A stretch of DNA of 64,000 nucleotides from Clostridium sp. GTDB taxonomy: Bacteria > Bacillota > Clostridia > Clostridiales > Clostridiaceae. Below the pieces are notes generated by a model. It searched no databases, had not been told where the DNA came from, and worked only from the letters and a program-made list of their open reading frames with translations. Made by a program: the position numbers and the translations under genes. Below, in pieces: positions 1 to 64,000 of the stretch (position 1 is its first letter; every line of letters starts with the position of its first letter). The DNA lies in contig NZ_JAJFUC010000042.1 in assembly GCF_021372645.1 (NCBI RefSeq), positions 1 to 64,000 of the forward strand. Direction: 5' to 3'.

Positions 1-34
1 CCCCCTCCATGTTTTTAAATTAATTCATGATGCT

Positions 35-69
35 TTATCAAATAACAATTGTGAATTGTTATTTGATAA
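35..69. terminator. AT-rich hairpin after copA
   Basis: Two perfect 16-base arms (35-50 and 54-69) enclose a 3-base loop, 14 bases beyond the copA stop codon. The stem is almost free of G and C, so it would be a weak terminator, but position and symmetry fit the end of the csoR-copA transcript. It could also belong to the dispersed ACAATT repeat family. Confidence 0.5.
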
Positions 70-82
70 TTATAAATTTATA

Positions 83-2302
83 CTAAGCTTTAAATTTTCT
101 AAGTCTTAGTGCATTTGTAAGTACTGAAACTGAACTTAAACTCATTGCTGCTGCTGCTATCATAGGATTTAATAATGGACCTCCAAAGATATGAAGAACA
201 CCTATTGCAACGGGAATTCCAAGTATGTTATATCCAAATGCCCAGAATAAATTTTGTTTTATATTTTTAATAGTTGCATTGCTTAATTTAATTGCAGTTG
301 TAACATCCATCAAATCACTTCTCATAAGAACTATATCAGCAGATTCAATTGCAACATCAGTACCTGATCCTATTGCAATTCCAACATCAGCTTGCGCTAG
401 TGCGGGTGCATCATTTATTCCATCTCCCACCATAGCTACTTTTTGATTTTCTCCTTGAAGCTTTTTCACTTCATTTGCTTTATCTTCCGGTAGAACTTCT
501 GCGAGTACTATATCAATTCCTACTTGTTTAGCTATAGCCTCTGCAGTTTTCTTATTATCACCAGTGATCATAGCAACTTTTATACCTATTTTATGAAGCG
601 ATTCCATGGCACTTTTACTGCTTGGCTTAACTGTATCGGCAACAGCTACTATGCCTCTTAGAATTCCATCAATTGCAATGTACATAGGCGTCTTTCCTTC
701 ACTTGCTAATTTATCCGAATCCTTGGCTAAAACATCTATATCTATGCTCTTTTCATATATTAATTTTTTATTTCCGATTAGAATAGTTTTACCATCTATA
801 TTTACTTCTATTCCATGCCCAGGAATTGCATTAAATTCTTCTATTGATTTAAGTTCTAGATTTTTTTCTTCTGCTCCTCTCACTATCGCTTCACCTAATG
901 GATGTTCTGATCCTTTTTCAGCGCTTGCTGCTAATGCTAATATTTCATTTTCTGAAATTCCATTAGTTATAATATCTGTAACAACAGGTTTACCTTCTGT
1001 AATTGTACCTGTTTTATCAAATACAATAGTATTTATTTTGTGTGCTATTTCTAATGCCTCTCCACCTTTAATTAGTATACCATTTTCTGCACCTTTACCT
1101 GTCCCAACCATTATTGCAGTTGGAGTTGCAAGACCTAGTGCACATGGGCAAGCTATTACAAGTACTGCAATAAATATTGTTAGTGCAAATACTGGAGTTT
1201 CTCCAGCTATTAGCCAACCTATAGCTGATATTACAGCTAAAATAATTACTGTAGGAACAAAATATGCTGATATAACATCTGCAAGTTTTGCTATTGGGGC
1301 CTTTGATCCTTGTGCCTCTTCAACTAACTTAACAATTTGAGCAAGAGCAGTATCTTTCCCGACTTTTGTAGCTTTATACTTAATAAATCCTGTTTTATTA
1401 ATACTCGCTCCTATTACATTGCTTCCTATACTCTTTTCTACAGGAATGCTTTCACCAGTTAGCATTGATTCATCAATTGCTGTGCTTCCCTCAATAACTT
1501 CTCCATCTACAGATAACTTTTCCCCTGGTTTAACTAAAACTATATCTCCAACTACTACTTCTTGAGCTGAAACAACTACTTCTTTACCATGACGTATAAT
1601 TGTTGCAGTTTTAGGTGCTAATCCCATCAGAACTTTAATTGCTTGTGATGTTTTACCTTTTGAAACTGCTTCTAAATACTTTCCGAGTGTTATTAAAGTT
1701 AATATAACTGCCGCTGATTCAAAATACAAGTGCATTGCATATTCTGTATCACCCATGCTTATCTTATAAATACCAAATAAACCATATATAAATGCTGCTA
1801 AAGTACTTATAGCAATTAACGAATCCATATTAGGACTCAATTTAAATAAATTTTTAATCCCAATAGCATAAAACTTGTATCCCATTATCATTACAGGTAA
1901 TGTTAACACTATTTGTACAATTGCAAAATTTAATGGATTCATCAAAGAATCAATTATCTCTGGAAGTGGCATTCCTATCATATGTCCCATAGTTATTATT
2001 AAAAGCGGAACTGTAAAAATTAAAGATCCTATAAATCTAAAGAACAGTAATTTACTTGCTTCTAACTTTTTCTTTCCTTTCGCTATTTCTTCTTCCTTAA
2101 CTAATTTGTATCCAGCCTTTACTACTGCTGATTCAATGTTTTCATTGTTTAATTTTTTTTCATTAAACTCTACACTTAAAGTTTCTGTAGCAAAATTAAC
2201 ATTAGCATTATACACTCCATCTAATTTCCCAACAAATCTTTCAACTCTATTGGCACATGCAGAACATGTCATTCCTTCAATTTTTAGTGTTTTTTTATTC
2301 AT
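83..2302 (-). CDS. copA: Copper-exporting P1B-type ATPase CopA
   Basis: Integral membrane pump that exports cytoplasmic Cu(I) using ATP. Its 739 residues contain one N-terminal heavy-metal domain with MTCSAC at 11-16. The membrane segments carry the CPC metal site (385-387), YN (691-692) and MSLSS (720-724), the set typical of Cu(I) rather than Zn/Cd pumps. The actuator TGES is at 282-285, the phosphorylation motif DKTGT at 429-433, the nucleotide-domain HP at 467-468 and GDGIND at 626-631. The family often has one or two metal domains; here there is one. It lies 134 bp downstream of csoR on the same strand, so it is probably co-transcribed and induced by copper through CsoR. The gap between them holds a dispersed repeat. 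Confidence 0.96.
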
Positions 2303-2335
2303 AATTCACTTTCACCTCTTCACTTTTTTAATTCA

Positions 2336-2436
2336 CTATTTACAGTTCACAATATACAATCGTTGATGAAATCTCCAAGGAGAAAGTTCGAAGAACGAGA
2401 TATAAAATGCACGGTGTCAATTGTTCATTAAAATTA
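2336..2436. repeat. ACAATT-mosaic dispersed element, csoR-copA gap
   Basis: Begins with ACAGTTCACAATATACAAT and continues with a core containing AAAGTTC and ATATAAAAT. The same order of words recurs at 61733-61820 upstream of the WbpA-like gene, so this is a diverged copy of a dispersed element. It splits the csoR-copA transcription unit without interrupting either gene. Confidence 0.6.
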
Positions 2437-2703
2437 CTATTTAGAAAGTAATTTTTCTAATACCTTATTAAGCTCTTCTATTTTTTCATCTGGATTGTTA
2501 TTAAGACAAGCTTCCTTAACGCAATGACGTAAATGCCCTTGCAGAATCATTAAATCTGCTTTCTTTATTAAAGACTGCACTGCCAGTAATTGATTTGCTA
2601 CATCTATACAATATCTATCATCTTCAATCATTTTTATTATTCCTTCAATTTGCCCCTTTGCAGTCTTCAATGATTGAACAGCTTTTTTTCTTTCTTCACT
2701 CAT
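2437..2703 (-). CDS. csoR: Copper-sensing transcriptional repressor CsoR
   Basis: An 88-residue, all-alpha DUF156 protein. The Cu(I) ligand set of CsoR is visible as Cys32, His57 and Cys61, which separates it from the formaldehyde and nickel relatives FrmR and RcnR. In the family, apo-CsoR binds a G/C-rich operator and Cu(I) releases it. A C5-AT-G5 palindrome lies 16 bases upstream of the ATG, downstream of a good promoter, so autorepression is likely. The Shine-Dalgarno site GGGAGG precedes ATG. copA follows on the same strand. Confidence 0.95.
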   Translation of the reverse strand: MSEERKKAVQSLKTAKGQIEGIIKMIEDDRYCIDVANQLLAVQSLIKKADLMILQGHLRHCVKEACLNNNPDEKIEELNKVLEKLLSK

Positions 2704-2718
2704 GCCTTCCCTCCCGCC

Positions 2719-2730
2719 CCCCCATGGGGG
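2719..2730. promoter_or_regulatory. Probable CsoR operator
   Basis: Perfect palindrome CCCCCATGGGGG in an otherwise AT-rich region. CsoR operators are G/C-rich inverted repeats. This one lies between the -10 box (2744-2749) and the csoR Shine-Dalgarno site, where a bound repressor would block transcription of csoR-copA. Binding itself is inferred. Confidence 0.65.
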
Positions 2731-2743
2731 TGTCTTTACTATT

Positions 2744-2771
2744 AGTATATGCTAATAATTTATTCTGTCAA
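2744..2771 (-). promoter_or_regulatory. Promoter of csoR-copA
   Basis: On the minus strand, a consensus -35 TTGACA (2766-2771), a 16-base spacer and a -10 TATACT (2744-2749). It is a SigA-type promoter placed just ahead of the palindromic operator and csoR. Confidence 0.7.
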
Positions 2772-2786
2772 TGTTTTTTAAATTAA

Positions 2787-2826
2787 AAGGTATGAAATTA
2801 ATTACTCTTAATTAATCTCATACCTT
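2787..2826. terminator. Bidirectional terminator between csoR promoter and GGDEF gene
   Basis: 18-base arms (2787-2804 and 2809-2826) with one mismatch and a 4-base loop. On the minus strand the stem is followed by a T-rich stretch, so it probably ends the transcript of the c-di-GMP gene that stops at 2865. Confidence 0.65.
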
Positions 2827-2864
2827 ACTTATTTACTATATATTAACATCTTGAAGTTCTCATT

Positions 2865-4640
2865 CTAGCTAATCATCAACTCAGTTTGTTTTAAATACTC
2901 TACAAATATTCTAACTATATCAGGATCGAATTGCTTTCCTGAACATCTTTCTAATTCTTTAATAGCATCTTTTTTACTTAAAACTTTTTTATAAAGAGAA
3001 TTATTAATCATAGCATCATAGGAATCTGCAATACTAACAATTCTAGCTATTAGAGGTATACGTTCTCCTTTCGATTGGAGAGGATAACCATTTCCATCCC
3101 ATCTCTCATGATGTGCTAAAACACCTTTAGCAACATTATCTAATTGATTACATGCCTTTATAATTCTATATCCCTTTTCTGTATGAGTTTTTACTATTTC
3201 AAATTCATCATCAGTTAAATTTCCTTCTTTAAGTAATATTTCTTCACTTATTCCTATTTTCCCTATATCATGAAGTTTTGCTACTATTGTAAGTTCATCC
3301 ATTACAGCCATTGGAAGTAATAATCTTTCCCCAATAATCAAAGAATATTTCAAAACTCTTTCTATATGTTCTTCTGTTTCTAAACTCTTAGTTTGAAGTT
3401 CTGCTTGTAACGAAAACATCATTGAACTATTGAAACTGCTTTTCTGTAGTAATTTTTGCCTGTAAACCTTATCTTCTGCTTCTTGTAAAGCATCATATAT
3501 ACTCTTATCTAAACTATTAGTTATAGTTGTACCCAAAGATATGCTTATATCAATTAAGTCATGCTTATAATTCTTGCACTGATTAAATATCTTTTTGATC
3601 ATATTTTCACATTCATAGTCAGTACTGTTAGGAACTAAAATTACAAATTCATCTCCACCTGTTCTAAATATTAACTGTCCCTCATTACAGACATCTCTAA
3701 GTACATTAGCTGTAAGCTTTAATAACTCATCCCCTTGAATGTGCCCTAATGTATCATTGACTAATTTCAAGCCATTTGCATCTCCCATTATAACTCCTAC
3801 TGGAAGATATTCTTTTGATAAAAATTCCTTTGCCTTTTCTTCAAAATACGTTCTATTATATAATCCAGTTAAACTATCTGTAAAGCTTAAACTCTTTAAT
3901 TTTTCTTCTGCTTCCTTCTTTTCAGTAACATCTAAAATAAGACCAACGACACCAATAACTTCATTATTATCATCCATTACAGGCACTTTTACGGCTTCTG
4001 TATATATCTCTTTTCCATCCTCTGAATGAAATGTTGTTTCAGCGTTTATACTCTGCTTATTTTCTATAACTTCATTATCTTCTTTTGTATATTTGATTGC
4101 TAATTCTTTCGAATGATGTATATCAAAATTTGTTTTGCCTACTACTTCATCCATACTATCTCTATTATAGAAATTATCAAATTCCTTATTTGCATAAATG
4201 TATTTACCATATTTATCTTTATAAAAAACCATCCCTGGTAACGCTTCCATTATTACCCTTAATATATTTTCTTGTTCTTCTATAATTTTATCTTTTCCAT
4301 TTATAATATCTAAATTTTCATATATACCAGCTATAGCAGTTATTTGTCCATTTTCATCAATTAATGGAATTATAGTGACTTTTCTATGTTTCCCATCTAT
4401 AGTCACTTCTTGTATTAATGGCTTTAGTGTATTTATAACCTTATTACAATATATATAGCAGTCTTCATTTACTGCTCCATAAATTATTTCTTCATCATTT
4501 CTCCCAATAAATTTCTTATTTCTGCCTTTATATATATTCTCATATTCTTTATTTACGTATATAAACCTCAAGTCAAGATCTTTTATCCATATAGGTTGTG
4601 GAATACTATCCACTAATAGTTTGAACATCTTGTACTCCAT
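2865..4640 (-). CDS. PAS-PAS-GGDEF-HD-GYP signalling protein
   Basis: A 591-residue cytoplasmic protein with two N-terminal PAS sensor domains (about 1-115 and 125-245). A GGDEF domain (about 250-405) has intact GGDEF, and an HD-GYP domain follows with HDIGKIGI and HHERWDGNGYP. GGDEF domains make cyclic di-GMP and HD-GYP domains degrade it, so this could have either activity, switched by whatever the PAS domains sense. No membrane segment is visible. The longest frame begins 8 codons earlier with GTG, but AAAGGGGAG lies 7 bases ahead of the ATG at 4640, which is the better start. It appears to be a single-gene unit. Confidence 0.88.
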   Translation of the reverse strand: MEYKMFKLLVDSIPQPIWIKDLDLRFIYVNKEYENIYKGRNKKFIGRNDEEIIYGAVNEDCYIYCNKVINTLKPLIQEVTIDGKHRKVTIIPLIDENGQITAIAGIYENLDIINGKDKIIEEQENILRVIMEALPGMVFYKDKYGKYIYANKEFDNFYNRDSMDEVVGKTNFDIHHSKELAIKYTKEDNEVIENKQSINAETTFHSEDGKEIYTEAVKVPVMDDNNEVIGVVGLILDVTEKKEAEEKLKSLSFTDSLTGLYNRTYFEEKAKEFLSKEYLPVGVIMGDANGLKLVNDTLGHIQGDELLKLTANVLRDVCNEGQLIFRTGGDEFVILVPNSTDYECENMIKKIFNQCKNYKHDLIDISISLGTTITNSLDKSIYDALQEAEDKVYRQKLLQKSSFNSSMMFSLQAELQTKSLETEEHIERVLKYSLIIGERLLLPMAVMDELTIVAKLHDIGKIGISEEILLKEGNLTDDEFEIVKTHTEKGYRIIKACNQLDNVAKGVLAHHERWDGNGYPLQSKGERIPLIARIVSIADSYDAMINNSLYKKVLSKKDAIKELERCSGKQFDPDIVRIFVEYLKQTELMIS

Positions 4641-4757
4641 AGCATATCTCCCCTTTAAATTCACATAAAATAATTATACATCAAATATGTTCTCACAAAA
4701 TAAAAATATATCTGAATTTAATTTATTTATTGAATTTATCATTACAATATATCCTTT

Positions 4758-5981
4758 TTAATTTTTATTTAAGTAATTTTGGCTGCACTTCAGGTTTCTT
4801 TTTATAGGTGAATATTTTTTTTCTAATATTTCTTTCAATACACCTTCTGCTAACTTAGCAAAATATTTTGAACAATTTAGAATTGCTTTTTCATCTACTT
4901 GATACTCTGGATGATGATGTGCAAAAGATTTTCCTGTTCCTATAGCAATAAATGCACCTGGTATCTTCTTTTGATAATATGCAAAGTCTTCTCCTTCTAA
5001 CCCCATAGATATTTCCTTAACAGTATAACCTACTCTAGTTCCAAGTTTAGTACTAAAGTCAACCCATTCCTCAACGTTATTAGTTGCTGGAGAGCCTGAA
5101 TGCCACGTAAGTTCTGCACTTCCACCAAAAGATTGTGCTATTCCAGTAATTATTTCATTCATTCTTTTATATATTAATTCACGTATATCTTCATTTAATG
5201 TTCTAACAGTTCCTTCAAGATATGCAGATTCAGGAATTACATTCCATGTATTTCCACCTTCTATATGTGTTACACTTAAAAGTGCTTTTTCTGTTGCACC
5301 TATGTTACGACTAATAATTGTTTGAAGGGATGTAACTATATTGCTTGCAATTATTATAGGATCAATTCCTCTTTCTGGTTTAGCCGCATGACTTCCAACT
5401 CCAGTGATTTTAATTTCAAATCTATCAACAGCTGCAGTCATAGCTCCAGTTTTTATCCCCATAATCCCAACCTCTGCATCTGAAACATTATGTACTCCAA
5501 AAATTGCATCTACATCATCTAAAACACCTGTTGATAAAATTTTCTTAGCCCCATCTGCACTTTCTTCTCCTGGTTGAAATATAAATTTTACTGTACCTAT
5601 TAAAGATGCTTGATGCCTTTTAACTAAGTAAGCAGATCCTAAAATTGCCGCTGTGTGAAAATCATGTCCACATGCATGCATCTTACCCTTAATCTTAGAC
5701 TTATAAGGTAGGCTTGTCTCTTCTTGAATCGGTAATGCATCTATATCACATCTAATAGCAACAACTGGACCACTCGGATTTCCTTTTATCTGAGCTACAA
5801 GACCTGTTTCTAGTGGTAAATCAAGCACTTCTATATCTGCTTTTTTTAATAACTTCTTTATTAATTTTGTTGTTTCAAATTCTTCATTAGGTAATTCAGG
5901 ATTTTCATGTAATTTACGATATACACCTATAAGTTCGTCATTCAAATTCTCTATTATTGATAATAATATCTTATTCATCAT
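4758..5981 (-). CDS. M20-family N-acyl amino acid amidohydrolase
   Basis: A 407-residue zinc/manganese peptidase-like enzyme that removes acyl groups from amino acids or related conjugates. Metal-binding motifs are HACGHD (about 107-112), the PGEES glutamates, GVHN and the late HHHPEY. The dimerisation-domain signature SHAAKPERGIDPI is present. This is the AmhX/HipO/IAA-amino-acid hydrolase branch; the exact substrate cannot be read from sequence. The last 15 or so residues form a basic tail beyond the usual domain. A GGGGG site 7 bases upstream supports the first ATG, and the next codon is a second Met. Confidence 0.82.
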   Translation of the reverse strand: MMNKILLSIIENLNDELIGVYRKLHENPELPNEEFETTKLIKKLLKKADIEVLDLPLETGLVAQIKGNPSGPVVAIRCDIDALPIQEETSLPYKSKIKGKMHACGHDFHTAAILGSAYLVKRHQASLIGTVKFIFQPGEESADGAKKILSTGVLDDVDAIFGVHNVSDAEVGIMGIKTGAMTAAVDRFEIKITGVGSHAAKPERGIDPIIIASNIVTSLQTIISRNIGATEKALLSVTHIEGGNTWNVIPESAYLEGTVRTLNEDIRELIYKRMNEIITGIAQSFGGSAELTWHSGSPATNNVEEWVDFSTKLGTRVGYTVKEISMGLEGEDFAYYQKKIPGAFIAIGTGKSFAHHHPEYQVDEKAILNCSKYFAKLAEGVLKEILEKKYSPIKRNLKCSQNYLNKN

Positions 5982-6055
5982 ATTAATCCCCCTTTGTTGA
6001 TGTTTAAATTATAGCATCCATGCTTATTGTGTCAATATATATATGGATTCATTTA

Positions 6056-7108
6056 TCATAGAAATCCCATAATATTCTGAATCTTCATTGCATTAGTTGC
6101 TATCATAAATCCAACTACAAATATTACATAAAAAGCTATATATGTTAATCCCCATGCTCCACTAAAAGCATATCTAACTTTTTCATAAGTCTTTAGTATT
6201 CTAGTATTTTCTTTTATTACTTCAATGAAATCTTTTCTATATTTAGTAACAAATAACGCAAGTGCTGAAATTCCAACTAATAAATATATACTTTCAAATA
6301 TTGATTCTATTAATGGCATCTTTAATAATGATATTCCTAATAGTGTAAAAGTTATTGAGTTATTGAATATGTGTGCTATTATTGATGGCACAATAGACTT
6401 GGATTTAATTGCAATAAACGCTAAAACAATTCCCATTAGTACAGGATTAACAAATTGAACTAAATTTAAATGAAACATAGAAAATAAAATCGAAGATACA
6501 ATAATTGCTGTTAAATTTCCATACTTTTGCATACTCTTAAGTATAAATCCTCTAAATATAATTTCTTCTAAAATAGGTCCTAATAAACATGCATATATTA
6601 AAAATAATATTAAATATACACTTTGTGTAGGAAAATTAAAATCCGGTTGGGGAATGGTTATGCCTTTAATATTTAAAATGGTTGAATATATGGCATATAT
6701 TACACTTGAAATCATTCCTATTCCTATACAAGAAACTGTTCCTAAGAATATAAACATTTTAGGTGATTTATTTCTGCTGAATATATCTTTTTTAATTTTT
6801 ACTTTTGTAGTCTTCATTGCTATAATAATTACTATAATATCACCAATTATGCACGGAAGGTATCCTAGCAAAAATTTATACGCATTACTTGAAATTCCTA
6901 AAATAGTATTTGTTTCGTCATTACTAGCTATATCTATCCCTAGAATTCTCGCCCTAATTTTAATACCTAACATAATTGCAAACCCTATTACATATACTGA
7001 TATTCCTAATATAAGAAGCATCCTTGAACAATTTCCACCAGTTCTCTTTATATCTTCTTTTAGTGATAATTTTCTATTCATAATTTCTTGTTGAAAATCG
7101 TTTATCAT
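6056..7108 (-). CDS. CPBP family intramembrane metalloprotease
   Basis: A polytopic membrane protein of 350 residues, about eight hydrophobic segments. The CAAX-protease/bacteriocin-processing (Abi, CPBP) motifs are visible: EExxxR (Glu181, Glu182), His213 in FSMFHLN and His246 in a segment ending in N. The substrate is unknown. The frame opens 5 codons earlier at an ATG that directly abuts an AGGAG; ATG at 7108 has GGGG about 7 bases upstream and was preferred. It follows the nitrilase gene by about 20 bases on the same strand, so the two are probably co-transcribed. Confidence 0.8.
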   Translation of the reverse strand: MINDFQQEIMNRKLSLKEDIKRTGGNCSRMLLILGISVYVIGFAIMLGIKIRARILGIDIASNDETNTILGISSNAYKFLLGYLPCIIGDIIVIIIAMKTTKVKIKKDIFSRNKSPKMFIFLGTVSCIGIGMISSVIYAIYSTILNIKGITIPQPDFNFPTQSVYLILFLIYACLLGPILEEIIFRGFILKSMQKYGNLTAIIVSSILFSMFHLNLVQFVNPVLMGIVLAFIAIKSKSIVPSIIAHIFNNSITFTLLGISLLKMPLIESIFESIYLLVGISALALFVTKYRKDFIEVIKENTRILKTYEKVRYAFSGAWGLTYIAFYVIFVVGFMIATNAMKIQNIMGFL

Positions 7109-7130
7109 CTCTTTACCCCACATCTCCTAA

Positions 7131-7916
7131 CTAAGTATCTAAAAAATAGCTACTATATATTTCTTCTCTTCTATCCTTCTTTATATCAAATTTATCTTTA
7201 ACATCTTTAATTCTTTCTATTTCTAAATTCTTTATAATCAACATTTCCTCAGAATTTATCTCATTTAAAATTTCTCCACTTGGGCTTACAAAAATTGATG
7301 CTCCATTGTACTGCAAGCCATCCCCTAATCCCACTCTATTTATACCAATAACATAACATTGATTTTCTATAGCTCTTGCTTTTAATAATATTATCCAATG
7401 TTGCTCTCTTGATTTGGGCCAACTTGCTGCTACAGTTATTATTTGTGCTTCTTTAGATGCTATTTGAAATATCTCTGGAAACCTTAAATCATAGCAGATA
7501 AAAGGAGTTATTTGAAACTCCTTTATTTTACAAATACATATTTCATCTCCACTATAATATTTATCGGCTTCTCCACCATAAGAAAATGGATGTATTTTAG
7601 TATACATAGCTAAAATTTTTCCCTCTTTAGAAACAATAACGTACTTATTTTTGCCTTTTTCATCAACTTTTATTGCAAATCCAAGACCTATATTTATATT
7701 GTTATTAATAGCTACTCTCTTAATCCAACTTATTATTTCCTCTTCAGATAATGAGAGTTTATTAATATTCATTGTAAAACCTGTTAATACCATCTCAGAA
7801 AATAAAATTAATTCTACTTTATTTTTCGAAGCCTTATTAATAAAGTCTTCAACCTTTTTCATATTTTCCCTATTATCTTCCCAAGTTACATTAATTTGAG
7901 CAATTCCAATAATCAC
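7131..7916 (-). CDS. Carbon-nitrogen hydrolase (nitrilase/omega-amidase family)
   Basis: A 261-residue cytoplasmic amidase. The catalytic triad Glu41 (SEMVL), Lys107 (YTKIHPF) and Cys141 (FICYDLRFPE) is complete. The CYDLRFPE context is shared with the YafV/Nit2 omega-amidases that hydrolyse alpha-keto acid amides, so that activity is the best guess. The longest frame starts at ATG 7955, but GTG at 7916 follows a GGAAAAGGG site and gives the normal family N-terminus (MIIGIAQINV). It lies directly upstream of the CPBP protease. Confidence 0.82.
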   Translation of the reverse strand: MIIGIAQINVTWEDNRENMKKVEDFINKASKNKVELILFSEMVLTGFTMNINKLSLSEEEIISWIKRVAINNNINIGLGFAIKVDEKGKNKYVIVSKEGKILAMYTKIHPFSYGGEADKYYSGDEICICKIKEFQITPFICYDLRFPEIFQIASKEAQIITVAASWPKSREQHWIILLKARAIENQCYVIGINRVGLGDGLQYNGASIFVSPSGEILNEINSEEMLIIKNLEIERIKDVKDKFDIKKDRREEIYSSYFLDT

Positions 7917-8033
7917 TTTAAAGCACCCTTTTCCTAATTTCTTCGTTATAATCATAATTTACAGGTACACGTTTGATTTCTCCCGTAATTTTTTGCATAA
8001 TATAATTTTATATCAGCTTCATGTATCATTTTC

Positions 8034-8099
8034 TGAATATCAAAATAACAAGTCCAAAATATATCGCATTTGGGACTTGTTATTTTCTTTCATATGCCT
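8034..8099 (-). repeat. AGGCATAT hairpin element, copy A
   Basis: Contains perfect 14-base arms AAAATAACAAGTCC (8042-8055) and its complement (8073-8086), followed by ATATGCCT at the outer end. It lies just beyond the motB stop and has a T-rich strand on the motB side, so it can act as the motAB terminator. Other copies: 10046, 26852, 28049, 32732, with a decayed one at 33392. Confidence 0.75.
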
Positions 8100-8152
8100 A
8101 AATTGAATGTTTTTATTATATTAACATCTATACTTAATTGAAAATTTTCTTA

Positions 8153-8893
8153 TTAATTAGTTTTCGTCTCTTCGGATGGATATTTTCTAATTACAATAAT
8201 TTCTACTCTTCTATTTTTAGTTCTACCTTCCTCTGTGCTATTGTCATATTTAGGCATATATTCACCATGAGCTTCAATAGATGCCTTATCTGCACTAATA
8301 CCTGTGGAAGTAACCATTAGATTCATTACATTTATAGCACGCATTGCACTTAAATCCCAATTTGAGCGGAACTTAGCATTACTAATTGGTACATTATCTG
8401 TATGTCCTGCAATTTTAACCTGATTTCCTAAATCATGAAGCATATTGGAAATCTTTAAAAGCAATGGTGATACATCATTTAATATATCTGCCTCTCCTGA
8501 TTTAAAAAGAACTGCATCTTGTATTGCAATCTCCAACCCTTCACTAGTAAGATCAACTTTAATCTTATCTGAATAGCCTTCTTTTCCAATTTCTTGTTCT
8601 AACATTTTCTTAATTTCAGTCATCTTATCCTCTTCAGCTTTAGCACTATTAATCCCAAATCCACCTTGACCATCCATAGGAATTACTGAGTTACCATCTT
8701 GCTGCATAACACCAGAGCCACCTGAAAAAATTGCGTTAAATTCTTTGCTCATTGCTTGAAATTTTGCTTTATCTGTTTGTCCCATTGCAAACATAACAAT
8801 AAATAATGCCAATAGAAGTGTTAACATATCTGAATATGGAAGAAGCCATGCTTCATCAACATGCTCTTCATGATGTTGTTTTTTCTTACTCAT
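8153..8893 (-). CDS. motB: Flagellar stator protein MotB
   Basis: Peptidoglycan-anchored half of the flagellar stator. After a short basic N-terminus there is one membrane helix with the proton-carrying Asp (about residue 22) in PYSDMLTLLLALFIVMFAM. A linker follows, and then an OmpA-like peptidoglycan-binding domain (about 125-240) with AGHTDNVPI and RRVEIIV. Length (246) is normal. Two adjacent Met codons start the frame; the second has better spacing from GGAG. It is 12 bases or so behind motA and co-transcribed. Confidence 0.93.
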   Translation of the reverse strand: MSKKKQHHEEHVDEAWLLPYSDMLTLLLALFIVMFAMGQTDKAKFQAMSKEFNAIFSGGSGVMQQDGNSVIPMDGQGGFGINSAKAEEDKMTEIKKMLEQEIGKEGYSDKIKVDLTSEGLEIAIQDAVLFKSGEADILNDVSPLLLKISNMLHDLGNQVKIAGHTDNVPISNAKFRSNWDLSAMRAINVMNLMVTSTGISADKASIEAHGEYMPKYDNSTEEGRTKNRRVEIIVIRKYPSEETKTN

Positions 8894-8908
8894 CATTACT
8901 CTCCTTAA

Positions 8909-9694
8909 TTAATTATCATTATTGCTTTCTTCAAATTTAATTCTTTCTTTTGGTGCTAACATTCCTACTAACTTTCTTTCAATACTTTTTGGATTATTTC
9001 CTGCTTGAATAGCTAAAATTCCTTCAAGCATAATATTCATATCCTTTACTTCTTCTAGAGATTTTCTTTTTAATCTGTTTGCAAATGGATGCCAAATTAA
9101 ATATCCAGTAAAAATACCATAAACAGTTGCAACAAAGGCTGAGCATATACTTTCTCCAAGTTTTTCAATATCATTAAGATTTCCAAGGGCACCAATTAGT
9201 CCAATAACAGCTCCTAAAACTCCAAGAGTTGGAGCTGTACCACCTGCTGATGAAAACGCTGCGGCACCAAGACGATGTCTCTCTTCCATACTTTCAATTT
9301 CTATTTCTAATACTTCTTTTATAAGTTCTGGCTCTAAACCATCTACCACCATCTCTAATCCTTTTTTCAAAAACTTGTTTTCCAATGCTTGTATAGTACT
9401 TTCAAGAGATAATAAGCCATCTTTTCTAGTTGTTTGAGCCATTTCTACAAGCTGTGTTATAACTTCACTAGAGTCTTGTTTATTCTTATCACTAAAAAGA
9501 ACACCAAAAATCTTAGGAATCTTAAGAAACTCATTTTTTGGAAAAGCATTCAATAAAGCTATTACAGTACCACCAAGAATTACCATTATAGCTTCGCCAC
9601 TAATAAGTATAGAAAGACTTGCCCCTTTTTCTATCATAGCTGCAACTACAACTATAAAACCACTAATAATACCTATAATTAAAAATATATCCAT
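8909..9694 (-). CDS. motA: Flagellar stator protein MotA
   Basis: A 261-residue membrane protein with four transmembrane helices. The conserved proline region TAPTLGVLGAVIGLIGAL of helix 3 and the cytoplasmic loop with charged residues that contact FliG are present. It forms the ion channel of the stator with MotB. AAAGGAGGAC precedes ATG. No flagellar sigma (SigD) promoter was obvious upstream. No other flagellar genes are in the window. Confidence 0.93.
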   Translation of the reverse strand: MDIFLIIGIISGFIVVVAAMIEKGASLSILISGEAIMVILGGTVIALLNAFPKNEFLKIPKIFGVLFSDKNKQDSSEVITQLVEMAQTTRKDGLLSLESTIQALENKFLKKGLEMVVDGLEPELIKEVLEIEIESMEERHRLGAAAFSSAGGTAPTLGVLGAVIGLIGALGNLNDIEKLGESICSAFVATVYGIFTGYLIWHPFANRLKRKSLEEVKDMNIMLEGILAIQAGNNPKSIERKLVGMLAPKERIKFEESNNDN

Positions 9695-9976
9695 GTTTGT
9701 CCTCCTTTTAATTCGTATAACTTACTCGACCTAAGGTGCTAAACTTTTCATTTATCACTTTAATTTTTATCCAAATATAATATAAAATAATTTAATTTCT
9801 ACCTCATATCCTTAAAATTTCCTATAAAAATATAATACCATAATCTTTGTAAATCTAAAACTATATTATAATATATATCCGATATAATTTTCGACTTATC
9901 CTTATTTCACAAGAAATTTGTCTAGCAATAGCTTTAATTAAATGTTAATTTCATTACTATTATTCCTTATCCAAAA
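9695..9976. other. Divergent intergenic region between motA and the DUF421 gene
   Basis: AT-rich sequence between two divergently transcribed genes. Apart from the plus-strand promoter candidate to the right, I see no gene, strong hairpin or repeat. Confidence 0.5.
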
Positions 9977-10005
9977 TTGAATACTGCATATTGAATAAAT
10001 AAAAT
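9977..10005 (+). promoter_or_regulatory. Candidate promoter of the DUF421-DUF4363 pair
   Basis: TTGAAT (9977-9982), a 17-base spacer and TAAAAT (10000-10005). It precedes the DUF421 start by about 120 bases, with a dispersed hairpin element inserted between. AT-rich DNA gives chance matches, so confidence is low. Confidence 0.35.
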
Positions 10006-10045
10006 AGTATAAAATTTACCTTAAGTTAAATAATAACTATATATT

Positions 10046-10101
10046 AGGCATATTCAAAAAATAGCAAGTCAGTATGCTAGCCTATTTTATGTTATATGCC
10101 T
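10046..10101 (-). repeat. AGGCATAT hairpin element, copy B
   Basis: A 56-bp copy bounded by AGGCATAT (10046-10053) and its inverse ATATGCCT (10094-10101). It has the family centre AAGTCAGTATGCTAG. It lies in the 5' leader of the plus-strand DUF421 gene and is read there in the orientation opposite to that of a terminator. Confidence 0.75.
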
Positions 10102-10127
10102 TATTTAAGATGAGGAGGTATAAAAAA

Positions 10128-10856
10128 TTGAATGAAGGATTAGTAGTTTTAGTGCGTTCTATTATTGGATTCTTTTCTTTACTTATTTTTGCAAAGATAT
10201 TGGGTAAGCAACAAATAAGTCAATTAACATTCTTCGATTATGTGCTTGGAATAACAATTGGATCTATTGCTGCAAGTCTTACTACAGACTTATCCAGTAG
10301 AGCATGGCCTCATTTTATAGGACTTTTCACTTGGGCTTTGCTTGGATATATAATGCAATACATCACTATGAAATGGAGATATGCTGCAAAATACATAGAT
10401 GGAGAACCTACAATTGTTATCATGAATGGTAAAATAATGGAAAATGCTCTGCGGAAAATGAAGTACACAGTGTCTGATATTATGGCATTAGTAAGAAATA
10501 AAGATGTCTTTGACTTGTCACAGGTAGATTTTGCAATCATTGAACCAAATGGTCAGTTATCCGTACTTAAAAAACCAGAATATGAACCTTTAACACCTAA
10601 GGATATGAATATTCTTAAAGCACCAACTGGTATAAGTACAGAACTTATTTATGATGGAATACTTATAGATGAAAATCTAAGGCAGCTTAATAAAACCAAA
10701 GAATGGATTATGGATCAGTTAAAAATGCAAGAAATTAAAGACGTTTCAGAAGTATTTCTTGCAACGTTAAATCATTCAGGTTCCTTGTATGTAGATAAAT
10801 ATGATGATCATATAAAAAAAGTAACTGACATTGGTGATTTTAAAGGACCATATTAA
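10128..10856 (+). CDS. DUF421 membrane protein (YetF/YrbG-like)
   Basis: A 242-residue protein with three N-terminal membrane helices (about 5-95) followed by the soluble DUF421 domain, with GEPTIVIMNGKI and the VDFAIIEPNGQLSVL strand. Its molecular function is not established; relatives occur in sporulation-linked gene groups. The frame is open from 10074 through part of a repeat, but AGGAGG at 10113-10118 sits 9 bases before TTG 10128, the likely true start. It is followed after 14 bases by the DUF4363 gene, a usual partner. Confidence 0.82.
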   Translation: MNEGLVVLVRSIIGFFSLLIFAKILGKQQISQLTFFDYVLGITIGSIAASLTTDLSSRAWPHFIGLFTWALLGYIMQYITMKWRYAAKYIDGEPTIVIMNGKIMENALRKMKYTVSDIMALVRNKDVFDLSQVDFAIIEPNGQLSVLKKPEYEPLTPKDMNILKAPTGISTELIYDGILIDENLRQLNKTKEWIMDQLKMQEIKDVSEVFLATLNHSGSLYVDKYDDHIKKVTDIGDFKGPY

Positions 10857-10870
10857 GGAGGAAAATTATT

Positions 10871-11236
10871 ATGAGAAAATTTTTAGTTATAACTATTCCA
10901 ATAGTAACATTAGCTTTTTTTATATTAATTATGCTTACTAGCAGTATTTTAAAAGGACCTCTAGGAAAAGATGATAATATCCCTAAATCAATAGAATTAA
11001 TCATTCAGGACATAGATTCAGAAAATTGGGAAGAGGCGAATAATAAAACAGAGAAGTTATCAAACACTTGGGAAAAAATAATTAAAAGAGTTCAGTTTAG
11101 TTCAGAAAGAGATGAAATAAATTCATTTAGTACAAATATAGCTCGTCTTCGAGGTACAATCATGGCAAAGGATAAATCAAGTTCATTTGCTGAATTAAAT
11201 GAAGCTTATGATCATTGGAAAGAATTAGGTAACTAG
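10871..11236 (+). CDS. DUF4363 protein
   Basis: A 121-residue protein with one N-terminal membrane anchor or signal segment (about 4-27) and an alpha-helical extracytoplasmic domain rich in charged residues (DIDSENWEEANNKTEKL). The family is commonly encoded next to DUF421, as here; function is unknown. AAGGAGG precedes ATG. A hairpin directly after the stop closes the two-gene unit. Confidence 0.75.
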   Translation: MRKFLVITIPIVTLAFFILIMLTSSILKGPLGKDDNIPKSIELIIQDIDSENWEEANNKTEKLSNTWEKIIKRVQFSSERDEINSFSTNIARLRGTIMAKDKSSSFAELNEAYDHWKELGN

Positions 11237-11240
11237 ATTT

Positions 11241-11278
11241 TAAAGGAGTTATTGATAAAAGTATCAATGACTCCTTTA
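11241..11278 (+). terminator. Terminator after DUF421-DUF4363
   Basis: Long hairpin with TAAAGGAGT...ACTCCTTTA arms and an inner ATTGATA/TATCAAT stem, starting 5 bases after the DUF4363 stop. The trailing T-run is poor. Confidence 0.6.
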
Positions 11279-11400
11279 AATATTCTATACGTTAATTATG
11301 CTACTAATGTTAGTCAACAATTATTTTTTATATTGTGAGTTTATTTATTTAATTAATTCATAATTTAATAATTCCGAAAGAACTTGAAATTACATTATAT

Positions 11401-11458
11401 ATTAATATACTCCCATATCTATAAAATTTAAATTTAACAGATACAGGAGTATATTAAT
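11401..11458. terminator. Hairpin at the end of the DUF1657 gene
   Basis: Perfect 13-base arms (11401-11413 and 11446-11458) containing ATACTCC/GGAGTAT. The hairpin begins within the stop codon of the minus-strand DUF1657 gene and is likely its terminator. Confidence 0.6.
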
Positions 11459-11661
11459 TATTTGTTATATTGTGGTTCTTCTTGTTTTACAAAGTCAAAT
11501 CTTGATTGAAGTGTTTGTGCTACGTTTTCCATTGTGCTTGAAAGTTGATTAAACATTTGTTTTGCTTCTTGATTATCTGTATCTAAAGAGAATGTCTTCA
11601 TATCAGAAGCTAATCCTTTAGCACTAGCTAATGCTGTTTCAAGTTTGGTTCCTGTTGGCAT
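11458..11661 (-). CDS. DUF1657 small protein
   Basis: A 67-residue soluble helical protein of the DUF1657 family (KLETALASAKGLASDMKTFS, then a Q-rich helix). Function is unknown. DUF1657 genes are frequently found with DUF421 and spoVA genes in spore-formers, and here it faces the DUF421-DUF4363 pair. Shine-Dalgarno TTAAGGAGG is well placed. Confidence 0.78.
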   Translation of the reverse strand: MPTGTKLETALASAKGLASDMKTFSLDTDNQEAKQMFNQLSSTMENVAQTLQSRFDFVKQEEPQYNK

Positions 11662-11822
11662 AAAAATTCCTCCTTAATATTTTATTACAACTATATTTTG
11701 CTCATAACTAATTTAAATATTCAATTTATCCATAATAAAATATATACCTTTTTATTTATTATTTTCTTTTTGATTAAATCTTGTACAAATTCAAGTTATT
11801 ATTCCAATTTAGGAATATCAAC

Positions 11823-13187
11823 CTATTTCTTCTCAATCTTCACCACACACTCCACATGCTTAGTATTTGCAAACATATCCACTGGCTGTACTTCTATAGC
11901 CTCATACCCCAATGTCTCCAGATGTTTTAAATCTCTAGCCAAAGTACTAGGATCACAGGATACATATACTACTCTTTCAGGTTTTGCTTCACCTATTGCA
12001 TCTAGCAATTTGACATCACACCCTTTTCTTGGTGGGTCTACAACTATTACATTTGGATTAACACCCTCTCCTATTAGTCTTGGAATTACTTCTTCTGATT
12101 TACCTACACAAAATTCAGAATTAATTATTTTATTTTGCTCAGCATTAACTTTTGCATTTTCTATTGCTTGTTCTAGAATTTCTACTCCGTAAACTTTTTT
12201 AGCATTTTGAGATAAAAATAGTGTTATTGTACCTGTACCGCAATAAGCATCAAATACAATTTCATCTCCACTTAAATTAGCATATTCTAAAACCTTATTA
12301 TAAAGGACTTCTGTTTGAATTGGGTTTACTTGAAAAAAAGATAATGGAGATATATTAAACTTATATTCCTCTATGTGATCAGATATATAATCTTCTCCCC
12401 ATAAAGTAATACATTTATCTCCAAGAACTAAATTAGTATCTCTAAAATTTATATTTTGAATTACACTCTTTAAATTCATAACTTCTTTATTCAATCCATC
12501 AATTAATTCATCCTTATGAGGAATTTCTTTATCAGTAGTAACTAATACAACCATAACTTCATTAGTCTTAAAGCCTTTTCTAATCATTATATTTTTAATT
12601 AAGCCCTGATCATAAAATAATCCCTCTTTTTTAGCTGGTACTATTAAATTCTTTTCCATCCAAACTCTTATGAATTTTATAATTTTATCAGCTTCTTCAT
12701 CTTGAAGGAGGCAAGTATCCATGTTAATTATTTCATGAGTTTTTTCACTAAAAAATCCGATTGCAATTTTATCCTCTACTAGTCCAACCGAATATATAGC
12801 TTTATTTCTATACCTATATCCATTTTCCATACCTAATGGATATTTTACGATTTTTTCATCTAACCCCGCAATTTTCTTTATGCAATCTTTTACTCTGTCA
12901 AACTTAAAATCTAATTGACCTTCATAACTTAGATGCATTAATGTGCAACCACCACATTCCTTATAATTAGCACATTTAGGTTCTTTTCTTTCATTACTTT
13001 TTTCTATTACTTCTATAAGCTTTCCATAAGCATATTTTTTCTTGGCCTTAATTATTTCTGTTCTTACAGTTTCACTCTTTAATGCTCCAGGTATAAATAT
13101 TGGATATCTATCTATTTTAGCAACACCTTCACCTTCATAGCCCAAGGAGTCAATCTTAACAGTATAATGTTTATTCTTTTCTAACAC
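11823..13187 (-). CDS. rlmD: 23S rRNA (uracil-5-)-methyltransferase, RlmD/RumA family
   Basis: An SAM-dependent m5U methyltransferase of about 454 residues. The N-terminal TRAM domain is at about 5-60. The iron-sulfur cluster cysteines are at about 72, 78 and 81, with a fourth near 160. The SAM motif [21 protein letters not shown] and the catalytic [11 protein letters not shown] are present. Firmicute homologues may methylate U747 and/or U1939 of 23S rRNA, so the exact site is uncertain. The start lies in a (TG)6 tract: GTG at 13187 is 9 bases from AAGGA, GTG 13193 only 3, and the ATG at 13197 is in another frame. A short promoter-terminator unit lies just upstream. Confidence 0.85.
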
Positions 13188-13261
13188 ACACACACATCCT
13201 TCGTTAAATTTTCATTTATATTAAATGTTTTCTTGTTTTTTATGATTTTAGGCATAATAAA

Positions 13262-13290
13262 AAAATAAAAAGAGCACCTTTCGGTGCCAA
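13262..13290 (-). terminator. Strong terminator between pyk and rlmD
   Basis: On the minus strand, GGCACC-GAAA-GGTGC followed by CTTTTTATTTTTTT: a textbook intrinsic terminator with a GNRA-type loop. It ends about 70 bases upstream of rlmD and is separate from the pyk terminator at 13567-13600. Confidence 0.8.
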
Positions 13291-13358
13291 TACAGAATCA
13301 GTTGCCATTTAATTCCATAATCATTAAATTATTATTTCTCCTTTTGAGCAATAATATA
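13291..13358 (-). ncRNA. Candidate small RNA or attenuator leader upstream of rlmD
   Basis: A minus-strand unit with TTGACA (13388-13393), overlapping -10 candidates (TAATAT 13365-13370, spacer 17; TATAAT 13367-13372, spacer 15) and the strong terminator at 13262-13290. The transcript would be about 95 nt. It includes AGGAG (13338-13342) and, 13 bases on, a tiny ORF reading MIMELNGN (13324-13298). It could be an independent sRNA or a leader controlling rlmD by readthrough. Confidence 0.4.
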
Positions 13359-13364
13359 CATTAT

Positions 13365-13393
13365 ATATTATATATTCCTCATACAAATGTCAA
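13365..13393 (-). promoter_or_regulatory. Promoter of the 13.3-kb short transcript
   Basis: Consensus -35 TTGACA with a TA-rich -10 region. It is downstream of the pyk terminator and so serves a separate unit. The remaining stretch to 13566 shows no gene. Confidence 0.5.
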
Positions 13394-13566
13394 TTTTTCG
13401 TTAATTTTTATAATACATAATGATACAATCTTTTTTCTAAATTCTTTAATGCCTAATACAATACTTTTTATCTCAATTGAAAATATTATCTTAAGCTCAG
13501 AGCTCAAATTTATTTTTTATAAACTCCAGTAAAAAGTTTATCCCTTCATCCTAAATTAAAAACAAA

Positions 13567-13600
13567 AAGAGACTTCAGTAAAATAATTGCCAAAGTCTCT
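13567..13600 (-). terminator. Terminator of pfkA-pyk
   Basis: On the minus strand, AGAGACTT...AAGTCTCT followed by TTTTTGTTTTT, starting about 14 bases after the pyk stop. Confidence 0.8.
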
Positions 13601-13613
13601 ATGTATTTTAGAC

Positions 13614-15035
13614 TTATTTTACAACGCTAACCTTTAATAGGTTTGTTGCTCCAACTTGATCAACAGGTACTCCTGCTGCTAATATAACTGTATCTCCATC
13701 TTTAACAAATTGATTGCTCTTAGCTATTTCAACTGACTTTTCTAACATTTCATCAGTTGATTCCATTTTATTAGCAACTATTGGATATACACCCCATGAG
13801 AATGCTAATTGTCTAGCAACTACTGCATCTGGAGTAACAGCTATAATTGGACATTCTGGTCTGCATTGAGAAATTCTCTTAGCAGTTGCACCAGTTTGAG
13901 TTGAACTTATTACAGCAGCTGCACCTAATTCATTAGCTGCATTACTAGCTGCTCTTGAAATAACTCCTGCAATAGCTGGAATATGTGATTTAGCTTGGGA
14001 TACTGCTACTTTATATTCTAAAGATTTTTCAGTTTCTAAAGCTATTTTAGCCATTGTAGCAACAGCTTCTACTGGATAATCTCCATTAGCACTTTCTCCT
14101 GATAACATGATTACATCAGTACCATCTAAGATAGCATTAGCAACGTCTGAAACTTCTGCTCTTGTTGGTCTTGGATTTCTCATCATAGAATCTAACATTT
14201 GAGTTGCAGTTACAACTGGTTTTCCAGCAGCATTACATTTTTTAATTATCATCTTTTGAATTGCAGGAACTTGTTCTATTGGAATTTCAACTCCTAGATC
14301 TCCTCTAGCTACCATTATAAGGTCAGAAACTGCTAGGATTGAATCGATGTTATCAACACCTTCTTGATTTTCAATCTTTGAACAGATTAATATTCTGTCT
14401 CCACCATTTTCATTAAGAATTTTTCTAATCGTTTGTACGTCAGATGCTTTTCTTATGAATGAAGCTGCAATCATAGTAACTCCAACTTCACAACCAAAGA
14501 TTAAATCAGATTTATCTTTTTCAGTAAGAGCTGGTAATTTAATAGATGCTCCTGGTACGTTAATTCCTTTATGAGTCCCAATAAATCCAGTATTTTGAAC
14601 TTCACACTTTATAGCATTTCCTTCAACAGATTTAACAGTTAATCCTACTAAACCATCATCTATTAAAATAGTGCTTCCTGGTTTAACATCATTTGCTAAT
14701 CCTTCATATGTAACAGCACACTTAGTAGTATCTCCAACTATTGACATATCTCCGGCATATATTGTAAATTCTGCACCTTTAGTTAATTCAAGTTTCTTTG
14801 GTTCTAACTTTCCAGTTCTGATTTCTGGCCCCTTAGTATCAAGGATTATTGCAATTTCCCTATTAAGCTTCTTTGATAATTCCTTAACCTTTGCAATTCT
14901 TCCACCATGTTCTTCATGATCACCATGTGAAAAATTATGTCTTGAAGCATTCATTCCTGCCAAAATTAATTTTTCTAATATTTCCATATCCTCACTTGCT
15001 GGCCCAATTGTACAAATCATTTTAGTTTTTCTCAT
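13614..15035 (-). CDS. pyk: Pyruvate kinase
   Basis: Last ATP-forming step of glycolysis (phosphoenolpyruvate + ADP to pyruvate + ATP). 473 residues with the (beta/alpha)8 barrel. SRHNFSHGDHEEH near the N-terminus, the active-site block MVARGDLGVEIP and the ATQMLDSM segment are all intact. It lacks the extra C-terminal PEP-utiliser domain of Bacillus Pyk. The open frame starts 18 codons upstream, but AGGAGTG 8 bases before ATG 15035 gives the standard start MRKTKMICTIGPASE. It is 116 bases downstream of pfkA, a usual pair. Confidence 0.96.
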   Translation of the reverse strand: MRKTKMICTIGPASEDMEILEKLILAGMNASRHNFSHGDHEEHGGRIAKVKELSKKLNREIAIILDTKGPEIRTGKLEPKKLELTKGAEFTIYAGDMSIVGDTTKCAVTYEGLANDVKPGSTILIDDGLVGLTVKSVEGNAIKCEVQNTGFIGTHKGINVPGASIKLPALTEKDKSDLIFGCEVGVTMIAASFIRKASDVQTIRKILNENGGDRILICSKIENQEGVDNIDSILAVSDLIMVARGDLGVEIPIEQVPAIQKMIIKKCNAAGKPVVTATQMLDSMMRNPRPTRAEVSDVANAILDGTDVIMLSGESANGDYPVEAVATMAKIALETEKSLEYKVAVSQAKSHIPAIAGVISRAASNAANELGAAAVISSTQTGATAKRISQCRPECPIIAVTPDAVVARQLAFSWGVYPIVANKMESTDEMLEKSVEIAKSNQFVKDGDTVILAAGVPVDQVGATNLLKVSVVK

Positions 15036-15151
15036 TAAACTAACACTCCTCTTTATTTGATTAGTCACATGAAATAAAATAACAATCATACTGTTCTGCT
15101 ATTTTTTGAATGTGTCCTTATTTATAAAATCTATATAAATAAGCTATATTA

Positions 15152-16108
15152 TTATGATAATACTTGAGCAATATCATATAATTCTTGATCAAAAGCACTT
15201 TCCATATCTAAAGCTTCATCTATATCTTGATCAATAATCTTGTTATTCTTAATTCCTATTACTCTAGAAGTTTTTCCTTCTATTAATACTTCAATAGCTC
15301 TTGTTCCCATTCTTGAAGCTAAAACTCTATCTACAGCAGTAGGGCTTCCACCTCTTTGAATATGACCTAAGATTGTTGCTCTTGCTTCAATTCCTGTTAC
15401 TTCTTCAACATATTTTGCAAGTTTAAACGCTCCACCAATTCCTTCTGCAAGGATTATTAAGTTGTGCATTTTCCCTTTGTTTTTGCCTTCTAAAATAGTT
15501 CTACAAAGATCATCTTTATTAAATTCAATTTCTGGTATTATGATTGCTTCTGATCCACCACAGATACCTGAGTATAAAGATAAATCTCCGCACTCTCTTC
15601 CCATAACTTCTACAATTGAAACTCTTTCATGAGAAGTAGAAGTATCTCTAATTTTATTTATAGCATCTACAACAGTATTTAAGGCTGTATCGAATCCTAA
15701 AGTGAAATCAGTGTAAGCTAAGTCATTATCAATTGTTCCTGGTAGACCTATTGTTTTAATTCCAAGCTTTGATAATAATTTTGCTCCCATAAATGAGCCA
15801 TCTCCGCCTATAACTACTAAAGCTTCCACACCATAGGCTTGTAATATTTTAGCAGCTTTTTTTCTTACTTCTTCATTTTTAAATTCAGGGCATCTAGCAG
15901 TTCTTAAAATTGTTCCACCTCTTTGAATTATATCAGATACTGAATTTCTATCCATACTGAATAATTCTCCATTTATAAGTCCACTATATCCTCTTTGTAC
16001 TCCCATAACTTCAATTCCTTTATGAAGTGCAGTTCTTACTACTGCTCTTATTGCAGCATTCATTCCTGGTGCATCCCCACCACTTGTTAACACAGCTATC
16101 CTTTTCAT
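15152..16108 (-). CDS. pfkA: ATP-dependent 6-phosphofructokinase
   Basis: Committing step of glycolysis (fructose 6-phosphate + ATP to fructose 1,6-bisphosphate). 318 residues, normal size. [19 protein letters not shown], the catalytic segment PGTIDND and the [10 protein letters not shown] region are present. AAGGAGGAAATA lies ahead of ATG 16108, twelve codons inside the longest frame. The order dnaE-pfkA-pyk is conserved in clostridia. The 525-bp gap after dnaE suggests an own promoter. Confidence 0.96.
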
Positions 16109-16137
16109 AATATATATTTCCTCCTTAAATACCGTCA

Positions 16138-16154
16138 GGGACACCTAAGGTCCC
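16138..16154. other. Small GC hairpin in the pfkA leader
   Basis: GGGAC-ACCTAAG-GTCCC, an isolated GC stem in AT-rich DNA about 30 bases before the pfkA start. It may be a mRNA-stabilising or regulatory leader hairpin; no known motif is recognised. Confidence 0.35.
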
Positions 16155-16535
16155 TTATGTACAAAATAGAACCATAATTTATTAACTAACAATTATTTTA
16201 CATAAATTTCTATGAATTAGCAATAATATTTAACTAAATTAAAATATTGTTCTAAAATAAATATTTTAACTTTATGAAAAATTTCAAATTATGCATATAT
16301 TCCTCATTATTTTACCTATTTTGCTATTTCATATATATTCTTAATTATAAATTTATTAATATAGTTACGTAAATTCTTAATTAGGATGCTAGATACATTT
16401 AATGTTCTATATTTCTTTATAACTATATACTAAACTTTAATTTACTTTCTTTATTATACCCAATAATCGATAAAATTATATAAATTAATATCATTTTTGC
16501 AATATTAATTTTTGCAATATTTTTCATTTACATAT
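16155..16535. other. pfkA upstream region
   Basis: AT-rich non-coding DNA between dnaE and pfkA. On the minus strand there is a TATAAT (16453-16458) that may serve pfkA, but its -35 is weak. A direct repeat of TTTTTGCAATATT occurs near 16494-16525. No gene is seen. Confidence 0.4.
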
Positions 16536-16632
16536 TTGATAATTCAATTAACAATTTAAACCTTACAATTCACAGTTTAATTGCTTTTCAATGTAGAATG
16601 GACTTTTTATACTTTACATCCAATGGACAATT
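16536..16632. repeat. ACAATT-mosaic element after dnaE
   Basis: Runs of CAATTAACAATTT, ACAATTCACAGTTT and CAATGGACAATTT directly beyond the dnaE stop. The same word family occurs at 2336, 33498, 36421, 38697, 61733 and 63899. Confidence 0.5.
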
Positions 16633-16633
16633 T

Positions 16634-17874
16634 TTATTCTTGTACTTTTACATTTTCTTTACCTAAATTTTCTTTTAGCAAATCTATGACATCACTTTCC
16701 AATGACACCCATCTATCTCTTGGTATTCTGAATTTTTGTTTTTCTCTACTTGCAAATATATAAATAGGTGTATCTCCAAGATATTCTTTTATTAATAGCT
16801 CTTTAAGTTTTTTACTAAGCTCTTGCGCTGATATTGTATCCTCTGCTCTCAAATATACTTTTGAATTATCTATTTTTTCTAAAGGTTCTATACTTTCACA
16901 GATAAGCTTAGGTGGTTCATCTTCTTTTAAGCTTAATCTACCCTTTATTATAACTAAGCTATCAGTTACACATAGTTCTTTAACTTTATCTAAAGTTTTA
17001 GGAAAGACTATTACTTCAATTGTTCCTGTTAAATCTTCAAGTTTTAAAAATGCCATTATTGTATTATTTCTAGTTACCTTTTGATTAACTGATGCAAGTA
17101 TTCCACCAAGAATTACTCTATCATTGTCTTGAAGAGTATCTTCTCTATTAAATATGGCAACTTCATCTATATCAGTTCCTAATGTATCATCAAGGGTCTC
17201 TTGAACTAAAAATATTTTAGATATTTCATTTGAAGTCTGCATCTTTAAGCTTTGAGCATAATCATCCAAGGGATGTCCTGTAATATAAAGTCCTGTCATT
17301 TCTTTTTCCATAGCTAATAAATTTTTTTTATTAAATTCTTTTATATTAGGATATTTCACTTCTGGATTCTTCAATTCTTCATTTGCAAATAAGCTTATTT
17401 GTCCCTCAATATTTCTTCTTTTATCACTGGATATATTTTCAATCGTCTTTTCATGAACTGCTAACATTTTTGATCTAAAAACTTTAAAATTGTCTAAAGC
17501 TCCAGCCTTTATTAAGCATTCAACTGCACGTTTATTTATTGTTGATGGTTCCATCTTATTTATAAAGTCTACTAACGATTCAAATTCACCATTGTCTTCT
17601 CTTGCTTTCACTATACTATCTACAACATTAGCTCCAACATTTTTAATAGCAGCTAAACCAAATCTGATTTTATCACCCTTAACTGTAAATCTTGAGAAGC
17701 TTTCATTTATATTAGGTGGTAATACTTGTATTCCTAATTCTTCTGCTATTCCAATGTAATATGCTACCTTTTCATTTATTCCCATAATTGAATTGAGCAT
17801 AGCTGCAAGCATTTCTACAGGATAATATTTCATAATATATGCTGTTTGATATCCTACAACTGCATAAGCTGCTG
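16634..17874 (-). CDS. dnaE: DNA polymerase III alpha subunit DnaE, 3' exon
   Basis: C-terminal part of the replicative polymerase (codon 779 onwards, 413 residues). It contains the end of the fingers domain (AAYAVVGYQTAY), the helix-hairpin-helix region (VECLIKAGALDNF) and the OB fold (LGGILASVNQKVTRNNTI). It has no start of its own: the open frame extends 11 codons into the intron. Removing 17875-20640 regenerates the universally conserved NKSHAAAYAVV and restores the frame exactly, with 2,335 + 1,241 = 3,576 bases, i.e. 1,191 codons plus stop. Without splicing no complete polymerase can be made from this locus. Confidence 0.93.
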
Positions 17875-17962
17875 ATGTCGATAGGTAAGTCTTTGATACT
17901 ATCTCCAACTTTTCCCCCGACCCAAACGGTACGTGCGACTTTCACCGCATACCGCTTTCCAT
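17875..17962 (-). ncRNA. Group II intron domains V and VI
   Basis: Domain V is recognised on the minus strand at about 17924-17960: GCGGTATGCGG-TGAAAG-TCGCACGTACCG, which matches the near-invariant catalytic helix with compensated pairs. Domain VI follows, ending CTATCGACAT. The A eight bases from the 3' end (17882) is at the canonical branch-point distance. The intron ends in AT, fitting the bacterial AY rule. Confidence 0.88.
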
Positions 17963-18011
17963 CGAAATAGTTTTCCATCTAATGACTTCTTCTTTTAAAT
18001 TAAAGTTGCCT

Positions 18012-19919
18012 TTAATTCAAAGTTTCACCTATTTTAATTAAGTTATCTTCTTCGAAAATTATATTTCTTAATTCTAAAATCTTTTTATTTTTAGTTTCTG
18101 TATTAGAATGAACTAACTCGTGACATTCATCACATAGAGTTATTAAGTTTGGAACTTTATTTATCTGATTTAAAGGAAGTTTCCGTCTTTTATGATGACA
18201 TTTAACTATTCCAGTATATACAGATTTCTTACATGCCATACACATTCCCTTATCTCTGTTATAAGCATATTCTCTATTCATTACATATTCAAAATTATAA
18301 ATGTTTCCTTTTCTTTCTTGATTTCCTGCTATTATAAATAATTCATATGGATTATATAGTGTTGGTCTAAGTTTCCCTCTTTGTTTTTTAGAGGTATTAC
18401 TTTTCAATTCTCTACCTTCTTCTGTATATGGTGTCATTTTAGGATTAAATTTTCTTGCATAAATAATTGGTGTTATTGATGCTTTGGTTAATCCTATTTT
18501 TAAATCCTTATAATCAAAGAAGAATGTTTTTTGTTTATATCCCATATGTCTATTAGTAAGATTATTAACTTTGTCTATATCTATAAGTCTATCTTTTCCA
18601 CTTCCGTATAACCTTCGTACCGTTTTATATCCAGTATAATATATTTTATTATCTATATTTTGTAATATAGATTTTGCAATGCTTATTTTATAATAATTTG
18701 CAATTCTAATAATCATACTATTTATTTTTTCTACAAGTACAACTGTCTTTAACGGTGTTTCTTGATATCTTATAGCCTCGACTTTATCTAATATTTCTCT
18801 GGTTTTAGTCTTAACCATTTCTCTATTAGGCATAACCTTACATACGAGATTGTTTGTTAATCTCTTTTTCTCTACAAATAGTTCAAATCCAAGAAATTTA
18901 GCATTTTCTTCTCTTAAATCTGTAATCATAGTTTTATCATCAGATAATTCTAATGATAATCTATGTTTGAAGAATTTCTTACATTGATAAAGTAGTTTAT
19001 TTGCTTCGTTTTTACTTTCAGTTAATATTATCCAATCATCTGCATATCTTATTAAATACTTTTGAACATGTTCCTTTTTCAGTTTCTTCCTTGCATTATC
19101 CAATGCAACTTTTCTTACTGATGATTTTGCTTTGTTTATATAATCATCTAAAAAGGGATGTTCTTCATATTGTGTTGCCACATATTTATCAAATGCGTTT
19201 AGGTATATATTGGCTAATAACGGTGATATTATTCCACCTTGTGGAGTTCCAATGTCAGATTTATTATATTTTAAATCTTCCATTATTCCTGCTTTTAGCA
19301 TTTTCTTAATCATATTTAGCACTCTTTTATCTCTTATTCCAAGTCCCCACATCATTTTAATTAATATGTTGTGATTAACATTGTCAAAGAAACTTTTAAT
19401 GTCACCTTCAATTGCAACATAACATTTAGTTGTATTAACTAAACTTACAATTCGTGCAATTGCATGTTCTGTGTTTCTGTATGGTCTAAAACCATAACTA
19501 TGATTAAAGAACTTTGCTTCCACTATAGGCTCTATAACAATTCTCGTTATCTCTTGTATAATCCTATCTATCATTGTTGGGATACCAAGAGGTCTTAGTT
19601 TCCCACTCTTTTTAGGTATATACACCCTTCTAACTGCATTTGGTTTATAGTTGTCGATACACTTTCTTATTAGATTTATTAACTTTGTTGTATCCATTTG
19701 CAAATATTTATCAATATTAACTTTATCTATTCCAGCAGTAAAACTACCTTTATTAGATTTAATATTGTGTATTGCAGTAATTATTGTTTGTTCATTCTTC
19801 ATTACTTCAACTAAATCATAAAATTCAGTATTCTTTTTAGAATTTTCATACATTTTATCTAAAACATTAACTAATTGTTTTTCATTTTTAATAACATAAC
19901 TTTTTAAACACATCTGCAA
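18012..19919 (-). CDS. ltrA: Group II intron-encoded protein: RT, maturase, HNH endonuclease
   Basis: A 635-residue multifunctional protein that helps the intron fold and splice and drives its retrohoming. Reverse-transcriptase blocks are at about 60-350, with GTPQGG near 225 and the catalytic YADD at 292-295. Maturase domain X is at about 380-480. The C-terminal HNH endonuclease has CxxC at 560-563, HH at 575-576 and CDEC at 596-599. All catalytic residues are present. The frame opens at GTG 19928 inside the ribosome site. GGAGG (19928-19932) is 8 bases from TTG 19919, with ATG at 19913 as an alternative. Confidence 0.93.
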   Translation of the reverse strand: MQMCLKSYVIKNEKQLVNVLDKMYENSKKNTEFYDLVEVMKNEQTIITAIHNIKSNKGSFTAGIDKVNIDKYLQMDTTKLINLIRKCIDNYKPNAVRRVYIPKKSGKLRPLGIPTMIDRIIQEITRIVIEPIVEAKFFNHSYGFRPYRNTEHAIARIVSLVNTTKCYVAIEGDIKSFFDNVNHNILIKMMWGLGIRDKRVLNMIKKMLKAGIMEDLKYNKSDIGTPQGGIISPLLANIYLNAFDKYVATQYEEHPFLDDYINKAKSSVRKVALDNARKKLKKEHVQKYLIRYADDWIILTESKNEANKLLYQCKKFFKHRLSLELSDDKTMITDLREENAKFLGFELFVEKKRLTNNLVCKVMPNREMVKTKTREILDKVEAIRYQETPLKTVVLVEKINSMIIRIANYYKISIAKSILQNIDNKIYYTGYKTVRRLYGSGKDRLIDIDKVNNLTNRHMGYKQKTFFFDYKDLKIGLTKASITPIIYARKFNPKMTPYTEEGRELKSNTSKKQRGKLRPTLYNPYELFIIAGNQERKGNIYNFEYVMNREYAYNRDKGMCMACKKSVYTGIVKCHHKRRKLPLNQINKVPNLITLCDECHELVHSNTETKNKKILELRNIIFEEDNLIKIGETLN

Positions 19920-19932
19920 GGTTATCACCTCC

Positions 19933-20640
19933 GATTGTTTTTACTATTAAATTCCCACCTTCATTTGAAGGGTTCATGATGATATGTTATTAAATAGGCT
20001 ACTTACTATTCCGACTGGTGTCCTTCGCTCCAAGTAGTTTTATCCATCCTTCTTACATTACTGTAAATAGTGACTATCGGCTACTCATCAACACTACTAT
20101 GACACCTCTGACTCCTTCTAATTTTCATAGATATAGCAAATCTCCAATTAGAAGGTATCTCCAGTTCCAATAAAACTATCCCTTATTTTACTTCAGTTTA
20201 GGTTTCCTCTCTATGCCGAGGGCTACATTATAACTGACTACCATAATCATTATAAGTTGTAACTTTTATAAGTTATCATATACAACCGAACCACGAACGT
20301 TTGTATAAACCCTAAGATCCCACCTTCTGCTGTGGGGCAACAATTACGACATTTCACACGAGGATTCGTTGTCTAACCATGCTAAAGTTTTTAAGGATGC
20401 CCACTCCATTTAGTTACGTATGTCAAGTGTGTAACATCAGGCTCTGTCCTTACCGTGCTCTATACACCTTCGAGTGCTATCTGTTGAGTGCATAACGGGG
20501 TATCAGCAATATCACTACTGGTAGTTGTGATAGAAAGGATTTTCACCTTTCAATTCGTTTTATCAGTTTGAATTAATTATATTAATCCACTTGCTTTTAT
20601 TCCTTATCTAAAGGCTTTTATATGCAAGAACTGGACGCAC
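19933..20640 (-). ncRNA. Group II intron 5' domains I-III
   Basis: About 700 bases of structured, less AT-biased RNA between the 5' splice site and the maturase. No reading frame of note occurs in it. Exon-binding sites should lie here; only a tentative EBS1 was picked out. Confidence 0.75.
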
Positions 20641-22975
20641 CATGGGATTTATTGAATGCATAAGACGCAAAATCCATCATAGAATCAAAAATTTTATTTG
20701 CCGCTTCCTCTGTAATTCCATTTCTTATACATCCTGGAACTACTACTTCATCATTTTCAACAATACCATGAATGAAATTTTTTCTTTCTTCTTCCATGAC
20801 TTTGTGTTTTTTCTTAGACATAGCTCTTCGAACCATATCACTTCGTCCCATAGAGTATCCTGCTAAATCTCTAACAGCTTGCATTACTTGTTCTTGATAT
20901 ACCAAACATCCATAGGTTACTTTTAATATGTTTTCTAATTCTTTAGTTAGATAAGTAACTTTTTCTGGGTTTCTCTTCCCATCTATGTACCTTGGTATTT
21001 CAGCCATAGGACCTGGTCTATATAGTGAAATCCCTGCAATTATATCTTCTATAGAATCAGGTTTTAATTCTTTCATGAACGATGTCATACCAGCTGATTC
21101 TAATTGAAATACACCTGCTGTATTACCTTCACCAATCATTTTATAAACTTCTTTATCACTAAAATCTATCTTATCAAGGTCTATGTCAATATTTCTATTT
21201 TCTTTAACCATATTAATAGCATCATTCATAACAGTTAAAGTTCTAAGTCCTAAGAAATCCATCTTTAGTAGTCCAAGTTCTTCTAAGGTTCCCATACCAA
21301 ATTGAGTTACTATCATTTCATCATTTTTTTGCAAAGGAACATACTCAACTAATGGTCTTGATGCAATAACTACACCTGCTGCATGGGTTGAAGAATGCCT
21401 TGGTAGACCTTCTAAGTCCTTTGCAACATCTATTAAGGTTTTTACTCTTTCCTCACTATCATAAGCTAATTTGAGCTCTGGATTAAATTCCAATGCCTTT
21501 TCTATAGTTATACCTAACATAGTTGGTATCATCTTAGCAATTCTATCAACTTCTGAATAATTGTAGTTCATAGCTCTTCCTACATCTCTTATACATACTC
21601 TAGGAGCCATTGTACCAAAGGTTATTATTTGTGAAACATTGCTTGCTCCATATTTCTCTACTACATAGTCAATTACTTCTTGTCTTCTTTCATAGCAGAA
21701 ATCACTATCAATATCTGGCATAGATACTCTCTCTGGATTTAAAAAACGTTCAAATATTAAACTATATTTGATGGGATCTATCTTAGTAATTCCTAAAGTA
21801 AAAGCTACTATTGACCCAGCTGCAGAACCTCTACCTGGTCCTGTTGGAATTCCACTTTCATAAGAAAATCTAATGAAATCCCAAACAATTAAAAAATAAT
21901 CAACATAACCCATTTGTTTTATTATTTCAAGCTCATATTCTAATCTATCTATATATTCTTTTGCCTTTTCACTAACTTCCATTATCTTATCTATTTCTTC
22001 ATAATTTAAAGGTTTGTCAATTAATCCTTCAAATACATCATACCTATCTATAAGGCCTTTATAACAAGTATCTCTAAGATATTCATATGGTTCTTGCCCT
22101 TCTTCTAATGGAAATTTAGGCAACTTAGATTCATGAAACTTATATTCATAATTACACTCATCTGCAATTTTAATAGTATTTTCCAAAGCTTCTGGCACAT
22201 ATGAAAATATATCCCACATTTCTTCTGCTGACTTTAAATAAAATTGATCTGAAGGATATCTTCTTCTATGGGGATCATCTATAGTTTTAGCTGTTTGTAT
22301 ACACATTAGAACATCATGTGACTTAGAATCTTCTTTATTTATATAATGGACATCATTAGTAGCTACTAATGGTATCCCTGTTTCCTTAGATAATTTTATA
22401 TTTTCTTCATTTACTTTTTTTTGTTCTTCCATTCCATGATTCTGTACTTCAAGATAAAAATCACCATTAAATATCTCTTTATATATTAAAGCTGTTTCTT
22501 TAGCTTTTTCATAATTTTCTTTAAGGTGATAAGATTGTACTTCTCCACCTAAACATGCACTTAAAGCAATTAATCCTTCACTATGCTTTCTTAAATAATC
22601 ATGGTCAACTCTTGGCTTATAATAAAAGCCTTCAATTGATGCCGCTGATACTATTTTCATTAAATTTTCATATCCAATTTGATTTTTAACTAGTAAAACT
22701 AAATGGTACGTTGAATTTTCTTTATCTGGTTGCTTAATATGCATAGATTTTGGTACTGCATATACTTCACAACCTAAAATTGGCTTTATTTCATTTTCCT
22801 TTGCAGCCTTATAAAAATCTACAAGTCCATATAGAACTCCATGATCTGTTATAGCTACGCTCTTCATCCCTAATTCTTTAGCTTTTGCCATAAGCTTTCC
22901 AATTTTGCCTGACCCATCTAATAAACTATACTCTGTATGAAGATGTAGATGTACAAATTCCTTTTCTTTATCCAT
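20641..22975 (-). CDS. dnaE: DNA polymerase III alpha subunit DnaE, 5' exon
   Basis: First 778 codons plus one base of the replicative polymerase. The PHP domain begins HLHLHTEYS (9-17). The polymerase active site is complete in this exon, with GRGSAAGS (381-388), PDIDSDF containing Asp421 and Asp423, and a third Asp near 573 (KMDFLGLR). The exon ends in SYAFNKSH plus G, where the intron begins. Reading on into the intron would add a few residues and stop at 20618. AGGAGG precedes ATG 22975. An intrinsic terminator (23064-23111) separates it from the upstream gene, so dnaE has its own promoter. Confidence 0.95.
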
Positions 22976-23063
22976 ATAAATCCTCCTTTCTTTATTATAA
23001 TTATATCAATAAATTCTTTGAAATTATCTACTTTTTTATTATAACAATCTATGACTTTTTTTT

Positions 23064-23111
23064 ATATAAAAAAAACGAAAATTCCAGTCCATTGTTTTGA
23101 CTGGAATTTTC
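23064..23111 (-). terminator. Terminator after the Dabb gene
   Basis: Perfect 13-base arms (23077-23089 and 23099-23111; GACTGGAATTTTC) followed on the minus strand by a long T-run. It ends the murB/rapZ-whiA side of the cluster ahead of dnaE. Confidence 0.85.
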
Positions 23112-23134
23112 AGCAATCATCCTATTATTGCATC

Positions 23135-23419
23135 TTAGAAATCTATAGTTTTACTTTTTTCCAAATAAGGTCCTATAACCTTCTTAACATTTTCCACATG
23201 AAATTCATTAACATCATAAGCTAAGTAGTCTTCTTTAGAATCAAATCTTGTTATAATAGCCACATCATAGCTTCTATCACTTCTTATAACATCTACTCCT
23301 ACTTCTAATTCCTTTAATTCCTTTATGTTTCCTTTCATTGATAAAAGTGTCTTTCTTAAAAACTCTAAATTTTCACCTGTAGGTTCTTTTGCTTTAAATA
23401 ATACAATATGTGTAAACAT
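23135..23419 (-). CDS. Dabb (stress-responsive A/B barrel) domain protein
   Basis: A 94-residue single-domain protein of the Dabb ferredoxin-like fold (MFTHIVLFKAKEP, then YDVAIITRFDSKEDYLAY and HVENVKKVIGPYL). Family members form dimers; most have no known reaction. AAAGGAGG lies ahead of ATG 23419, six codons inside the longest frame. It follows whiA by about 30 bases. Confidence 0.8.
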   Translation of the reverse strand: MFTHIVLFKAKEPTGENLEFLRKTLLSMKGNIKELKELEVGVDVIRSDRSYDVAIITRFDSKEDYLAYDVNEFHVENVKKVIGPYLEKSKTIDF

Positions 23420-23450
23420 AATATCCTCCTTTTTCAATTAACTAATTAAA

Positions 23451-24398
23451 CTATCTGCTACTTCTCAATTCTTCAGCTATTTTCTCTATCTTTCTTAATC
23501 TATGATTTATCCCCGATTTTCCTACAGGAGGCTCTAACATTTCTCCTAATTCCTTTAGTGACTCATCTGGGTAATTCAATCTTAATTCTGCAATTTCTCT
23601 TAAGTTATCTGGTAATCTTTGAAGACCTATTTGCGATTGTATTAGTTTTATGCTTTCAACTTGCCTTACAGCTGCATTTACTGTCTTTGAAAGATTTGCA
23701 GTTTCACAATTAACAAGTCTATTTACATTGTTTCTCATTTCTTTCATTATTCTTATATTTTCAATTTCTAATAAAGATGAATGAGCTCCTATTACATTAA
23801 GTAAATCTACAATTTGTTCTCCTTCTTTAAGGTATACTATAAAACTGTTCTTCCTTTGTATTACTTTTGAATTTAAATTAAAAGTATTAATAAGATTAGA
23901 TAAGTCTATAGCATATTCCTCACTATGAGTTACAAATTCTAAATGGTAAGTTTTTTCCGGATTGCTTATGCTTCCCCCACCAATAAAAGCTCCCCTAAGA
24001 TATGCTTTTTTTATACCTTCATCTTTAAAAATGTGCTCCTCTATTCTGTAATCTAAACTCATTATTCCATCAACTTCTTTAAGTATACCAGTTTCACTTA
24101 GTAATCCTCTAACACCCATTTCTTCTGTAATCACTACCATATAAATGTTATTCTTTTTTAATGAGTTACTCTTTTTTACCATTAATTTCGAATGAATATT
24201 AAAATACTCTTTTAAAAGTGTAAAAATCAACCTAGCACTAGCTGGATTTTCTGTGGTCATTTTAAAACTAAGTCCACTTCCACTAAAAGCTAATGTGCCA
24301 CCAACTTTCATTATAGCTGATATTTCTGCCAACGCTTCTTTCTTAGAAATATCTATATATCTGCATATTTCTCCTTTAACTTTTGATGAAAATGACAT
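23451..24398 (-). CDS. whiA: WhiA family regulator
   Basis: A 315-residue DNA-binding protein with an N-terminal fold related to LAGLIDADG homing endonucleases and a C-terminal helix-turn-helix (SLKELGEMLEPPVGKSGINHRLRKI). Homologues control sporulation septation in actinomycetes and affect cell division in Bacillus. AAGGAAGG precedes ATG 24398, with MSFSSKVKGEI as the standard start. It is the third member of the conserved rapZ-yvcK-whiA operon, 45 bases after yvcK. Confidence 0.93.
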   Translation of the reverse strand: MSFSSKVKGEICRYIDISKKEALAEISAIMKVGGTLAFSGSGLSFKMTTENPASARLIFTLLKEYFNIHSKLMVKKSNSLKKNNIYMVVITEEMGVRGLLSETGILKEVDGIMSLDYRIEEHIFKDEGIKKAYLRGAFIGGGSISNPEKTYHLEFVTHSEEYAIDLSNLINTFNLNSKVIQRKNSFIVYLKEGEQIVDLLNVIGAHSSLLEIENIRIMKEMRNNVNRLVNCETANLSKTVNAAVRQVESIKLIQSQIGLQRLPDNLREIAELRLNYPDESLKELGEMLEPPVGKSGINHRLRKIEKIAEELRSSR

Positions 24399-24443
24399 CT
24401 TGTTTCCTTCCTTATCTATAAATATTGCAATGTACAATTAAAT

Positions 24444-25796
24444 TTAATCAATTTCTTTTCCTTTTTCTTCTCTCACTCTTTCTTTAATACGTTGTGATAA
24501 ATACATATATTCAATAATCTTCTTTTTGTCATACAAAAGTTTCTTTTCCATTATTGTATCTACTAATACTTCTGCTAACTTATCTGCATCATGTTTTATT
24601 AATCCATTTTTAATTTTCACTAAATTTTCCCCAACTATTTTTACTCCTAAACTATTTATATCTTCTCTATCTAACTTAACAAGTTCTGCACCATCTTGTT
24701 GATATTTTTCTTTTAACTCGTCTGTTATTTCTCCAGTATTGGCGATTACATAGTCAACAATATCTTTTCCACCATATTTAAACAAAACCTTTAAGTGATC
24801 CGATGCTTTAAAACCTGTAGTTTCACCGGGTTGGGTCATTATATTAGAAATATAAATTTTAATTGCGTTACTTTTTCCAATTTCTTTTGCAATGTCTTTA
24901 ACAAGTAAATTAGATGTTATGCTGGTATATAAACTTCCAGGTCCCATAACTATAGAATCAGCTTCTCTTAATGCATCTAGTGCTTCTTTTAATGCCTCTG
25001 CATTTTCTGGATTTATTTTGAGTTCTTCTATTCTCGAATTCTGCCTAATAGCTTCTTCCGGAATTTGAGATTCACCTTCCACAATATTGCCATTTTGAAG
25101 CTTTGCTACTAATTGCATGTTATCTAAGGTAACTGGTATAACCTTACCTGTTACTGCAAGGACTGAGCTCATTTTTTGAACTGCTTCTTCAAAATTATCT
25201 GATATTCCAGCCATAGCGGCTAAAAATAAATTTCCAAAACTTTGATTTTTCAATCGTCCATCTTTAAATCTATATTGGAGTAAATCTTCTAGTATAGGTT
25301 CAGTATCTGCAAGTGCTAAAATACAATTTCTTATATCTCCTGGTGGTAACATTCCTAAATCTTCTCTTAAATCTCCAGAGCCACCACCATCATCCCCTAC
25401 TGTTACTATTGCAGTAATATTAGATGTATAGTATTTTAATCCTCTAAGCATTGTTGAAAGACCAGTTCCTCCGCCAATTACAACTATTTTAGGACCTTTA
25501 ACTAATAATCTTTTTTCATATATTAAACTCTCAATTTTTTTACTATCTAATGATACTTTAAGATATCCTCTATTAACTAGTGCAATTATAGACTTCATTA
25601 TTTCTGTAACTGAAATATATAATACAAATATTCCTGTGATATTTAGAAATACATAAAAAATCTGATAGTATAAATCATAAACTCTATGCGTTACTAATTC
25701 TGTGAAACCAAATGCTATTAATAATACTCCAAACACTCCAAATGCCAGCCATCGTTTTACTTTAATACCTACTTTAAGCCAATCTCGTATTCTCAT
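24444..25796 (-). CDS. yvcK: YvcK/CofD-like gluconeogenesis factor
   Basis: A 450-residue protein with two N-terminal membrane helices (about 16-70) ahead of the CofD-like nucleotide-binding domain ([15 protein letters not shown], then [12 protein letters not shown]). B. subtilis YvcK binds UDP-sugars and is needed for growth on gluconeogenic carbon and for normal cell shape; its enzymatic role is unsettled. The membrane extension is common in clostridial members. Its ATG overlaps the rapZ stop by 4 bases, which indicates translational coupling. Confidence 0.92.
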
Positions 25797-26677
25797 AGCT
25801 TCTTTTCCCCTTTATGAAGATCTTCTGCTACATCTCTATGCTCTATTCTAGAATTATAGTTTTCCCTATTTAATCTTTCATAAACTTCATTAGCAATTGC
25901 AACAGAGCGATGTCTTCCCCCTGTACATCCTATAGATATTATTAGCTGCCTTTTTCCTTCTTTAATGTAATTAGGAATCAAATACTTTAACATATCCACT
26001 AATTTTTCTATGAAATTAACAGTTTCTGTTTGCTTTAATACATATTCTTTAACTGGATCATCATTCCCTGAATACTGCTTTAATTCTGGAATATAAAATG
26101 GATTTGGTATAAATCTAACATCAAAAACCAAATCAGAATCTACAGGTATTCCATATTTAAATCCAAAGCTCAATATTGTCACTGATAATTGCTTTTCTGG
26201 ATAAGTATGATCTCCGTAAGCTTTATTTATCTTTTCTCTCAAATGTCTTATTTCATATTTAGATGTGTCAATTATAATATCTGCCACATTTTTAATCTCT
26301 CTTAGCTTCTCTCTTTCTTGAATAATACCAGTTAAAACTCTGCCATCAGGTGATAATGGATGGCTTCGTCTTGTTTCTTTAAATCTTTTTATAAGAACTT
26401 CATCGGTTGCCTCTAAAAATAAAATTTCATATTTAAACTCATTTTGTTTTAGATAATTTAGAGTTTCAAAAAAATCATCAAAGAAAACTCCACCTCTAAT
26501 ATCTATAACTAATGCTACTTTTTCAATATTTCCGCCACTTTGCGTACACATTTCTGCGAACTTTGAAATTAACTTTGGTGGAAGATTATCTACACAAAAA
26601 TACCCCAAATCTTCTAACGCTCTTGTTGCTTGTGTTTTTCCTGCTCCTGATAATCCTGTAACTATAACAAATCTCAT
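25793..26677 (-). CDS. rapZ: RapZ/YvcJ nucleotide-binding protein
   Basis: A 294-residue P-loop protein with Walker A GLSGAGKT at the N-terminus and the conserved C-terminal block [11 protein letters not shown]. It hydrolyses GTP/ATP; in E. coli RapZ is an RNA adaptor that senses glucosamine-6-phosphate, while in Bacillus the role is less clear. The frame is open 14 codons upstream into a repeat remnant, but GGGGAG and ATG 26677 give the correct start [15 protein letters not shown]. Confidence 0.93.
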
Positions 26678-26710
26678 ATTACACACTCCCCTTTGCCAAA
26701 GATAGCTTTT

Positions 26711-26745
26711 TAGGCACATGTGCCTGTTTTCTTAAATGTGCCTTA
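26711..26745. repeat. Deleted AGGCATAT-type element
   Basis: Only the ends of the family remain: AGGCACAT followed by TGCCT and then AAATGTGCCT. It lies just upstream of rapZ and explains the spurious N-terminal extension of the frame (MCLKSYL). Confidence 0.5.
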
Positions 26746-26782
26746 ACATTAGAATTATATCATACTATTATAATTAAATCAT

Positions 26783-26814
26783 AAAAAACCCAAAAGTCAT
26801 AAACTTTTGAGTTT
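26783..26814 (-). terminator. Terminator of murB
   Basis: On the minus strand, AAACTCAAAAGT and ACTTTTGGGTTT arms (one G-T pair) with a trailing TTTTTT. It lies about 100 bases past murB, after a repeat copy. Confidence 0.65.
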
Positions 26815-26851
26815 CAATATTCAACTTAACATTGGTATCTTTAAATACCTT

Positions 26852-26917
26852 TAGCATATAAAAAAATAACAAGTACGTAGCTAGATATTTGACTTGTTAT
26901 TTTCTTTCACATGCCTT
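26852..26917 (-). repeat. AGGCATAT hairpin element, copy C
   Basis: Abuts the murB stop codon. Arms AAATAACAAGT and ACTTGTTATTT surround an AGATATTT/CTAGCTACG centre, and the outer end is ATGCCT. The T-rich strand could help end the murB transcript. Confidence 0.7.
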
Positions 26918-27830
26918 AATCTTCACCTAAGATTCTAACTTCCGGATGCAATTCTACACCAAACTGTTTTTTCACTTCATTTTTAACATGATATATTACA
27001 CTTAGCACATCTTTAGCAGTTCCATTTGCGCTGTTAATAACAAAACCAGCATGCTTATCTGAAACGCATGCCCCCCCTATAGTAAAGCCTTTTAATCCTG
27101 CATCTTCAATTAATTTCCCTGCAAAATACCCTTCTGGTCTCTTAAAGGTACTTCCTGCTGAAGGAAATTCTAGTGGTTGTCTTTCTTCTCTTCTTTTAGT
27201 TAATGAATCAACCCTAGCTTGAATCATTTCTTTATCTCCAGAGATTAAATCAAAAGTTGCACTTAATACTACATATCCTTTTTGCATAACTAAAGATTGT
27301 CTATACCCTAAGTTTAATTCTTCTTTAGAAAGAACTCTAACTTCTTCATTATCATCTAATACTTCTGCCTTCTCAATAACAAATGATATTTCTCCATCAT
27401 AGGCTCCTGCATTCATGAATACAGCTCCACCTACGCTACCTGGAATTCCACAGGCAAATTGGAATCCTGATAAGGCCCCTTCTGTAGCTTCTGCTGAAAC
27501 ATCTTTAAGTAAGGCTCCACATTCTGCGGTAATTTTATTACCTACACGTTCTATCTTATTAAGTTCGCATAACTTTATAACAACACCTCTAATACCACCA
27601 TCCCTAACTAAAAGGTTAGATCCATTTCCTATAACATAAAAAGGGATTTTATTTTGTTTACAAATAGTGATAGTTTCTTTTAGTTGCTCTACATTATTGG
27701 GAGTTAAAAGTATATCTACTGTTCCTCCAACTTTAAAGTATATATGTTCACTCATTTTCGCATCTAACTGAATTTGTGACTCTTCGTATATTTTATTAAA
27801 CAAATTCTTATATTTTCCATACTGATTCAT
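26916..27830 (-). CDS. murB: UDP-N-acetylenolpyruvoylglucosamine reductase MurB
   Basis: FAD enzyme that reduces the enolpyruvyl group to make UDP-N-acetylmuramic acid, the second step of peptidoglycan precursor synthesis. 304 residues of the short (type II) form. FAD-binding stretches are YVIGNGSNLLVRDGGI and GIPGSVGGAVFMNAGAY. The proton-donor Ser is in PSAGSTFKRP and the catalytic Glu in HPEVRILGED at the end. GAGGAG precedes ATG 27830, five codons inside the frame. The last codons touch a dispersed repeat. Confidence 0.95.
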   Translation of the reverse strand: MNQYGKYKNLFNKIYEESQIQLDAKMSEHIYFKVGGTVDILLTPNNVEQLKETITICKQNKIPFYVIGNGSNLLVRDGGIRGVVIKLCELNKIERVGNKITAECGALLKDVSAEATEGALSGFQFACGIPGSVGGAVFMNAGAYDGEISFVIEKAEVLDDNEEVRVLSKEELNLGYRQSLVMQKGYVVLSATFDLISGDKEMIQARVDSLTKRREERQPLEFPSAGSTFKRPEGYFAGKLIEDAGLKGFTIGGACVSDKHAGFVINSANGTAKDVLSVIYHVKNEVKKQFGVELHPEVRILGED

Positions 27831-28048
27831 GCTAAAACTCCTCAAACACTTATATTGATATCATTTATTTACATCATATAGAATAATCTATATACCAAAC
27901 TAACACAAGTAAAACTTTATTCATATTAGTTTTCAGTATATTTTTACATAAAATAATACAAGTAAAATTTTATTAATATTATCTTATATGCAGTAAATTT
28001 TTATTCCGTATTATTATAGCATAATTTATTTATTTTGTTCATGTTTTT

Positions 28049-28118
28049 TGTTATATTCAAAAAAAATACCAAGTCAGTATGCTAGTATATTTGACTCGTT
28101 ATTTTATTTCACATTCCT
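28049..28118 (-). repeat. AGGCATAT hairpin element, copy D, encoding the uvrC 3' end
   Basis: A diverged copy (TACCAAGTCAGTATGCTAG centre; outer end ACATTCCT at 28111-28118). On the minus strand its first 15 bases are the last codons and stop of uvrC (RNVK-stop). Confidence 0.65.
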
Positions 28119-29969
28119 AAAATATGTGAAAATGCTATTTGCTGTCTTATTATCAATTGACTCAGTTTCAATGAGTTCCTCTAATGTAGCTTTTTTAATA
28201 TTATCAATACTTCCAAATTTCATAAGAAGTGACATTCGCCTTTTCTGTCCAATATTTGGTATATCATCTAATATTGAATGCAATGTCCTCTTATCTCTTA
28301 AACTTCTATGATAAGTAATTGCAAATCTATGAGCTTCATCTTGAATTCTTCTTATTAATTGCATTAAATTAGAACTCCTATTTATCACTAATTCTCTATT
28401 ATTATATATTATTCCTCTTGTTGCATGATGATCATCTTTAACTAATCCACAAACTGGTATACTTATTCCTAATTTAGCTAAAACTTCAAGAGCTATATTC
28501 ACTTGACCCTTTCCACCATCCATCATAATTAAATCTGGAAAATTAGAAAATTTTCCACTAGAAAATTTAATTTCTTTATCTTGGATTTCTTTAATTTCCT
28601 TTAATCCATGAGTAAATCTTCTTTCCAAAATCTCTCTCATACTCTCATAATCATTAGCATTTTTAACAGTTTTTATATGGAATCTTCTATAATCACTACT
28701 TTTAGCTTTTCCATCCTCAAATACAATCATAGAACCAACAGAATCTACTCCCTGTATATTAGATATATCATAAGCTTCTATTCTTAATGGAATACTATCT
28801 AGTTCTAATAAATTTTGCATTTGTTCTAAACAAATTCTATTTATTTCTTTATCTCTTAAAATCTTATCCTTGAATTGGTCTAAAGTAACCTTTGCATTAT
28901 TTTTCACCAATTCTAACATATCTTTTTTCTCACCTTTTATTGGAATTTTAACAAAAACTTTTGATCCCCTTTTTACACTTAGGAATTCTTCTAAAGCTTC
29001 TATTTCATCACTTTCTGGAATATAAATATTTTTAGGCACCTTCGGAGTGCCTCCATAAAATGATATTATAAACTGAGATATAATAATACGATCTTCTTCA
29101 TGAGAACTATTTTCGAGAATAAGATGTTCTCTTCCTGTGACTTTTCCATCTCTTAAGAAGAAAATTTGGATGCAACAGTCCTTTTCACCCTTATACATAT
29201 TAATGAAATCCTCATCACTTTCTTGAGATTTAAATACTTTTTGTTTTTCAGCTATATTTTCTATAGCTAAAATCTTATCTCTTAGTGATGCGGCTTTTTC
29301 GAATTCTAACTTCGAAGAAGCTCCCTGCATTTCTTTTTTTAATTTATTTAATAAAGTTCTATCTCTACCGCTCAGAACATCCATAATTTCATCTATCATA
29401 TTTCTATAATTAACTTTTGAAATATGTCCTTCACATGGAGCTTTACATTTTTTTATGTGATAATTTAAACATGGCCTTGTTTGCTTTCCACCTTCTACAA
29501 TAAATTTCTTGCACGTTCTTAACGGAAAAATTTTTCTTATTAAGCTTATTGTCTCATGTACAGCTCCAGCGTTAGGATATGGTCCAAAATACCTATTCCC
29601 ATCCTTTGCATAATTTCTAGTTATAAACACTTTCGGAAAATCCTCATTAACAGTTATTTTTATAAAAGGATAGAATTTGTCATCTTTTAAGGAAATATTG
29701 TATTTAGGACTATGTTTCTTTATTAAATTACATTCTAATATCAACGCTTCCATTTCAGAATCTGTAACTATATATTCAAATTCGGAAATATTTTTAACCA
29801 TTGCTTTTACTTTTTCTGAATGATTCTTTGAATTTTGAAAGTATTGTCTAACTCTATTTTTTAATACTTTTGCTTTTCCTACATAAATAATTTCTCCAAG
29901 AGTGTTTTTCATTAAATACACTCCCGGTTTATCTGGTAAAATTTTTAATTGTGCCTTAAAATCAAACAT
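28104..29969 (-). CDS. uvrC: Excinuclease ABC subunit UvrC
   Basis: Makes both incisions of nucleotide excision repair with UvrB. 621 residues: GIY-YIG endonuclease domain (PGVYLMKN, IIYVGKA), the four-Cys region ending in PCLNYHIKKCKAPCEG, a UVR motif (KLEFEKAASLRDKI), an RNase H-like nuclease domain (MMDGGKGQVN) and C-terminal helix-hairpin-helix (ILDDIPNIGQKRR). AAAGGAGGTGG precedes ATG 29969. It ends the FHA-ftsW-PBP-uvrC unit, 30 bases after the PBP gene. Its final residues RNVK come from a dispersed element. Confidence 0.95.
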   Translation of the reverse strand: MFDFKAQLKILPDKPGVYLMKNTLGEIIYVGKAKVLKNRVRQYFQNSKNHSEKVKAMVKNISEFEYIVTDSEMEALILECNLIKKHSPKYNISLKDDKFYPFIKITVNEDFPKVFITRNYAKDGNRYFGPYPNAGAVHETISLIRKIFPLRTCKKFIVEGGKQTRPCLNYHIKKCKAPCEGHISKVNYRNMIDEIMDVLSGRDRTLLNKLKKEMQGASSKLEFEKAASLRDKILAIENIAEKQKVFKSQESDEDFINMYKGEKDCCIQIFFLRDGKVTGREHLILENSSHEEDRIIISQFIISFYGGTPKVPKNIYIPESDEIEALEEFLSVKRGSKVFVKIPIKGEKKDMLELVKNNAKVTLDQFKDKILRDKEINRICLEQMQNLLELDSIPLRIEAYDISNIQGVDSVGSMIVFEDGKAKSSDYRRFHIKTVKNANDYESMREILERRFTHGLKEIKEIQDKEIKFSSGKFSNFPDLIMMDGGKGQVNIALEVLAKLGISIPVCGLVKDDHHATRGIIYNNRELVINRSSNLMQLIRRIQDEAHRFAITYHRSLRDKRTLHSILDDIPNIGQKRRMSLLMKFGSIDNIKKATLEELIETESIDNKTANSIFTYFRNVK

Positions 29970-29999
29970 AATATCCACCTCCTTTTACAATATACATTG

Positions 30000-31478
30000 C
30001 TATTTAGCCAGTTCTGCCTGAATAACTTTTCCTGCTATTGGAGCTGCTGCACTTGCTCCATATCCTCCATTTTCTACTATTACTGCAACTGCGACCTTTG
30101 GATTATTTGCTGGTGCAAATCCAATAAACCACGAATGAGGTTTGGCACTTTGACCATTAGCAAGATTATAATCTGCTGTACCTGTTTTACCAGCAGCATC
30201 AGTTCCCTGGAAAAAACCCCAAGAAGAATTAACTTTAGAATCAACTAGATTTTTCATATAATCTTTTATAGTAGCTGCATTAGTTGTACTAAGAACTTGT
30301 TTATATACTTTTGAATCTATAGTTTTAACCACGTTTCCATCTTTATCAATTACTGAATTAACAAGTCTTGGTTCCATCATCTTTCCATTATTAGCTATAG
30401 TACTTGAAATTAAAGCCATTTGCATTGGTGTTGCTAAAATGCTACTTTGCCCAATTCCTGTTTGTGCTATACTACCAACCTCTGCCTTAGTTAACTTTGG
30501 AAATTGACTTTGAGTTATATTAAATCCATCCCCCTCAATGGTACTATTAAAGCCATATTTTTCAGCAGTAGTTTTTAACTTATCATTTCCAAGTTCCATT
30601 GCTAATGTACCAAATACAAAGTTACTTGATAATCTAAATGCCTCTTTTAAATTTATAGTTCCATTAACTTCTCCATTATCATTACTTAAAGATTGCTTTT
30701 CATTAAATACGATTTTCCCAGTATCATCAAATGTCCTTCTTGTAACATCTGGCATGTTTTCTAAAGCACTGCTAAGAGTAACAGTTTTAAATGTTGACCC
30801 TGGAGGATAAAGTCCTGATGTTGCTCTATTTATAAGTGGACTATTATCTGCTGTACCTGCATTTGCTGCTTTCATTGAACTTTCCAAATCATTAGGATTG
30901 TACGTTGGCTTTGAAACCATGGCAAGTACTTCTCCTGTTTTCGGATTTAGCGCAACTACAGCTCCCTTACTATTCCCAAGAGCATCATATGCTATCTTTT
31001 GAAGCGCAGGATCTAACGTAGTTATAACCCCATTACCAATCTTAATATCATCTTCTTTTCTGCTTTTAAAAATTTCTTTTAATTTATCCATGCTAAAGTC
31101 TTTAGCTAAGTTTAGAAAATTGTTTGTAAGCTTATTGTATGTTGTTAATTGACTATCATAATTTGCTTCTAAGCCTGTTAATCCATACCTCGGATCTACA
31201 TATCCTAAAGCATGAACATATAAATCTCCATTAACATAAGTTCTTTTTTGTGTAAGCGCATCTACTCTTTCACTTTTTGTCAATGAATTTTTATTTCTAT
31301 CATATATAGTTCCTCTTAACACTTCATTTCTTCTTGCCCATAGCCTTTGATTTCCTTGTTGATCTGCTATATTAGGTGCTGAAAAAACTTGAAAATATGC
31401 AATATATGAGATGAGAGCTACAAAGCAAAATATAAAAACTACCATTACTTGTTTTATACTATTAGAAACATCTTTCAT
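30000..31478 (-). CDS. Penicillin-binding protein, class B transpeptidase
   Basis: Membrane-anchored D,D-transpeptidase that cross-links peptidoglycan. 492 residues: one N-terminal membrane helix (10-30), a short dimerisation region (RGTIYDRNKNSL) and the transpeptidase domain with STFK (228-231), SSN (284-286) and KTG (431-433). It is short for a class B PBP and resembles PbpA of actinobacteria and clostridia. It lies 2 bases after the FtsW/RodA gene, its cognate glycan polymerase, with the ribosome site inside the end of that gene. This pairing suggests a dedicated elongation or sporulation complex. Confidence 0.9.
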   Translation of the reverse strand: MKDVSNSIKQVMVVFIFCFVALISYIAYFQVFSAPNIADQQGNQRLWARRNEVLRGTIYDRNKNSLTKSERVDALTQKRTYVNGDLYVHALGYVDPRYGLTGLEANYDSQLTTYNKLTNNFLNLAKDFSMDKLKEIFKSRKEDDIKIGNGVITTLDPALQKIAYDALGNSKGAVVALNPKTGEVLAMVSKPTYNPNDLESSMKAANAGTADNSPLINRATSGLYPPGSTFKTVTLSSALENMPDVTRRTFDDTGKIVFNEKQSLSNDNGEVNGTINLKEAFRLSSNFVFGTLAMELGNDKLKTTAEKYGFNSTIEGDGFNITQSQFPKLTKAEVGSIAQTGIGQSSILATPMQMALISSTIANNGKMMEPRLVNSVIDKDGNVVKTIDSKVYKQVLSTTNAATIKDYMKNLVDSKVNSSWGFFQGTDAAGKTGTADYNLANGQSAKPHSWFIGFAPANNPKVAVAVIVENGGYGASAAAPIAGKVIQAELAK

Positions 31479-31480
31479 TT

Positions 31481-32701
31481 TTAGCCCTCCTCTGATATTT
31501 TTTGAAGTATTGCCAATGCAAAGAACATACTTAGTATGGAAGATCCGCCATAACTAACAAGCGGTAATGTAATTCCTGTAAGCGGTATTACTGCGAACAC
31601 ACCACCAATTATAACCAATACCTGGCAAGCTATCATAGCACTCATTCCTATTGTACTAAGTTGTGAAAACTTATCTTTAACTCTAAATGATGCTCTCATA
31701 CCTCTATAGAAAAATAAGAAATATATTATCATAATACCAAGACCAAATACCATTCCTAATTCTTCACAAATTACTGCAAAGATATAATCTGAAGTATTAA
31801 CTGGCACAAATCCTGGATACCCTTCTCCAAGTCCTGATCCAAACATTCCACCTGAAGAAACTGCATATAATCCTTGGACTATTTGGTACCCTTCTGTATT
31901 TGAATATTTCCATGGATTCCTCCAAATCAATATTCTTTCTCTTACATGCGGAAATAACTGGTATGCAAGAAATGAACCAACTATAAATGATATAAAAGTA
32001 ATTACTACATATTTTTTCTTTCCAGTAGCAACATAAAGCATTGTTATTGCAATACCAAAAAATATTAAAGCTGAACCTAAATCTTTTTGCATAAACAAAC
32101 ATCCTAATGAATACATAACTACTAATGCAGGTTGCCAAAGCTGTTTAAGATCCTCTATAATATTATTTTTATCTTCGTAATCTTTTAATACGGATGCAAG
32201 ATAAATTACAAAACTGATTTTACCAAATTCAGATGGTTGAAATCCCATGCCTCCAATCATAACCCAGTTAGTTGCCCCATAAACTTCTTTTCCAAAAATT
32301 AATGCCATAGGCATAAATATAATAGTTATAATCAAATAGATTTTCTTATATTTTGCAAAGTTTCTTAAGTCTGGGATTGCTACTACTAACGCAATAAATA
32401 TAATAATGCCAGCAGTAAACCACATTAATTGCTTAATTGCAGTGCTAGTATCCAATCGATACAATACAGCCATACCTATAACTGACAATATACATGCAAA
32501 TATTATTAAAAATTTATCTCCATGTGGATAAAATTTTCTAATTAAAATCTGAGTAATTGTTAATAACACGCATACTATTAACCCCATATATATTGCGCCC
32601 ATATCCATAGGATCCTTTAATATAGCTATATTGGTAAAAAGAGCCATACACAAAAGATAAGTTAAGATTAATAACTTTACCTCATCCTTTTTAATCTTCA
32701 A
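31481..32701 (-). CDS. FtsW/RodA/SpoVE family glycan polymerase
   Basis: A 406-residue SEDS-family membrane protein with about ten helices. It polymerises lipid II into glycan strands with a partner PBP. Recognised blocks are FQPSEFGKISFVIYLAS, the DLGSALIFFGI segment and the C-terminal YGGSSILSMFFALAIL. The start is TTG with GAGGTG 8 bases upstream. Which of FtsW, RodA or SpoVE it equals cannot be said from sequence. Its operon partners are an FHA protein and a PBP, as in the mycobacterial fha-rodA-pbpA group. Confidence 0.9.
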   Translation of the reverse strand: MKIKKDEVKLLILTYLLCMALFTNIAILKDPMDMGAIYMGLIVCVLLTITQILIRKFYPHGDKFLIIFACILSVIGMAVLYRLDTSTAIKQLMWFTAGIIIFIALVVAIPDLRNFAKYKKIYLIITIIFMPMALIFGKEVYGATNWVMIGGMGFQPSEFGKISFVIYLASVLKDYEDKNNIIEDLKQLWQPALVVMYSLGCLFMQKDLGSALIFFGIAITMLYVATGKKKYVVITFISFIVGSFLAYQLFPHVRERILIWRNPWKYSNTEGYQIVQGLYAVSSGGMFGSGLGEGYPGFVPVNTSDYIFAVICEELGMVFGLGIMIIYFLFFYRGMRASFRVKDKFSQLSTIGMSAMIACQVLVIIGGVFAVIPLTGITLPLVSYGGSSILSMFFALAILQKISEEG

Positions 32702-32731
32702 TCCATATCACCTCTTACGTTTATTGCTTTT

Positions 32732-32788
32732 AGGCACATTCAAAAAAATAACAAGTCAGTATGCTAACTTATTTTCTTTGATATGCCT
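32732..32788 (-). repeat. AGGCATAT hairpin element, copy E
   Basis: A clean 57-bp copy bounded by AGGCACAT (32732-32739) and ATATGCCT (32781-32788), between the FHA gene and ftsW. It must be read through if the four genes form one transcript. Confidence 0.75.
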
Positions 32789-32893
32789 TGATTTTTTTTG
32801 TAAAGCCCAGTAGAAGATATCCTGTACATAATCTTCTCCTGAGCCTAATTCATCTAAATTCTTTAATTTATACCTAGCCAACTGTAATATCTC
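32756..32893 (-). pseudogene. Possible gene remnant between FHA and ftsW
   Basis: An open stretch of 45 codons follows two stop codons and contains a protein-like run (LARYKLKNLDELGSGEDY, then VQDIFYWALQKK). It then runs into copy E of the hairpin element. There is no convincing start or ribosome site. It may be the end of a decayed gene or chance; I recognise no family. Confidence 0.25.
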
Positions 32894-32918
32894 TTACTAT
32901 CTACTGTACTTCCGATTC

Positions 32919-33362
32919 TTACCTTAAAATCTTAAAAACTGATGTTCCAATCTTTATTTCATCTTTATTCGCTAATTTCGCTTTACCACTTATCTTGTTT
33001 GCATTTAAATAGGTACCATTTGTGCTATTCAAATCTTCTATAAATAATGAATCATTTCTCACTATAATTTTTGCATGATTTCCAGAAACATGTTTATCGC
33101 ATAAAACAATTGAATTATCATCTTTTCTCCCTATTGTTAAATCTGACCTTATAGGAATAATAGACCCATCTTTTAAATCTTTACTATTTCCTGAATTTAT
33201 TATTTCTAATCCATAATTTCCTTTGACCATTGATGGTCGTTTCTTCTTACCCCCATTTTTAACATCCTTATACATTATCTTTAATGCATAGTATATTATT
33301 ACGTATAGTATAACAATAAAAACTACTCCAAAAGCTCCAGCAATTATTTTTGAAAAACTCAT
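32919..33362 (-). CDS. Membrane-anchored FHA-domain protein
   Basis: 147 residues: an N-terminal membrane helix (about 5-27), a basic linker (KNGGKKKRP) and a forkhead-associated domain (about 70-145) with LTIGRKDDNSIVL, VSGNHAKI and LNSTNGTYLN. These are the phosphothreonine-binding residues of the family. It probably couples Ser/Thr kinase signals to the FtsW/PBP pair encoded next to it, as in actinobacteria; this is inference from context. Confidence 0.85.
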   Translation of the reverse strand: MSFSKIIAGAFGVVFIVILYVIIYYALKIMYKDVKNGGKKKRPSMVKGNYGLEIINSGNSKDLKDGSIIPIRSDLTIGRKDDNSIVLCDKHVSGNHAKIIVRNDSLFIEDLNSTNGTYLNANKISGKAKLANKDEIKIGTSVFKILR

Positions 33363-33391
33363 ATTTTCACCTCAATATCTATTACTGTGTC

Positions 33392-33450
33392 ATAGGCCTC
33401 TAAAAAAATAACTATCCAAAGATATTATTCATATTTTACGTGTGCCCTAT
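33392..33450. repeat. Degenerate AGGCATAT-type element, copy F
   Basis: Retains AGGCCTCTAAAAAAATAAC at one end and GTGTGCCCTAT at the other, but the centre no longer pairs. It lies between uvrA and the FHA gene. Confidence 0.4.
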
Positions 33451-33497
33451 TAATGATTATACAACAAAAAGGCAAATATGCCATACTAAAAGTATTA

Positions 33498-33575
33498 CTT
33501 TTCAATTAACAATGTACTTTCAATACACAATTAACAGTTAATACTGCTTAATTATAGTACAATTTCCTTTGAAAA
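33498..33575. repeat. ACAATT-mosaic element after uvrA
   Basis: CAATTAACAATGTAC, ACACAATTAACAGTTAAT and GTACAATTTCC words clustered directly downstream of uvrA. Same family as at 36421 and 38697. Confidence 0.5.
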
Positions 33576-33583
33576 TTGAATTA

Positions 33584-36409
33584 CTAAAATAATATTTTTT
33601 TTAAATATTTTCCTGTATATGATGCTTCAACATTGCATAGTTCTTCTGGAGTTCCTGCTTTAATAAGAGTTCCGCCCTTATCTCCACCTTCTGGTCCTAA
33701 ATCAATTAAATAATCTGCACATTTTATCACATCTAGATTATGTTCAATTACAACTACAGTATTCCCTGATTCCACCAATCTTTGAAGTATTTTTATTAAT
33801 CTACTAACATCACCTACATGTAATCCCGTTGTTGGCTCATCTAATATGTACAGTGTCTTTCCTGTACTTCTTTTTGACAATTCAGATGCTAATTTTATTC
33901 TTTGAGCCTCTCCACCTGATAATTGAGTTGATGGCTGACCTAATCTAATATATCCAAGTCCTACATCATTTAATGTTCTTAATTTATTTTCTATCCTAGG
34001 TATATTTTCAAAAAATTTCACTGCTTCTTCAACTGTCATGTTTAATATATCGTCTATATTTTTACCTTTGTACTTAACCTCTAGTGTTTCCCTATTGTAT
34101 CTCTTACCTTTGCAAACTTCACATGGTACATATACATCAGATAAAAATTGCATTTCTATTTTTATAATTCCATCTCCTGAACAAGCCTCACATCTTCCAC
34201 CTTTAACATTAAAACTAAATCTTCCTGGTTTATACCCTCTCATTTTAGCTTCTTGAGTTTGTGAAAAAAGTTCTCTTATTATATCGAATGTACCTGTATA
34301 AGTGGCTGGATTAGAACGTGGTGTTCTTCCTATTGGGCTTTGATTTATATCTATTATTTTATCTATATTTTCATATCCAATTATTTCTTTATGCCTTCCC
34401 ACAGGATTTTTACTTTTATTTACCATTTTATTTAATCCCTTATAAAGAATTTCATTTACCAAAGTACTTTTCCCAGACCCTGAAACACCTGTAACTGCTG
34501 TTAATGTTCCAAGTGGAATTGATATATTTATGTTCTTTAAGTTATTTTCTTTCGCTCCTATGATTTTTATATTTTGTTCATTACCTTTTCTTCTTATTTC
34601 AGGTACTTTAATTAATTTCTTTTCTGTTAAGTATTGACCTGTTATAGATTTTTCACAAGCCTTAACTTCATCAAGAGTTCCAGCAACAACAACTTCTCCT
34701 CCATGTTCACCTGCGCCAGGTCCAATATCAACAATATAGTCAGCTTCTTTTATAGTATCCTCATCATGTTCTACAACTATTACTGTATTCCCAACATCTC
34801 TTAAATTTTTTAGAGTTTGTATTAGTCTATCATTATCTCTTTGGTGCAAACCAATACTCGGTTCATCTAAAATATATAAAACACCCATAAGTGACGAACC
34901 TATTTGAGTTGCAAGTCTTATTCTTTGAGATTCTCCTCCTGATAAAGTTCCTGAATTCCTTGATAAACTTAAGTAATCAAGCCCTACATCCAATAAAAAT
35001 TGTAGCCTGTTTTTAATCTCTTTTATAATTTGTTCACTAATAATTCCATTCTTTTCTGAAAATTCTATTCCATTTATAAAATCTAATTCTTCTCTTATTG
35101 GCATACTCGTAAGTTCAAATACATTTTTCCCACCAACAGTAACTGCTAATGCATCATCCTTTAATCTTGAACCTTTACATTTAGGGCAAAAATCATTACT
35201 CATATATTGCTCTATTTCACCCTTTATCATATCTGAATTAGTTTCTCTATATCTTCTATTCAAAGAATTTATTTCTCCATCGAATGCATAATTATATATT
35301 GCCTTAACGCCCTCTTTTGTATATTCAACTTTAAGTTTATTTCCTTTTGTACCATATAAAAGTAAATCTACATTTTTCTTATCTAAATCTTTTATAGGAG
35401 CATTTAAGTCTAGTCCATATTCTCTACTTAAAGCTTGAAGTATGGCATAAGTCCATGATTCTTCTTTAAGTCTTCCATTACCCCAACTAGCTACAGCACC
35501 TTCCATAATACTTAATTCTTTATTTGGAATTACTAATTTCTCATCTATTTCAATTAATGTTCCAAGTCCATCACAATGATCACACTTACCAAATGGAGAA
35601 TTAAATGAAAATAACCTAGGTGCTAATTCATCAATGCTTATTCCACATTCTGCACAAGCAAATTTTTCACTAAATAAAGTATCCTGTCCTCCAATAATAC
35701 TTGCTATTGCTAAACCTTCTCCTATTTTTAATGATGCTTCTATAGACTCTGCAAGTCTTCCTTCAATTCCTTCTTTTATAACAATTCTATCTATAACAGC
35801 TTCAATATTATGTTTTTTATTTTTATCTAATTTTACTTCTTCTTCAGTTAAATCATAAATTTCGCCATCAATCCTAGCTCTTACAAATCCATTTTTCTTT
35901 ATATTTTCTAATACTTTTTCATGGGTTCCTTTTCTTCCTTTAATTATAGGCGCTAATATTTGAAGCTTTGTTTTATCCCTATAATTCATAATCTTATCCA
36001 CAATTTGATCAACAGATTGTTGAGTAATTTCTTTTCCACACTTTGGACAATGCGGAGTTCCAACTCTTGCATATAGTAATCTTAAATAATCATAAATTTC
36101 TGTTATTGTTCCAACTGTAGATCTTGGATTTTTGCTTGTAGTCTTTTGATCTATTGATATAGCTGGTGATAGCCCTTCTATGTACTCAACATCTGGCTTA
36201 TCCATTTGACCTAAAAATTGTCTTGCATAGGAAGATAATGATTCTACATATCTTCTTTGTCCCTCTGCATACAAAGTATCAAAAGCTAATGACGACTTAC
36301 CTGAACCTGATAAACCTGTAAATACAATTAACTTATCTCTTGGTATTTCTAAACTAACATTCTTTAAATTATTAACCTTGGCACCTTTGATTATTATCTT
36401 ATCGTTCAT
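33584..36409 (-). CDS. uvrA: Excinuclease ABC subunit UvrA
   Basis: Damage-recognition ATPase of nucleotide excision repair, 941 residues. It has two ABC modules, each with Walker A ([18 protein letters not shown]), a signature ([16 protein letters not shown]) and Walker B ([20 protein letters not shown]). Zinc modules are visible as CAECG...CDHCDG and CEACSG...CEVCKG. ATG 36409 has GGGGG at a suitable distance. uvrB lies upstream on the same strand, separated by 224 bp of dispersed repeat, so they may be transcribed together or separately. Confidence 0.97.
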
Positions 36410-36420
36410 AACAACCCCCA

Positions 36421-36633
36421 CAATTCAGTTAACAGTTAACAAGTAACAGTTAACAATTAATGTTGAAATTCCTTGACGGAATTTCTAAAAAAACTTCATA
36501 TCAACATCCTATCTTAATATATAATTCTATTTAGCAATTGACAGTTAATACCTTTTAGAATACCTTATTGACAAGTAACAGTTAATAGTACGATTCTTTA
36601 AAGGAAATCTCCCGAAATTATAATTATTCACTG
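36421..36633. repeat. ACAATT-mosaic repeat between uvrB and uvrA
   Basis: The whole gap consists of repeated TTAACAGTTAACAAGTAACAG-like words, with a GAAATTCC/GGAATTTC inverted pair near 36467-36486. No gene or clear promoter is visible. Confidence 0.6.
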
Positions 36634-38601
36634 TTAACTCTTAACTGAGTTAATTATGTCTCTAAGTTCAGCTGCTCTCTCAAATTGCAGATTTTTTGCA
36701 GCTAATAACATTTCTTCTGTATATTCTTTAATTAACTTATCCTTTTCCTTCTTAGTAAGTTTCTTCTTGCCTTCTACCTTATAGTCTGCTACTTCTTCAG
36801 CAATCTTTGTAGCTTCTATAATGTCTCTTACCTCTTTAATTATAGTTGTTGGAATTATTCCATTCTTGCTGTTGTATTCTTTTTGTATAGCTCTTCTTCT
36901 TTCTGTTTCCTTTAAGGCTTTATCCATGGATTTTGTTATATTATCTGCATACATTATAACTTTACTTTCTGAATTTCTAGCTGCTCTTCCAATTGTTTGC
37001 ATCAAGGATGTTTCTGACCTTAGAAATCCTTCTTTATCAGCATCTAAAATTGCAACTAAAGCAACTTCTGGTATATCTAAACCTTCTCTTAAAAGGTTTA
37101 TTCCAACTAATACATCATATTCACCAAGCCTTAAATCTCTTATAATTTTCATTCTTTCCAGAGTATCAATATCTGAATGCATATAAGTGGCTTTAACACC
37201 AAGCTCTATTAAATACTTAGTTAAATCTTCTGCCATACGTTTAGTCAAAGTTGTTATTAATGTTCTAAATCCACATTCTTTAGCTTTATTAACTTCTCCA
37301 TATAAATCATCTATTTGTCCTTTGATTGGTCTTATAATGATTTCTGGATCTAATAATCCTGTAGGTCTTATAATTTGTTCAGCAATTTCTTCTGAATGAT
37401 CTATTTCATAAGCAGCTGGAGTTGCACTCACAAAAACCACTTGATTAATTTTCTTTTCAAATTCTTCAAACTTTAGCGGCCTATTATCATATGCACATGG
37501 AAGTCTAAATCCATAATCAACTAAAGTATTTTTTCTAGATCTATCTCCAGCATACATTGCTCTGACTTGAGGCAATGTTACATGACTTTCATCAACAAAC
37601 ATAAAAAAGTCTTTTGGAAAATAATCTATCAAAGTTTTAGGTGGTGTTCCAGAAGCTCTACCATCCAATATTCTTGAATAATTCTCTATACCACTGCAAT
37701 ATCCCATCTCCTTTATCATCTCAATATCAAAGTTAGTTCTCTGTCTTAATCTTTGAGCTTCTAAAAGTTTATCTTGAGCATTAAGTTCTCTCAATCTTTC
37801 CTCTAATTCACCTTCAATAATTCCAATTGATTTCTCAACAGTTTCTCTAGAAGTTGCAAAGTGGGAAGCAGGAGTTATTGCTACATGATTTCTTTCTCCA
37901 AGGATAGTTCCTGTTAAAACATCAAATTCTCTTATTCTATCAATTTCGTCTCCAAAGAATTCAATTCTAATTCCCTTGCCTGAATATGATGCTGGAATTA
38001 TATCTAAAGAATCGCCTCTAACTCTGAAGGTTCCTCTTGAAAAATCTATATCATTTCGCTCATATTGAATTTCTATAAGCTTTTTTATAACTTCATTTCT
38101 TTCTTTTTCCATTCCAGTTCGAAGGCTTATGGTTAATTTTTTATATTCATCCGGATTACCCAGCCCATATATACAAGAAACAGATGCCACAATTATTACA
38201 TCTCTTCTTTCAAAAAGAGCTGATGTAGCTGAATGCCTTAATTTATCTATTTCATCATTTATAGATGCATCCTTTTCTATAAAGGTATCTGTTTGGGGTA
38301 CATATGCTTCTGGTTGATAATAGTCGTAGTAAGACACAAAATATTCAACTATATTATCTGGAAAAAACTCCTTAAATTCTGAGCATAACTGTGCTGCTAA
38401 AGTTTTATTATGAGCTAAAATTATAGTAGGTCTTTGCAACTTTTCTATAATATTTGCCATAGTAAATGTTTTTCCTGAACCAGTCACCCCAAGCAAAGTT
38501 TGGCATCTATTATTATGCTTTATTGAATTCACTAACTTATTAATAGCTTGTGGCTGATCTCCTGTAGGTCTAAATTTAGAATATATTTTAAATTCTCCCA
38601 T
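36634..38601 (-). CDS. uvrB: Excinuclease ABC subunit UvrB
   Basis: Helicase-like damage verifier of nucleotide excision repair, 655 residues. Walker [10 protein letters not shown], the beta-hairpin [12 protein letters not shown], the DESHVTLPQ box, helicase motifs ([22 protein letters not shown]) and the C-terminal UVR domain ([13 protein letters not shown]) are all present. CGGAGG precedes ATG 38601, eight codons inside the frame. Confidence 0.97.
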
Positions 38602-38696
38602 TAAACTACCTCCGCGTTCGAACAAACATTCGCATTATATATATATTTTACTTTTCCTTAGCTATTAAGTCAACAACTTATGTTATTTATTTTTTT

Positions 38697-38775
38697 AATT
38701 TACAATGGACAATTGACAATTATGGTTCAATTTTCTTTAGGAATTGAATCATTAATTGTAAATTGTATAAATCCA
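38697..38775. repeat. ACAATT-mosaic element upstream of uvrB
   Basis: TTTACAATGGACAATTGACAATT near one end and ATTGTAAATTGTATAAAT at the other, in inverted orientation, with a GGTTCAATTTTC...GGAATTGAATC centre. This is a small inverted-repeat unit of the family. Confidence 0.5.
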
Positions 38776-38790
38776 CATACATTAAAGAAA

Positions 38791-38809
38791 AAGATGGCTA
38801 AGCCATCTT
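38791..38809 (-). terminator. Terminator of the ftsE-ftsX-ctpA-PDZ operon
   Basis: AAGATGGCT/AGCCATCTT hairpin followed on the minus strand by TTTTTC, 8 bases past the PDZ gene. Confidence 0.75.
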
Positions 38810-38816
38810 GTATAAA

Positions 38817-40184
38817 TTATAGTTTCTTATCTTTATTTTCTTCATATTGGTTAGTTTTATCCTCATTAATTTTATCTTCTATCTTATATTTTTCTTTATG
38901 TTCTGAATTTTTACATTTGCTAAAAACACTTTTAAAGCTGCTATCACTAACTGGTATAATATCTTCTTTATCTACGTTTCTAGGTACTAATAATAAACCT
39001 AGTCGAGTATTTTTATTATGACTAAATTCAATATCTCTTATAATTCCCTTTGAATCTTTAATCTTCAAAATTGCATTATACCAATTTGCTTTTAAAATGG
39101 AATAACTCTCTGCTTCCGAGTTAATATTTTTATTATTTATTGATAAAAGTTTACTTCCAACATCAACACCAAATTTTCTAACTTGTGAATCTGCTGAGAT
39201 CTCTAAAATCATTAATCCCTCTTCATCACTTACAAATTTAGGTTTTCTCTTTTCTTCACTTTTTACTTGAAGATTTAACATAAATTCATGAGCAAATGGT
39301 GTGAAAATTAGAACTAGTATTTCACCCCAAACTCCAAACCTAGTGATTTGAGCTACAATAGTTAAAATGATTCCATAAATTAATATATAACATCCTGACG
39401 ATATTGCCTTTTCCCTTTTACTTCTCGTAAAAGTAATTGAGGAGTATCCCAAAATTGCATAAAATGGCAGTATTGAAATTACACTGCTTGCTATTAATTT
39501 AAATCCTGAAGATGATTTGATTAATGGCCACCAATCTGGATTTTGTATAGATTCTGTCATATAATTTAGTGATGAATCATTCATAGTTATCGCAATCATT
39601 ATAGCTACAGGTAATGCCCAATACCTCTTTAGTGCATATCCCCCTAAAATTTTCCCATCCTTGTTTGTGAATACTGGAACTGCACCTCTGTCACCATCAA
39701 TCATTACCAATATACCTTCAATAATATGAAAAACACCTATAAAAATTATTAAATAAATGATATCAATGTTAAAGATTATACCATTTGAAAGTCTTGGTAG
39801 AAATTGACTTGCTAATTTAATTAAAATACTTATAGCTCCTAAAATAGCACCCGAATAGGAGAAACATATTAATCTCAGTTTCATAAACATTAATAATATA
39901 GATATAATAAACAAATATTCGATTCCTGAATTTTCACTAAAAACCACACCTAAGCTAGTAAGGATTAGACTTCCTATACATCCCCCTACAATTCCTAAAA
40001 CAAGTTGAGATAGCGTAAGTTCAATAGATGAATTTACACTACCTCCTAAAATCATTTTTTGCATGATTACTATTTTCTTATTTTTCAGATATAACATGAT
40101 TATTAAAGTAATTAAGAGAAATACTAGTGGGGGAGCTATTATTGCACCAGCAACATTCCTTAATGTATATATTAATAAACTCAT
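38817..40184 (-). CDS. PDZ-domain polytopic membrane protein (MinJ position)
   Basis: 455 residues with about eight membrane helices (1-300) and a C-terminal PDZ domain (about 310-410; EGLMILEISADSQVRKFGV). A charged tail ends in DKKL. In B. subtilis the order ftsE-ftsX-ctpB-minJ places the cell-division protein MinJ, also a membrane-plus-PDZ protein, at exactly this position. Sequence similarity to MinJ was not testable here, so the division-site role is inferred from position and architecture only. It is 11 bases after the CtpA-like protease. Confidence 0.7.
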   Translation of the reverse strand: MSLLIYTLRNVAGAIIAPPLVFLLITLIIMLYLKNKKIVIMQKMILGGSVNSSIELTLSQLVLGIVGGCIGSLILTSLGVVFSENSGIEYLFIISILLMFMKLRLICFSYSGAILGAISILIKLASQFLPRLSNGIIFNIDIIYLIIFIGVFHIIEGILVMIDGDRGAVPVFTNKDGKILGGYALKRYWALPVAIMIAITMNDSSLNYMTESIQNPDWWPLIKSSSGFKLIASSVISILPFYAILGYSSITFTRSKREKAISSGCYILIYGIILTIVAQITRFGVWGEILVLIFTPFAHEFMLNLQVKSEEKRKPKFVSDEEGLMILEISADSQVRKFGVDVGSKLLSINNKNINSEAESYSILKANWYNAILKIKDSKGIIRDIEFSHNKNTRLGLLLVPRNVDKEDIIPVSDSSFKSVFSKCKNSEHKEKYKIEDKINEDKTNQYEENKDKKL

Positions 40185-40195
40185 TCTATTTCCCC

Positions 40196-41461
40196 CTACT
40201 GTATCTTTTCCTCTATTTTTTGCATTGCTGCTTTTAATTGTTCATCTGTATTTTTATCATATCCACTTTCATCTATTCCTACTTTTGTTGTAACTTCAAC
40301 ATCTGGTGTTATTCCTTTTTTATGAATATTTTCACCATTTGGTGTGTAATATTTAGAAATAGTTACTTTAAGACCACCAATATTATTATCAAATTTAATT
40401 GATTGCTGAACTATTCCCTTTCCAAAAGTAGTTTGACCTATAGTTTTTGCTACACCATAATCTCTCAAGGCTCCTGTAACAACTTCCGAAGCACTAGCAC
40501 TATTTCCATTAACTAATACAACTAATGGTGTACCCTCTGCCACTCCACCAATTGATAATGATTCATTTCTGTTATCATACTTATCAATAGTATAAGTTAT
40601 TATTTTACCTTTTGGTATAAACTGTGATGCAACTCCTACAGCTTCTGTTAATAATCCACCTGGATTTTCTCTTAAATCCAAGATTATTCCCTTCATACCT
40701 TTGGATTTCAATTCTTCAATAGTAGTTTTAAAGTCTTCTGTTGTATTTTCATTCATAAAAGTCTTTATACGAATATAACCTATAGATGAATTCAGCATAG
40801 CACCCTCGACAGATTTAATTTTTACCTCTTCTGGTACAACCTTAACATCAAATTCATCTGCATTAGCTCTTTTAATTGTTAATTTTATTTCTGAGTTATT
40901 AGCTTCTGCAATCATAGATACTGCCTTTTCCATATCATCTCCAGATATATCTACATCATTTATCTTTTCAATAATATCATTTTCTGTGAGTTCAGCCCTA
41001 TCAGCAGGTGAATCTTTGATTATAGATACAATTGTCAATTTATTATCTTTTGGGGTTATAGTAACACCTATTCCCTTAATACTGCCATTACTTTGTTTGA
41101 TTAAATTATCAAATTCTTTTTGATTCATAAACACTGTATATTGATCATTTAATGAATTAGTCATACCCTTAATAGCTCCTTCTAAAAGAACATTATCATC
41201 AATTTCACCATCAAACTTTTCGATTAACTTATCCCTAACTGTAAAAAGCGCTGAGTATTTACTTTTATCATTAATTTGTTCTGCAGTGATTTCGACTTGT
41301 GGCGATGCTTTCACTAAAAATATTCCTTTAGTTGCCATATAATTTCCTGCTAAAAAAGATACACACATTAAAATTACCGAAAAACAAATTAGTGGTATTA
41401 TTACAATTGATTTTCTTTTCCGTTTATTATTTGCAAACATATAATTTTTTGATCTTTTCAC
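40196..41461 (-). CDS. S41 carboxyl-terminal processing protease (CtpA/CtpB)
   Basis: A secreted or membrane-anchored serine protease of 421 residues. It has an N-terminal membrane helix (18-40), a PDZ domain (about 115-200) and the S41 catalytic core. The Ser-Lys dyad is Ser323 (NSASASE) and Lys348 (TTFGKG). CtpB in Bacillus cleaves SpoIVFA in the sporulation sigma-K pathway; this may be its counterpart. The GTG start has AAAGGAAG about 9 bases upstream. Confidence 0.9.
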   Translation of the reverse strand: MKRSKNYMFANNKRKRKSIVIIPLICFSVILMCVSFLAGNYMATKGIFLVKASPQVEITAEQINDKSKYSALFTVRDKLIEKFDGEIDDNVLLEGAIKGMTNSLNDQYTVFMNQKEFDNLIKQSNGSIKGIGVTITPKDNKLTIVSIIKDSPADRAELTENDIIEKINDVDISGDDMEKAVSMIAEANNSEIKLTIKRANADEFDVKVVPEEVKIKSVEGAMLNSSIGYIRIKTFMNENTTEDFKTTIEELKSKGMKGIILDLRENPGGLLTEAVGVASQFIPKGKIITYTIDKYDNRNESLSIGGVAEGTPLVVLVNGNSASASEVVTGALRDYGVAKTIGQTTFGKGIVQQSIKFDNNIGGLKVTISKYYTPNGENIHKKGITPDVEVTTKVGIDESGYDKNTDEQLKAAMQKIEEKIQ

Positions 41462-41611
41462 CTATAAAGACTTCCTTTCCCATGCATTATACATATAACT
41501 CCAATAATATCTTTATAGATTTACATGTAGATTTCCCGTAAAGATTCTATGGTGTTAGATTTAATTTTGCTTTATTCTCATTGTATTTATAATTATACTT
41601 ATTTGCAAAAA

Positions 41612-42502
41612 TTATACTACCAAAAATTTTCTTAATGCAATTACACTAGCAATTGCTCCAACTACAATTCCACCAACCATAAATTGCCATGATATTGTTG
41701 TTAAAATATAAGTTGTTGGTACAAGGCTTATAAATACTAATTGTGAAGAAATCCATTTAACTAGCCCATTATATGCAAAAAATAATACCCCACAAGCCAA
41801 AGTTGATCCAATTAAGCCTATAACCATACCTTCTATAACAAACGGCCATCTAATAAACCAATCAGTAGCACCTACAAATTTCATAATTCCAACTTCTCTT
41901 CTTCTTGAAAATACAGTTAGTTTTGTTGTATTCATTATTAAGAAAATAGAAACACCTATTAATATTGCAAATAATCCAAATCCAACTACCTTTACACCAT
42001 TTACAATTCCTATAATCTTATCAACTAATTCTTGTTGTGCTCCAATAGTTTCAATACCTTCAAAGTCTTTTATTCCTTGAGTTATAGCAGCTGCATATTC
42101 AGGAGACTCCAATTTTACAGTAAATGATGCATTGAATGGATTGTGTTGCAATGTATATCCCTTTAATAATCCTTCATTGCCATTTGTAGTATTTTGAAAG
42201 TTTGTAAATTCTTCTTCCTTTGATTGATATACTACATCTTTAACCCCATGAAATTCTCTTAACTTTATTTCAATTTCTCTTTGATCAATAAGTTTTATAT
42301 CATCTTTAAGAAAAATTTTAAGTTCCACTTTATTTTGAACATTAGTAATTCCTTTGTTTATATTAGTAGCAACCAACATAAATATTCCTAAAACAAAAAA
42401 AGTTATAAGAACAGTAATTACTGAAGCAATACTAATAGTTTTATTTCTCTTTAAACTTATAAATGCATCTTTAATAAAGTGTATAATAGTATTAATTTTC
42501 AT
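41612..42502 (-). CDS. ftsX: Cell division ABC transporter permease-like FtsX
   Basis: 296 residues with four membrane helices: one N-terminal and three near the C-terminus, flanking the extracytoplasmic domain that regulates peptidoglycan hydrolases. FWVRRREVGIMKFVGA-type FtsX/MacB core residues (SRRREVGIMKFVGATDWF) are present. The start is ATG 42502, overlapping the end of ftsE by 11 bases; the longer frame would extend 16 codons into ftsE. With FtsE it forms an ABC-type complex controlling cell-wall hydrolysis at division or sporulation. Confidence 0.93.
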   Translation of the reverse strand: MKINTIIHFIKDAFISLKRNKTISIASVITVLITFFVLGIFMLVATNINKGITNVQNKVELKIFLKDDIKLIDQREIEIKLREFHGVKDVVYQSKEEEFTNFQNTTNGNEGLLKGYTLQHNPFNASFTVKLESPEYAAAITQGIKDFEGIETIGAQQELVDKIIGIVNGVKVVGFGLFAILIGVSIFLIMNTTKLTVFSRRREVGIMKFVGATDWFIRWPFVIEGMVIGLIGSTLACGVLFFAYNGLVKWISSQLVFISLVPTTYILTTISWQFMVGGIVVGAIASVIALRKFLVV

Positions 42503-43178
42503 CTTCGTACTTACCTCTTTTCTCATCTCTGACGATTTCGCCTTTTTCAATAGCTATAACTCTTTTTTTCATATAATCAACAATTTCTTTAGCATGAGTA
42601 GCCATTAAAACAGTAGTTCCCGCCTTATTTATATCCTCAAGTAATGCCATTATTTCTCTTGCTGTATCTGGGTCTAAGTTACCAGTAGGTTCATCAGCAA
42701 TTAAAACAGATGGATTATTAACCAATGCTCTTGCTAGTGAAACTCTTTGCTGTTCTCCTCCAGATAGTTCATTTGGAAACATTTTATATTTATGAGATAG
42801 TCCAACTAAAGATAACACCATTGGAACTCTTCTTCTTATATCTTTCGGTGATGCCTCTACAACTCTCATTGCAAATGCAACATTTTCATATATGTTAAGG
42901 TTTGGTATTAATCTAAAGTCTTGGAATACCATTCCTATTTTTCTTCTATAATAAGGTACTTGCTTTCTAGTAATAGTCGACAAATCTTTATCTGCAACTA
43001 TTACCTTTCCATTAGTAGGTTCAATTTCTTTTAAAATCATTTTTATAAAAGTAGATTTACCAGATCCACTTGGTCCAACTAAAAATACAAATTCTCCAGC
43101 TTCTATTTGAACGTTAAGATCTGATAAGGCTTTTACATTATTATTATAAATTTTAGATATTCCTCTAAATTCGATCAT
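42492..43178 (-). CDS. ftsE: Cell division ATP-binding protein FtsE
   Basis: ABC ATPase of 228 residues with Walker A GPSGSGKST, signature LSGGEQQR, Walker B VLIADEPTGNLD and the H-loop ATHA. It energises FtsX. GAAGGAG precedes ATG 43178. It is the first gene of the ftsE-ftsX-ctpA-PDZ operon. Confidence 0.95.
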   Translation of the reverse strand: MIEFRGISKIYNNNVKALSDLNVQIEAGEFVFLVGPSGSGKSTFIKMILKEIEPTNGKVIVADKDLSTITRKQVPYYRRKIGMVFQDFRLIPNLNIYENVAFAMRVVEASPKDIRRRVPMVLSLVGLSHKYKMFPNELSGGEQQRVSLARALVNNPSVLIADEPTGNLDPDTAREIMALLEDINKAGTTVLMATHAKEIVDYMKKRVIAIEKGEIVRDEKRGKYEDEN

Positions 43179-43209
43179 ACTCAAACACTCCTTCTTTATC
43201 TCATGTCTA

Positions 43210-43340
43210 GCAATAACATTCTCATCGCTTTGAATTATATTAAGAATGGTACTACCCTAGATTAGGTACCTCTTGTGGGTATTGTTTTAACTAAACTTAT
43301 CTAGAATGTAAAATTCCAGCTAAAAAATTTCAATATATAT
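43210..43340 (-). repeat. Degenerate structured element between yitT and ftsE
   Basis: Shares the order GAAATTTTTTAGCTGGA, TTTTA, ATTC and a GGTACC/GGTAC hairpin with the better preserved elements at 44588-44745 and 60130-60300. The match is weak. The rest of the gap to 43513 is AT-rich with no gene. Confidence 0.3.
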
Positions 43341-43513
43341 ATCCTCAAATTTATTGCAAAACCTACAAAATCAATTATAACATAAGAATACTTTGTAATG
43401 TTATACAATTTTATTAAATATAAATGATAATTAGACTAAATTTGAGTTTGTTAATCTAACATTAAAGGACTTTTGGGATAATCTCTTCTAAATATGATTT
43501 TCTTATACTGTTT

Positions 43514-44362
43514 TTAACCTATGTCTTTAAATCCTTCACCCAATACTTCATGAACCTCTCCTACTGTTATAAAAGCTTCTGGATCTATCTCTTTTATAAA
43601 TTTCTTTAATTTTATAAATTGATTTCTGCTTATAACTGCATATAGTATATTATTTGATTCACCTGAATAAGCTCCCGTTCCATTTAAAAATGTACATCCA
43701 CGATCTAGAGTGTCTATTATAAACTTACTTATTTCATGATTGTGTCTGCTTATAATAAATATACTCTTACATATATTAAATCCTTCTATAAGTCTATCAA
43801 CTATTATTCCAAGCAATATCACACTTAGCATAGAATATAAAGCCAAATCTATTCCAAATGCTAATGCACTTGCAAAAGTTATTACAAAATCAACCATTAA
43901 TAGAGATTTGCCTATATCTAAATGAAAAAATTTATTTAGAATTTTAGCTAATATATCAGTCCCTCCAGTTGATGCATTTTCATTAAATACAAGTGCCATA
44001 CCAATTGCTGAAATTAATGTTCCAAAAACAGTAGCCATTATTAAATCATTAGTTATGGCTACTGGATTCAAAAACTTTTCTATTATCCATAATAATATAG
44101 ATAATCCTAAACTAGCATAAATTGTTTTTACTCCAAAATTCCCATCAATAAACGCAAATGCAAGTAAAAACAATACAACATTTAAAACCAAAGTTACTAT
44201 TCCTATTGATAAGTTAGGAATCATTGCATTTATAACTATAGCTGCTCCTGTTACTCCACCTGCTGCAATATTGTTAGGTGCAAAAAAATACTCTACTGAT
44301 AGTGCAACTAGAATGATTCCTAATGTTATTATTATATATTCTTTAAATTTCTCTGCTTTCAT
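43514..44362 (-). CDS. YitT family membrane protein
   Basis: 282 residues: five or six N-terminal membrane helices (YitT_membrane domain; FAPNNIAAGGVTGAAIVI, then ENASTGGTDILAKIL) and a C-terminal DUF2179 domain (about 215-280; LYAVISRNQFIKLKKFIKE and DPEAFITVGEVHEVLGEGF). The family is widespread in Firmicutes and has no proven transport substrate. It appears monocistronic. Confidence 0.87.
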   Translation of the reverse strand: MKAEKFKEYIIITLGIILVALSVEYFFAPNNIAAGGVTGAAIVINAMIPNLSIGIVTLVLNVVLFLLAFAFIDGNFGVKTIYASLGLSILLWIIEKFLNPVAITNDLIMATVFGTLISAIGMALVFNENASTGGTDILAKILNKFFHLDIGKSLLMVDFVITFASALAFGIDLALYSMLSVILLGIIVDRLIEGFNICKSIFIISRHNHEISKFIIDTLDRGCTFLNGTGAYSGESNNILYAVISRNQFIKLKKFIKEIDPEAFITVGEVHEVLGEGFKDIG

Positions 44363-44507
44363 CTTATATCCCCTTTTTTTATTTGTATATGCTTTAAAAC
44401 TGTGTTGATATTAAAACAGATACTTATATTTTTATTCGTAAGAAACTTCTTATGAAAAGTTTCACTTTATAGTTTTCCTTGTTTGTCTTTGATTATTCAA
44501 AGAACAG

Positions 44508-44556
44508 AAAAATACAGGATATGTGCTATTTCATAAGCTTTATATCCTGTATTTTT
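44508..44556. terminator. Terminator of the split transketolase operon
   Basis: Perfect 15-base arms (44508-44522 and 44542-44556) reading AATACAGGATAT, with T-runs on both strands. Located about 230 bases beyond the transketolase stop. Confidence 0.75.
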
Positions 44557-44587
44557 AATATACTATATTTTATTATGCGATAGTTAG

Positions 44588-44745
44588 CATCTGTAACACT
44601 CCCACTTCTTTATGTGGAAAATAACAGCTACATGCTCCTGGACATTATACCCCTCAAGGGTATAAGTCCTTCTAAGCTTCAGGCGGAGAACATTATATTC
44701 CTATTAGGAAAACTTCACCTGAAGCTAAGAATCACTTTATTTTTA
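44588..44745 (-). ncRNA. Structured RNA-like element after the transketolase genes
   Basis: On the minus strand: a 12-base-pair stem CTTAGCTTCAGG/CCTGAAGCTTAG enclosing TTTTCC-TAAT-AGGAA, then a hairpin TATACCC-TTGA-GGGGTATA, then CCAC-ATAAAGAA-GTGG. It lies between the gene stop and the terminator. It matches no riboswitch I know. In size and hairpin content it recalls the end RNA of IS200/IS605-type elements, but no transposase gene is near. Confidence 0.45.
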
Positions 44746-44786
44746 ATCTTGAATTATTTTACTTATTACGCAAATTTAGGATTCAA

Positions 44787-45731
44787 TTATTTCTTTAATG
44801 AAATAGCCCTTTTACTATACTCTACTATAACTTGAGTTGTTAAACCATAAACTTTCAATAATTCATTTGGTTTACCACTTTCACCGAAAGTATCTTTTAT
44901 TCCAACTTTTAATATTGGAACTGGACATTCTTCTGTCACAACTTCAGCAATCGCTGAACCTAAGCCACCAATCACACTATGTTCCTCTGCTGTAACTATT
45001 GCTCCAGTTTCTTTAGCTGCTTTGATTAATAATTCTTTATCAATTGGCTTTATTGTATGTATATTTATTATTCTTGCATTAATTCCATCTTTAGCCAATT
45101 CATCTTTAGCCTCTAAAGCTAATTCAACCATCATTCCTGTTGCTACTATAGTAATATCATCACCTTGTGCTAATGTTATGCCTTTTCCAATTTCAAATTT
45201 ATAGTTCTTTTCATCATTTATAACACTAACTGCTAATCTTCCTAATCTTACATAACAAGGACCATTATATTCTGCTACTGCTAATATTGCTGCTTCTGTT
45301 TCTACAGCATCTGCTGGATTAATTACTGTCATATTTGGAATACTTCTCATTAATGATATATCTTCAATTGATTGATGAGTAGCTCCATCTTCTCCAACTG
45401 TTAACCCTGCATGAGTTGCACACACTTTAACATTTAGCTTTGGGTAGCATATTGAATTTCTAATTTGTTCAAAAGCTCTTCCAGCTGCAAACATTGCAAA
45501 AGTACTAGCAAACGGAATCTTTCCACAAGTTGAAAGACCTGCTGCAACTCCCATCATATTTGACTCTGCTATTCCCATATTTATAAATCTTTCTGGTGAA
45601 ACAGCCTTAAAATCTGCTGTTTTAGTTGATTTTGATAAATCTGCGTCTAATACTACAACATTTTTATTTAAATTTGAAAGTTTTACTAAAGCTTTACCAT
45701 AAGCCTCTCTAGTTGCTATTTTATTCCCCAT
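44787..45731 (-). CDS. Transketolase, C-terminal subunit
   Basis: 314 residues carrying the pyrimidine-binding domain (GIAESNMMGVAAGLS; FAMFAAGRAFEQIRN; HAGLTVGEDGATHQ) and the C-terminal domain (about 190-310). With the N-terminal subunit it moves two-carbon ketol units in the pentose phosphate pathway. Its ATG overlaps the stop of the N-terminal subunit by one base (TAATG), so the two chains are made together. Two-gene transketolases are common in clostridia and archaea. A DXP-synthase-like alternative is less likely. Confidence 0.9.
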   Translation of the reverse strand: MGNKIATREAYGKALVKLSNLNKNVVVLDADLSKSTKTADFKAVSPERFINMGIAESNMMGVAAGLSTCGKIPFASTFAMFAAGRAFEQIRNSICYPKLNVKVCATHAGLTVGEDGATHQSIEDISLMRSIPNMTVINPADAVETEAAILAVAEYNGPCYVRLGRLAVSVINDEKNYKFEIGKGITLAQGDDITIVATGMMVELALEAKDELAKDGINARIINIHTIKPIDKELLIKAAKETGAIVTAEEHSVIGGLGSAIAEVVTEECPVPILKVGIKDTFGESGKPNELLKVYGLTTQVIVEYSKRAISLKK

Positions 45732-46552
45732 TAGTTTTCCCCTCCAATTTCCTTTAGTGCTTGCTCACATTGTTCTTTACTTGGAGCAGTTCCATGCCAC
45801 GCTGCTTTATTTTCCATAAATGAAACACCCTTACCTTTAATTGTGTTACATATGATAGCAGTTGGTTTTCCTTTAAATTCTTTTGCTTTTGCAATTGCAG
45901 TTATAATTTCATCATAATCATGACCATTGATTTTTAAAACATTCCACCCAAAAGCTTCGAATTTCTTATCTATTGGACCTGGATTCATTACATCCTCTAT
46001 ATTTCCATCTATTTGTAATCCATTATTATCTATAAATGCAGTTAAATTATCTAATTTATAATGAGCTGCTGACATTGATGCTTCCCAAACTTGACCTTCT
46101 TCAAGTTCTCCATCACCCATGATTACATATACTCTATAATCCTTTTTATCAATTTTTCCTGCCAATGCCATTCCTACAGCTGCAGATATTCCTTGACCCA
46201 ATGAACCTGTAGACATATCAATTCCTGGTAAATCATTCATATTAGGATGACCTTGTAATCTTGATCCTGTTTGTCTTAATGTTTTCAATTCCTCTACTTC
46301 AAAGTATCCTTTTCTAGCTAAAGCACTATATAATGCTGGTGCTGCATGACCCTTTGATAAAACAAATCTATCTCTATTAGGATCATTTACTTTAGATGTA
46401 TCTATATTCATTTCTTTAAAGAATAATACTGCCATAATATCAGTTATTGATAAAGATCCTCCTGGATGCCCCGATGCTGATTCTGTAAGCATAGATACTA
46501 TATCTTTTCTTATTAGCTTTGAAACTTCTTCAAGTTTGTATTCATTATTCAT
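45731..46552 (-). CDS. Transketolase, N-terminal subunit
   Basis: 273 residues with the thiamine-diphosphate domain. [30 protein letters not shown] and the ThDP motif [13 protein letters not shown]...DNNGLQ are present. Forms an alpha2beta2-type enzyme with the downstream subunit. TAGGGGG precedes ATG. Upstream is a 230-bp gap holding the mazEF terminator. Confidence 0.91.
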
Positions 46553-46706
46553 TATAGAACCCCCTATTATTAATTATTTACTCATTTATAGTATGTTTAT
46601 TTTTAACATATTTATTCTAACATAGAAGATATTATTTGTATACTCTATTTATTAATGTGATATACTTTTATCGTTCTACTTACTCTATATAGTAATTAAT
46701 AGCATA

Positions 46707-46745
46707 AAAAGAGTAGTATAAATATTATTCTACTTATACTACTCT
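46707..46745 (-). terminator. Terminator of mazEF
   Basis: Perfect 12-base arms (46710-46721 and 46734-46745; AGAGTAGTATAA on the minus strand) followed by TTTTTATG, 36 bases after the mazF stop. Confidence 0.8.
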
Positions 46746-46781
46746 GAAACAATTGCTAATTATACATTGAAATTCTTTTTG

Positions 46782-47135
46782 TCAATTTAAATTTAAACTA
46801 ACTGCTAATGCCTTATCAACCTTTTTCATGTCTACTTCAGTCATATGTCCAATTTTTTCTTTTAGCCTTTTCTTATCTAAAGTTCTTATTTGCTCTAATA
46901 AGACAACAGAATCCCTATTTAATCCATATTCCTCTGAAGAAATCTCAACATGAATAGGCAATTTAGCTTTATTTATTTGAGATGTTATTGCTGCTACAAT
47001 AACAGTAGGACTATATCTATTTCCAATATCATTTTGTATTATAATAACAGGTCTTATTCCACCTTGCTCAGATCCTATGACTGGACTTAAATCCGCATAG
47101 AAAATTTCCCCTCTTTTTACCACAATGTTTGCCAT
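46782..47135 (-). CDS. mazF: MazF/NdoA endoribonuclease toxin
   Basis: 117 residues, the PemK/MazF fold ([29 protein letters not shown], ending LAVSLNLN). B. subtilis EndoA cleaves single-stranded RNA at UACAU sites; the clostridial homologue is expected to act similarly. It follows its antitoxin by 9 bases. This chromosomal pair near acpS is conserved in Firmicutes and is not a sign of recent transfer. Confidence 0.93.
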
Positions 47136-47144
47136 TTTAAATAA

Positions 47145-47378
47145 TCACACTCCGCAAATCCATGCCTCATACTCATTAACATCATCTAACATATATTCGA
47201 AACCTAAATTAGAATATTCTAAATTTATTTCAGCCATCTCTTGATAACCATTTTTCATTATTTTTTCAAAATCAGCTGAAAATCCTTCGTTAATATATTG
47301 TATTAACGATTTCTCCATTATTCCACTACTTTTTTTAATTTTCTTATTTTTCATATTACTTAGCTTAATTATTGACAT
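47145..47378 (-). CDS. mazE: MazE/NdoAI-type antitoxin
   Basis: 77 residues: a basic ribbon-helix-helix-like N-terminus (MSIIKLSNMKNKKIKK) and an acidic C-terminal part (MLDDVNEYEAWICGV) that would block the MazF groove. Similarity to EndoAI is low and assignment rests mainly on position ahead of mazF. GGAGGCGAAG precedes ATG. It is likely the autoregulator of the pair. Confidence 0.78.
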   Translation of the reverse strand: MSIIKLSNMKNKKIKKSSGIMEKSLIQYINEGFSADFEKIMKNGYQEMAEINLEYSNLGFEYMLDDVNEYEAWICGV

Positions 47379-47604
47379 ATCTTCGCCTCCATAGCAGTAA
47401 AAAGTTCTTCTTAACTATGATTATATTGCAAATTATGTCAATTTGTCAAAGGCTTTGTATGACTTATTTGTCATTTATAAGATAATTTTTTGTTTTTATC
47501 ATTTTTCACAACAATTTATATATGTACTTTCAGTATCTTATAATGTTAGTATATCTTTTTTTAATGATAATGTTGGCTTGATTATTATTTAATAAATTTA
47601 TTTT

Positions 47605-48234
47605 TTAAAATAAATTATTATTTAAATTCTTTTCTTTTTTAAAATCTTTATAAGTTATTATAACTCTTTCTTTATTGTTATCATCTAAAATCTTCAATAA
47701 CACGGGAACCCTTTTATCTTTATCTACATAAAATTCTGCCTTATTTAAATGTTTATTTTTACTATTATATTTCATATCTACTTGTAAATAAGTTCCTTCA
47801 CCCCACGCTGCTTTAACTTCTTTAATTTCACCGCTTTGTGGATTGGATAAAACATTCTCTATAAATGCTAATGGATATATTATATCTATATTCTTATCTA
47901 GAATATATTCATCATCCTGGTTTCCTTCTACTTTAATCTCTTCACCCTTGTAAACCTTAACACCCTCATATCCATCATTAAACTCTATTCTCAATCCTCT
48001 ATCAAAACTATAATACTGCATTGTACTTTCCTCAAATTGTGATTTTGAATTTTTAAATACATATTCAACTTTACTGCTATAACATTTTGTATTCCTCAAT
48101 TCATTTATTATATCTACATTTGAAGGTGTAATTACATGCCTAAACATAACAACTAGCAAAATTATAAATATTGGAATAGAAATTAATATACTAGTTATTA
48201 ATATTTTATTAATGAAAATTTTTTTTGAATTCAT
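47605..48234 (-). CDS. GerS/YdcC-like germination or sporulation protein
   Basis: 209 residues with an N-terminal membrane helix (about 10-30) and a LolA-like beta-rich domain (YSSKVEYVFKNSKSQ, EEIKVEGNQDDEYIL). The position between nnr and mazEF is where Bacillus has ydcC and where the C. difficile lipoprotein GerS family maps. Unlike GerS, the signal segment has no lipobox Cys, so it would be a membrane-anchored rather than lipidated form. The usual neighbour alr is absent. The function is inferred. Confidence 0.6.
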   Translation of the reverse strand: MNSKKIFINKILITSILISIPIFIILLVVMFRHVITPSNVDIINELRNTKCYSSKVEYVFKNSKSQFEESTMQYYSFDRGLRIEFNDGYEGVKVYKGEEIKVEGNQDDEYILDKNIDIIYPLAFIENVLSNPQSGEIKEVKAAWGEGTYLQVDMKYNSKNKHLNKAEFYVDKDKRVPVLLKILDDNNKERVIITYKDFKKEKNLNNNLF

Positions 48235-48299
48235 AAGTCCTCCAAAGATTTATTACTATGTACTACTATTTATGAAAATCTCCAGACTTTTATTCTTAA

Positions 48300-49805
48300 T
48301 TAATAAATTATACTATTAATTTCTTTAGGCAATTCATTTATAATATCCCTTGCATTTACTATGTAAGCTTGTTTCCTAAATTTGTCAGCTATATTTCCAT
48401 GAATATATGCACCTAGAAGTGCTGCTTGTACTAAATTAACACCTTGTGAAAGAAATGCATTTATTATTCCTGTTAATGCATCTCCCATACCTCCTGATGC
48501 CATTTTACTATTTCCAGTTGGATTTATATAAATATCTTTCCCATTTGAAATTACAGTATTATACCCCTTTAATAAAACAACTATTCCGTATTTCTTTGCA
48601 ACCGCTCTTGTTATATTAGTTCTATCACATTCCACATCTTCAACAGTTATTCCTAAAAATCGTGCCATTTCACCTGGATGTGGAGTAATAATTGCTCTGC
48701 CTTTTAAATTATCTAGCAAAGACTTGTCTTTCCCGATTAAAGTTATTCCATCTGCATCAATTACTATTGGACATTTGCTATTGTTTATAACTTGTTTCAA
48801 TAATTTTTCTTGCCTGTCACCCGTTCCAATTCCAGGTCCAAAAGCAATAGAACTTGCATTTTTCATCAGCTCTATCACATTATTATTATCCCAAGTTAAT
48901 GTCATAGCTTCTATCAATCTGCTTGATAGGGCTATTTGAACCTCTTCGCTACATATCAATGTAGTTAATCCAGCACCTGACCTAACTGTACATTCTGTAG
49001 TGATGAAAGCTGCTCCTGTAAATCCAATTCTCCCTGCTATAACTAATGCTCTACCATAACTTCCTTTGTGACCATAAATCTCTCTTTTACAAAGTAATTG
49101 TTTATATTCCTGCTTTTCTAAAATATAAAAATTTCCAGAGTTTATTTTTTTAATACATTCTGGTACCCCTATTTTTAACATTTTCATATTTCCAACACAA
49201 TTAATTGCTTTATAATTTAAAAATCCTTGTTTAATAACCTCAAATGTATAAGTAATATCAGCATGTACTGCAATTCCCCTCTCAATTCCCAAATCACAAT
49301 CCAAACCTGATGGAATATCAATTGATACTATGAACTTTCCATAGATATTTACATATTCTATAACTTTCTTAAACATCCCTGTTAAATCTTTATTAAGTCC
49401 AACACCAAAAATCCCATCTATTACTACGTCATAATTTTTAAGGTCATTAATTATATTCCCATTTATATTATTTTCTGATTTTATAAAGAAAATTTCTCTT
49501 TTATTAATTAAGTTTTTTAATATATTGAAATTAATCTTAAAATCATCTGTATAATGTTCATCTTCATTTACTATATAAACCTTTACTTTTTTCCCCTCTA
49601 GTATTAAATGCCTACATAATGCTAGGGCGTCCCCTCCATTGTTACCTTTTCCACATATTATTAAAAATGATTCGCCTTTATCCACCAATTCTCTGAATAT
49701 ACCTATTGCAGCATTCTCCATAAGTATACTTCCTGGAATTCCGATATTATCAATAGTCTGTTTATCCATTTCTTTGCACTGATTAGCTGAAAAAATTTCA
49801 AACAT
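48300..49805 (-). CDS. nnr: Bifunctional NAD(P)HX epimerase/dehydratase
   Basis: Repairs hydrated NADH/NADPH. 501 residues: N-terminal epimerase (YjeF_N; NGGDALALCRHL) and C-terminal ADP/ATP-dependent dehydratase (YjeF_C; GHKGSYGRALVIAGRIGFTGA; ITPHPGEMARFLG; GMGDALTGII). Both halves look complete. Its ATG overlaps the acpS stop by one base, with the ribosome site in acpS. Confidence 0.94.
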   Translation of the reverse strand: MFEIFSANQCKEMDKQTIDNIGIPGSILMENAAIGIFRELVDKGESFLIICGKGNNGGDALALCRHLILEGKKVKVYIVNEDEHYTDDFKINFNILKNLINKREIFFIKSENNINGNIINDLKNYDVVIDGIFGVGLNKDLTGMFKKVIEYVNIYGKFIVSIDIPSGLDCDLGIERGIAVHADITYTFEVIKQGFLNYKAINCVGNMKMLKIGVPECIKKINSGNFYILEKQEYKQLLCKREIYGHKGSYGRALVIAGRIGFTGAAFITTECTVRSGAGLTTLICSEEVQIALSSRLIEAMTLTWDNNNVIELMKNASSIAFGPGIGTGDRQEKLLKQVINNSKCPIVIDADGITLIGKDKSLLDNLKGRAIITPHPGEMARFLGITVEDVECDRTNITRAVAKKYGIVVLLKGYNTVISNGKDIYINPTGNSKMASGGMGDALTGIINAFLSQGVNLVQAALLGAYIHGNIADKFRKQAYIVNARDIINELPKEINSIIY

Positions 49806-50176
49806 TATATCGCCTCCATCACTGCATAAGCTATTGCACTTTCTTTACTATGTGAAATACTGACATGTATATTAAATTCCTTTATATCTAATAACTTATA
49901 AATCTTATGACTCAAATTCACAATTGGCTTTCCTAACTCATCTCGAAGCACTTCAATGTCTTGCAATCCAAAACCTCTAAATCCCGTTCCTAAGGCTTTA
50001 CTAATTGCTTCTTTAGCCGCAAAATTTCCAGCTATTACATTACCCTTTAACCCTTTTAATTTAAAATATTCAATCTCATTACTAGTAAATGATTTTTCAA
50101 TAAAACTACTTGTTCTCATTATTACCTTTTCTATTCTATTAATTTCTATTATATCAGTACCAATTCCAATAATCAT
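49805..50176 (-). CDS. acpS: Holo-[acyl-carrier-protein] synthase
   Basis: Transfers 4'-phosphopantetheine from CoA to acyl carrier protein (and potentially to DltC encoded in this window). 123 residues with the metal-binding Asp8 (GTDIIEI), the FAAKEAISKALGTG block and the terminal SISHSKESAIAYAV. It starts the acpS-nnr-GerS-like-mazEF series. Confidence 0.94.
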   Translation of the reverse strand: MIIGIGTDIIEINRIEKVIMRTSSFIEKSFTSNEIEYFKLKGLKGNVIAGNFAAKEAISKALGTGFRGFGLQDIEVLRDELGKPIVNLSHKIYKLLDIKEFNIHVSISHSKESAIAYAVMEAI

Positions 50177-50248
50177 AATTTATCGCCTCTCTTAGTAATA
50201 TATTACTACATATTAGCGTAAATATTTAATTATTGCTATCTTTTGCTA

Positions 50249-50581
50249 CTAATTTATAGCTTGTTCTTGTATTCCAATATCAAATTCATAAATATGTTCA
50301 TCTACATAACTCCCTATAATATCAATTAAATGGAGAGGCGATACTTGATTATTATATAACTTCATGAGTAATTGTTTTACCTTATATCTATTAGGCGAAA
50401 TTATATCTATCTTTTCTCTCTCCAAATTTATATTTATTAAATCTACATAATCTTTTCTTTCAATTTCAATTCCGTATGCTATTATTCCCTTATAATCCTT
50501 TTTTATAAGTCTGTAAGCATACCTAAACTCCACATCATCATCATCCCCATTAATAGATGTGTATTCCTCAACTAAATTCAT
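50249..50581 (-). CDS. DUF6514-like protein
   Basis: A 110-residue soluble protein seen in clostridia (YAYRLIKKDYKGIIAYGIEI, then QVSPLHLIDIIGSYVDEHI). I recall it as DUF6514, with no known function. Two in-frame ATGs occur; the second (50581) has AAGGAG 10 bases ahead and was used. It is probably monocistronic. Confidence 0.6.
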   Translation of the reverse strand: MNLVEEYTSINGDDDDVEFRYAYRLIKKDYKGIIAYGIEIERKDYVDLININLEREKIDIISPNRYKVKQLLMKLYNNQVSPLHLIDIIGSYVDEHIYEFDIGIQEQAIN

Positions 50582-50839
50582 ACCCATTCAACTCCTTGAT
50601 TAATAGTTCTTATTTACATATTAATACTATCACATGATATGTTAATAAATTGTCAAAGCATGTCCGCTATTTCAAAATTCATATTTTTTTTTATTGACAA
50701 TAAAACTTTTCTCGTTGGCTTTTACAACATATAGATGCTTCAAATCCTCATAATTATAATTTCATTTGTCGAAATTTGATTGACATCATTTCCATAATTA
50801 TTAATACAATACTTCTTTAACAATAAAAATATATATTGC

Positions 50840-50931
50840 AAATAAAAAAAGAGCTAATAGCTCTTTCTTATCTCATAATCTCTTTTTTTATTTAACCATA
50901 ATTGAAAAATATTTCGTAGATATCGTTTACG
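50840..50931 (-). ncRNA. Candidate small RNA
   Basis: A unit of about 90 nt between a strong minus-strand promoter (50937-50964) and an intrinsic terminator (50848-50866 plus T-run). It contains no ribosome site with a usable ORF (ATG GTT AAA stop and ATG AGA stop only). No known RNA family was recognised. The rest of the 50.6-51.3 kb gap is AT-rich, with no other gene. Confidence 0.5.
50848..50866. terminator. Terminator of the 50.9-kb small transcript
   Basis: AAAGAGCT-AAT-AGCTCTTT hairpin with a run of seven T on the minus strand; a shorter T-rich tail exists on the plus strand. Confidence 0.8.
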
Positions 50932-50936
50932 CGTCT

Positions 50937-50964
50937 ATTATAACACACTACTTACTAAATGCAA
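50937..50964 (-). promoter_or_regulatory. Strong promoter of the 50.9-kb small transcript
   Basis: TTGCAT (50959-50964), 16-base spacer, extended TGTTATAAT with -10 at 50937-50942, and an A-rich upstream stretch. The shape resembles stable-RNA promoters. Confidence 0.65.
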
Positions 50965-51272
50965 CACTTTTTGTATAAATATTTTTTATATCCTGTTATT
51001 TTCAATATAATCCATATCTTTTATTTTTATCGCCACATATTTAGTATTATTAAATCAAAACAAATAGTATTATTAATAATCATATTATTTGTTTTATATT
51101 AATATATCTATCTGTTGAAAGAGTTCATCCAAATATATTGCTTGTTTTGTATGTTAAAATATTTCTTAAAACATTTTTATCCTTATCGATTTTATAATCC
51201 CATGATAGATAAATAAAAATTCGATCTTTCAGCTTTAAATTTTTCTTTAATCAAGTAATCAAATATAACTTA

Positions 51273-51620
51273 TTAATTCTCCAAAGCCTGTGTTTCAGTT
51301 CTCTTATTTTCAAGAAATTTAAAATCTTCTGCCACAACTTCTGCTATATATTTTCGGTTCCCATCCTTATCATCATAACTACCTGTTCTAAGTCTTCCAC
51401 TTAAAGTTATAAGGCTACCTTTTTTCATATACTTGACTATAGCTTCAGCTTTTTTACCCCAAACTATAATTGGTATAAAATCTGCTTCTCTAACTCCATC
51501 AGGTAGTTTAAAATTTCTCTGTACAGCAATTGTAAATTTAGTATAAATCTTATCACTATTTTCAGTGTGTCTTAGTTCAGGGTCCTTAACCAATCTTCCT
51601 AATAATATTATTTTATTCAT
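51273..51620 (-). CDS. Single-stranded DNA-binding protein (secondary type)
   Basis: 115 residues, one OB fold (MNKIILLGRLVKDPELRHT; GREADFIPIIVWGKKAE-like core; LITLSGRLRTGSYDDKDGN). It lacks the acidic DDxIPF tail that recruits partners in replicative SSB and ends in TQALEN. It is therefore more like SsbB or a phage or mobile-element SSB than the replication protein. CAGGAGG precedes ATG. There are no replication genes beside it. Confidence 0.85.
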   Translation of the reverse strand: MNKIILLGRLVKDPELRHTENSDKIYTKFTIAVQRNFKLPDGVREADFIPIIVWGKKAEAIVKYMKKGSLITLSGRLRTGSYDDKDGNRKYIAEVVAEDFKFLENKRTETQALEN

Positions 51621-51765
51621 ATTTTACCTCCTGAATATTTTTCTTCTAAAGTTATATCCACTTCAGTGATTTATATTCATTAAAAATAAAAATTAAATAT
51701 AATAAAATCCACTTATGGAATTTGTATATCAATTTCCACTTGTGAATGTTCATTAAAAAACAAAA

Positions 51766-51806
51766 TAAATATGCTATCTCAAAATACAATGTAGCATATT
51801 TACTCC
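51766..51806 (-). terminator. Terminator of yihY
   Basis: AAATATGCTA/TAGCATATTT arms followed on the minus strand by TTTTGTTTTTT. Confidence 0.7.
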
Positions 51807-51811
51807 TATGA

Positions 51812-52645
51812 TTATTTAATTTTTGATATGACAAAATTTATTTCTACTCCTAAAATAATTATTATTGATATGAGAAATAACCAAGTCATAAGTATAAATA
51901 CAGCACCAAGACTTCCATAAAATCTAGAATAATTATTAAAATTATCAATATAAAATGAGAAGGCAAAAGATACTAATATCCAACCTATTGTACTAAATAT
52001 AGAACCTGGAATAACTTCTTTCCATGTAAGCCTTTTAGCTGGCACAAGCCTATAAATGATTGCAAATATGAATATCATAATAATAAATATAAAAGCATAT
52101 CGAAATATATTCCAAATAATAAATATAATCTTATAAAATCCAGCAGTGTTTTTAATATATTCCCCTATTACATTCCCAAATACTAACATTGTTAAGGCTA
52201 ATATAATAATTAATGCCAATGCCAATATTCCTAACATCGATATAATTGAGAGTTTAATAAACGATCTATCTTCTTCAAAGTTATAAGCCTTATTTACACT
52301 TTTAATTATAGCTTTAAAAGCAGAGGATGCTGTCCATATCATCAATACTATAGATAATCCTAATAATCCTGTATATTGATTGTCAGATACCTCTTTAATC
52401 GTTGACTGTGTTAACTCCAGTATTTTCTGGGGTAAAATAAGACTTAACCCCTCTAATATTTCACTAGAACTTAAATCACTAAACCCAACTAATGTCATTA
52501 AAAATAACATAAATGGGAAAAAAGACAACATTAAATAATATGCTAATTGAGATGCTAATGCAAATACATCATCTTTCTCAATTTTAGCTATAAGATGTGT
52601 CAATAAATTTAATTTATTCCTCAATTTTGAATTTATATCTCTCAT
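51812..52645 (-). CDS. YihY/BrkB family membrane protein
   Basis: 277 residues with six membrane helices (SQLAYYLMLSFFPFMLFL; LLGLSIVLMIWTASSAFKAI; LYGSLGAVF-type late motif RFYGSLGAVFILMTWLF). The family was once called ribonuclease BN; its function is unknown. The ribosome site is weak (GGTGATTAA). Its stop is next to a good terminator. Confidence 0.85.
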   Translation of the reverse strand: MRDINSKLRNKLNLLTHLIAKIEKDDVFALASQLAYYLMLSFFPFMLFLMTLVGFSDLSSSEILEGLSLILPQKILELTQSTIKEVSDNQYTGLLGLSIVLMIWTASSAFKAIIKSVNKAYNFEEDRSFIKLSIISMLGILALALIIILALTMLVFGNVIGEYIKNTAGFYKIIFIIWNIFRYAFIFIIMIFIFAIIYRLVPAKRLTWKEVIPGSIFSTIGWILVSFAFSFYIDNFNNYSRFYGSLGAVFILMTWLFLISIIIILGVEINFVISKIK

Positions 52646-52782
52646 TTAATCACCAATTCCTATTTCAATCTTTATATATATTTATTTAGATTTCATAAAT
52701 TCTATAATATTTATTTTACTCTGTTTTTATAAATTATATGTAGTCTCACAAATATAATATAAATAAAACCTTTTTACTACAA

Positions 52783-52839
52783 ATATATTTTTAAAGTGGT
52801 TATCTTGAAATTTCAAAGATAACCACTTTAAAAATATAT
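52783..52839. terminator. Near-perfect palindrome downstream of the dlt genes
   Basis: Two perfect 24-base arms (52783-52806 and 52816-52839) around a 9-base self-complementary loop GAAATTTCA, with AGTGGTTATC as the only GC-rich part. T-runs follow on both strands, so it should stop transcription from the dlt side before yihY. Confidence 0.75.
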
Positions 52840-52865
52840 TGCAAAATTATATTGCAATTAAATTT

Positions 52866-52897
52866 TAGACATATTCAAAAAAATATTAAATCAGTTA
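52866..52897 (-). repeat. Half copy of the AGGCATAT hairpin element
   Basis: On the minus strand ACTGATTTAATATTTTTTTG then AATATGTCTA matches the right half of the family. It follows the dltB stop of the partial operon, where dltC would be expected to begin. Confidence 0.55.
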
Positions 52898-52907
52898 AAG
52901 TTTCCTC

Positions 52908-54053
52908 CTATTTTGAATATAAATATCCCGAAAATAATAATAAGCCAAAACATGCTATATGAAATGTTACTACTATTTGAATATACTGAAACCATTTTTC
53001 TTTTTTATGTTTTTTATAAAATTTTGAATTATGTTGATATATATCTGTACCTACTAATGCTAAACCTTGATAAAGTCCATATATAATATAATACCATTTT
53101 AAATCATGCCATACTCCCATAATGAACATTGTTAATAATTGTCCTATATGTGAAGCCTTAATCCTATTTTTAAATCTTTTATTTCTCATACTATTTAATA
53201 CAAATCTTGAATATATATAATCTCCAAACCATTTTGATAATGATATATGCCATCTAGTCCAAAATTCTTTCATGTCTTTACTTAAAAATGGTTTATTAAA
53301 ATTCTCTGGCATTCTTATACCTAATATATAACTTGTACCTACTGCAAAAGCTGTGTATCCTGCAAAATCAAAAAACAGATATAAGCTATATGCATACATA
53401 TAATTTAATGAATTTATAAATGTTACCTCAGTAGGAATTTTAGTCATCCACAATGCATTAATTAAGTCAGCTATTACGAATTTGTATATTATTCCTCTAA
53501 TTATACGTTTTATACCAAAATATAAATAATCCTTAATATATTCTTCTCTATTTATACTTTTTTCTAAGTCATTTTCAAATCTTCTTGATCTATCTATCGG
53601 CCCAGAAATTAATGTCGGAAAAAATAAAAAGAAATATAATGTTTTTAATATACTAACTTCTTTAATAGTTCCATCATATATTTCAATAACCATCTGTATA
53701 GCTTTAAAATTAAGATATGAAAGCCCTATAAATCCTATACTTCTTACAGTTGTTATAGCACTTACTTTAAAAATAATTACTGGTAACATAGAACAAAATA
53801 AAACAAAATAATATAAATATTTATTATCTGTCTTTTTTCTCAAGATAAAATATACTTTAATTAATGTAATTTCTGATAATAGAAACAATGGAAATACTTT
53901 TCCTATTCCCATAATTGCCATTATCATTAAAATTGATAAAAAAACACCATAATACTTAATCTGTTTTTCTAATAATCCTAAAATAATAGCTGGTATTAAA
54001 GCAATCATTAATACATACAAATAAAAATAATCACCGTATTGAACTAATGTCAT
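52908..54053 (-). CDS. dltB: DltB-like MBOAT acyltransferase, shortened paralogue
   Basis: 381 residues, closely similar to the 406-residue DltB at 55989-57209. It lacks about 25 residues between MIMAIMG and the ITLIKVYF segment, an in-frame loss of a loop and part of a helix. The MBOAT residues remain (FWTRWHISLSKWFGDYIY; GVWHDLKW with the catalytic His), although the usual WHG is WHD. It could still move D-Ala or another acyl group, or be decaying. The start overlaps a relic of the dltA 3' end; AGGAGGAAA follows its stop with no dltC behind it. Confidence 0.8.
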   Translation of the reverse strand: MTLVQYGDYFYLYVLMIALIPAIILGLLEKQIKYYGVFLSILMIMAIMGIGKVFPLFLLSEITLIKVYFILRKKTDNKYLYYFVLFCSMLPVIIFKVSAITTVRSIGFIGLSYLNFKAIQMVIEIYDGTIKEVSILKTLYFFLFFPTLISGPIDRSRRFENDLEKSINREEYIKDYLYFGIKRIIRGIIYKFVIADLINALWMTKIPTEVTFINSLNYMYAYSLYLFFDFAGYTAFAVGTSYILGIRMPENFNKPFLSKDMKEFWTRWHISLSKWFGDYIYSRFVLNSMRNKRFKNRIKASHIGQLLTMFIMGVWHDLKWYYIIYGLYQGLALVGTDIYQHNSKFYKKHKKEKWFQYIQIVVTFHIACFGLLLFSGYLYSK

Positions 54054-54098
54054 TTTGATTCCTCCATAAGTTTGTTTCTGGTAATATCAGTAATGCTG
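54050..54098 (-). pseudogene. Relic of the dltA 3' end
   Basis: Directly upstream of the shortened dltB the minus strand reads ITRNKLMEESK-stop, with the stop overlapping the dltB ATG. The intact dltA ends IDRKKLMEDLR-stop with the same overlap. The DNA AAACTTATGGAGGA is identical in both, and it contains the dltB ribosome site. Only about ten codons of dltA remain. Confidence 0.75.
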
Positions 54099-54145
54099 AT
54101 GTGAATTCTTAATTAAAATATTTGATAGAAGTTATATTTTTTCTA

Positions 54146-54268
54146 TTAAAATTGACTATACACAAATGGCAAATCAGATGATGAATAAAAGAAATATACT
54201 ACTAAAACTGCCACCAAAAATGCTGTTAACATTACTGTTCTATTAAACTCTTTATTATTTGTTAAAAT
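54146..54268 (-). CDS. dltX: DltX microprotein, partial operon
   Basis: 40 codons ending PFVYSQF-stop, matching the conserved C-terminus of DltX peptides (F-x-Y-x-x-F). A single membrane helix (MLTAFLVAVLVVYFFYS) precedes it. It overlaps the end of dltD in another frame. No ATG occurs at the position equal to the paralogue's start: an ATT at 54268 or an internal ATG at 54232 (28 residues) would begin it. DltX is thought to act with DltB/DltD in D-alanine transfer. Confidence 0.7.
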   Translation of the reverse strand: MLTNNKEFNRTVMLTAFLVAVLVVYFFYSSSDLPFVYSQF

Positions 54269-55448
54269 GTTTATAAATTTCTTCACTTACTTTTAACCAC
54301 CCTTCATTTCCTAAATGTTTTGGATCTGCTAGAAAACCTTCTTTGTTCTCATATTCTTGTAAATTAAGGACTTCAACTTTATTATCTTCTGCTATTTTTT
54401 TTACCTTGTCATAATACTCATCTCTTTTATCTTTAGGAAGTTCTACATAATTATAATACCATCCATTGACTGGAAGCAAAATAACATAGGGTTCTATATT
54501 AAGATCCTTGCAAACACTTAAGAAAAATTTATAATCATCTATCTCTTTTGACTCAATAGGATTTTCACCACTTGATATTCCTTTAGTTTTAGTCAATTCC
54601 GCTAAATTTTTTTTATAATATTTATCATCTAAATGGAATTCATTAGTATATGTGTTTTTATCATTTTCTTCTTTGACCTTCGCATATTCATCTGCCCAAT
54701 TAATTTCTTTCAATTCTTGCTTATTACTTTTTAGGGGCAAATCCTTCAGCTCTTTATAAAGTAATGCTTTATCTTGAATATCTAATAAATACTCTTTAAT
54801 TTTATAATACGGTTCAAACATTAGCATTATAGCTTTTTTTAACATTGTTGGTTTATAATATAATCTAGCATAAAATGCTTCTGCTGGATACTTTTTAGCC
54901 TTATTTAACATTGTGTATATGCGTTCACAATAATACTGTTTATTTACTTCACTTATTTTAGGATTATTTAAAAATTTATAAAACTGCATATCTGAAAAGT
55001 TAACAGCAAAATTATATGGTAATATAGCATCCTTTTCTTCAAACCATTGCATTGAAAGTAAAAGAGTTACCTTTTGATTTTCTTGTATGTTTCCTGAACC
55101 CAGATAAGTGGCTTGTTGTAAGTCTTGAACAAATGCTCTTCCAAAACAGCTTGTTCTATATTCAGCCCCTTTAAATGGAAACATATTTATTGAATTCTGT
55201 GGAACTTGCACTCCCATTTCAGATGATCCTAGTAAAAACAGAGTTCCTTCATTGGACAACAATGTCTTATCTAGTGCACTTTTATCTTTAACTACATCTC
55301 CATAGTTGTTACCAATTAAAGAAACATCTCTTTCTTGCATTAGACTAGCTAACTTATTATCTAATGTTGTATTTATAATAAATGTGACTATAATTGCAAT
55401 CACAATTGATATTATTATTGGTATTAAAAAACTCATTATTTTTTTCAT
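54255..55448 (-). CDS. dltD: DltD-like D-alanyl transfer protein, second copy
   Basis: 397 residues: an N-terminal membrane anchor (about 5-28) and an extracellular SGNH-hydrolase-like domain with FLLGSSEMG (catalytic Ser) and the Asp-His pair in DPKHLGNEGW. It is similar throughout to the DltD at 58846-60033 and looks intact. It heads the partial dlt set (dltD-dltX-dltB) behind the terminator at 55680-55712, so it needs its own promoter, which is not obvious. Confidence 0.88.
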   Translation of the reverse strand: MKKIMSFLIPIIISIVIAIIVTFIINTTLDNKLASLMQERDVSLIGNNYGDVVKDKSALDKTLLSNEGTLFLLGSSEMGVQVPQNSINMFPFKGAEYRTSCFGRAFVQDLQQATYLGSGNIQENQKVTLLLSMQWFEEKDAILPYNFAVNFSDMQFYKFLNNPKISEVNKQYYCERIYTMLNKAKKYPAEAFYARLYYKPTMLKKAIMLMFEPYYKIKEYLLDIQDKALLYKELKDLPLKSNKQELKEINWADEYAKVKEENDKNTYTNEFHLDDKYYKKNLAELTKTKGISSGENPIESKEIDDYKFFLSVCKDLNIEPYVILLPVNGWYYNYVELPKDKRDEYYDKVKKIAEDNKVEVLNLQEYENKEGFLADPKHLGNEGWLKVSEEIYKHFNK

Positions 55449-55553
55449 TTCTTTGTAACCTCTTTATATATTAAAAAAATTTTTCTAGATTTATATTTAA
55501 AACTCAACAATGTACATAATTACCATATGTTTTAGTTATATAAATAGCAAAAA

Positions 55554-55632
55554 TCAAGATTTCTCTTCATAAATACCGCCTACTGATTTCGCATAATCAA
55601 TAATCCCATATAATTCTGCACATGCTAATTAG
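55554..55632 (-). pseudogene. Possible gene fragment between the two dlt units
   Basis: A frame reading LACAELYGIIDYAKSVGG then IYEEKS-stop looks protein-like but has no start, ribosome site or recognised family. It may be a remnant of DNA lost during the duplication, or chance. Confidence 0.2.
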
Positions 55633-55679
55633 TACAAACCACTTGCCTACCAAGTTTATTCAATTATTCTAATTCACAA

Positions 55680-55712
55680 TAAAAAATGGAATGTTTAGAC
55701 ATCCCATTTTAT
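55680..55712 (-). terminator. Terminator of the complete dlt operon
   Basis: AAATGGGATGT and ACATTCCATTT arms (11 pairs, one G-T) followed by TTTTTATT on the minus strand, about 30 bases after dltC. Confidence 0.75.
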
Positions 55713-55743
55713 TATAATATTCTACTATATACTTTTCAAGACT

Positions 55744-55977
55744 TTATGCAATTTTACTTTGTAAAAATGCTATTAAATTGTTAACTGTAGCCATATCTTT
55801 CTTTTCTAAATCTGTTGGTTGTAACTTTAATCCAAAAACTTCTTCAATTTTTAGTATCACTTCTATAATTCCTAAAGAATCAAGTAGTCCTGCTTCAAAT
55901 AAGTCTATGTCTTTTTCTTCAGCGATATCGTCACTTCCTGTAACTTCTATCAACATATCCAATACTTTTTCTTCCAT
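55744..55977 (-). CDS. dltC: D-alanyl carrier protein DltC
   Basis: 77 residues, acyl-carrier fold, with the phosphopantetheine Ser34 in LLDSLG. It carries D-alanine from DltA to DltB for D-alanylation of teichoic acids. TAGGAGGAG at the dltB stop provides the ribosome site. The only dltC in the window, so the second dltB/dltD set must share it if it works in the same reaction. Confidence 0.95.
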   Translation of the reverse strand: MEEKVLDMLIEVTGSDDIAEEKDIDLFEAGLLDSLGIIEVILKIEEVFGLKLQPTDLEKKDMATVNNLIAFLQSKIA

Positions 55978-55988
55978 TTTAACTCCTC

Positions 55989-57209
55989 CTATTTAGTAAA
56001 TAAATATCCTGAAAATATTAATAATCCAAAACATGCTATATGAAATGTTATTATTATTTGCACATATTGAAACCATTTTTCTTTTTTATGAGCTTTATAG
56101 AACTTTGATTTTCTTTGATACATATCAGTGAATACTAATGCTGCTCCTTGATATAAACCATATATAATATAAAACACTTCAAATCCATGCCAAAATCCCA
56201 TAATACCCATTGTTATCATTTGCCCCACATGAGAAGCAATTATTCTATTTTTAAATCTTTTTTTTCTCATGCTATTTAAAACAAATCTTGAATATATGTA
56301 ATCTCCAAACCATTTTGATAATGATATGTGCCATCTATTCCAAAATTCTTTCATATCCTTACTTAAGAAAGGTTTATTAAAGTTTTCTGGTGCTCTAATT
56401 CCTAAAATATAGCTTGTTCCTACTGCAAAGGCACTATATCCTGCAAAATCAAAGAATAGATACAAACTATAAGCATACATGTAGTTTAATGAATTAATAA
56501 ATGTAACTTGTGTTGGAATTTTGTTCATCCACAATGTACTTATAATTACTGAAATTACAAATTTATATAAAAAGCCTCTAAATATATGTTCACATCCTGA
56601 AATTAAATAATCATTTACGTACTCTTTTCTACTTATCTTTTTTTCTATATCTTCATTGAATCTTCTTGATCTGTCTACTGGCCCAGAACTTAATGTTGGA
56701 AAAAACAAAAAAAAGTACAATGTGTTTAAAATGCTTAGTTCTGTTATAGTTTTATCATATATTTCAATAATCATTTGTATGGCTTTGAAATTAAGATATG
56801 AAAGACCTATAAATCCTATTGTTCCTAGTTTAGTTAAAGGTGTTATTTTTAAAATTATTATTGGTAACATTGAGCTGAATAAGACAGAATAATATAAGTA
56901 CTTGTTATCAGTCTTTTTTCTTATCTCAAAATATCCTTTTATTAATATAATTTCCCCTATTAAAAATATAAGAAATAACACAATTTGTATCTTATCATCT
57001 AATATAGCATGGTATATGCCTTTCATAGATAATGAAATATTATTTATATTATCAAATCTAACTCCCATAATAGCAACTATCATTACTACTGATAAAAATA
57101 ATCCATAATACTTAATAGGCTTTTGTAATAATCCCAAAATGATAGCTGGGATTAAAGAAATCATTAATATATATAAATAAAAATAATCTCCATATTGAGT
57201 TAACGTCAT
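55989..57209 (-). CDS. dltB: D-alanyl transfer protein DltB
   Basis: 406-residue MBOAT membrane acyltransferase that passes D-alanine across the membrane. FWNRWHISLSKWFGDYIYS and the catalytic His in MGFWHGFEVFYIIYG are present. About a dozen membrane helices. Its ATG overlaps the dltA stop (ATGA). Compared with its paralogue at 52908 it keeps a 25-residue stretch (FDNINNISLSMKGIYHA...). Confidence 0.94.
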   Translation of the reverse strand: MTLTQYGDYFYLYILMISLIPAIILGLLQKPIKYYGLFLSVVMIVAIMGVRFDNINNISLSMKGIYHAILDDKIQIVLFLIFLIGEIILIKGYFEIRKKTDNKYLYYSVLFSSMLPIIILKITPLTKLGTIGFIGLSYLNFKAIQMIIEIYDKTITELSILNTLYFFLFFPTLSSGPVDRSRRFNEDIEKKISRKEYVNDYLISGCEHIFRGFLYKFVISVIISTLWMNKIPTQVTFINSLNYMYAYSLYLFFDFAGYSAFAVGTSYILGIRAPENFNKPFLSKDMKEFWNRWHISLSKWFGDYIYSRFVLNSMRKKRFKNRIIASHVGQMITMGIMGFWHGFEVFYIIYGLYQGAALVFTDMYQRKSKFYKAHKKEKWFQYVQIIITFHIACFGLLIFSGYLFTK

Positions 57210-58720
57210 CTCAAGTCCTCCATAAGTTTCTTTCTGTCAATCTTCCCATTAGTATTTAAAGGGAATCTCTTTAAAATCTTAATATTCCTTGGGATCATAT
57301 ATGCTGGTATAAACTTTTTCAATTCTTCTTTTATTATTATTGAATTTTTTAAATTTGATAAATCATTTTCTTTGTTAAGAACTATAAATGCTGTTAAATG
57401 AGCAATCTTATTTTCATCATTATATACAGGAAGTACTGCTACATTATTTATATTTTCCACTTTTCTTAAATTATTTTCTATATCCTCAATTTCAATTCTG
57501 AATCCATTTAACTTTATTTGAAAATCTTTTCTTCCAGAATAATATAATATCCCATTCTCATAATAAGCTAAATCTCCTGTTTTATAACCTTGTTTATCAC
57601 CATTAGTTTTAAAGAAAACCTTGTTAGTCATTTCTTCATTATTAAGATATCCTATACTTACATTATCTCCTACTACAACAAGTTCTCCTTTTTCGCCATC
57701 TTTTAATTTATTTCCATCTTCATCTTCTATTCTTAATTCACAATTTGGAATAGGATATCCTATAGGTAGTGGATTTTTATCCTCTAACATTTCCTTAGTT
57801 ATATCAATTACAGAAATTGCTACAGTTGCTTCTGTTGGTCCATAAGCATTTATAATCTTAGCATCTGGAAATCTTTCCATAAGAATTTTTGCTGTATTCT
57901 TAGTAAGTACTTCTCCTATAAATATAAACTTTGAGATTTTGCTCATAGATTTACTATTAAAATCATCAAACTTATTGCAAATGTCAGCTAATGTAGGTGT
58001 TGATACCCAGCATTCTATATCTGATTCAATTAATTGAGTAAACATTTCACTTAAATCTTGTAATGTGCTCTTAGCTAAACTAAATAAAGTTTTTCCATTG
58101 CATAATCCAAGATATAATGGTACTACAGATAAATCAAAAGAATATGCTGGTTGATTTAACATAACTGTTGAACTATCATCAACATAAGTATCTTTTTCAA
58201 ACCAAGTTATAAATGAATCAAGATTTCTTTTATTAATTTGAACACCTTTAGGTTTTCCAGTACTACCAGATGTAAATAAGATATAACAATTATCTTCATC
58301 TGTTACCCAATTCTTCTTTGTTACTGATATGGTATGATTACTATTAAAAATATCTTCTATTGCAATTAAATTCAACTCTAATATATTATCTACATTTATG
58401 GGATTCTCTGTGCAATTAAATATAACCTTAGGCTTAACCTCTGTTATTATTTGATTTATTCTATCTGTTGGAAAAGATATGTCTAGTGGTACATAAGCTC
58501 TTCCAGATTTTAATGCGCCCATCATTACAGGTAAGATTTCATTTTCCTTATTCCCATAGATAACTATAGGTTTTCTATCTTCTTTAAATTCTTCTAAAAG
58601 GTACGTTGCAACTTTATTTGAATAGTCTTTCAATTCCTTATATGTAAGTTCATTTCCTAAACATCTAACTGCTACTCTTTCTGTATTTGCAAATTTATCA
58701 ATACTTTCTAATATCCTCAT
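57206..58720 (-). CDS. dltA: D-alanine--D-alanyl carrier protein ligase DltA
   Basis: Adenylates D-alanine and loads it on DltC. 504 residues of the adenylate-forming family: ILFTSGSTGKPKGV (A3), NAYGPTEATVA (A5), GYKTGDLAYY (A7) and the catalytic Lys in NTNGKIDRKKL (A10). The longest frame begins 17 codons upstream; ATAGGGGGC before ATG 58720 fixes the start (MRILESIDKFA). It is 19 bases after dltX. Confidence 0.95.
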   Translation of the reverse strand: MRILESIDKFANTERVAVRCLGNELTYKELKDYSNKVATYLLEEFKEDRKPIVIYGNKENEILPVMMGALKSGRAYVPLDISFPTDRINQIITEVKPKVIFNCTENPINVDNILELNLIAIEDIFNSNHTISVTKKNWVTDEDNCYILFTSGSTGKPKGVQINKRNLDSFITWFEKDTYVDDSSTVMLNQPAYSFDLSVVPLYLGLCNGKTLFSLAKSTLQDLSEMFTQLIESDIECWVSTPTLADICNKFDDFNSKSMSKISKFIFIGEVLTKNTAKILMERFPDAKIINAYGPTEATVAISVIDITKEMLEDKNPLPIGYPIPNCELRIEDEDGNKLKDGEKGELVVVGDNVSIGYLNNEEMTNKVFFKTNGDKQGYKTGDLAYYENGILYYSGRKDFQIKLNGFRIEIEDIENNLRKVENINNVAVLPVYNDENKIAHLTAFIVLNKENDLSNLKNSIIIKEELKKFIPAYMIPRNIKILKRFPLNTNGKIDRKKLMEDLR

Positions 58721-58739
58721 AACTTTGCCCCCTATTATT

Positions 58740-58859
58740 TTAAAATTGACTGTATACAAATGGTATATCATTTAATGAATAAAAAAAATAAATTACTAAT
58801 GCTAACACTACCGTTATTGATACTACTATAGTCCTCTTAAAATCCTTATCGTTGATCAA
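58740..58859 (-). CDS. dltX: DltX microprotein, complete operon
   Basis: 39 residues from TTG 58859 (40 if an ATT at 58862 is used), with one membrane helix and the conserved end DIPFVYSQF-stop. It overlaps the last codons of dltD in another frame; AAGGAA inside dltD lies upstream. There is no ATG in the frame. DltX peptides lie next to dltA in many Gram-positive bacteria and are needed for D-alanylation. The copy at 54146-54268 aligns without gaps. Confidence 0.75.
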   Translation of the reverse strand: MINDKDFKRTIVVSITVVLALVIYFFYSLNDIPFVYSQF

Positions 58860-60033
58860 AATGCTTATAAATTCCTTCACTTACTTTCAACCACCCTTCT
58901 TTGCCTAAATGCATTATATCAATTAAGAAATATTGTTTATAGTCGTTTTCACTTAAATCAAGAACATCAATATCTTGTTCTTCTGCTAGCATTTTAATTT
59001 TATTGTAATACTCGTTCCTTTTTCCCTTATCAAGTCCCAAATAATCATTATACCAACCATTTACTGGAGGCATTATTATGTATGGCTTTATATTAAGTTC
59101 CTTACATACACTTAAAAGAAATTTATAATCATTCATTTCTTTTGAGTTTATTAAATCCTCACCTTTTGAATTGCCTTTGATCTTATCTACTACATCTTTT
59201 AAATTCTTATTATAACAATCATCTTGAAGCTTAAATTGATTTGTAGATACTAATTCACTATTCTCTTTTTGGATTTTTTCATACTCATCTTGCCAATTTA
59301 CGCTTTTAAGTTCTGTATTACTTTGCTTATTGGGTAATGCCTTCAATTCTTTATAAATTAACGCTTTATCTTTAACATTTAATAAATACCCACTAATCTT
59401 ATAATATGGATTCATTACTACCATTGCATATTTTTTTAATGGGCTTTTGCTATAATATAATCTTGCATAAAGAGCTTCTGCTGAATACTTTTTTGCCTCC
59501 ACCAAGAAATTGTAAACCCTTTTAGCATAGTATTCCTTATTCTCCTCACTTATTTTAGGATTATTAAGAAAATTATAGAATTGTATATCTGAAAAATTAA
59601 CTGCAAAATTTTTAGCTTGCATTCCTTCTGGATCTTCAAACCATTGACTAGAAACTATAAGTGCTATATTTTGATTTTCTTTTAAATCACAGCCTCCGAG
59701 TACAGTTGCTTGCTGTAAATCTTGAGTATACGCTCGTCCAAAGCAGCTTACATTATAATCAGCTCCTTCAAACGGGAAAAATTGTATTGCATTTTGAGGA
59801 GTATCCACTCCCATTTCAGAAGATCCCATTAAAAATAAATCTCCTTTGTCGGATATTATTTTTTTAATTATTGCACTTTTATCTTTTGTTAAATCTCCAT
59901 ATTTAGCACCAATCTGAGAAACATTCTTTTCTTGAGTTAATTCTATTATTTGCTTATCTAAATAATTATTAATTGATACTGTAACTATAATTGCAAGTAA
60001 TATAGGTATTAAAAAACTAATTATTTTTTTCAT
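58846..60033 (-). CDS. dltD: D-alanyl transfer protein DltD
   Basis: 395 residues: membrane anchor (about 5-27) and SGNH-like domain with FLMGSSEMG and DIMHLGKEGW. DltD completes D-alanine transfer to teichoic acid outside the membrane. It is first in this operon (D-X-A-B-C), unlike Bacillus where dltD is last. GAAAGGAC precedes ATG. Confidence 0.92.
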   Translation of the reverse strand: MKKIISFLIPILLAIIVTVSINNYLDKQIIELTQEKNVSQIGAKYGDLTKDKSAIIKKIISDKGDLFLMGSSEMGVDTPQNAIQFFPFEGADYNVSCFGRAYTQDLQQATVLGGCDLKENQNIALIVSSQWFEDPEGMQAKNFAVNFSDIQFYNFLNNPKISEENKEYYAKRVYNFLVEAKKYSAEALYARLYYSKSPLKKYAMVVMNPYYKISGYLLNVKDKALIYKELKALPNKQSNTELKSVNWQDEYEKIQKENSELVSTNQFKLQDDCYNKNLKDVVDKIKGNSKGEDLINSKEMNDYKFLLSVCKELNIKPYIIMPPVNGWYNDYLGLDKGKRNEYYNKIKMLAEEQDIDVLDLSENDYKQYFLIDIMHLGKEGWLKVSEGIYKHFDQR

Positions 60034-60129
60034 TTATACTGTCCTTTCACTATACAATTTTTTAATTATATTTATTTAAAACATAATCAGTATAAATCTA
60101 ACATATACCCATAAGTTATATTATATGAT

Positions 60130-60300
60130 ATCTAGTCGTTCTAAAGCTGCCATTTTTAGAAAATGACAGCTAATGTGAACCTTATGATTTAAGACAAGTA
60201 TCTGATGGGTAATAAGTACCCCCTTAAGGTATAATTTCAACTTAATTGAGTTGGAATATAAAACTCCAACTGAAAAATTTCACTTTATAGCTCATATTAA
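60130..60300 (-). repeat. Structured element upstream of dltD
   Basis: On the minus strand AAAGTGAAATTTTTCAGTTG, TTCCAACT...AAGTTGAA hairpin, TACC-TTAAGGG-GGTA, and a last hairpin GCTGTCATTTT/AAAATGGCAGC. The order and several words match the element at 44588-44745. It occupies most of the 364-bp gap between the WbpA-like gene and dltD; no other gene is seen there. Confidence 0.4.
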
Positions 60301-60397
60301 ATAAAATAATTATAAAACATGTGAAACTAATAAATTAGTTTCACAATCTTTATACTTATTATGCAAAATAAATTGCCTTTATACTATGTACTATATA

Positions 60398-61714
60398 TTA
60401 CAATTTATGTATCTTCTCTCTGTTATTAACTACATTCTTAGTTGCATTTCTTGTATCATATACAACTTCTGCCCTAGCCACAATTGATTCATAATCATAA
60501 CAGCTATGATTAGTTGTTATGATTACAATATCAGAATCATCTATAACTTCTGTCCAATCCACTGAATTGTATACCTTGCCCTTATATTTAGATATTGGGC
60601 AATATGGATCATTTACCATAAGGTCAGCACCATTTTTCTCTAATAATTCTATTACCTTAAATGCTGGCGATTCTCTATAATCATCAATATCATTTTTATA
60701 TGCAACACCTAATAAAAGAACTTTAGCTCCATTTAATGCTTTCTTATTTTGATTTAAAATTTTCATTACATTATCTAAAACAAATTCAGGCATTGAATCA
60801 TTAATTTCTCCTGATGTTTCAATTAATCTTGTATGGTAATCATATTCTTTTGCCTTCCATTCTAAATAGAATGGATCAAGTGGTATACAGTGACCACCTA
60901 GTCCTGGACCTGGATAAAATGGCATAAACCCATAAGGCTTAGTTTTAGCTGCATCTATAACTTCCCATACGTCTATTCCCATTCTATTACATAAAATAGC
61001 CATTTCATTAGCTAATCCAATATTTATATTTCTGAAAGTATTTTCTAATATCTTTTCCATTTCAGCTACAGCTGGTGATGATACTGTATGTATATCTCCC
61101 TCTAATATATTTCTATATAATGCTGCCGCAACTTCAGTACAGTCTTCACTGCATCCTCCAACAACCTTTGGAGTATTTTTAGTATTAAAATCCTTATTAC
61201 CCGGATCAACTCTCTCTGGTGAGAATGCTAAGAAAAAGTCTTTTCCACATTTAAGACCGCTTTCTTCTAAAATTGGCTTAAGAATTTCCTCTGTTGTTCC
61301 TGGATATGTAGTACTTTCAAGAATAACAAGCATGCCCTTATGCAAATACTCTGCAACACTTCTTGTTGAATCTACAACGTATGATAAATCTGGTTGCTTA
61401 TATAAGTCTAATGGCGTAGGTACGCAAATACAAATGGTATCTACATCCTTAACAAAACTAAAGTCTGTAGTAGCTTTCAAAGTCTTTGCTTCTACTATCT
61501 CTTTTAGATTTTCATCTACTACATCACCTATATAGTTCTTTCCTTCGTTGACCATATTCACTTTTTCTTCTTGGACATCAAATCCAATAGTTTGGTATCC
61601 AGCATTAGCCTTCTCTACAGCTAATGGTAATCCAACATAACCAAGTCCAACGACACCAACTTTTGCGGTTTTATTATTTATCTTATCTAATAATTGTTGC
61701 TTTAACACTGACAT
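60398..61714 (-). CDS. UDP-N-acetylglucosamine 6-dehydrogenase (WbpA-like)
   Basis: 438-residue NAD-dependent UDP-sugar 6-dehydrogenase. Rossmann GLGYVG at 23-28, catalytic Cys276 in GGHCIPLDP, and the UDP-binding C-terminal domain (LLLGVAYKNDIDDYRESPA). The WbpA/WecC branch oxidises UDP-GlcNAc or UDP-ManNAc; the neighbours point to WbpA. GCAGGAGG precedes ATG. It is separated from the acetyltransferase gene by a 206-bp repeat element. Confidence 0.88.
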   Translation of the reverse strand: MSVLKQQLLDKINNKTAKVGVVGLGYVGLPLAVEKANAGYQTIGFDVQEEKVNMVNEGKNYIGDVVDENLKEIVEAKTLKATTDFSFVKDVDTICICVPTPLDLYKQPDLSYVVDSTRSVAEYLHKGMLVILESTTYPGTTEEILKPILEESGLKCGKDFFLAFSPERVDPGNKDFNTKNTPKVVGGCSEDCTEVAAALYRNILEGDIHTVSSPAVAEMEKILENTFRNINIGLANEMAILCNRMGIDVWEVIDAAKTKPYGFMPFYPGPGLGGHCIPLDPFYLEWKAKEYDYHTRLIETSGEINDSMPEFVLDNVMKILNQNKKALNGAKVLLLGVAYKNDIDDYRESPAFKVIELLEKNGADLMVNDPYCPISKYKGKVYNSVDWTEVIDDSDIVIITTNHSCYDYESIVARAEVVYDTRNATKNVVNNREKIHKL

Positions 61715-61732
61715 GTTATACCTCCTGCAATA

Positions 61733-61915
61733 TTACAATTTACAGTTTACAATGTACAATTAAGGACGAAAGATCTGCAGATAAAGTTCAAGAAATCAAA
61801 TATAAAATTTGGACTTTCACTTTTCCATAAGAATTCCTAAAATATATTTTTTCAAATCACATAGTGATTTGTTCCTTCATTGTGTATTGTGCATTGCACA
61901 TTGTGAATTGAATTA
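61733..61915. repeat. ACAATT-mosaic element with inverted ends
   Basis: Starts ACAATTTACAGTTTACAATG and ends with the inverted series ATTGTGTATTGTGCATTG...ACATTGTGAATTG. The inside includes AAAGTTC and ATATAAAAT as at 2336-2436. About 180 bp; a MITE-like arrangement placed between two sugar-pathway genes. Confidence 0.6.
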
Positions 61916-61920
61916 TTTAT

Positions 61921-62499
61921 TTATTTATTTATACACTCTACTTTTTCTTTATCTTTACTATATTTTTCTCCACAAGCATTACAAGTTGCATGCTCATCTT
62001 TAAATCTTAATTTTTCTCCACATTTACATACATATCCTAACATACTTGCTGGATTTCCTACAACTAAGGCATAATCAGGTATATGTTTAGTAACTACTGC
62101 GCCAGCACCTACTAATGCGTATTTGCCTATATTGTGGCCACATACAATTGTTACATTTGCACCAATAGATGCACCCGTGCCAATTATAGTATCTTTATAT
62201 TCGTTCTTTCTTTCAATAAAACTTCTTGGGTTAACTACATTTGTAAATACACAAGATGGACCTAAAAACACATTATCTTCGCAAATAACACCTGTATAAA
62301 CAGATACATTATTTTGTATTTTCACCCCATTTCCAAGCTTTACGCCTGGTGATATTACAACATTCTGCCCTATATTGCACTTTTCCCCAATTTCGCAATT
62401 ACTCATAATGTGAGAAAAATGCCATACCTTTGTTCCATCCCCTATTTTAACATTATCATCTACATAACTGGACTCATGTACAAAATAATTATTATTCAT
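61921..62499 (-). CDS. WbpD-like sugar N-acetyltransferase
   Basis: 192-residue left-handed beta-helix acyltransferase with hexapeptide repeats (VKIGDGTKVWHFSHI, IGEKCNIGQNVVISPG, IIGTGASIGANVTIVCG). It ends in a Cys-rich ribbon (CKCGEKL...CNACGEKY) as in WbpD/WlbB proteins. These acetylate the 3-amino group of UDP-2-acetamido-3-amino-glucuronate. Substrate inferred from the neighbours. Confidence 0.85.
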   Translation of the reverse strand: MNNNYFVHESSYVDDNVKIGDGTKVWHFSHIMSNCEIGEKCNIGQNVVISPGVKLGNGVKIQNNVSVYTGVICEDNVFLGPSCVFTNVVNPRSFIERKNEYKDTIIGTGASIGANVTIVCGHNIGKYALVGAGAVVTKHIPDYALVVGNPASMLGYVCKCGEKLRFKDEHATCNACGEKYSKDKEKVECINK

Positions 62500-62521
62500 A
62501 ACTTAATCCTCGCATACTTAT

Positions 62522-62560
62522 ATTTTATCAATTGACCATTGACAATTATCTCTTTGAATT
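62522..62560. repeat. Short ACAATT-type repeat
   Basis: CAATTGACCATTGACAATT, a minimal member of the mosaic family, in the 128-bp gap between the aminotransferase and acetyltransferase genes. Confidence 0.4.
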
Positions 62561-62627
62561 CATAAAAAAACAATCTCTTTATGTCTTTAATTTTATACCT
62601 TCAATTTGCACCTAGTCCGATGTCTAG

Positions 62628-63812
62628 TTAGTATACTTTTATGCTTTCAACTATATAATCTATTTCTTTCGCTGTTAATTCTGGATAAACTGGTATTGCA
62701 AAAGTTCTATGTGATAAATACTCTGCAACTGGCATATCGCCTTCTTTGTATCCAAGATCTTTATATACTTTTTGTAAGTGTAGTGGAATTGGATAATATA
62801 CCCCTGTTGCTACCCCTTTTTCTTTAAGTTTATTTAACATAGCTTCTCTATTTTCTGATTGCAATACATATTGATGATATACGGATTCATTTTCTTCATC
62901 AATAATAGGAATTACTACATTTGAATTTTTTAATTTCTCATCATATATTTTAGCTATTTCTCTTCTTCGACTATTCCATTTATCTAATTGTGGTAATTTA
63001 ACTCTTAAAATTGCTGCTTGAATTGCATCTAATCTTGAATTAAATCCAATTAAATAATTATAATATTTTAATGGATTGTATACAGTATCGTCTCCATCCT
63101 TAAAGGTTTCTATTTCTTCTGTTATGTTATTTAATAAATTATAAGCCTTTTGACCAGTTTCTCCACTTCCATGAGTTCTTAGTGCTCTCGCTATAGTTGC
63201 TATATCATCATCAGAAGTTACTATCATCCCACCATCACCAGCACATGAAAGATTCTTTGTTGGAAAAAATGAGAAACAAGCTACATCACTTAATTTTCCT
63301 ATCATTGTTCCTTTATACTTGGAACCTACTGCTTGGCAAGCATCTTCAATAACTTTTAAATTATGTTTTTTTGCTATTTGGTTAATTTCATCCATCCTAG
63401 CACTTTGACCAAATATATGAACTGGTATAATAGCCTTTGTTTTTTTGGTAATTTTTTCTTCTATCTTAGTTGGATCTATATTAAAGGTTTCTTTTTCTAC
63501 ATCAACAAAAACAGGTGTTGCGCCAACAGCTGAAATAACTTCTGCTGAAGCAAAATAAGTAAATGGTGACGTTATTACTTCATCTCCATCTCTTATACCT
63601 AAAGATTTTAATGCAATAACTAACGCATCAGTACCATTACCTACTGATATTGCATGTTTAACTCCTATATATTCTGCAAATTCTTTTTCGAATTCTGTTA
63701 CATTCTTACCCATAATATAACTTGCAGAAGAAAGTACCTCTTTAGTTACTCTATCTAAATCTTCAGCAATAGACTTATATTGAGCTTTTAAATCAATTAA
63801 TGGAATATTCAT
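62628..63812 (-). CDS. DegT/DnrJ/EryC1 sugar aminotransferase (WbpE-like)
   Basis: 394-residue PLP enzyme. The cofactor Lys is at about 186 in FFPTKNLSCAGDGG; GNGTDALVIALKSL and HIFGQSARMDEI are typical of the family. It would put an amino group at C3 of the UDP-3-keto sugar acid ahead of WbpD. GGAGCGAGG precedes ATG. A WbpB-type oxidoreductase needed to make the 3-keto substrate is not in the window and may lie just upstream (beyond 64000). Confidence 0.88.
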   Translation of the reverse strand: MNIPLIDLKAQYKSIAEDLDRVTKEVLSSASYIMGKNVTEFEKEFAEYIGVKHAISVGNGTDALVIALKSLGIRDGDEVITSPFTYFASAEVISAVGATPVFVDVEKETFNIDPTKIEEKITKKTKAIIPVHIFGQSARMDEINQIAKKHNLKVIEDACQAVGSKYKGTMIGKLSDVACFSFFPTKNLSCAGDGGMIVTSDDDIATIARALRTHGSGETGQKAYNLLNNITEEIETFKDGDDTVYNPLKYYNYLIGFNSRLDAIQAAILRVKLPQLDKWNSRRREIAKIYDEKLKNSNVVIPIIDEENESVYHQYVLQSENREAMLNKLKEKGVATGVYYPIPLHLQKVYKDLGYKEGDMPVAEYLSHRTFAIPVYPELTAKEIDYIVESIKVY

Positions 63813-63898
63813 TTTCCTCGCTCCTTAATTCTACTTTAATATGTTATTTAAGTTCACTTTTTTCCATAAAACTAACATGAATATTTTAACATACTTAT

Positions 63899-63998
63899 AT
63901 CTAATTCACAATGCACAATGCGCAGTTCACAATTGAAGATGAAATTTCTCTTTGAGCTTGTTTTTTCATTGTAGATTGTGCATTGATTAAATTATCAA
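63899..63998. repeat. ACAATT-mosaic element at the window edge
   Basis: TTCACAATGCACAATGCGCAG at the left and inverted TAGATTGTGCATTG at the right, with a GATGAAATTTCTC centre. It matches the layout of the element at 61733-61915. It may mark the boundary of the sugar gene group on this side. Confidence 0.5.
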
Positions 63999-64000
63999 TA

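Follow-up and report, generated by a model that had tools for sequence, protein, structure and literature searches.

The window, a 64,000-nt stretch comprising the first 64 kb of one contig, came from a 3.12-Mb draft genome of Clostridium sp. that was 93.5% complete. It contained an interrupted dnaE gene on the minus strand, with a surrounding gene order of rapZ-, yvcK- and whiA-like genes, dnaE, pfkA and pyk, names that we presume for these neighbours. The dnaE gene was composed of two exons separated by a 2,766-nt insert. The 5' exon (positions 20641–22975, minus strand) held 778 codons and the first base of codon 779 and encoded the PHP, alpha NTPase and finger domains, as read from the ORF list, Pfam and NCBIfam. 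The 3' exon (16634–17874, minus strand) took up codon 779 at its second base, continued to the stop codon and encoded helix-hairpin-helix and OB domains (ORF list and Pfam), and DnaE domains were thus matched by Pfam on either side of the insert. The interruption fell in the codon right after the FNKSH motif. In the unspliced frame, the reading frame of the 5' exon stopped 7 codons inside the insert. The junction CAT-G + CA-GCA restored NKSHAAAYAVV in frame, and the coding lengths of 2,335 and 1,241 nt added up to 3,576 nt, both as proposed in the first-pass annotation.

The insert (17875–20640, minus strand) started with GTGCG at 20640 and ended with GACAT at 17875. The region of domains V and VI (17875–17959, minus strand) was matched by RF00029 with 62.8 bits and an E value of 5.7e-10, and the match, running from 17959, terminated exactly at the 3' splice site. 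The RF00029 alignment placed a bulged branch-point A at 17882, eight bases before the AY 3' end. The match of RF02004 to the domain I region (20390–20571, minus strand), running from 20571 to 20390, was marginal, with 34.8 bits barely over the cut-off of 34.5. The same two junctions were found in two other species. The boundaries, the domain V and the branch-point A claimed earlier thus agreed with the covariance-model search for group II domain V and with the recurring junctions, and the insert was confirmed, as judged from its sequence, to be a real group II intron.

The intron ORF (18012–19919, minus strand) contained no stops in the ORF list and was predicted to encode a protein with a reverse transcriptase, a domain X and an HNH-like tail. 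Its listed start was GTG 19928. This codon overlapped a Shine-Dalgarno-like stretch, GGAGGTGAT (19924–19932, minus strand), whereas TTG 19919 was located 8 nt after GGAGG, and the TTG was therefore considered the more likely start. The protein matched RVT_1 of Pfam with 124 bits and TIGR04416 of NCBIfam with 327 bits (cut-off 300), and a YADD motif was present. Domain X (GIIM) scored slightly under the Pfam cut-off (22.7 vs 23), and the 77%-identical homologue from genome G068 passed it with 26.3. The best relative in the PDB was LtrA (5g2x). Pfam reported no HNH domain in the intron protein. The HNH-like tail was a Cys/His pattern close to the C-terminus, and an IscB match of NCBIfam at residues 537–614 reached 25.7 bits, far under the 175-bit cut-off. 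Of the full RT/maturase/HNH protein claimed earlier, the reverse transcriptase and maturase parts were thus upheld by RVT_1, TIGR04416 and YADD, and the HNH part by its residue pattern only. The genome contained one full match to this protein at 100% identity, and the next matches were 36% and 41% identical. By these features the group II intron is apparently both intact and mobile.

A pairing scan combined with a hairpin alignment placed a candidate for EBS1 with the sequence CGTGGT at 20290–20295 (minus strand), in the loop of a hairpin, for pairing with an IBS1, CCCATG, in the 5' exon at 20641–20646 (minus strand). The candidate paired with five of the six IBS1 bases, one of them through a G-U pair, with a mismatch at position -6. 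The equivalent loop of the intron in genome G033, CGTGAG, paired with all six bases of its IBS1, CTCATG. Between these two introns position -5, which is the free third base of a serine codon, switched from a C-G to a U-A pair, and the difference in the intron fell exactly in the candidate EBS1 loop. In G068 the mismatch was at -5. Own EBS1–IBS1 pairs averaged 3.45 across 19 introns, a value equalled by 19 of 2,000 partner swaps and matched by 3 of 2,000 letter shuffles. These 19 were taken from 24 introns; the omitted ones were four LAGLIDADG-type introns at site 694 that are near-copies of the one in G009 (G027, G040, G052, and G154), and G084, whose junction was other than assumed. For several of the 19, among them G203 at site 424, G195 at site 694 and the other two introns of the window's genome, the loop offered no convincing match. 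A search for EBS2 in the window intron found none. The sequence GCATGGTT after domain I was also considered as EBS1 and was rejected because the sequence AUGG-U/G-AG occurred at that place in most introns regardless of their insertion site.

The same intron was found at exactly this dnaE nucleotide in Clostridium sp. C2-6-12 (G033) and in uncultured Clostridiaceae SRR12377477_bin.18 (G068). The first-pass annotation had called for a search of relatives for empty and occupied sites; among 206 Clostridiaceae genomes the site was occupied in 3, and the empty motif was present in 165, all three occupied genomes lacking it. In family genomes with neither state, the codons varied, another insert was present or the contig was broken. 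A pattern of FNKSH followed by GTGYG, which demanded GTGYGNC and was scanned possibly without the window's own genome, gave 6 matches in 84,980 species genomes. Two of these were dnaE introns, both clostridial. None of the 5 viral matches was a dnaE intron, and three of them were uninterrupted phage polymerases with the reading NKSHG. Plasmids contained only distant relatives, with no record covering 80% of the intron, and phage protein matches to the intron protein were all under 60% identity.

When the window was compared with G033, the introns were 97.0% identical, whereas the exons were 83–84% identical. The synonymous divergence (dS) was 0.113 for the intron ORF and 1.012 and 0.927 for the exons; since synonymous sites approach saturation at a dS near 1, this contrast is a lower bound for the difference in age and not a date. 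The exon dN values were 0.068 and 0.083, and dN/dS was about 0.1 in both exons and in the intron ORF. All three are under purifying selection, as would be expected of a gene that is functional and spliced. Over the 60 nt of 5' exon next to the intron, identity was 73%, so exon identity was not raised beside the intron and exon co-conversion was absent between the two. The low dS of the intron against that of dnaE, together with the lack of exon co-conversion, points to a recent horizontal spread of the intron between the two dnaE backgrounds, most simply by retrohoming. Such a pattern would be a trace of an RNA-based process and would be unexpected for recombination through the flanks.

Vertical inheritance from an ancestor shared by all three species, with loss elsewhere and with slow evolution as the cause of the high identity, would also place the intron at the same nucleotide in all three. 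The comparison of the window with G068 resembled this expectation, as the dS of the intron ORF (1.41) showed no contrast to that of the exons (1.75 and 1.32); because of this similarity, that pair alone is no proof of transfer. For the window and G033, in contrast, the synonymous divergence of the intron ORF was about nine times below that of dnaE, which already disfavours vertical descent for that pair. Furthermore, two species with a DnaE N-terminal part closer to that of the window than G033, namely G012 (95%) and G004 (94%), had an unbroken dnaE with an empty site. We therefore regard common descent as an unlikely explanation and favour a mobile intron that spreads between species.

The genome contained three matches to PF07733: the interrupted dnaE, a 1,454-aa frame that was taken as PolC, and, on contig C25, a divergent gene. 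This 149-kb contig is probably circular because its ends overlap by 141 nt. Its polymerase and the adjoining exonuclease V-like protein matched PHROG 405, which represents a phage DNA polymerase, and PHROG 4412, respectively; the contig may be read as a large phage or phage-plasmid (loci L009 and L019). The empty FNKSHAA motif was absent from the genome. A possible second dnaE copy, raised earlier as an exception to dependence on the intron, was not found beside the PolC-like and phage-type polymerases in the 93.5% complete draft, in which a copy could be missing. The dnaE gene is essential in Bacillus subtilis, and growth would likely depend on splicing of the dnaE intron here; synthesis of DnaE itself would very probably require it.

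If the intron spliced inefficiently, the interrupted dnaE could instead be a pseudogene whose role had passed to the PolC-like and phage-type polymerases. Both of these are encoded in the genome, and the imperfect EBS1–IBS1 pairing of the window intron would agree with poor splicing. The exons, however, were open and under purifying selection relative to G033 (dN 0.068 and 0.083 at a dS of about 1), and domains V and VI were identical in the window and G033 introns. This combination makes a decayed gene very improbable and favours a dnaE that is still spliced and used.

The dnaE genes of the Clostridiaceae carried many other inserts. The 778-residue N-terminal part of DnaE was used as the query and had a match in 200 of the 206 family genomes, of which the best 150 were listed; the 56 genomes beyond these and 7 genomes with short frames were examined separately, and 38 dnaE loci were read. 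Inserts were found in the dnaE of at least 38 of the 206 genomes, a lower bound given that matches were lacking in 6 genomes, some genes ran off their contigs and a few long frames were left unread. The inserts counted numbered 64, with two or more in 19 dnaE genes and three in 7. Their sites were numbered by the residues of the intact DnaE of G012.

Site 384 held four inteins with PF14890 matches (loci L086, L092, L103, and L110), which had a Cys start, an HN|S end and lay in the GPGRGS motif of DnaE. Group I cut-offs of Rfam were reached by 10 of the 11 inserts at site 410, 4 of the 12 at site 421 and 5 of the 16 at site 774, and by none at site 778, where three non-group-II inserts occurred in addition to the three group II introns of the window, G033, and G068. 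In total, 42 inserts were located at 410, 421, 774, and the other 778 site, of which 19 reached the cut-off and 3 gave weak matches. The remaining inserts at these sites would be group I elements, judging by shared junctions or LAGLIDADG ORFs; the insert of G062 was left unclassified among the 42. The dnaE of G033 (locus L064, contig C56) carried a second insert of 1.2 kb, located between residues 421 and 422 within the PDIDSDF motif and containing a LAGLIDADG ORF, for which no Rfam group I match was obtained at E 0.01.

Group II introns were found at five sites: three at 424, one at 576, ten at 694, one at 697, and the three at 778. All 18 had GTGCG ends and clean codon-completing junctions in phase 1. 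Two of the introns at 694 carried an RT, and the other eight carried a LAGLIDADG ORF, a remnant or none. In three of them (G009, G069, and G154; loci L081, L095, and L107) a LAGLIDADG_3 match above the Pfam cut-off was located between the matches to domain I and domain V. The 694 introns of G052 and G203 (loci L091 and L114) were short, with 771 and 745 nt, respectively, and had no sense-strand ORF of at least 75 codons among the ORFs listed; they would need help in trans or unaided splicing.

PolC-like genes served as a control. Of the 24 listed, 22 were unbroken (1,438–1,488 aa); 19 of the 24 came from the 38 genomes with inserts, and 18 of these 19 were unbroken. Among the matches listed for 129 genomes of the class outside the family with a DnaE match, two looked interrupted or enlarged. 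The dnaE frame of G670 ended at residue 696, similar to site 694, and the dnaE of G653 lay within a 1,601-aa frame, possibly with an intein. Because nearly all listed PolC frames were unbroken and few cases occurred outside the family, the insert load is specific to dnaE and concentrated in the Clostridiaceae. A VYQ|E group II pattern was matched in 20 of 398 phylum genomes, compared with 12 for the reversed control. None of the six loci examined was a dnaE gene, and no spread beyond the family is claimed. On sequence comparison, the dnaE of the Clostridiaceae is thus a common target of three types of predicted self-splicing element.

The five group II sites lay in conserved codons of dnaE, all of them in the top 14% of the protein by conservation. 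The percentiles of their 8-codon DnaE windows were 3.8, 0.1, 12.1, 13.7, and 3.1, in an alignment that was trimmed at the ends and left out two phage loci (L028 and L030). Random site sets were as conserved in none of 20,000 draws over the whole protein and in 0.1% of draws within residues 280–800. An untrimmed version with the two phage loci gave a weaker result, in which the group II sites ranked 82, 36, 133, 187, and 49 of 1,177, and the insert sites ranked from 33 to 197 of 1,177 windows with the exception of site 774, at rank 6.

The anatomy of the intron, its site, the three occupied species, the transfer pattern, the purifying selection and the hot spot are very probably explained by a mobile group II intron that homed into one fixed nucleotide of dnaE, is spliced out to make DnaE, and can reverse-splice into empty sites. 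The intron would be co-transcribed with dnaE, and its RNA would fold and be bound by the encoded maturase. Branching at A17882 would then release the intron as a lariat, and ligation of CAT-G to CA-GCA would give a message for a DnaE of 1,191 aa. The intron RNA and protein would reverse-splice into the empty FNKSH|A site of other dnaE genes, followed by DNA copying. The FNKSH|A site is presumably conserved because the polymerase needs it, and a conserved site would offer many targets to the intron and protect it from imprecise deletion. Inteins and group I elements with homing endonucleases would exploit dnaE as well. The proposal that the intron is a regulatory switch, in which the amount of DnaE would be set by splicing efficiency and replication thereby tied to growth or stress, has only the position in a replication gene in its favour and is the least probable reading, as the patchy presence (3 of 206), the recent transfer and the many unrelated elements at neighbouring sites fit a parasite and no regulatory feature was found; the leverage over replication and the control point suggested by the first-pass annotation were unsupported.

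On balance, we favour a broader reading in which the Clostridiaceae dnaE would be a shared landing pad where inteins, group I introns and several independent group II lineages, some with LAGLIDADG instead of RT, compete for a few active-site codons. The group II introns would have taken up a conserved-site strategy previously regarded as peculiar to inteins and group I introns, and in many species production of one polymerase would rest on two or three different splicing chemistries. The five group II sites in one replicative polymerase gene contrast with published surveys on housekeeping genes and on conserved sites. These state that most bacterial group II introns are located outside housekeeping genes (Zimmerly and Semper 2015; PMC4424553) and that group II introns showed no preference for conserved sites, with a combined p of 0.49 (Swithers et al. 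2009; PMC2814812). The clostridial dnaE would offer a natural system for studying the convergence of unrelated self-splicing parasites on a single gene, their mutual exclusion or succession, and the question of whether three splicing reactions on one essential message are affordable for a cell. The window intron and its close copies in different dnaE backgrounds would be a clean case for tests of interspecies homing.

The window intron shared RNA domains I and V/VI, the GTGCG...AY ends and the RT/maturase ORF with Ll.LtrB and related introns, and differed from them in its location inside a conserved replication gene. PMC12702839 and PMC3403396 list cyanobacterial DnaE inteins. Inteins, including these split forms, are likewise self-splicing parasites of dnaE, but they splice as protein whereas the window intron would splice as RNA. 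The split site of the cyanobacterial DnaE is one that we take to lie about six codons upstream of the window intron site. Group I introns with LAGLIDADG endonucleases are described in PMC3984707 from polymerase genes of the phages SPO1 and Bastille and from recA and nrdE of Bacillus. They are also RNA introns within conserved replication genes, but their ribozyme is of another kind and they home by a DNA-based route.

Group II introns bearing LAGLIDADG ORFs, from fungal rRNA genes and Thiomargarita, were all in rRNA genes as far as known by 2015, according to PMC4424553. The dnaE introns of G009, G069, and G154 resembled these in joining a group II RNA to a LAGLIDADG ORF and differed in being located in a protein gene, and the window intron differed from LAGLIDADG group II introns in carrying an RT. 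The open-licence literature yielded no paper whose title or abstract dealt with introns in clostridial dnaE, and an earlier description may exist elsewhere. The window intron is a known kind of element at a new site.

A further locus was noted on the minus strand of the window at 52908–60033, where two similar gene pairs (about 381/406 aa and 397/395 aa) surrounded a 521-aa adenylation-like enzyme. Judged by eye, the locus looks like a duplicated acyltransferase locus of the D-alanylation type.
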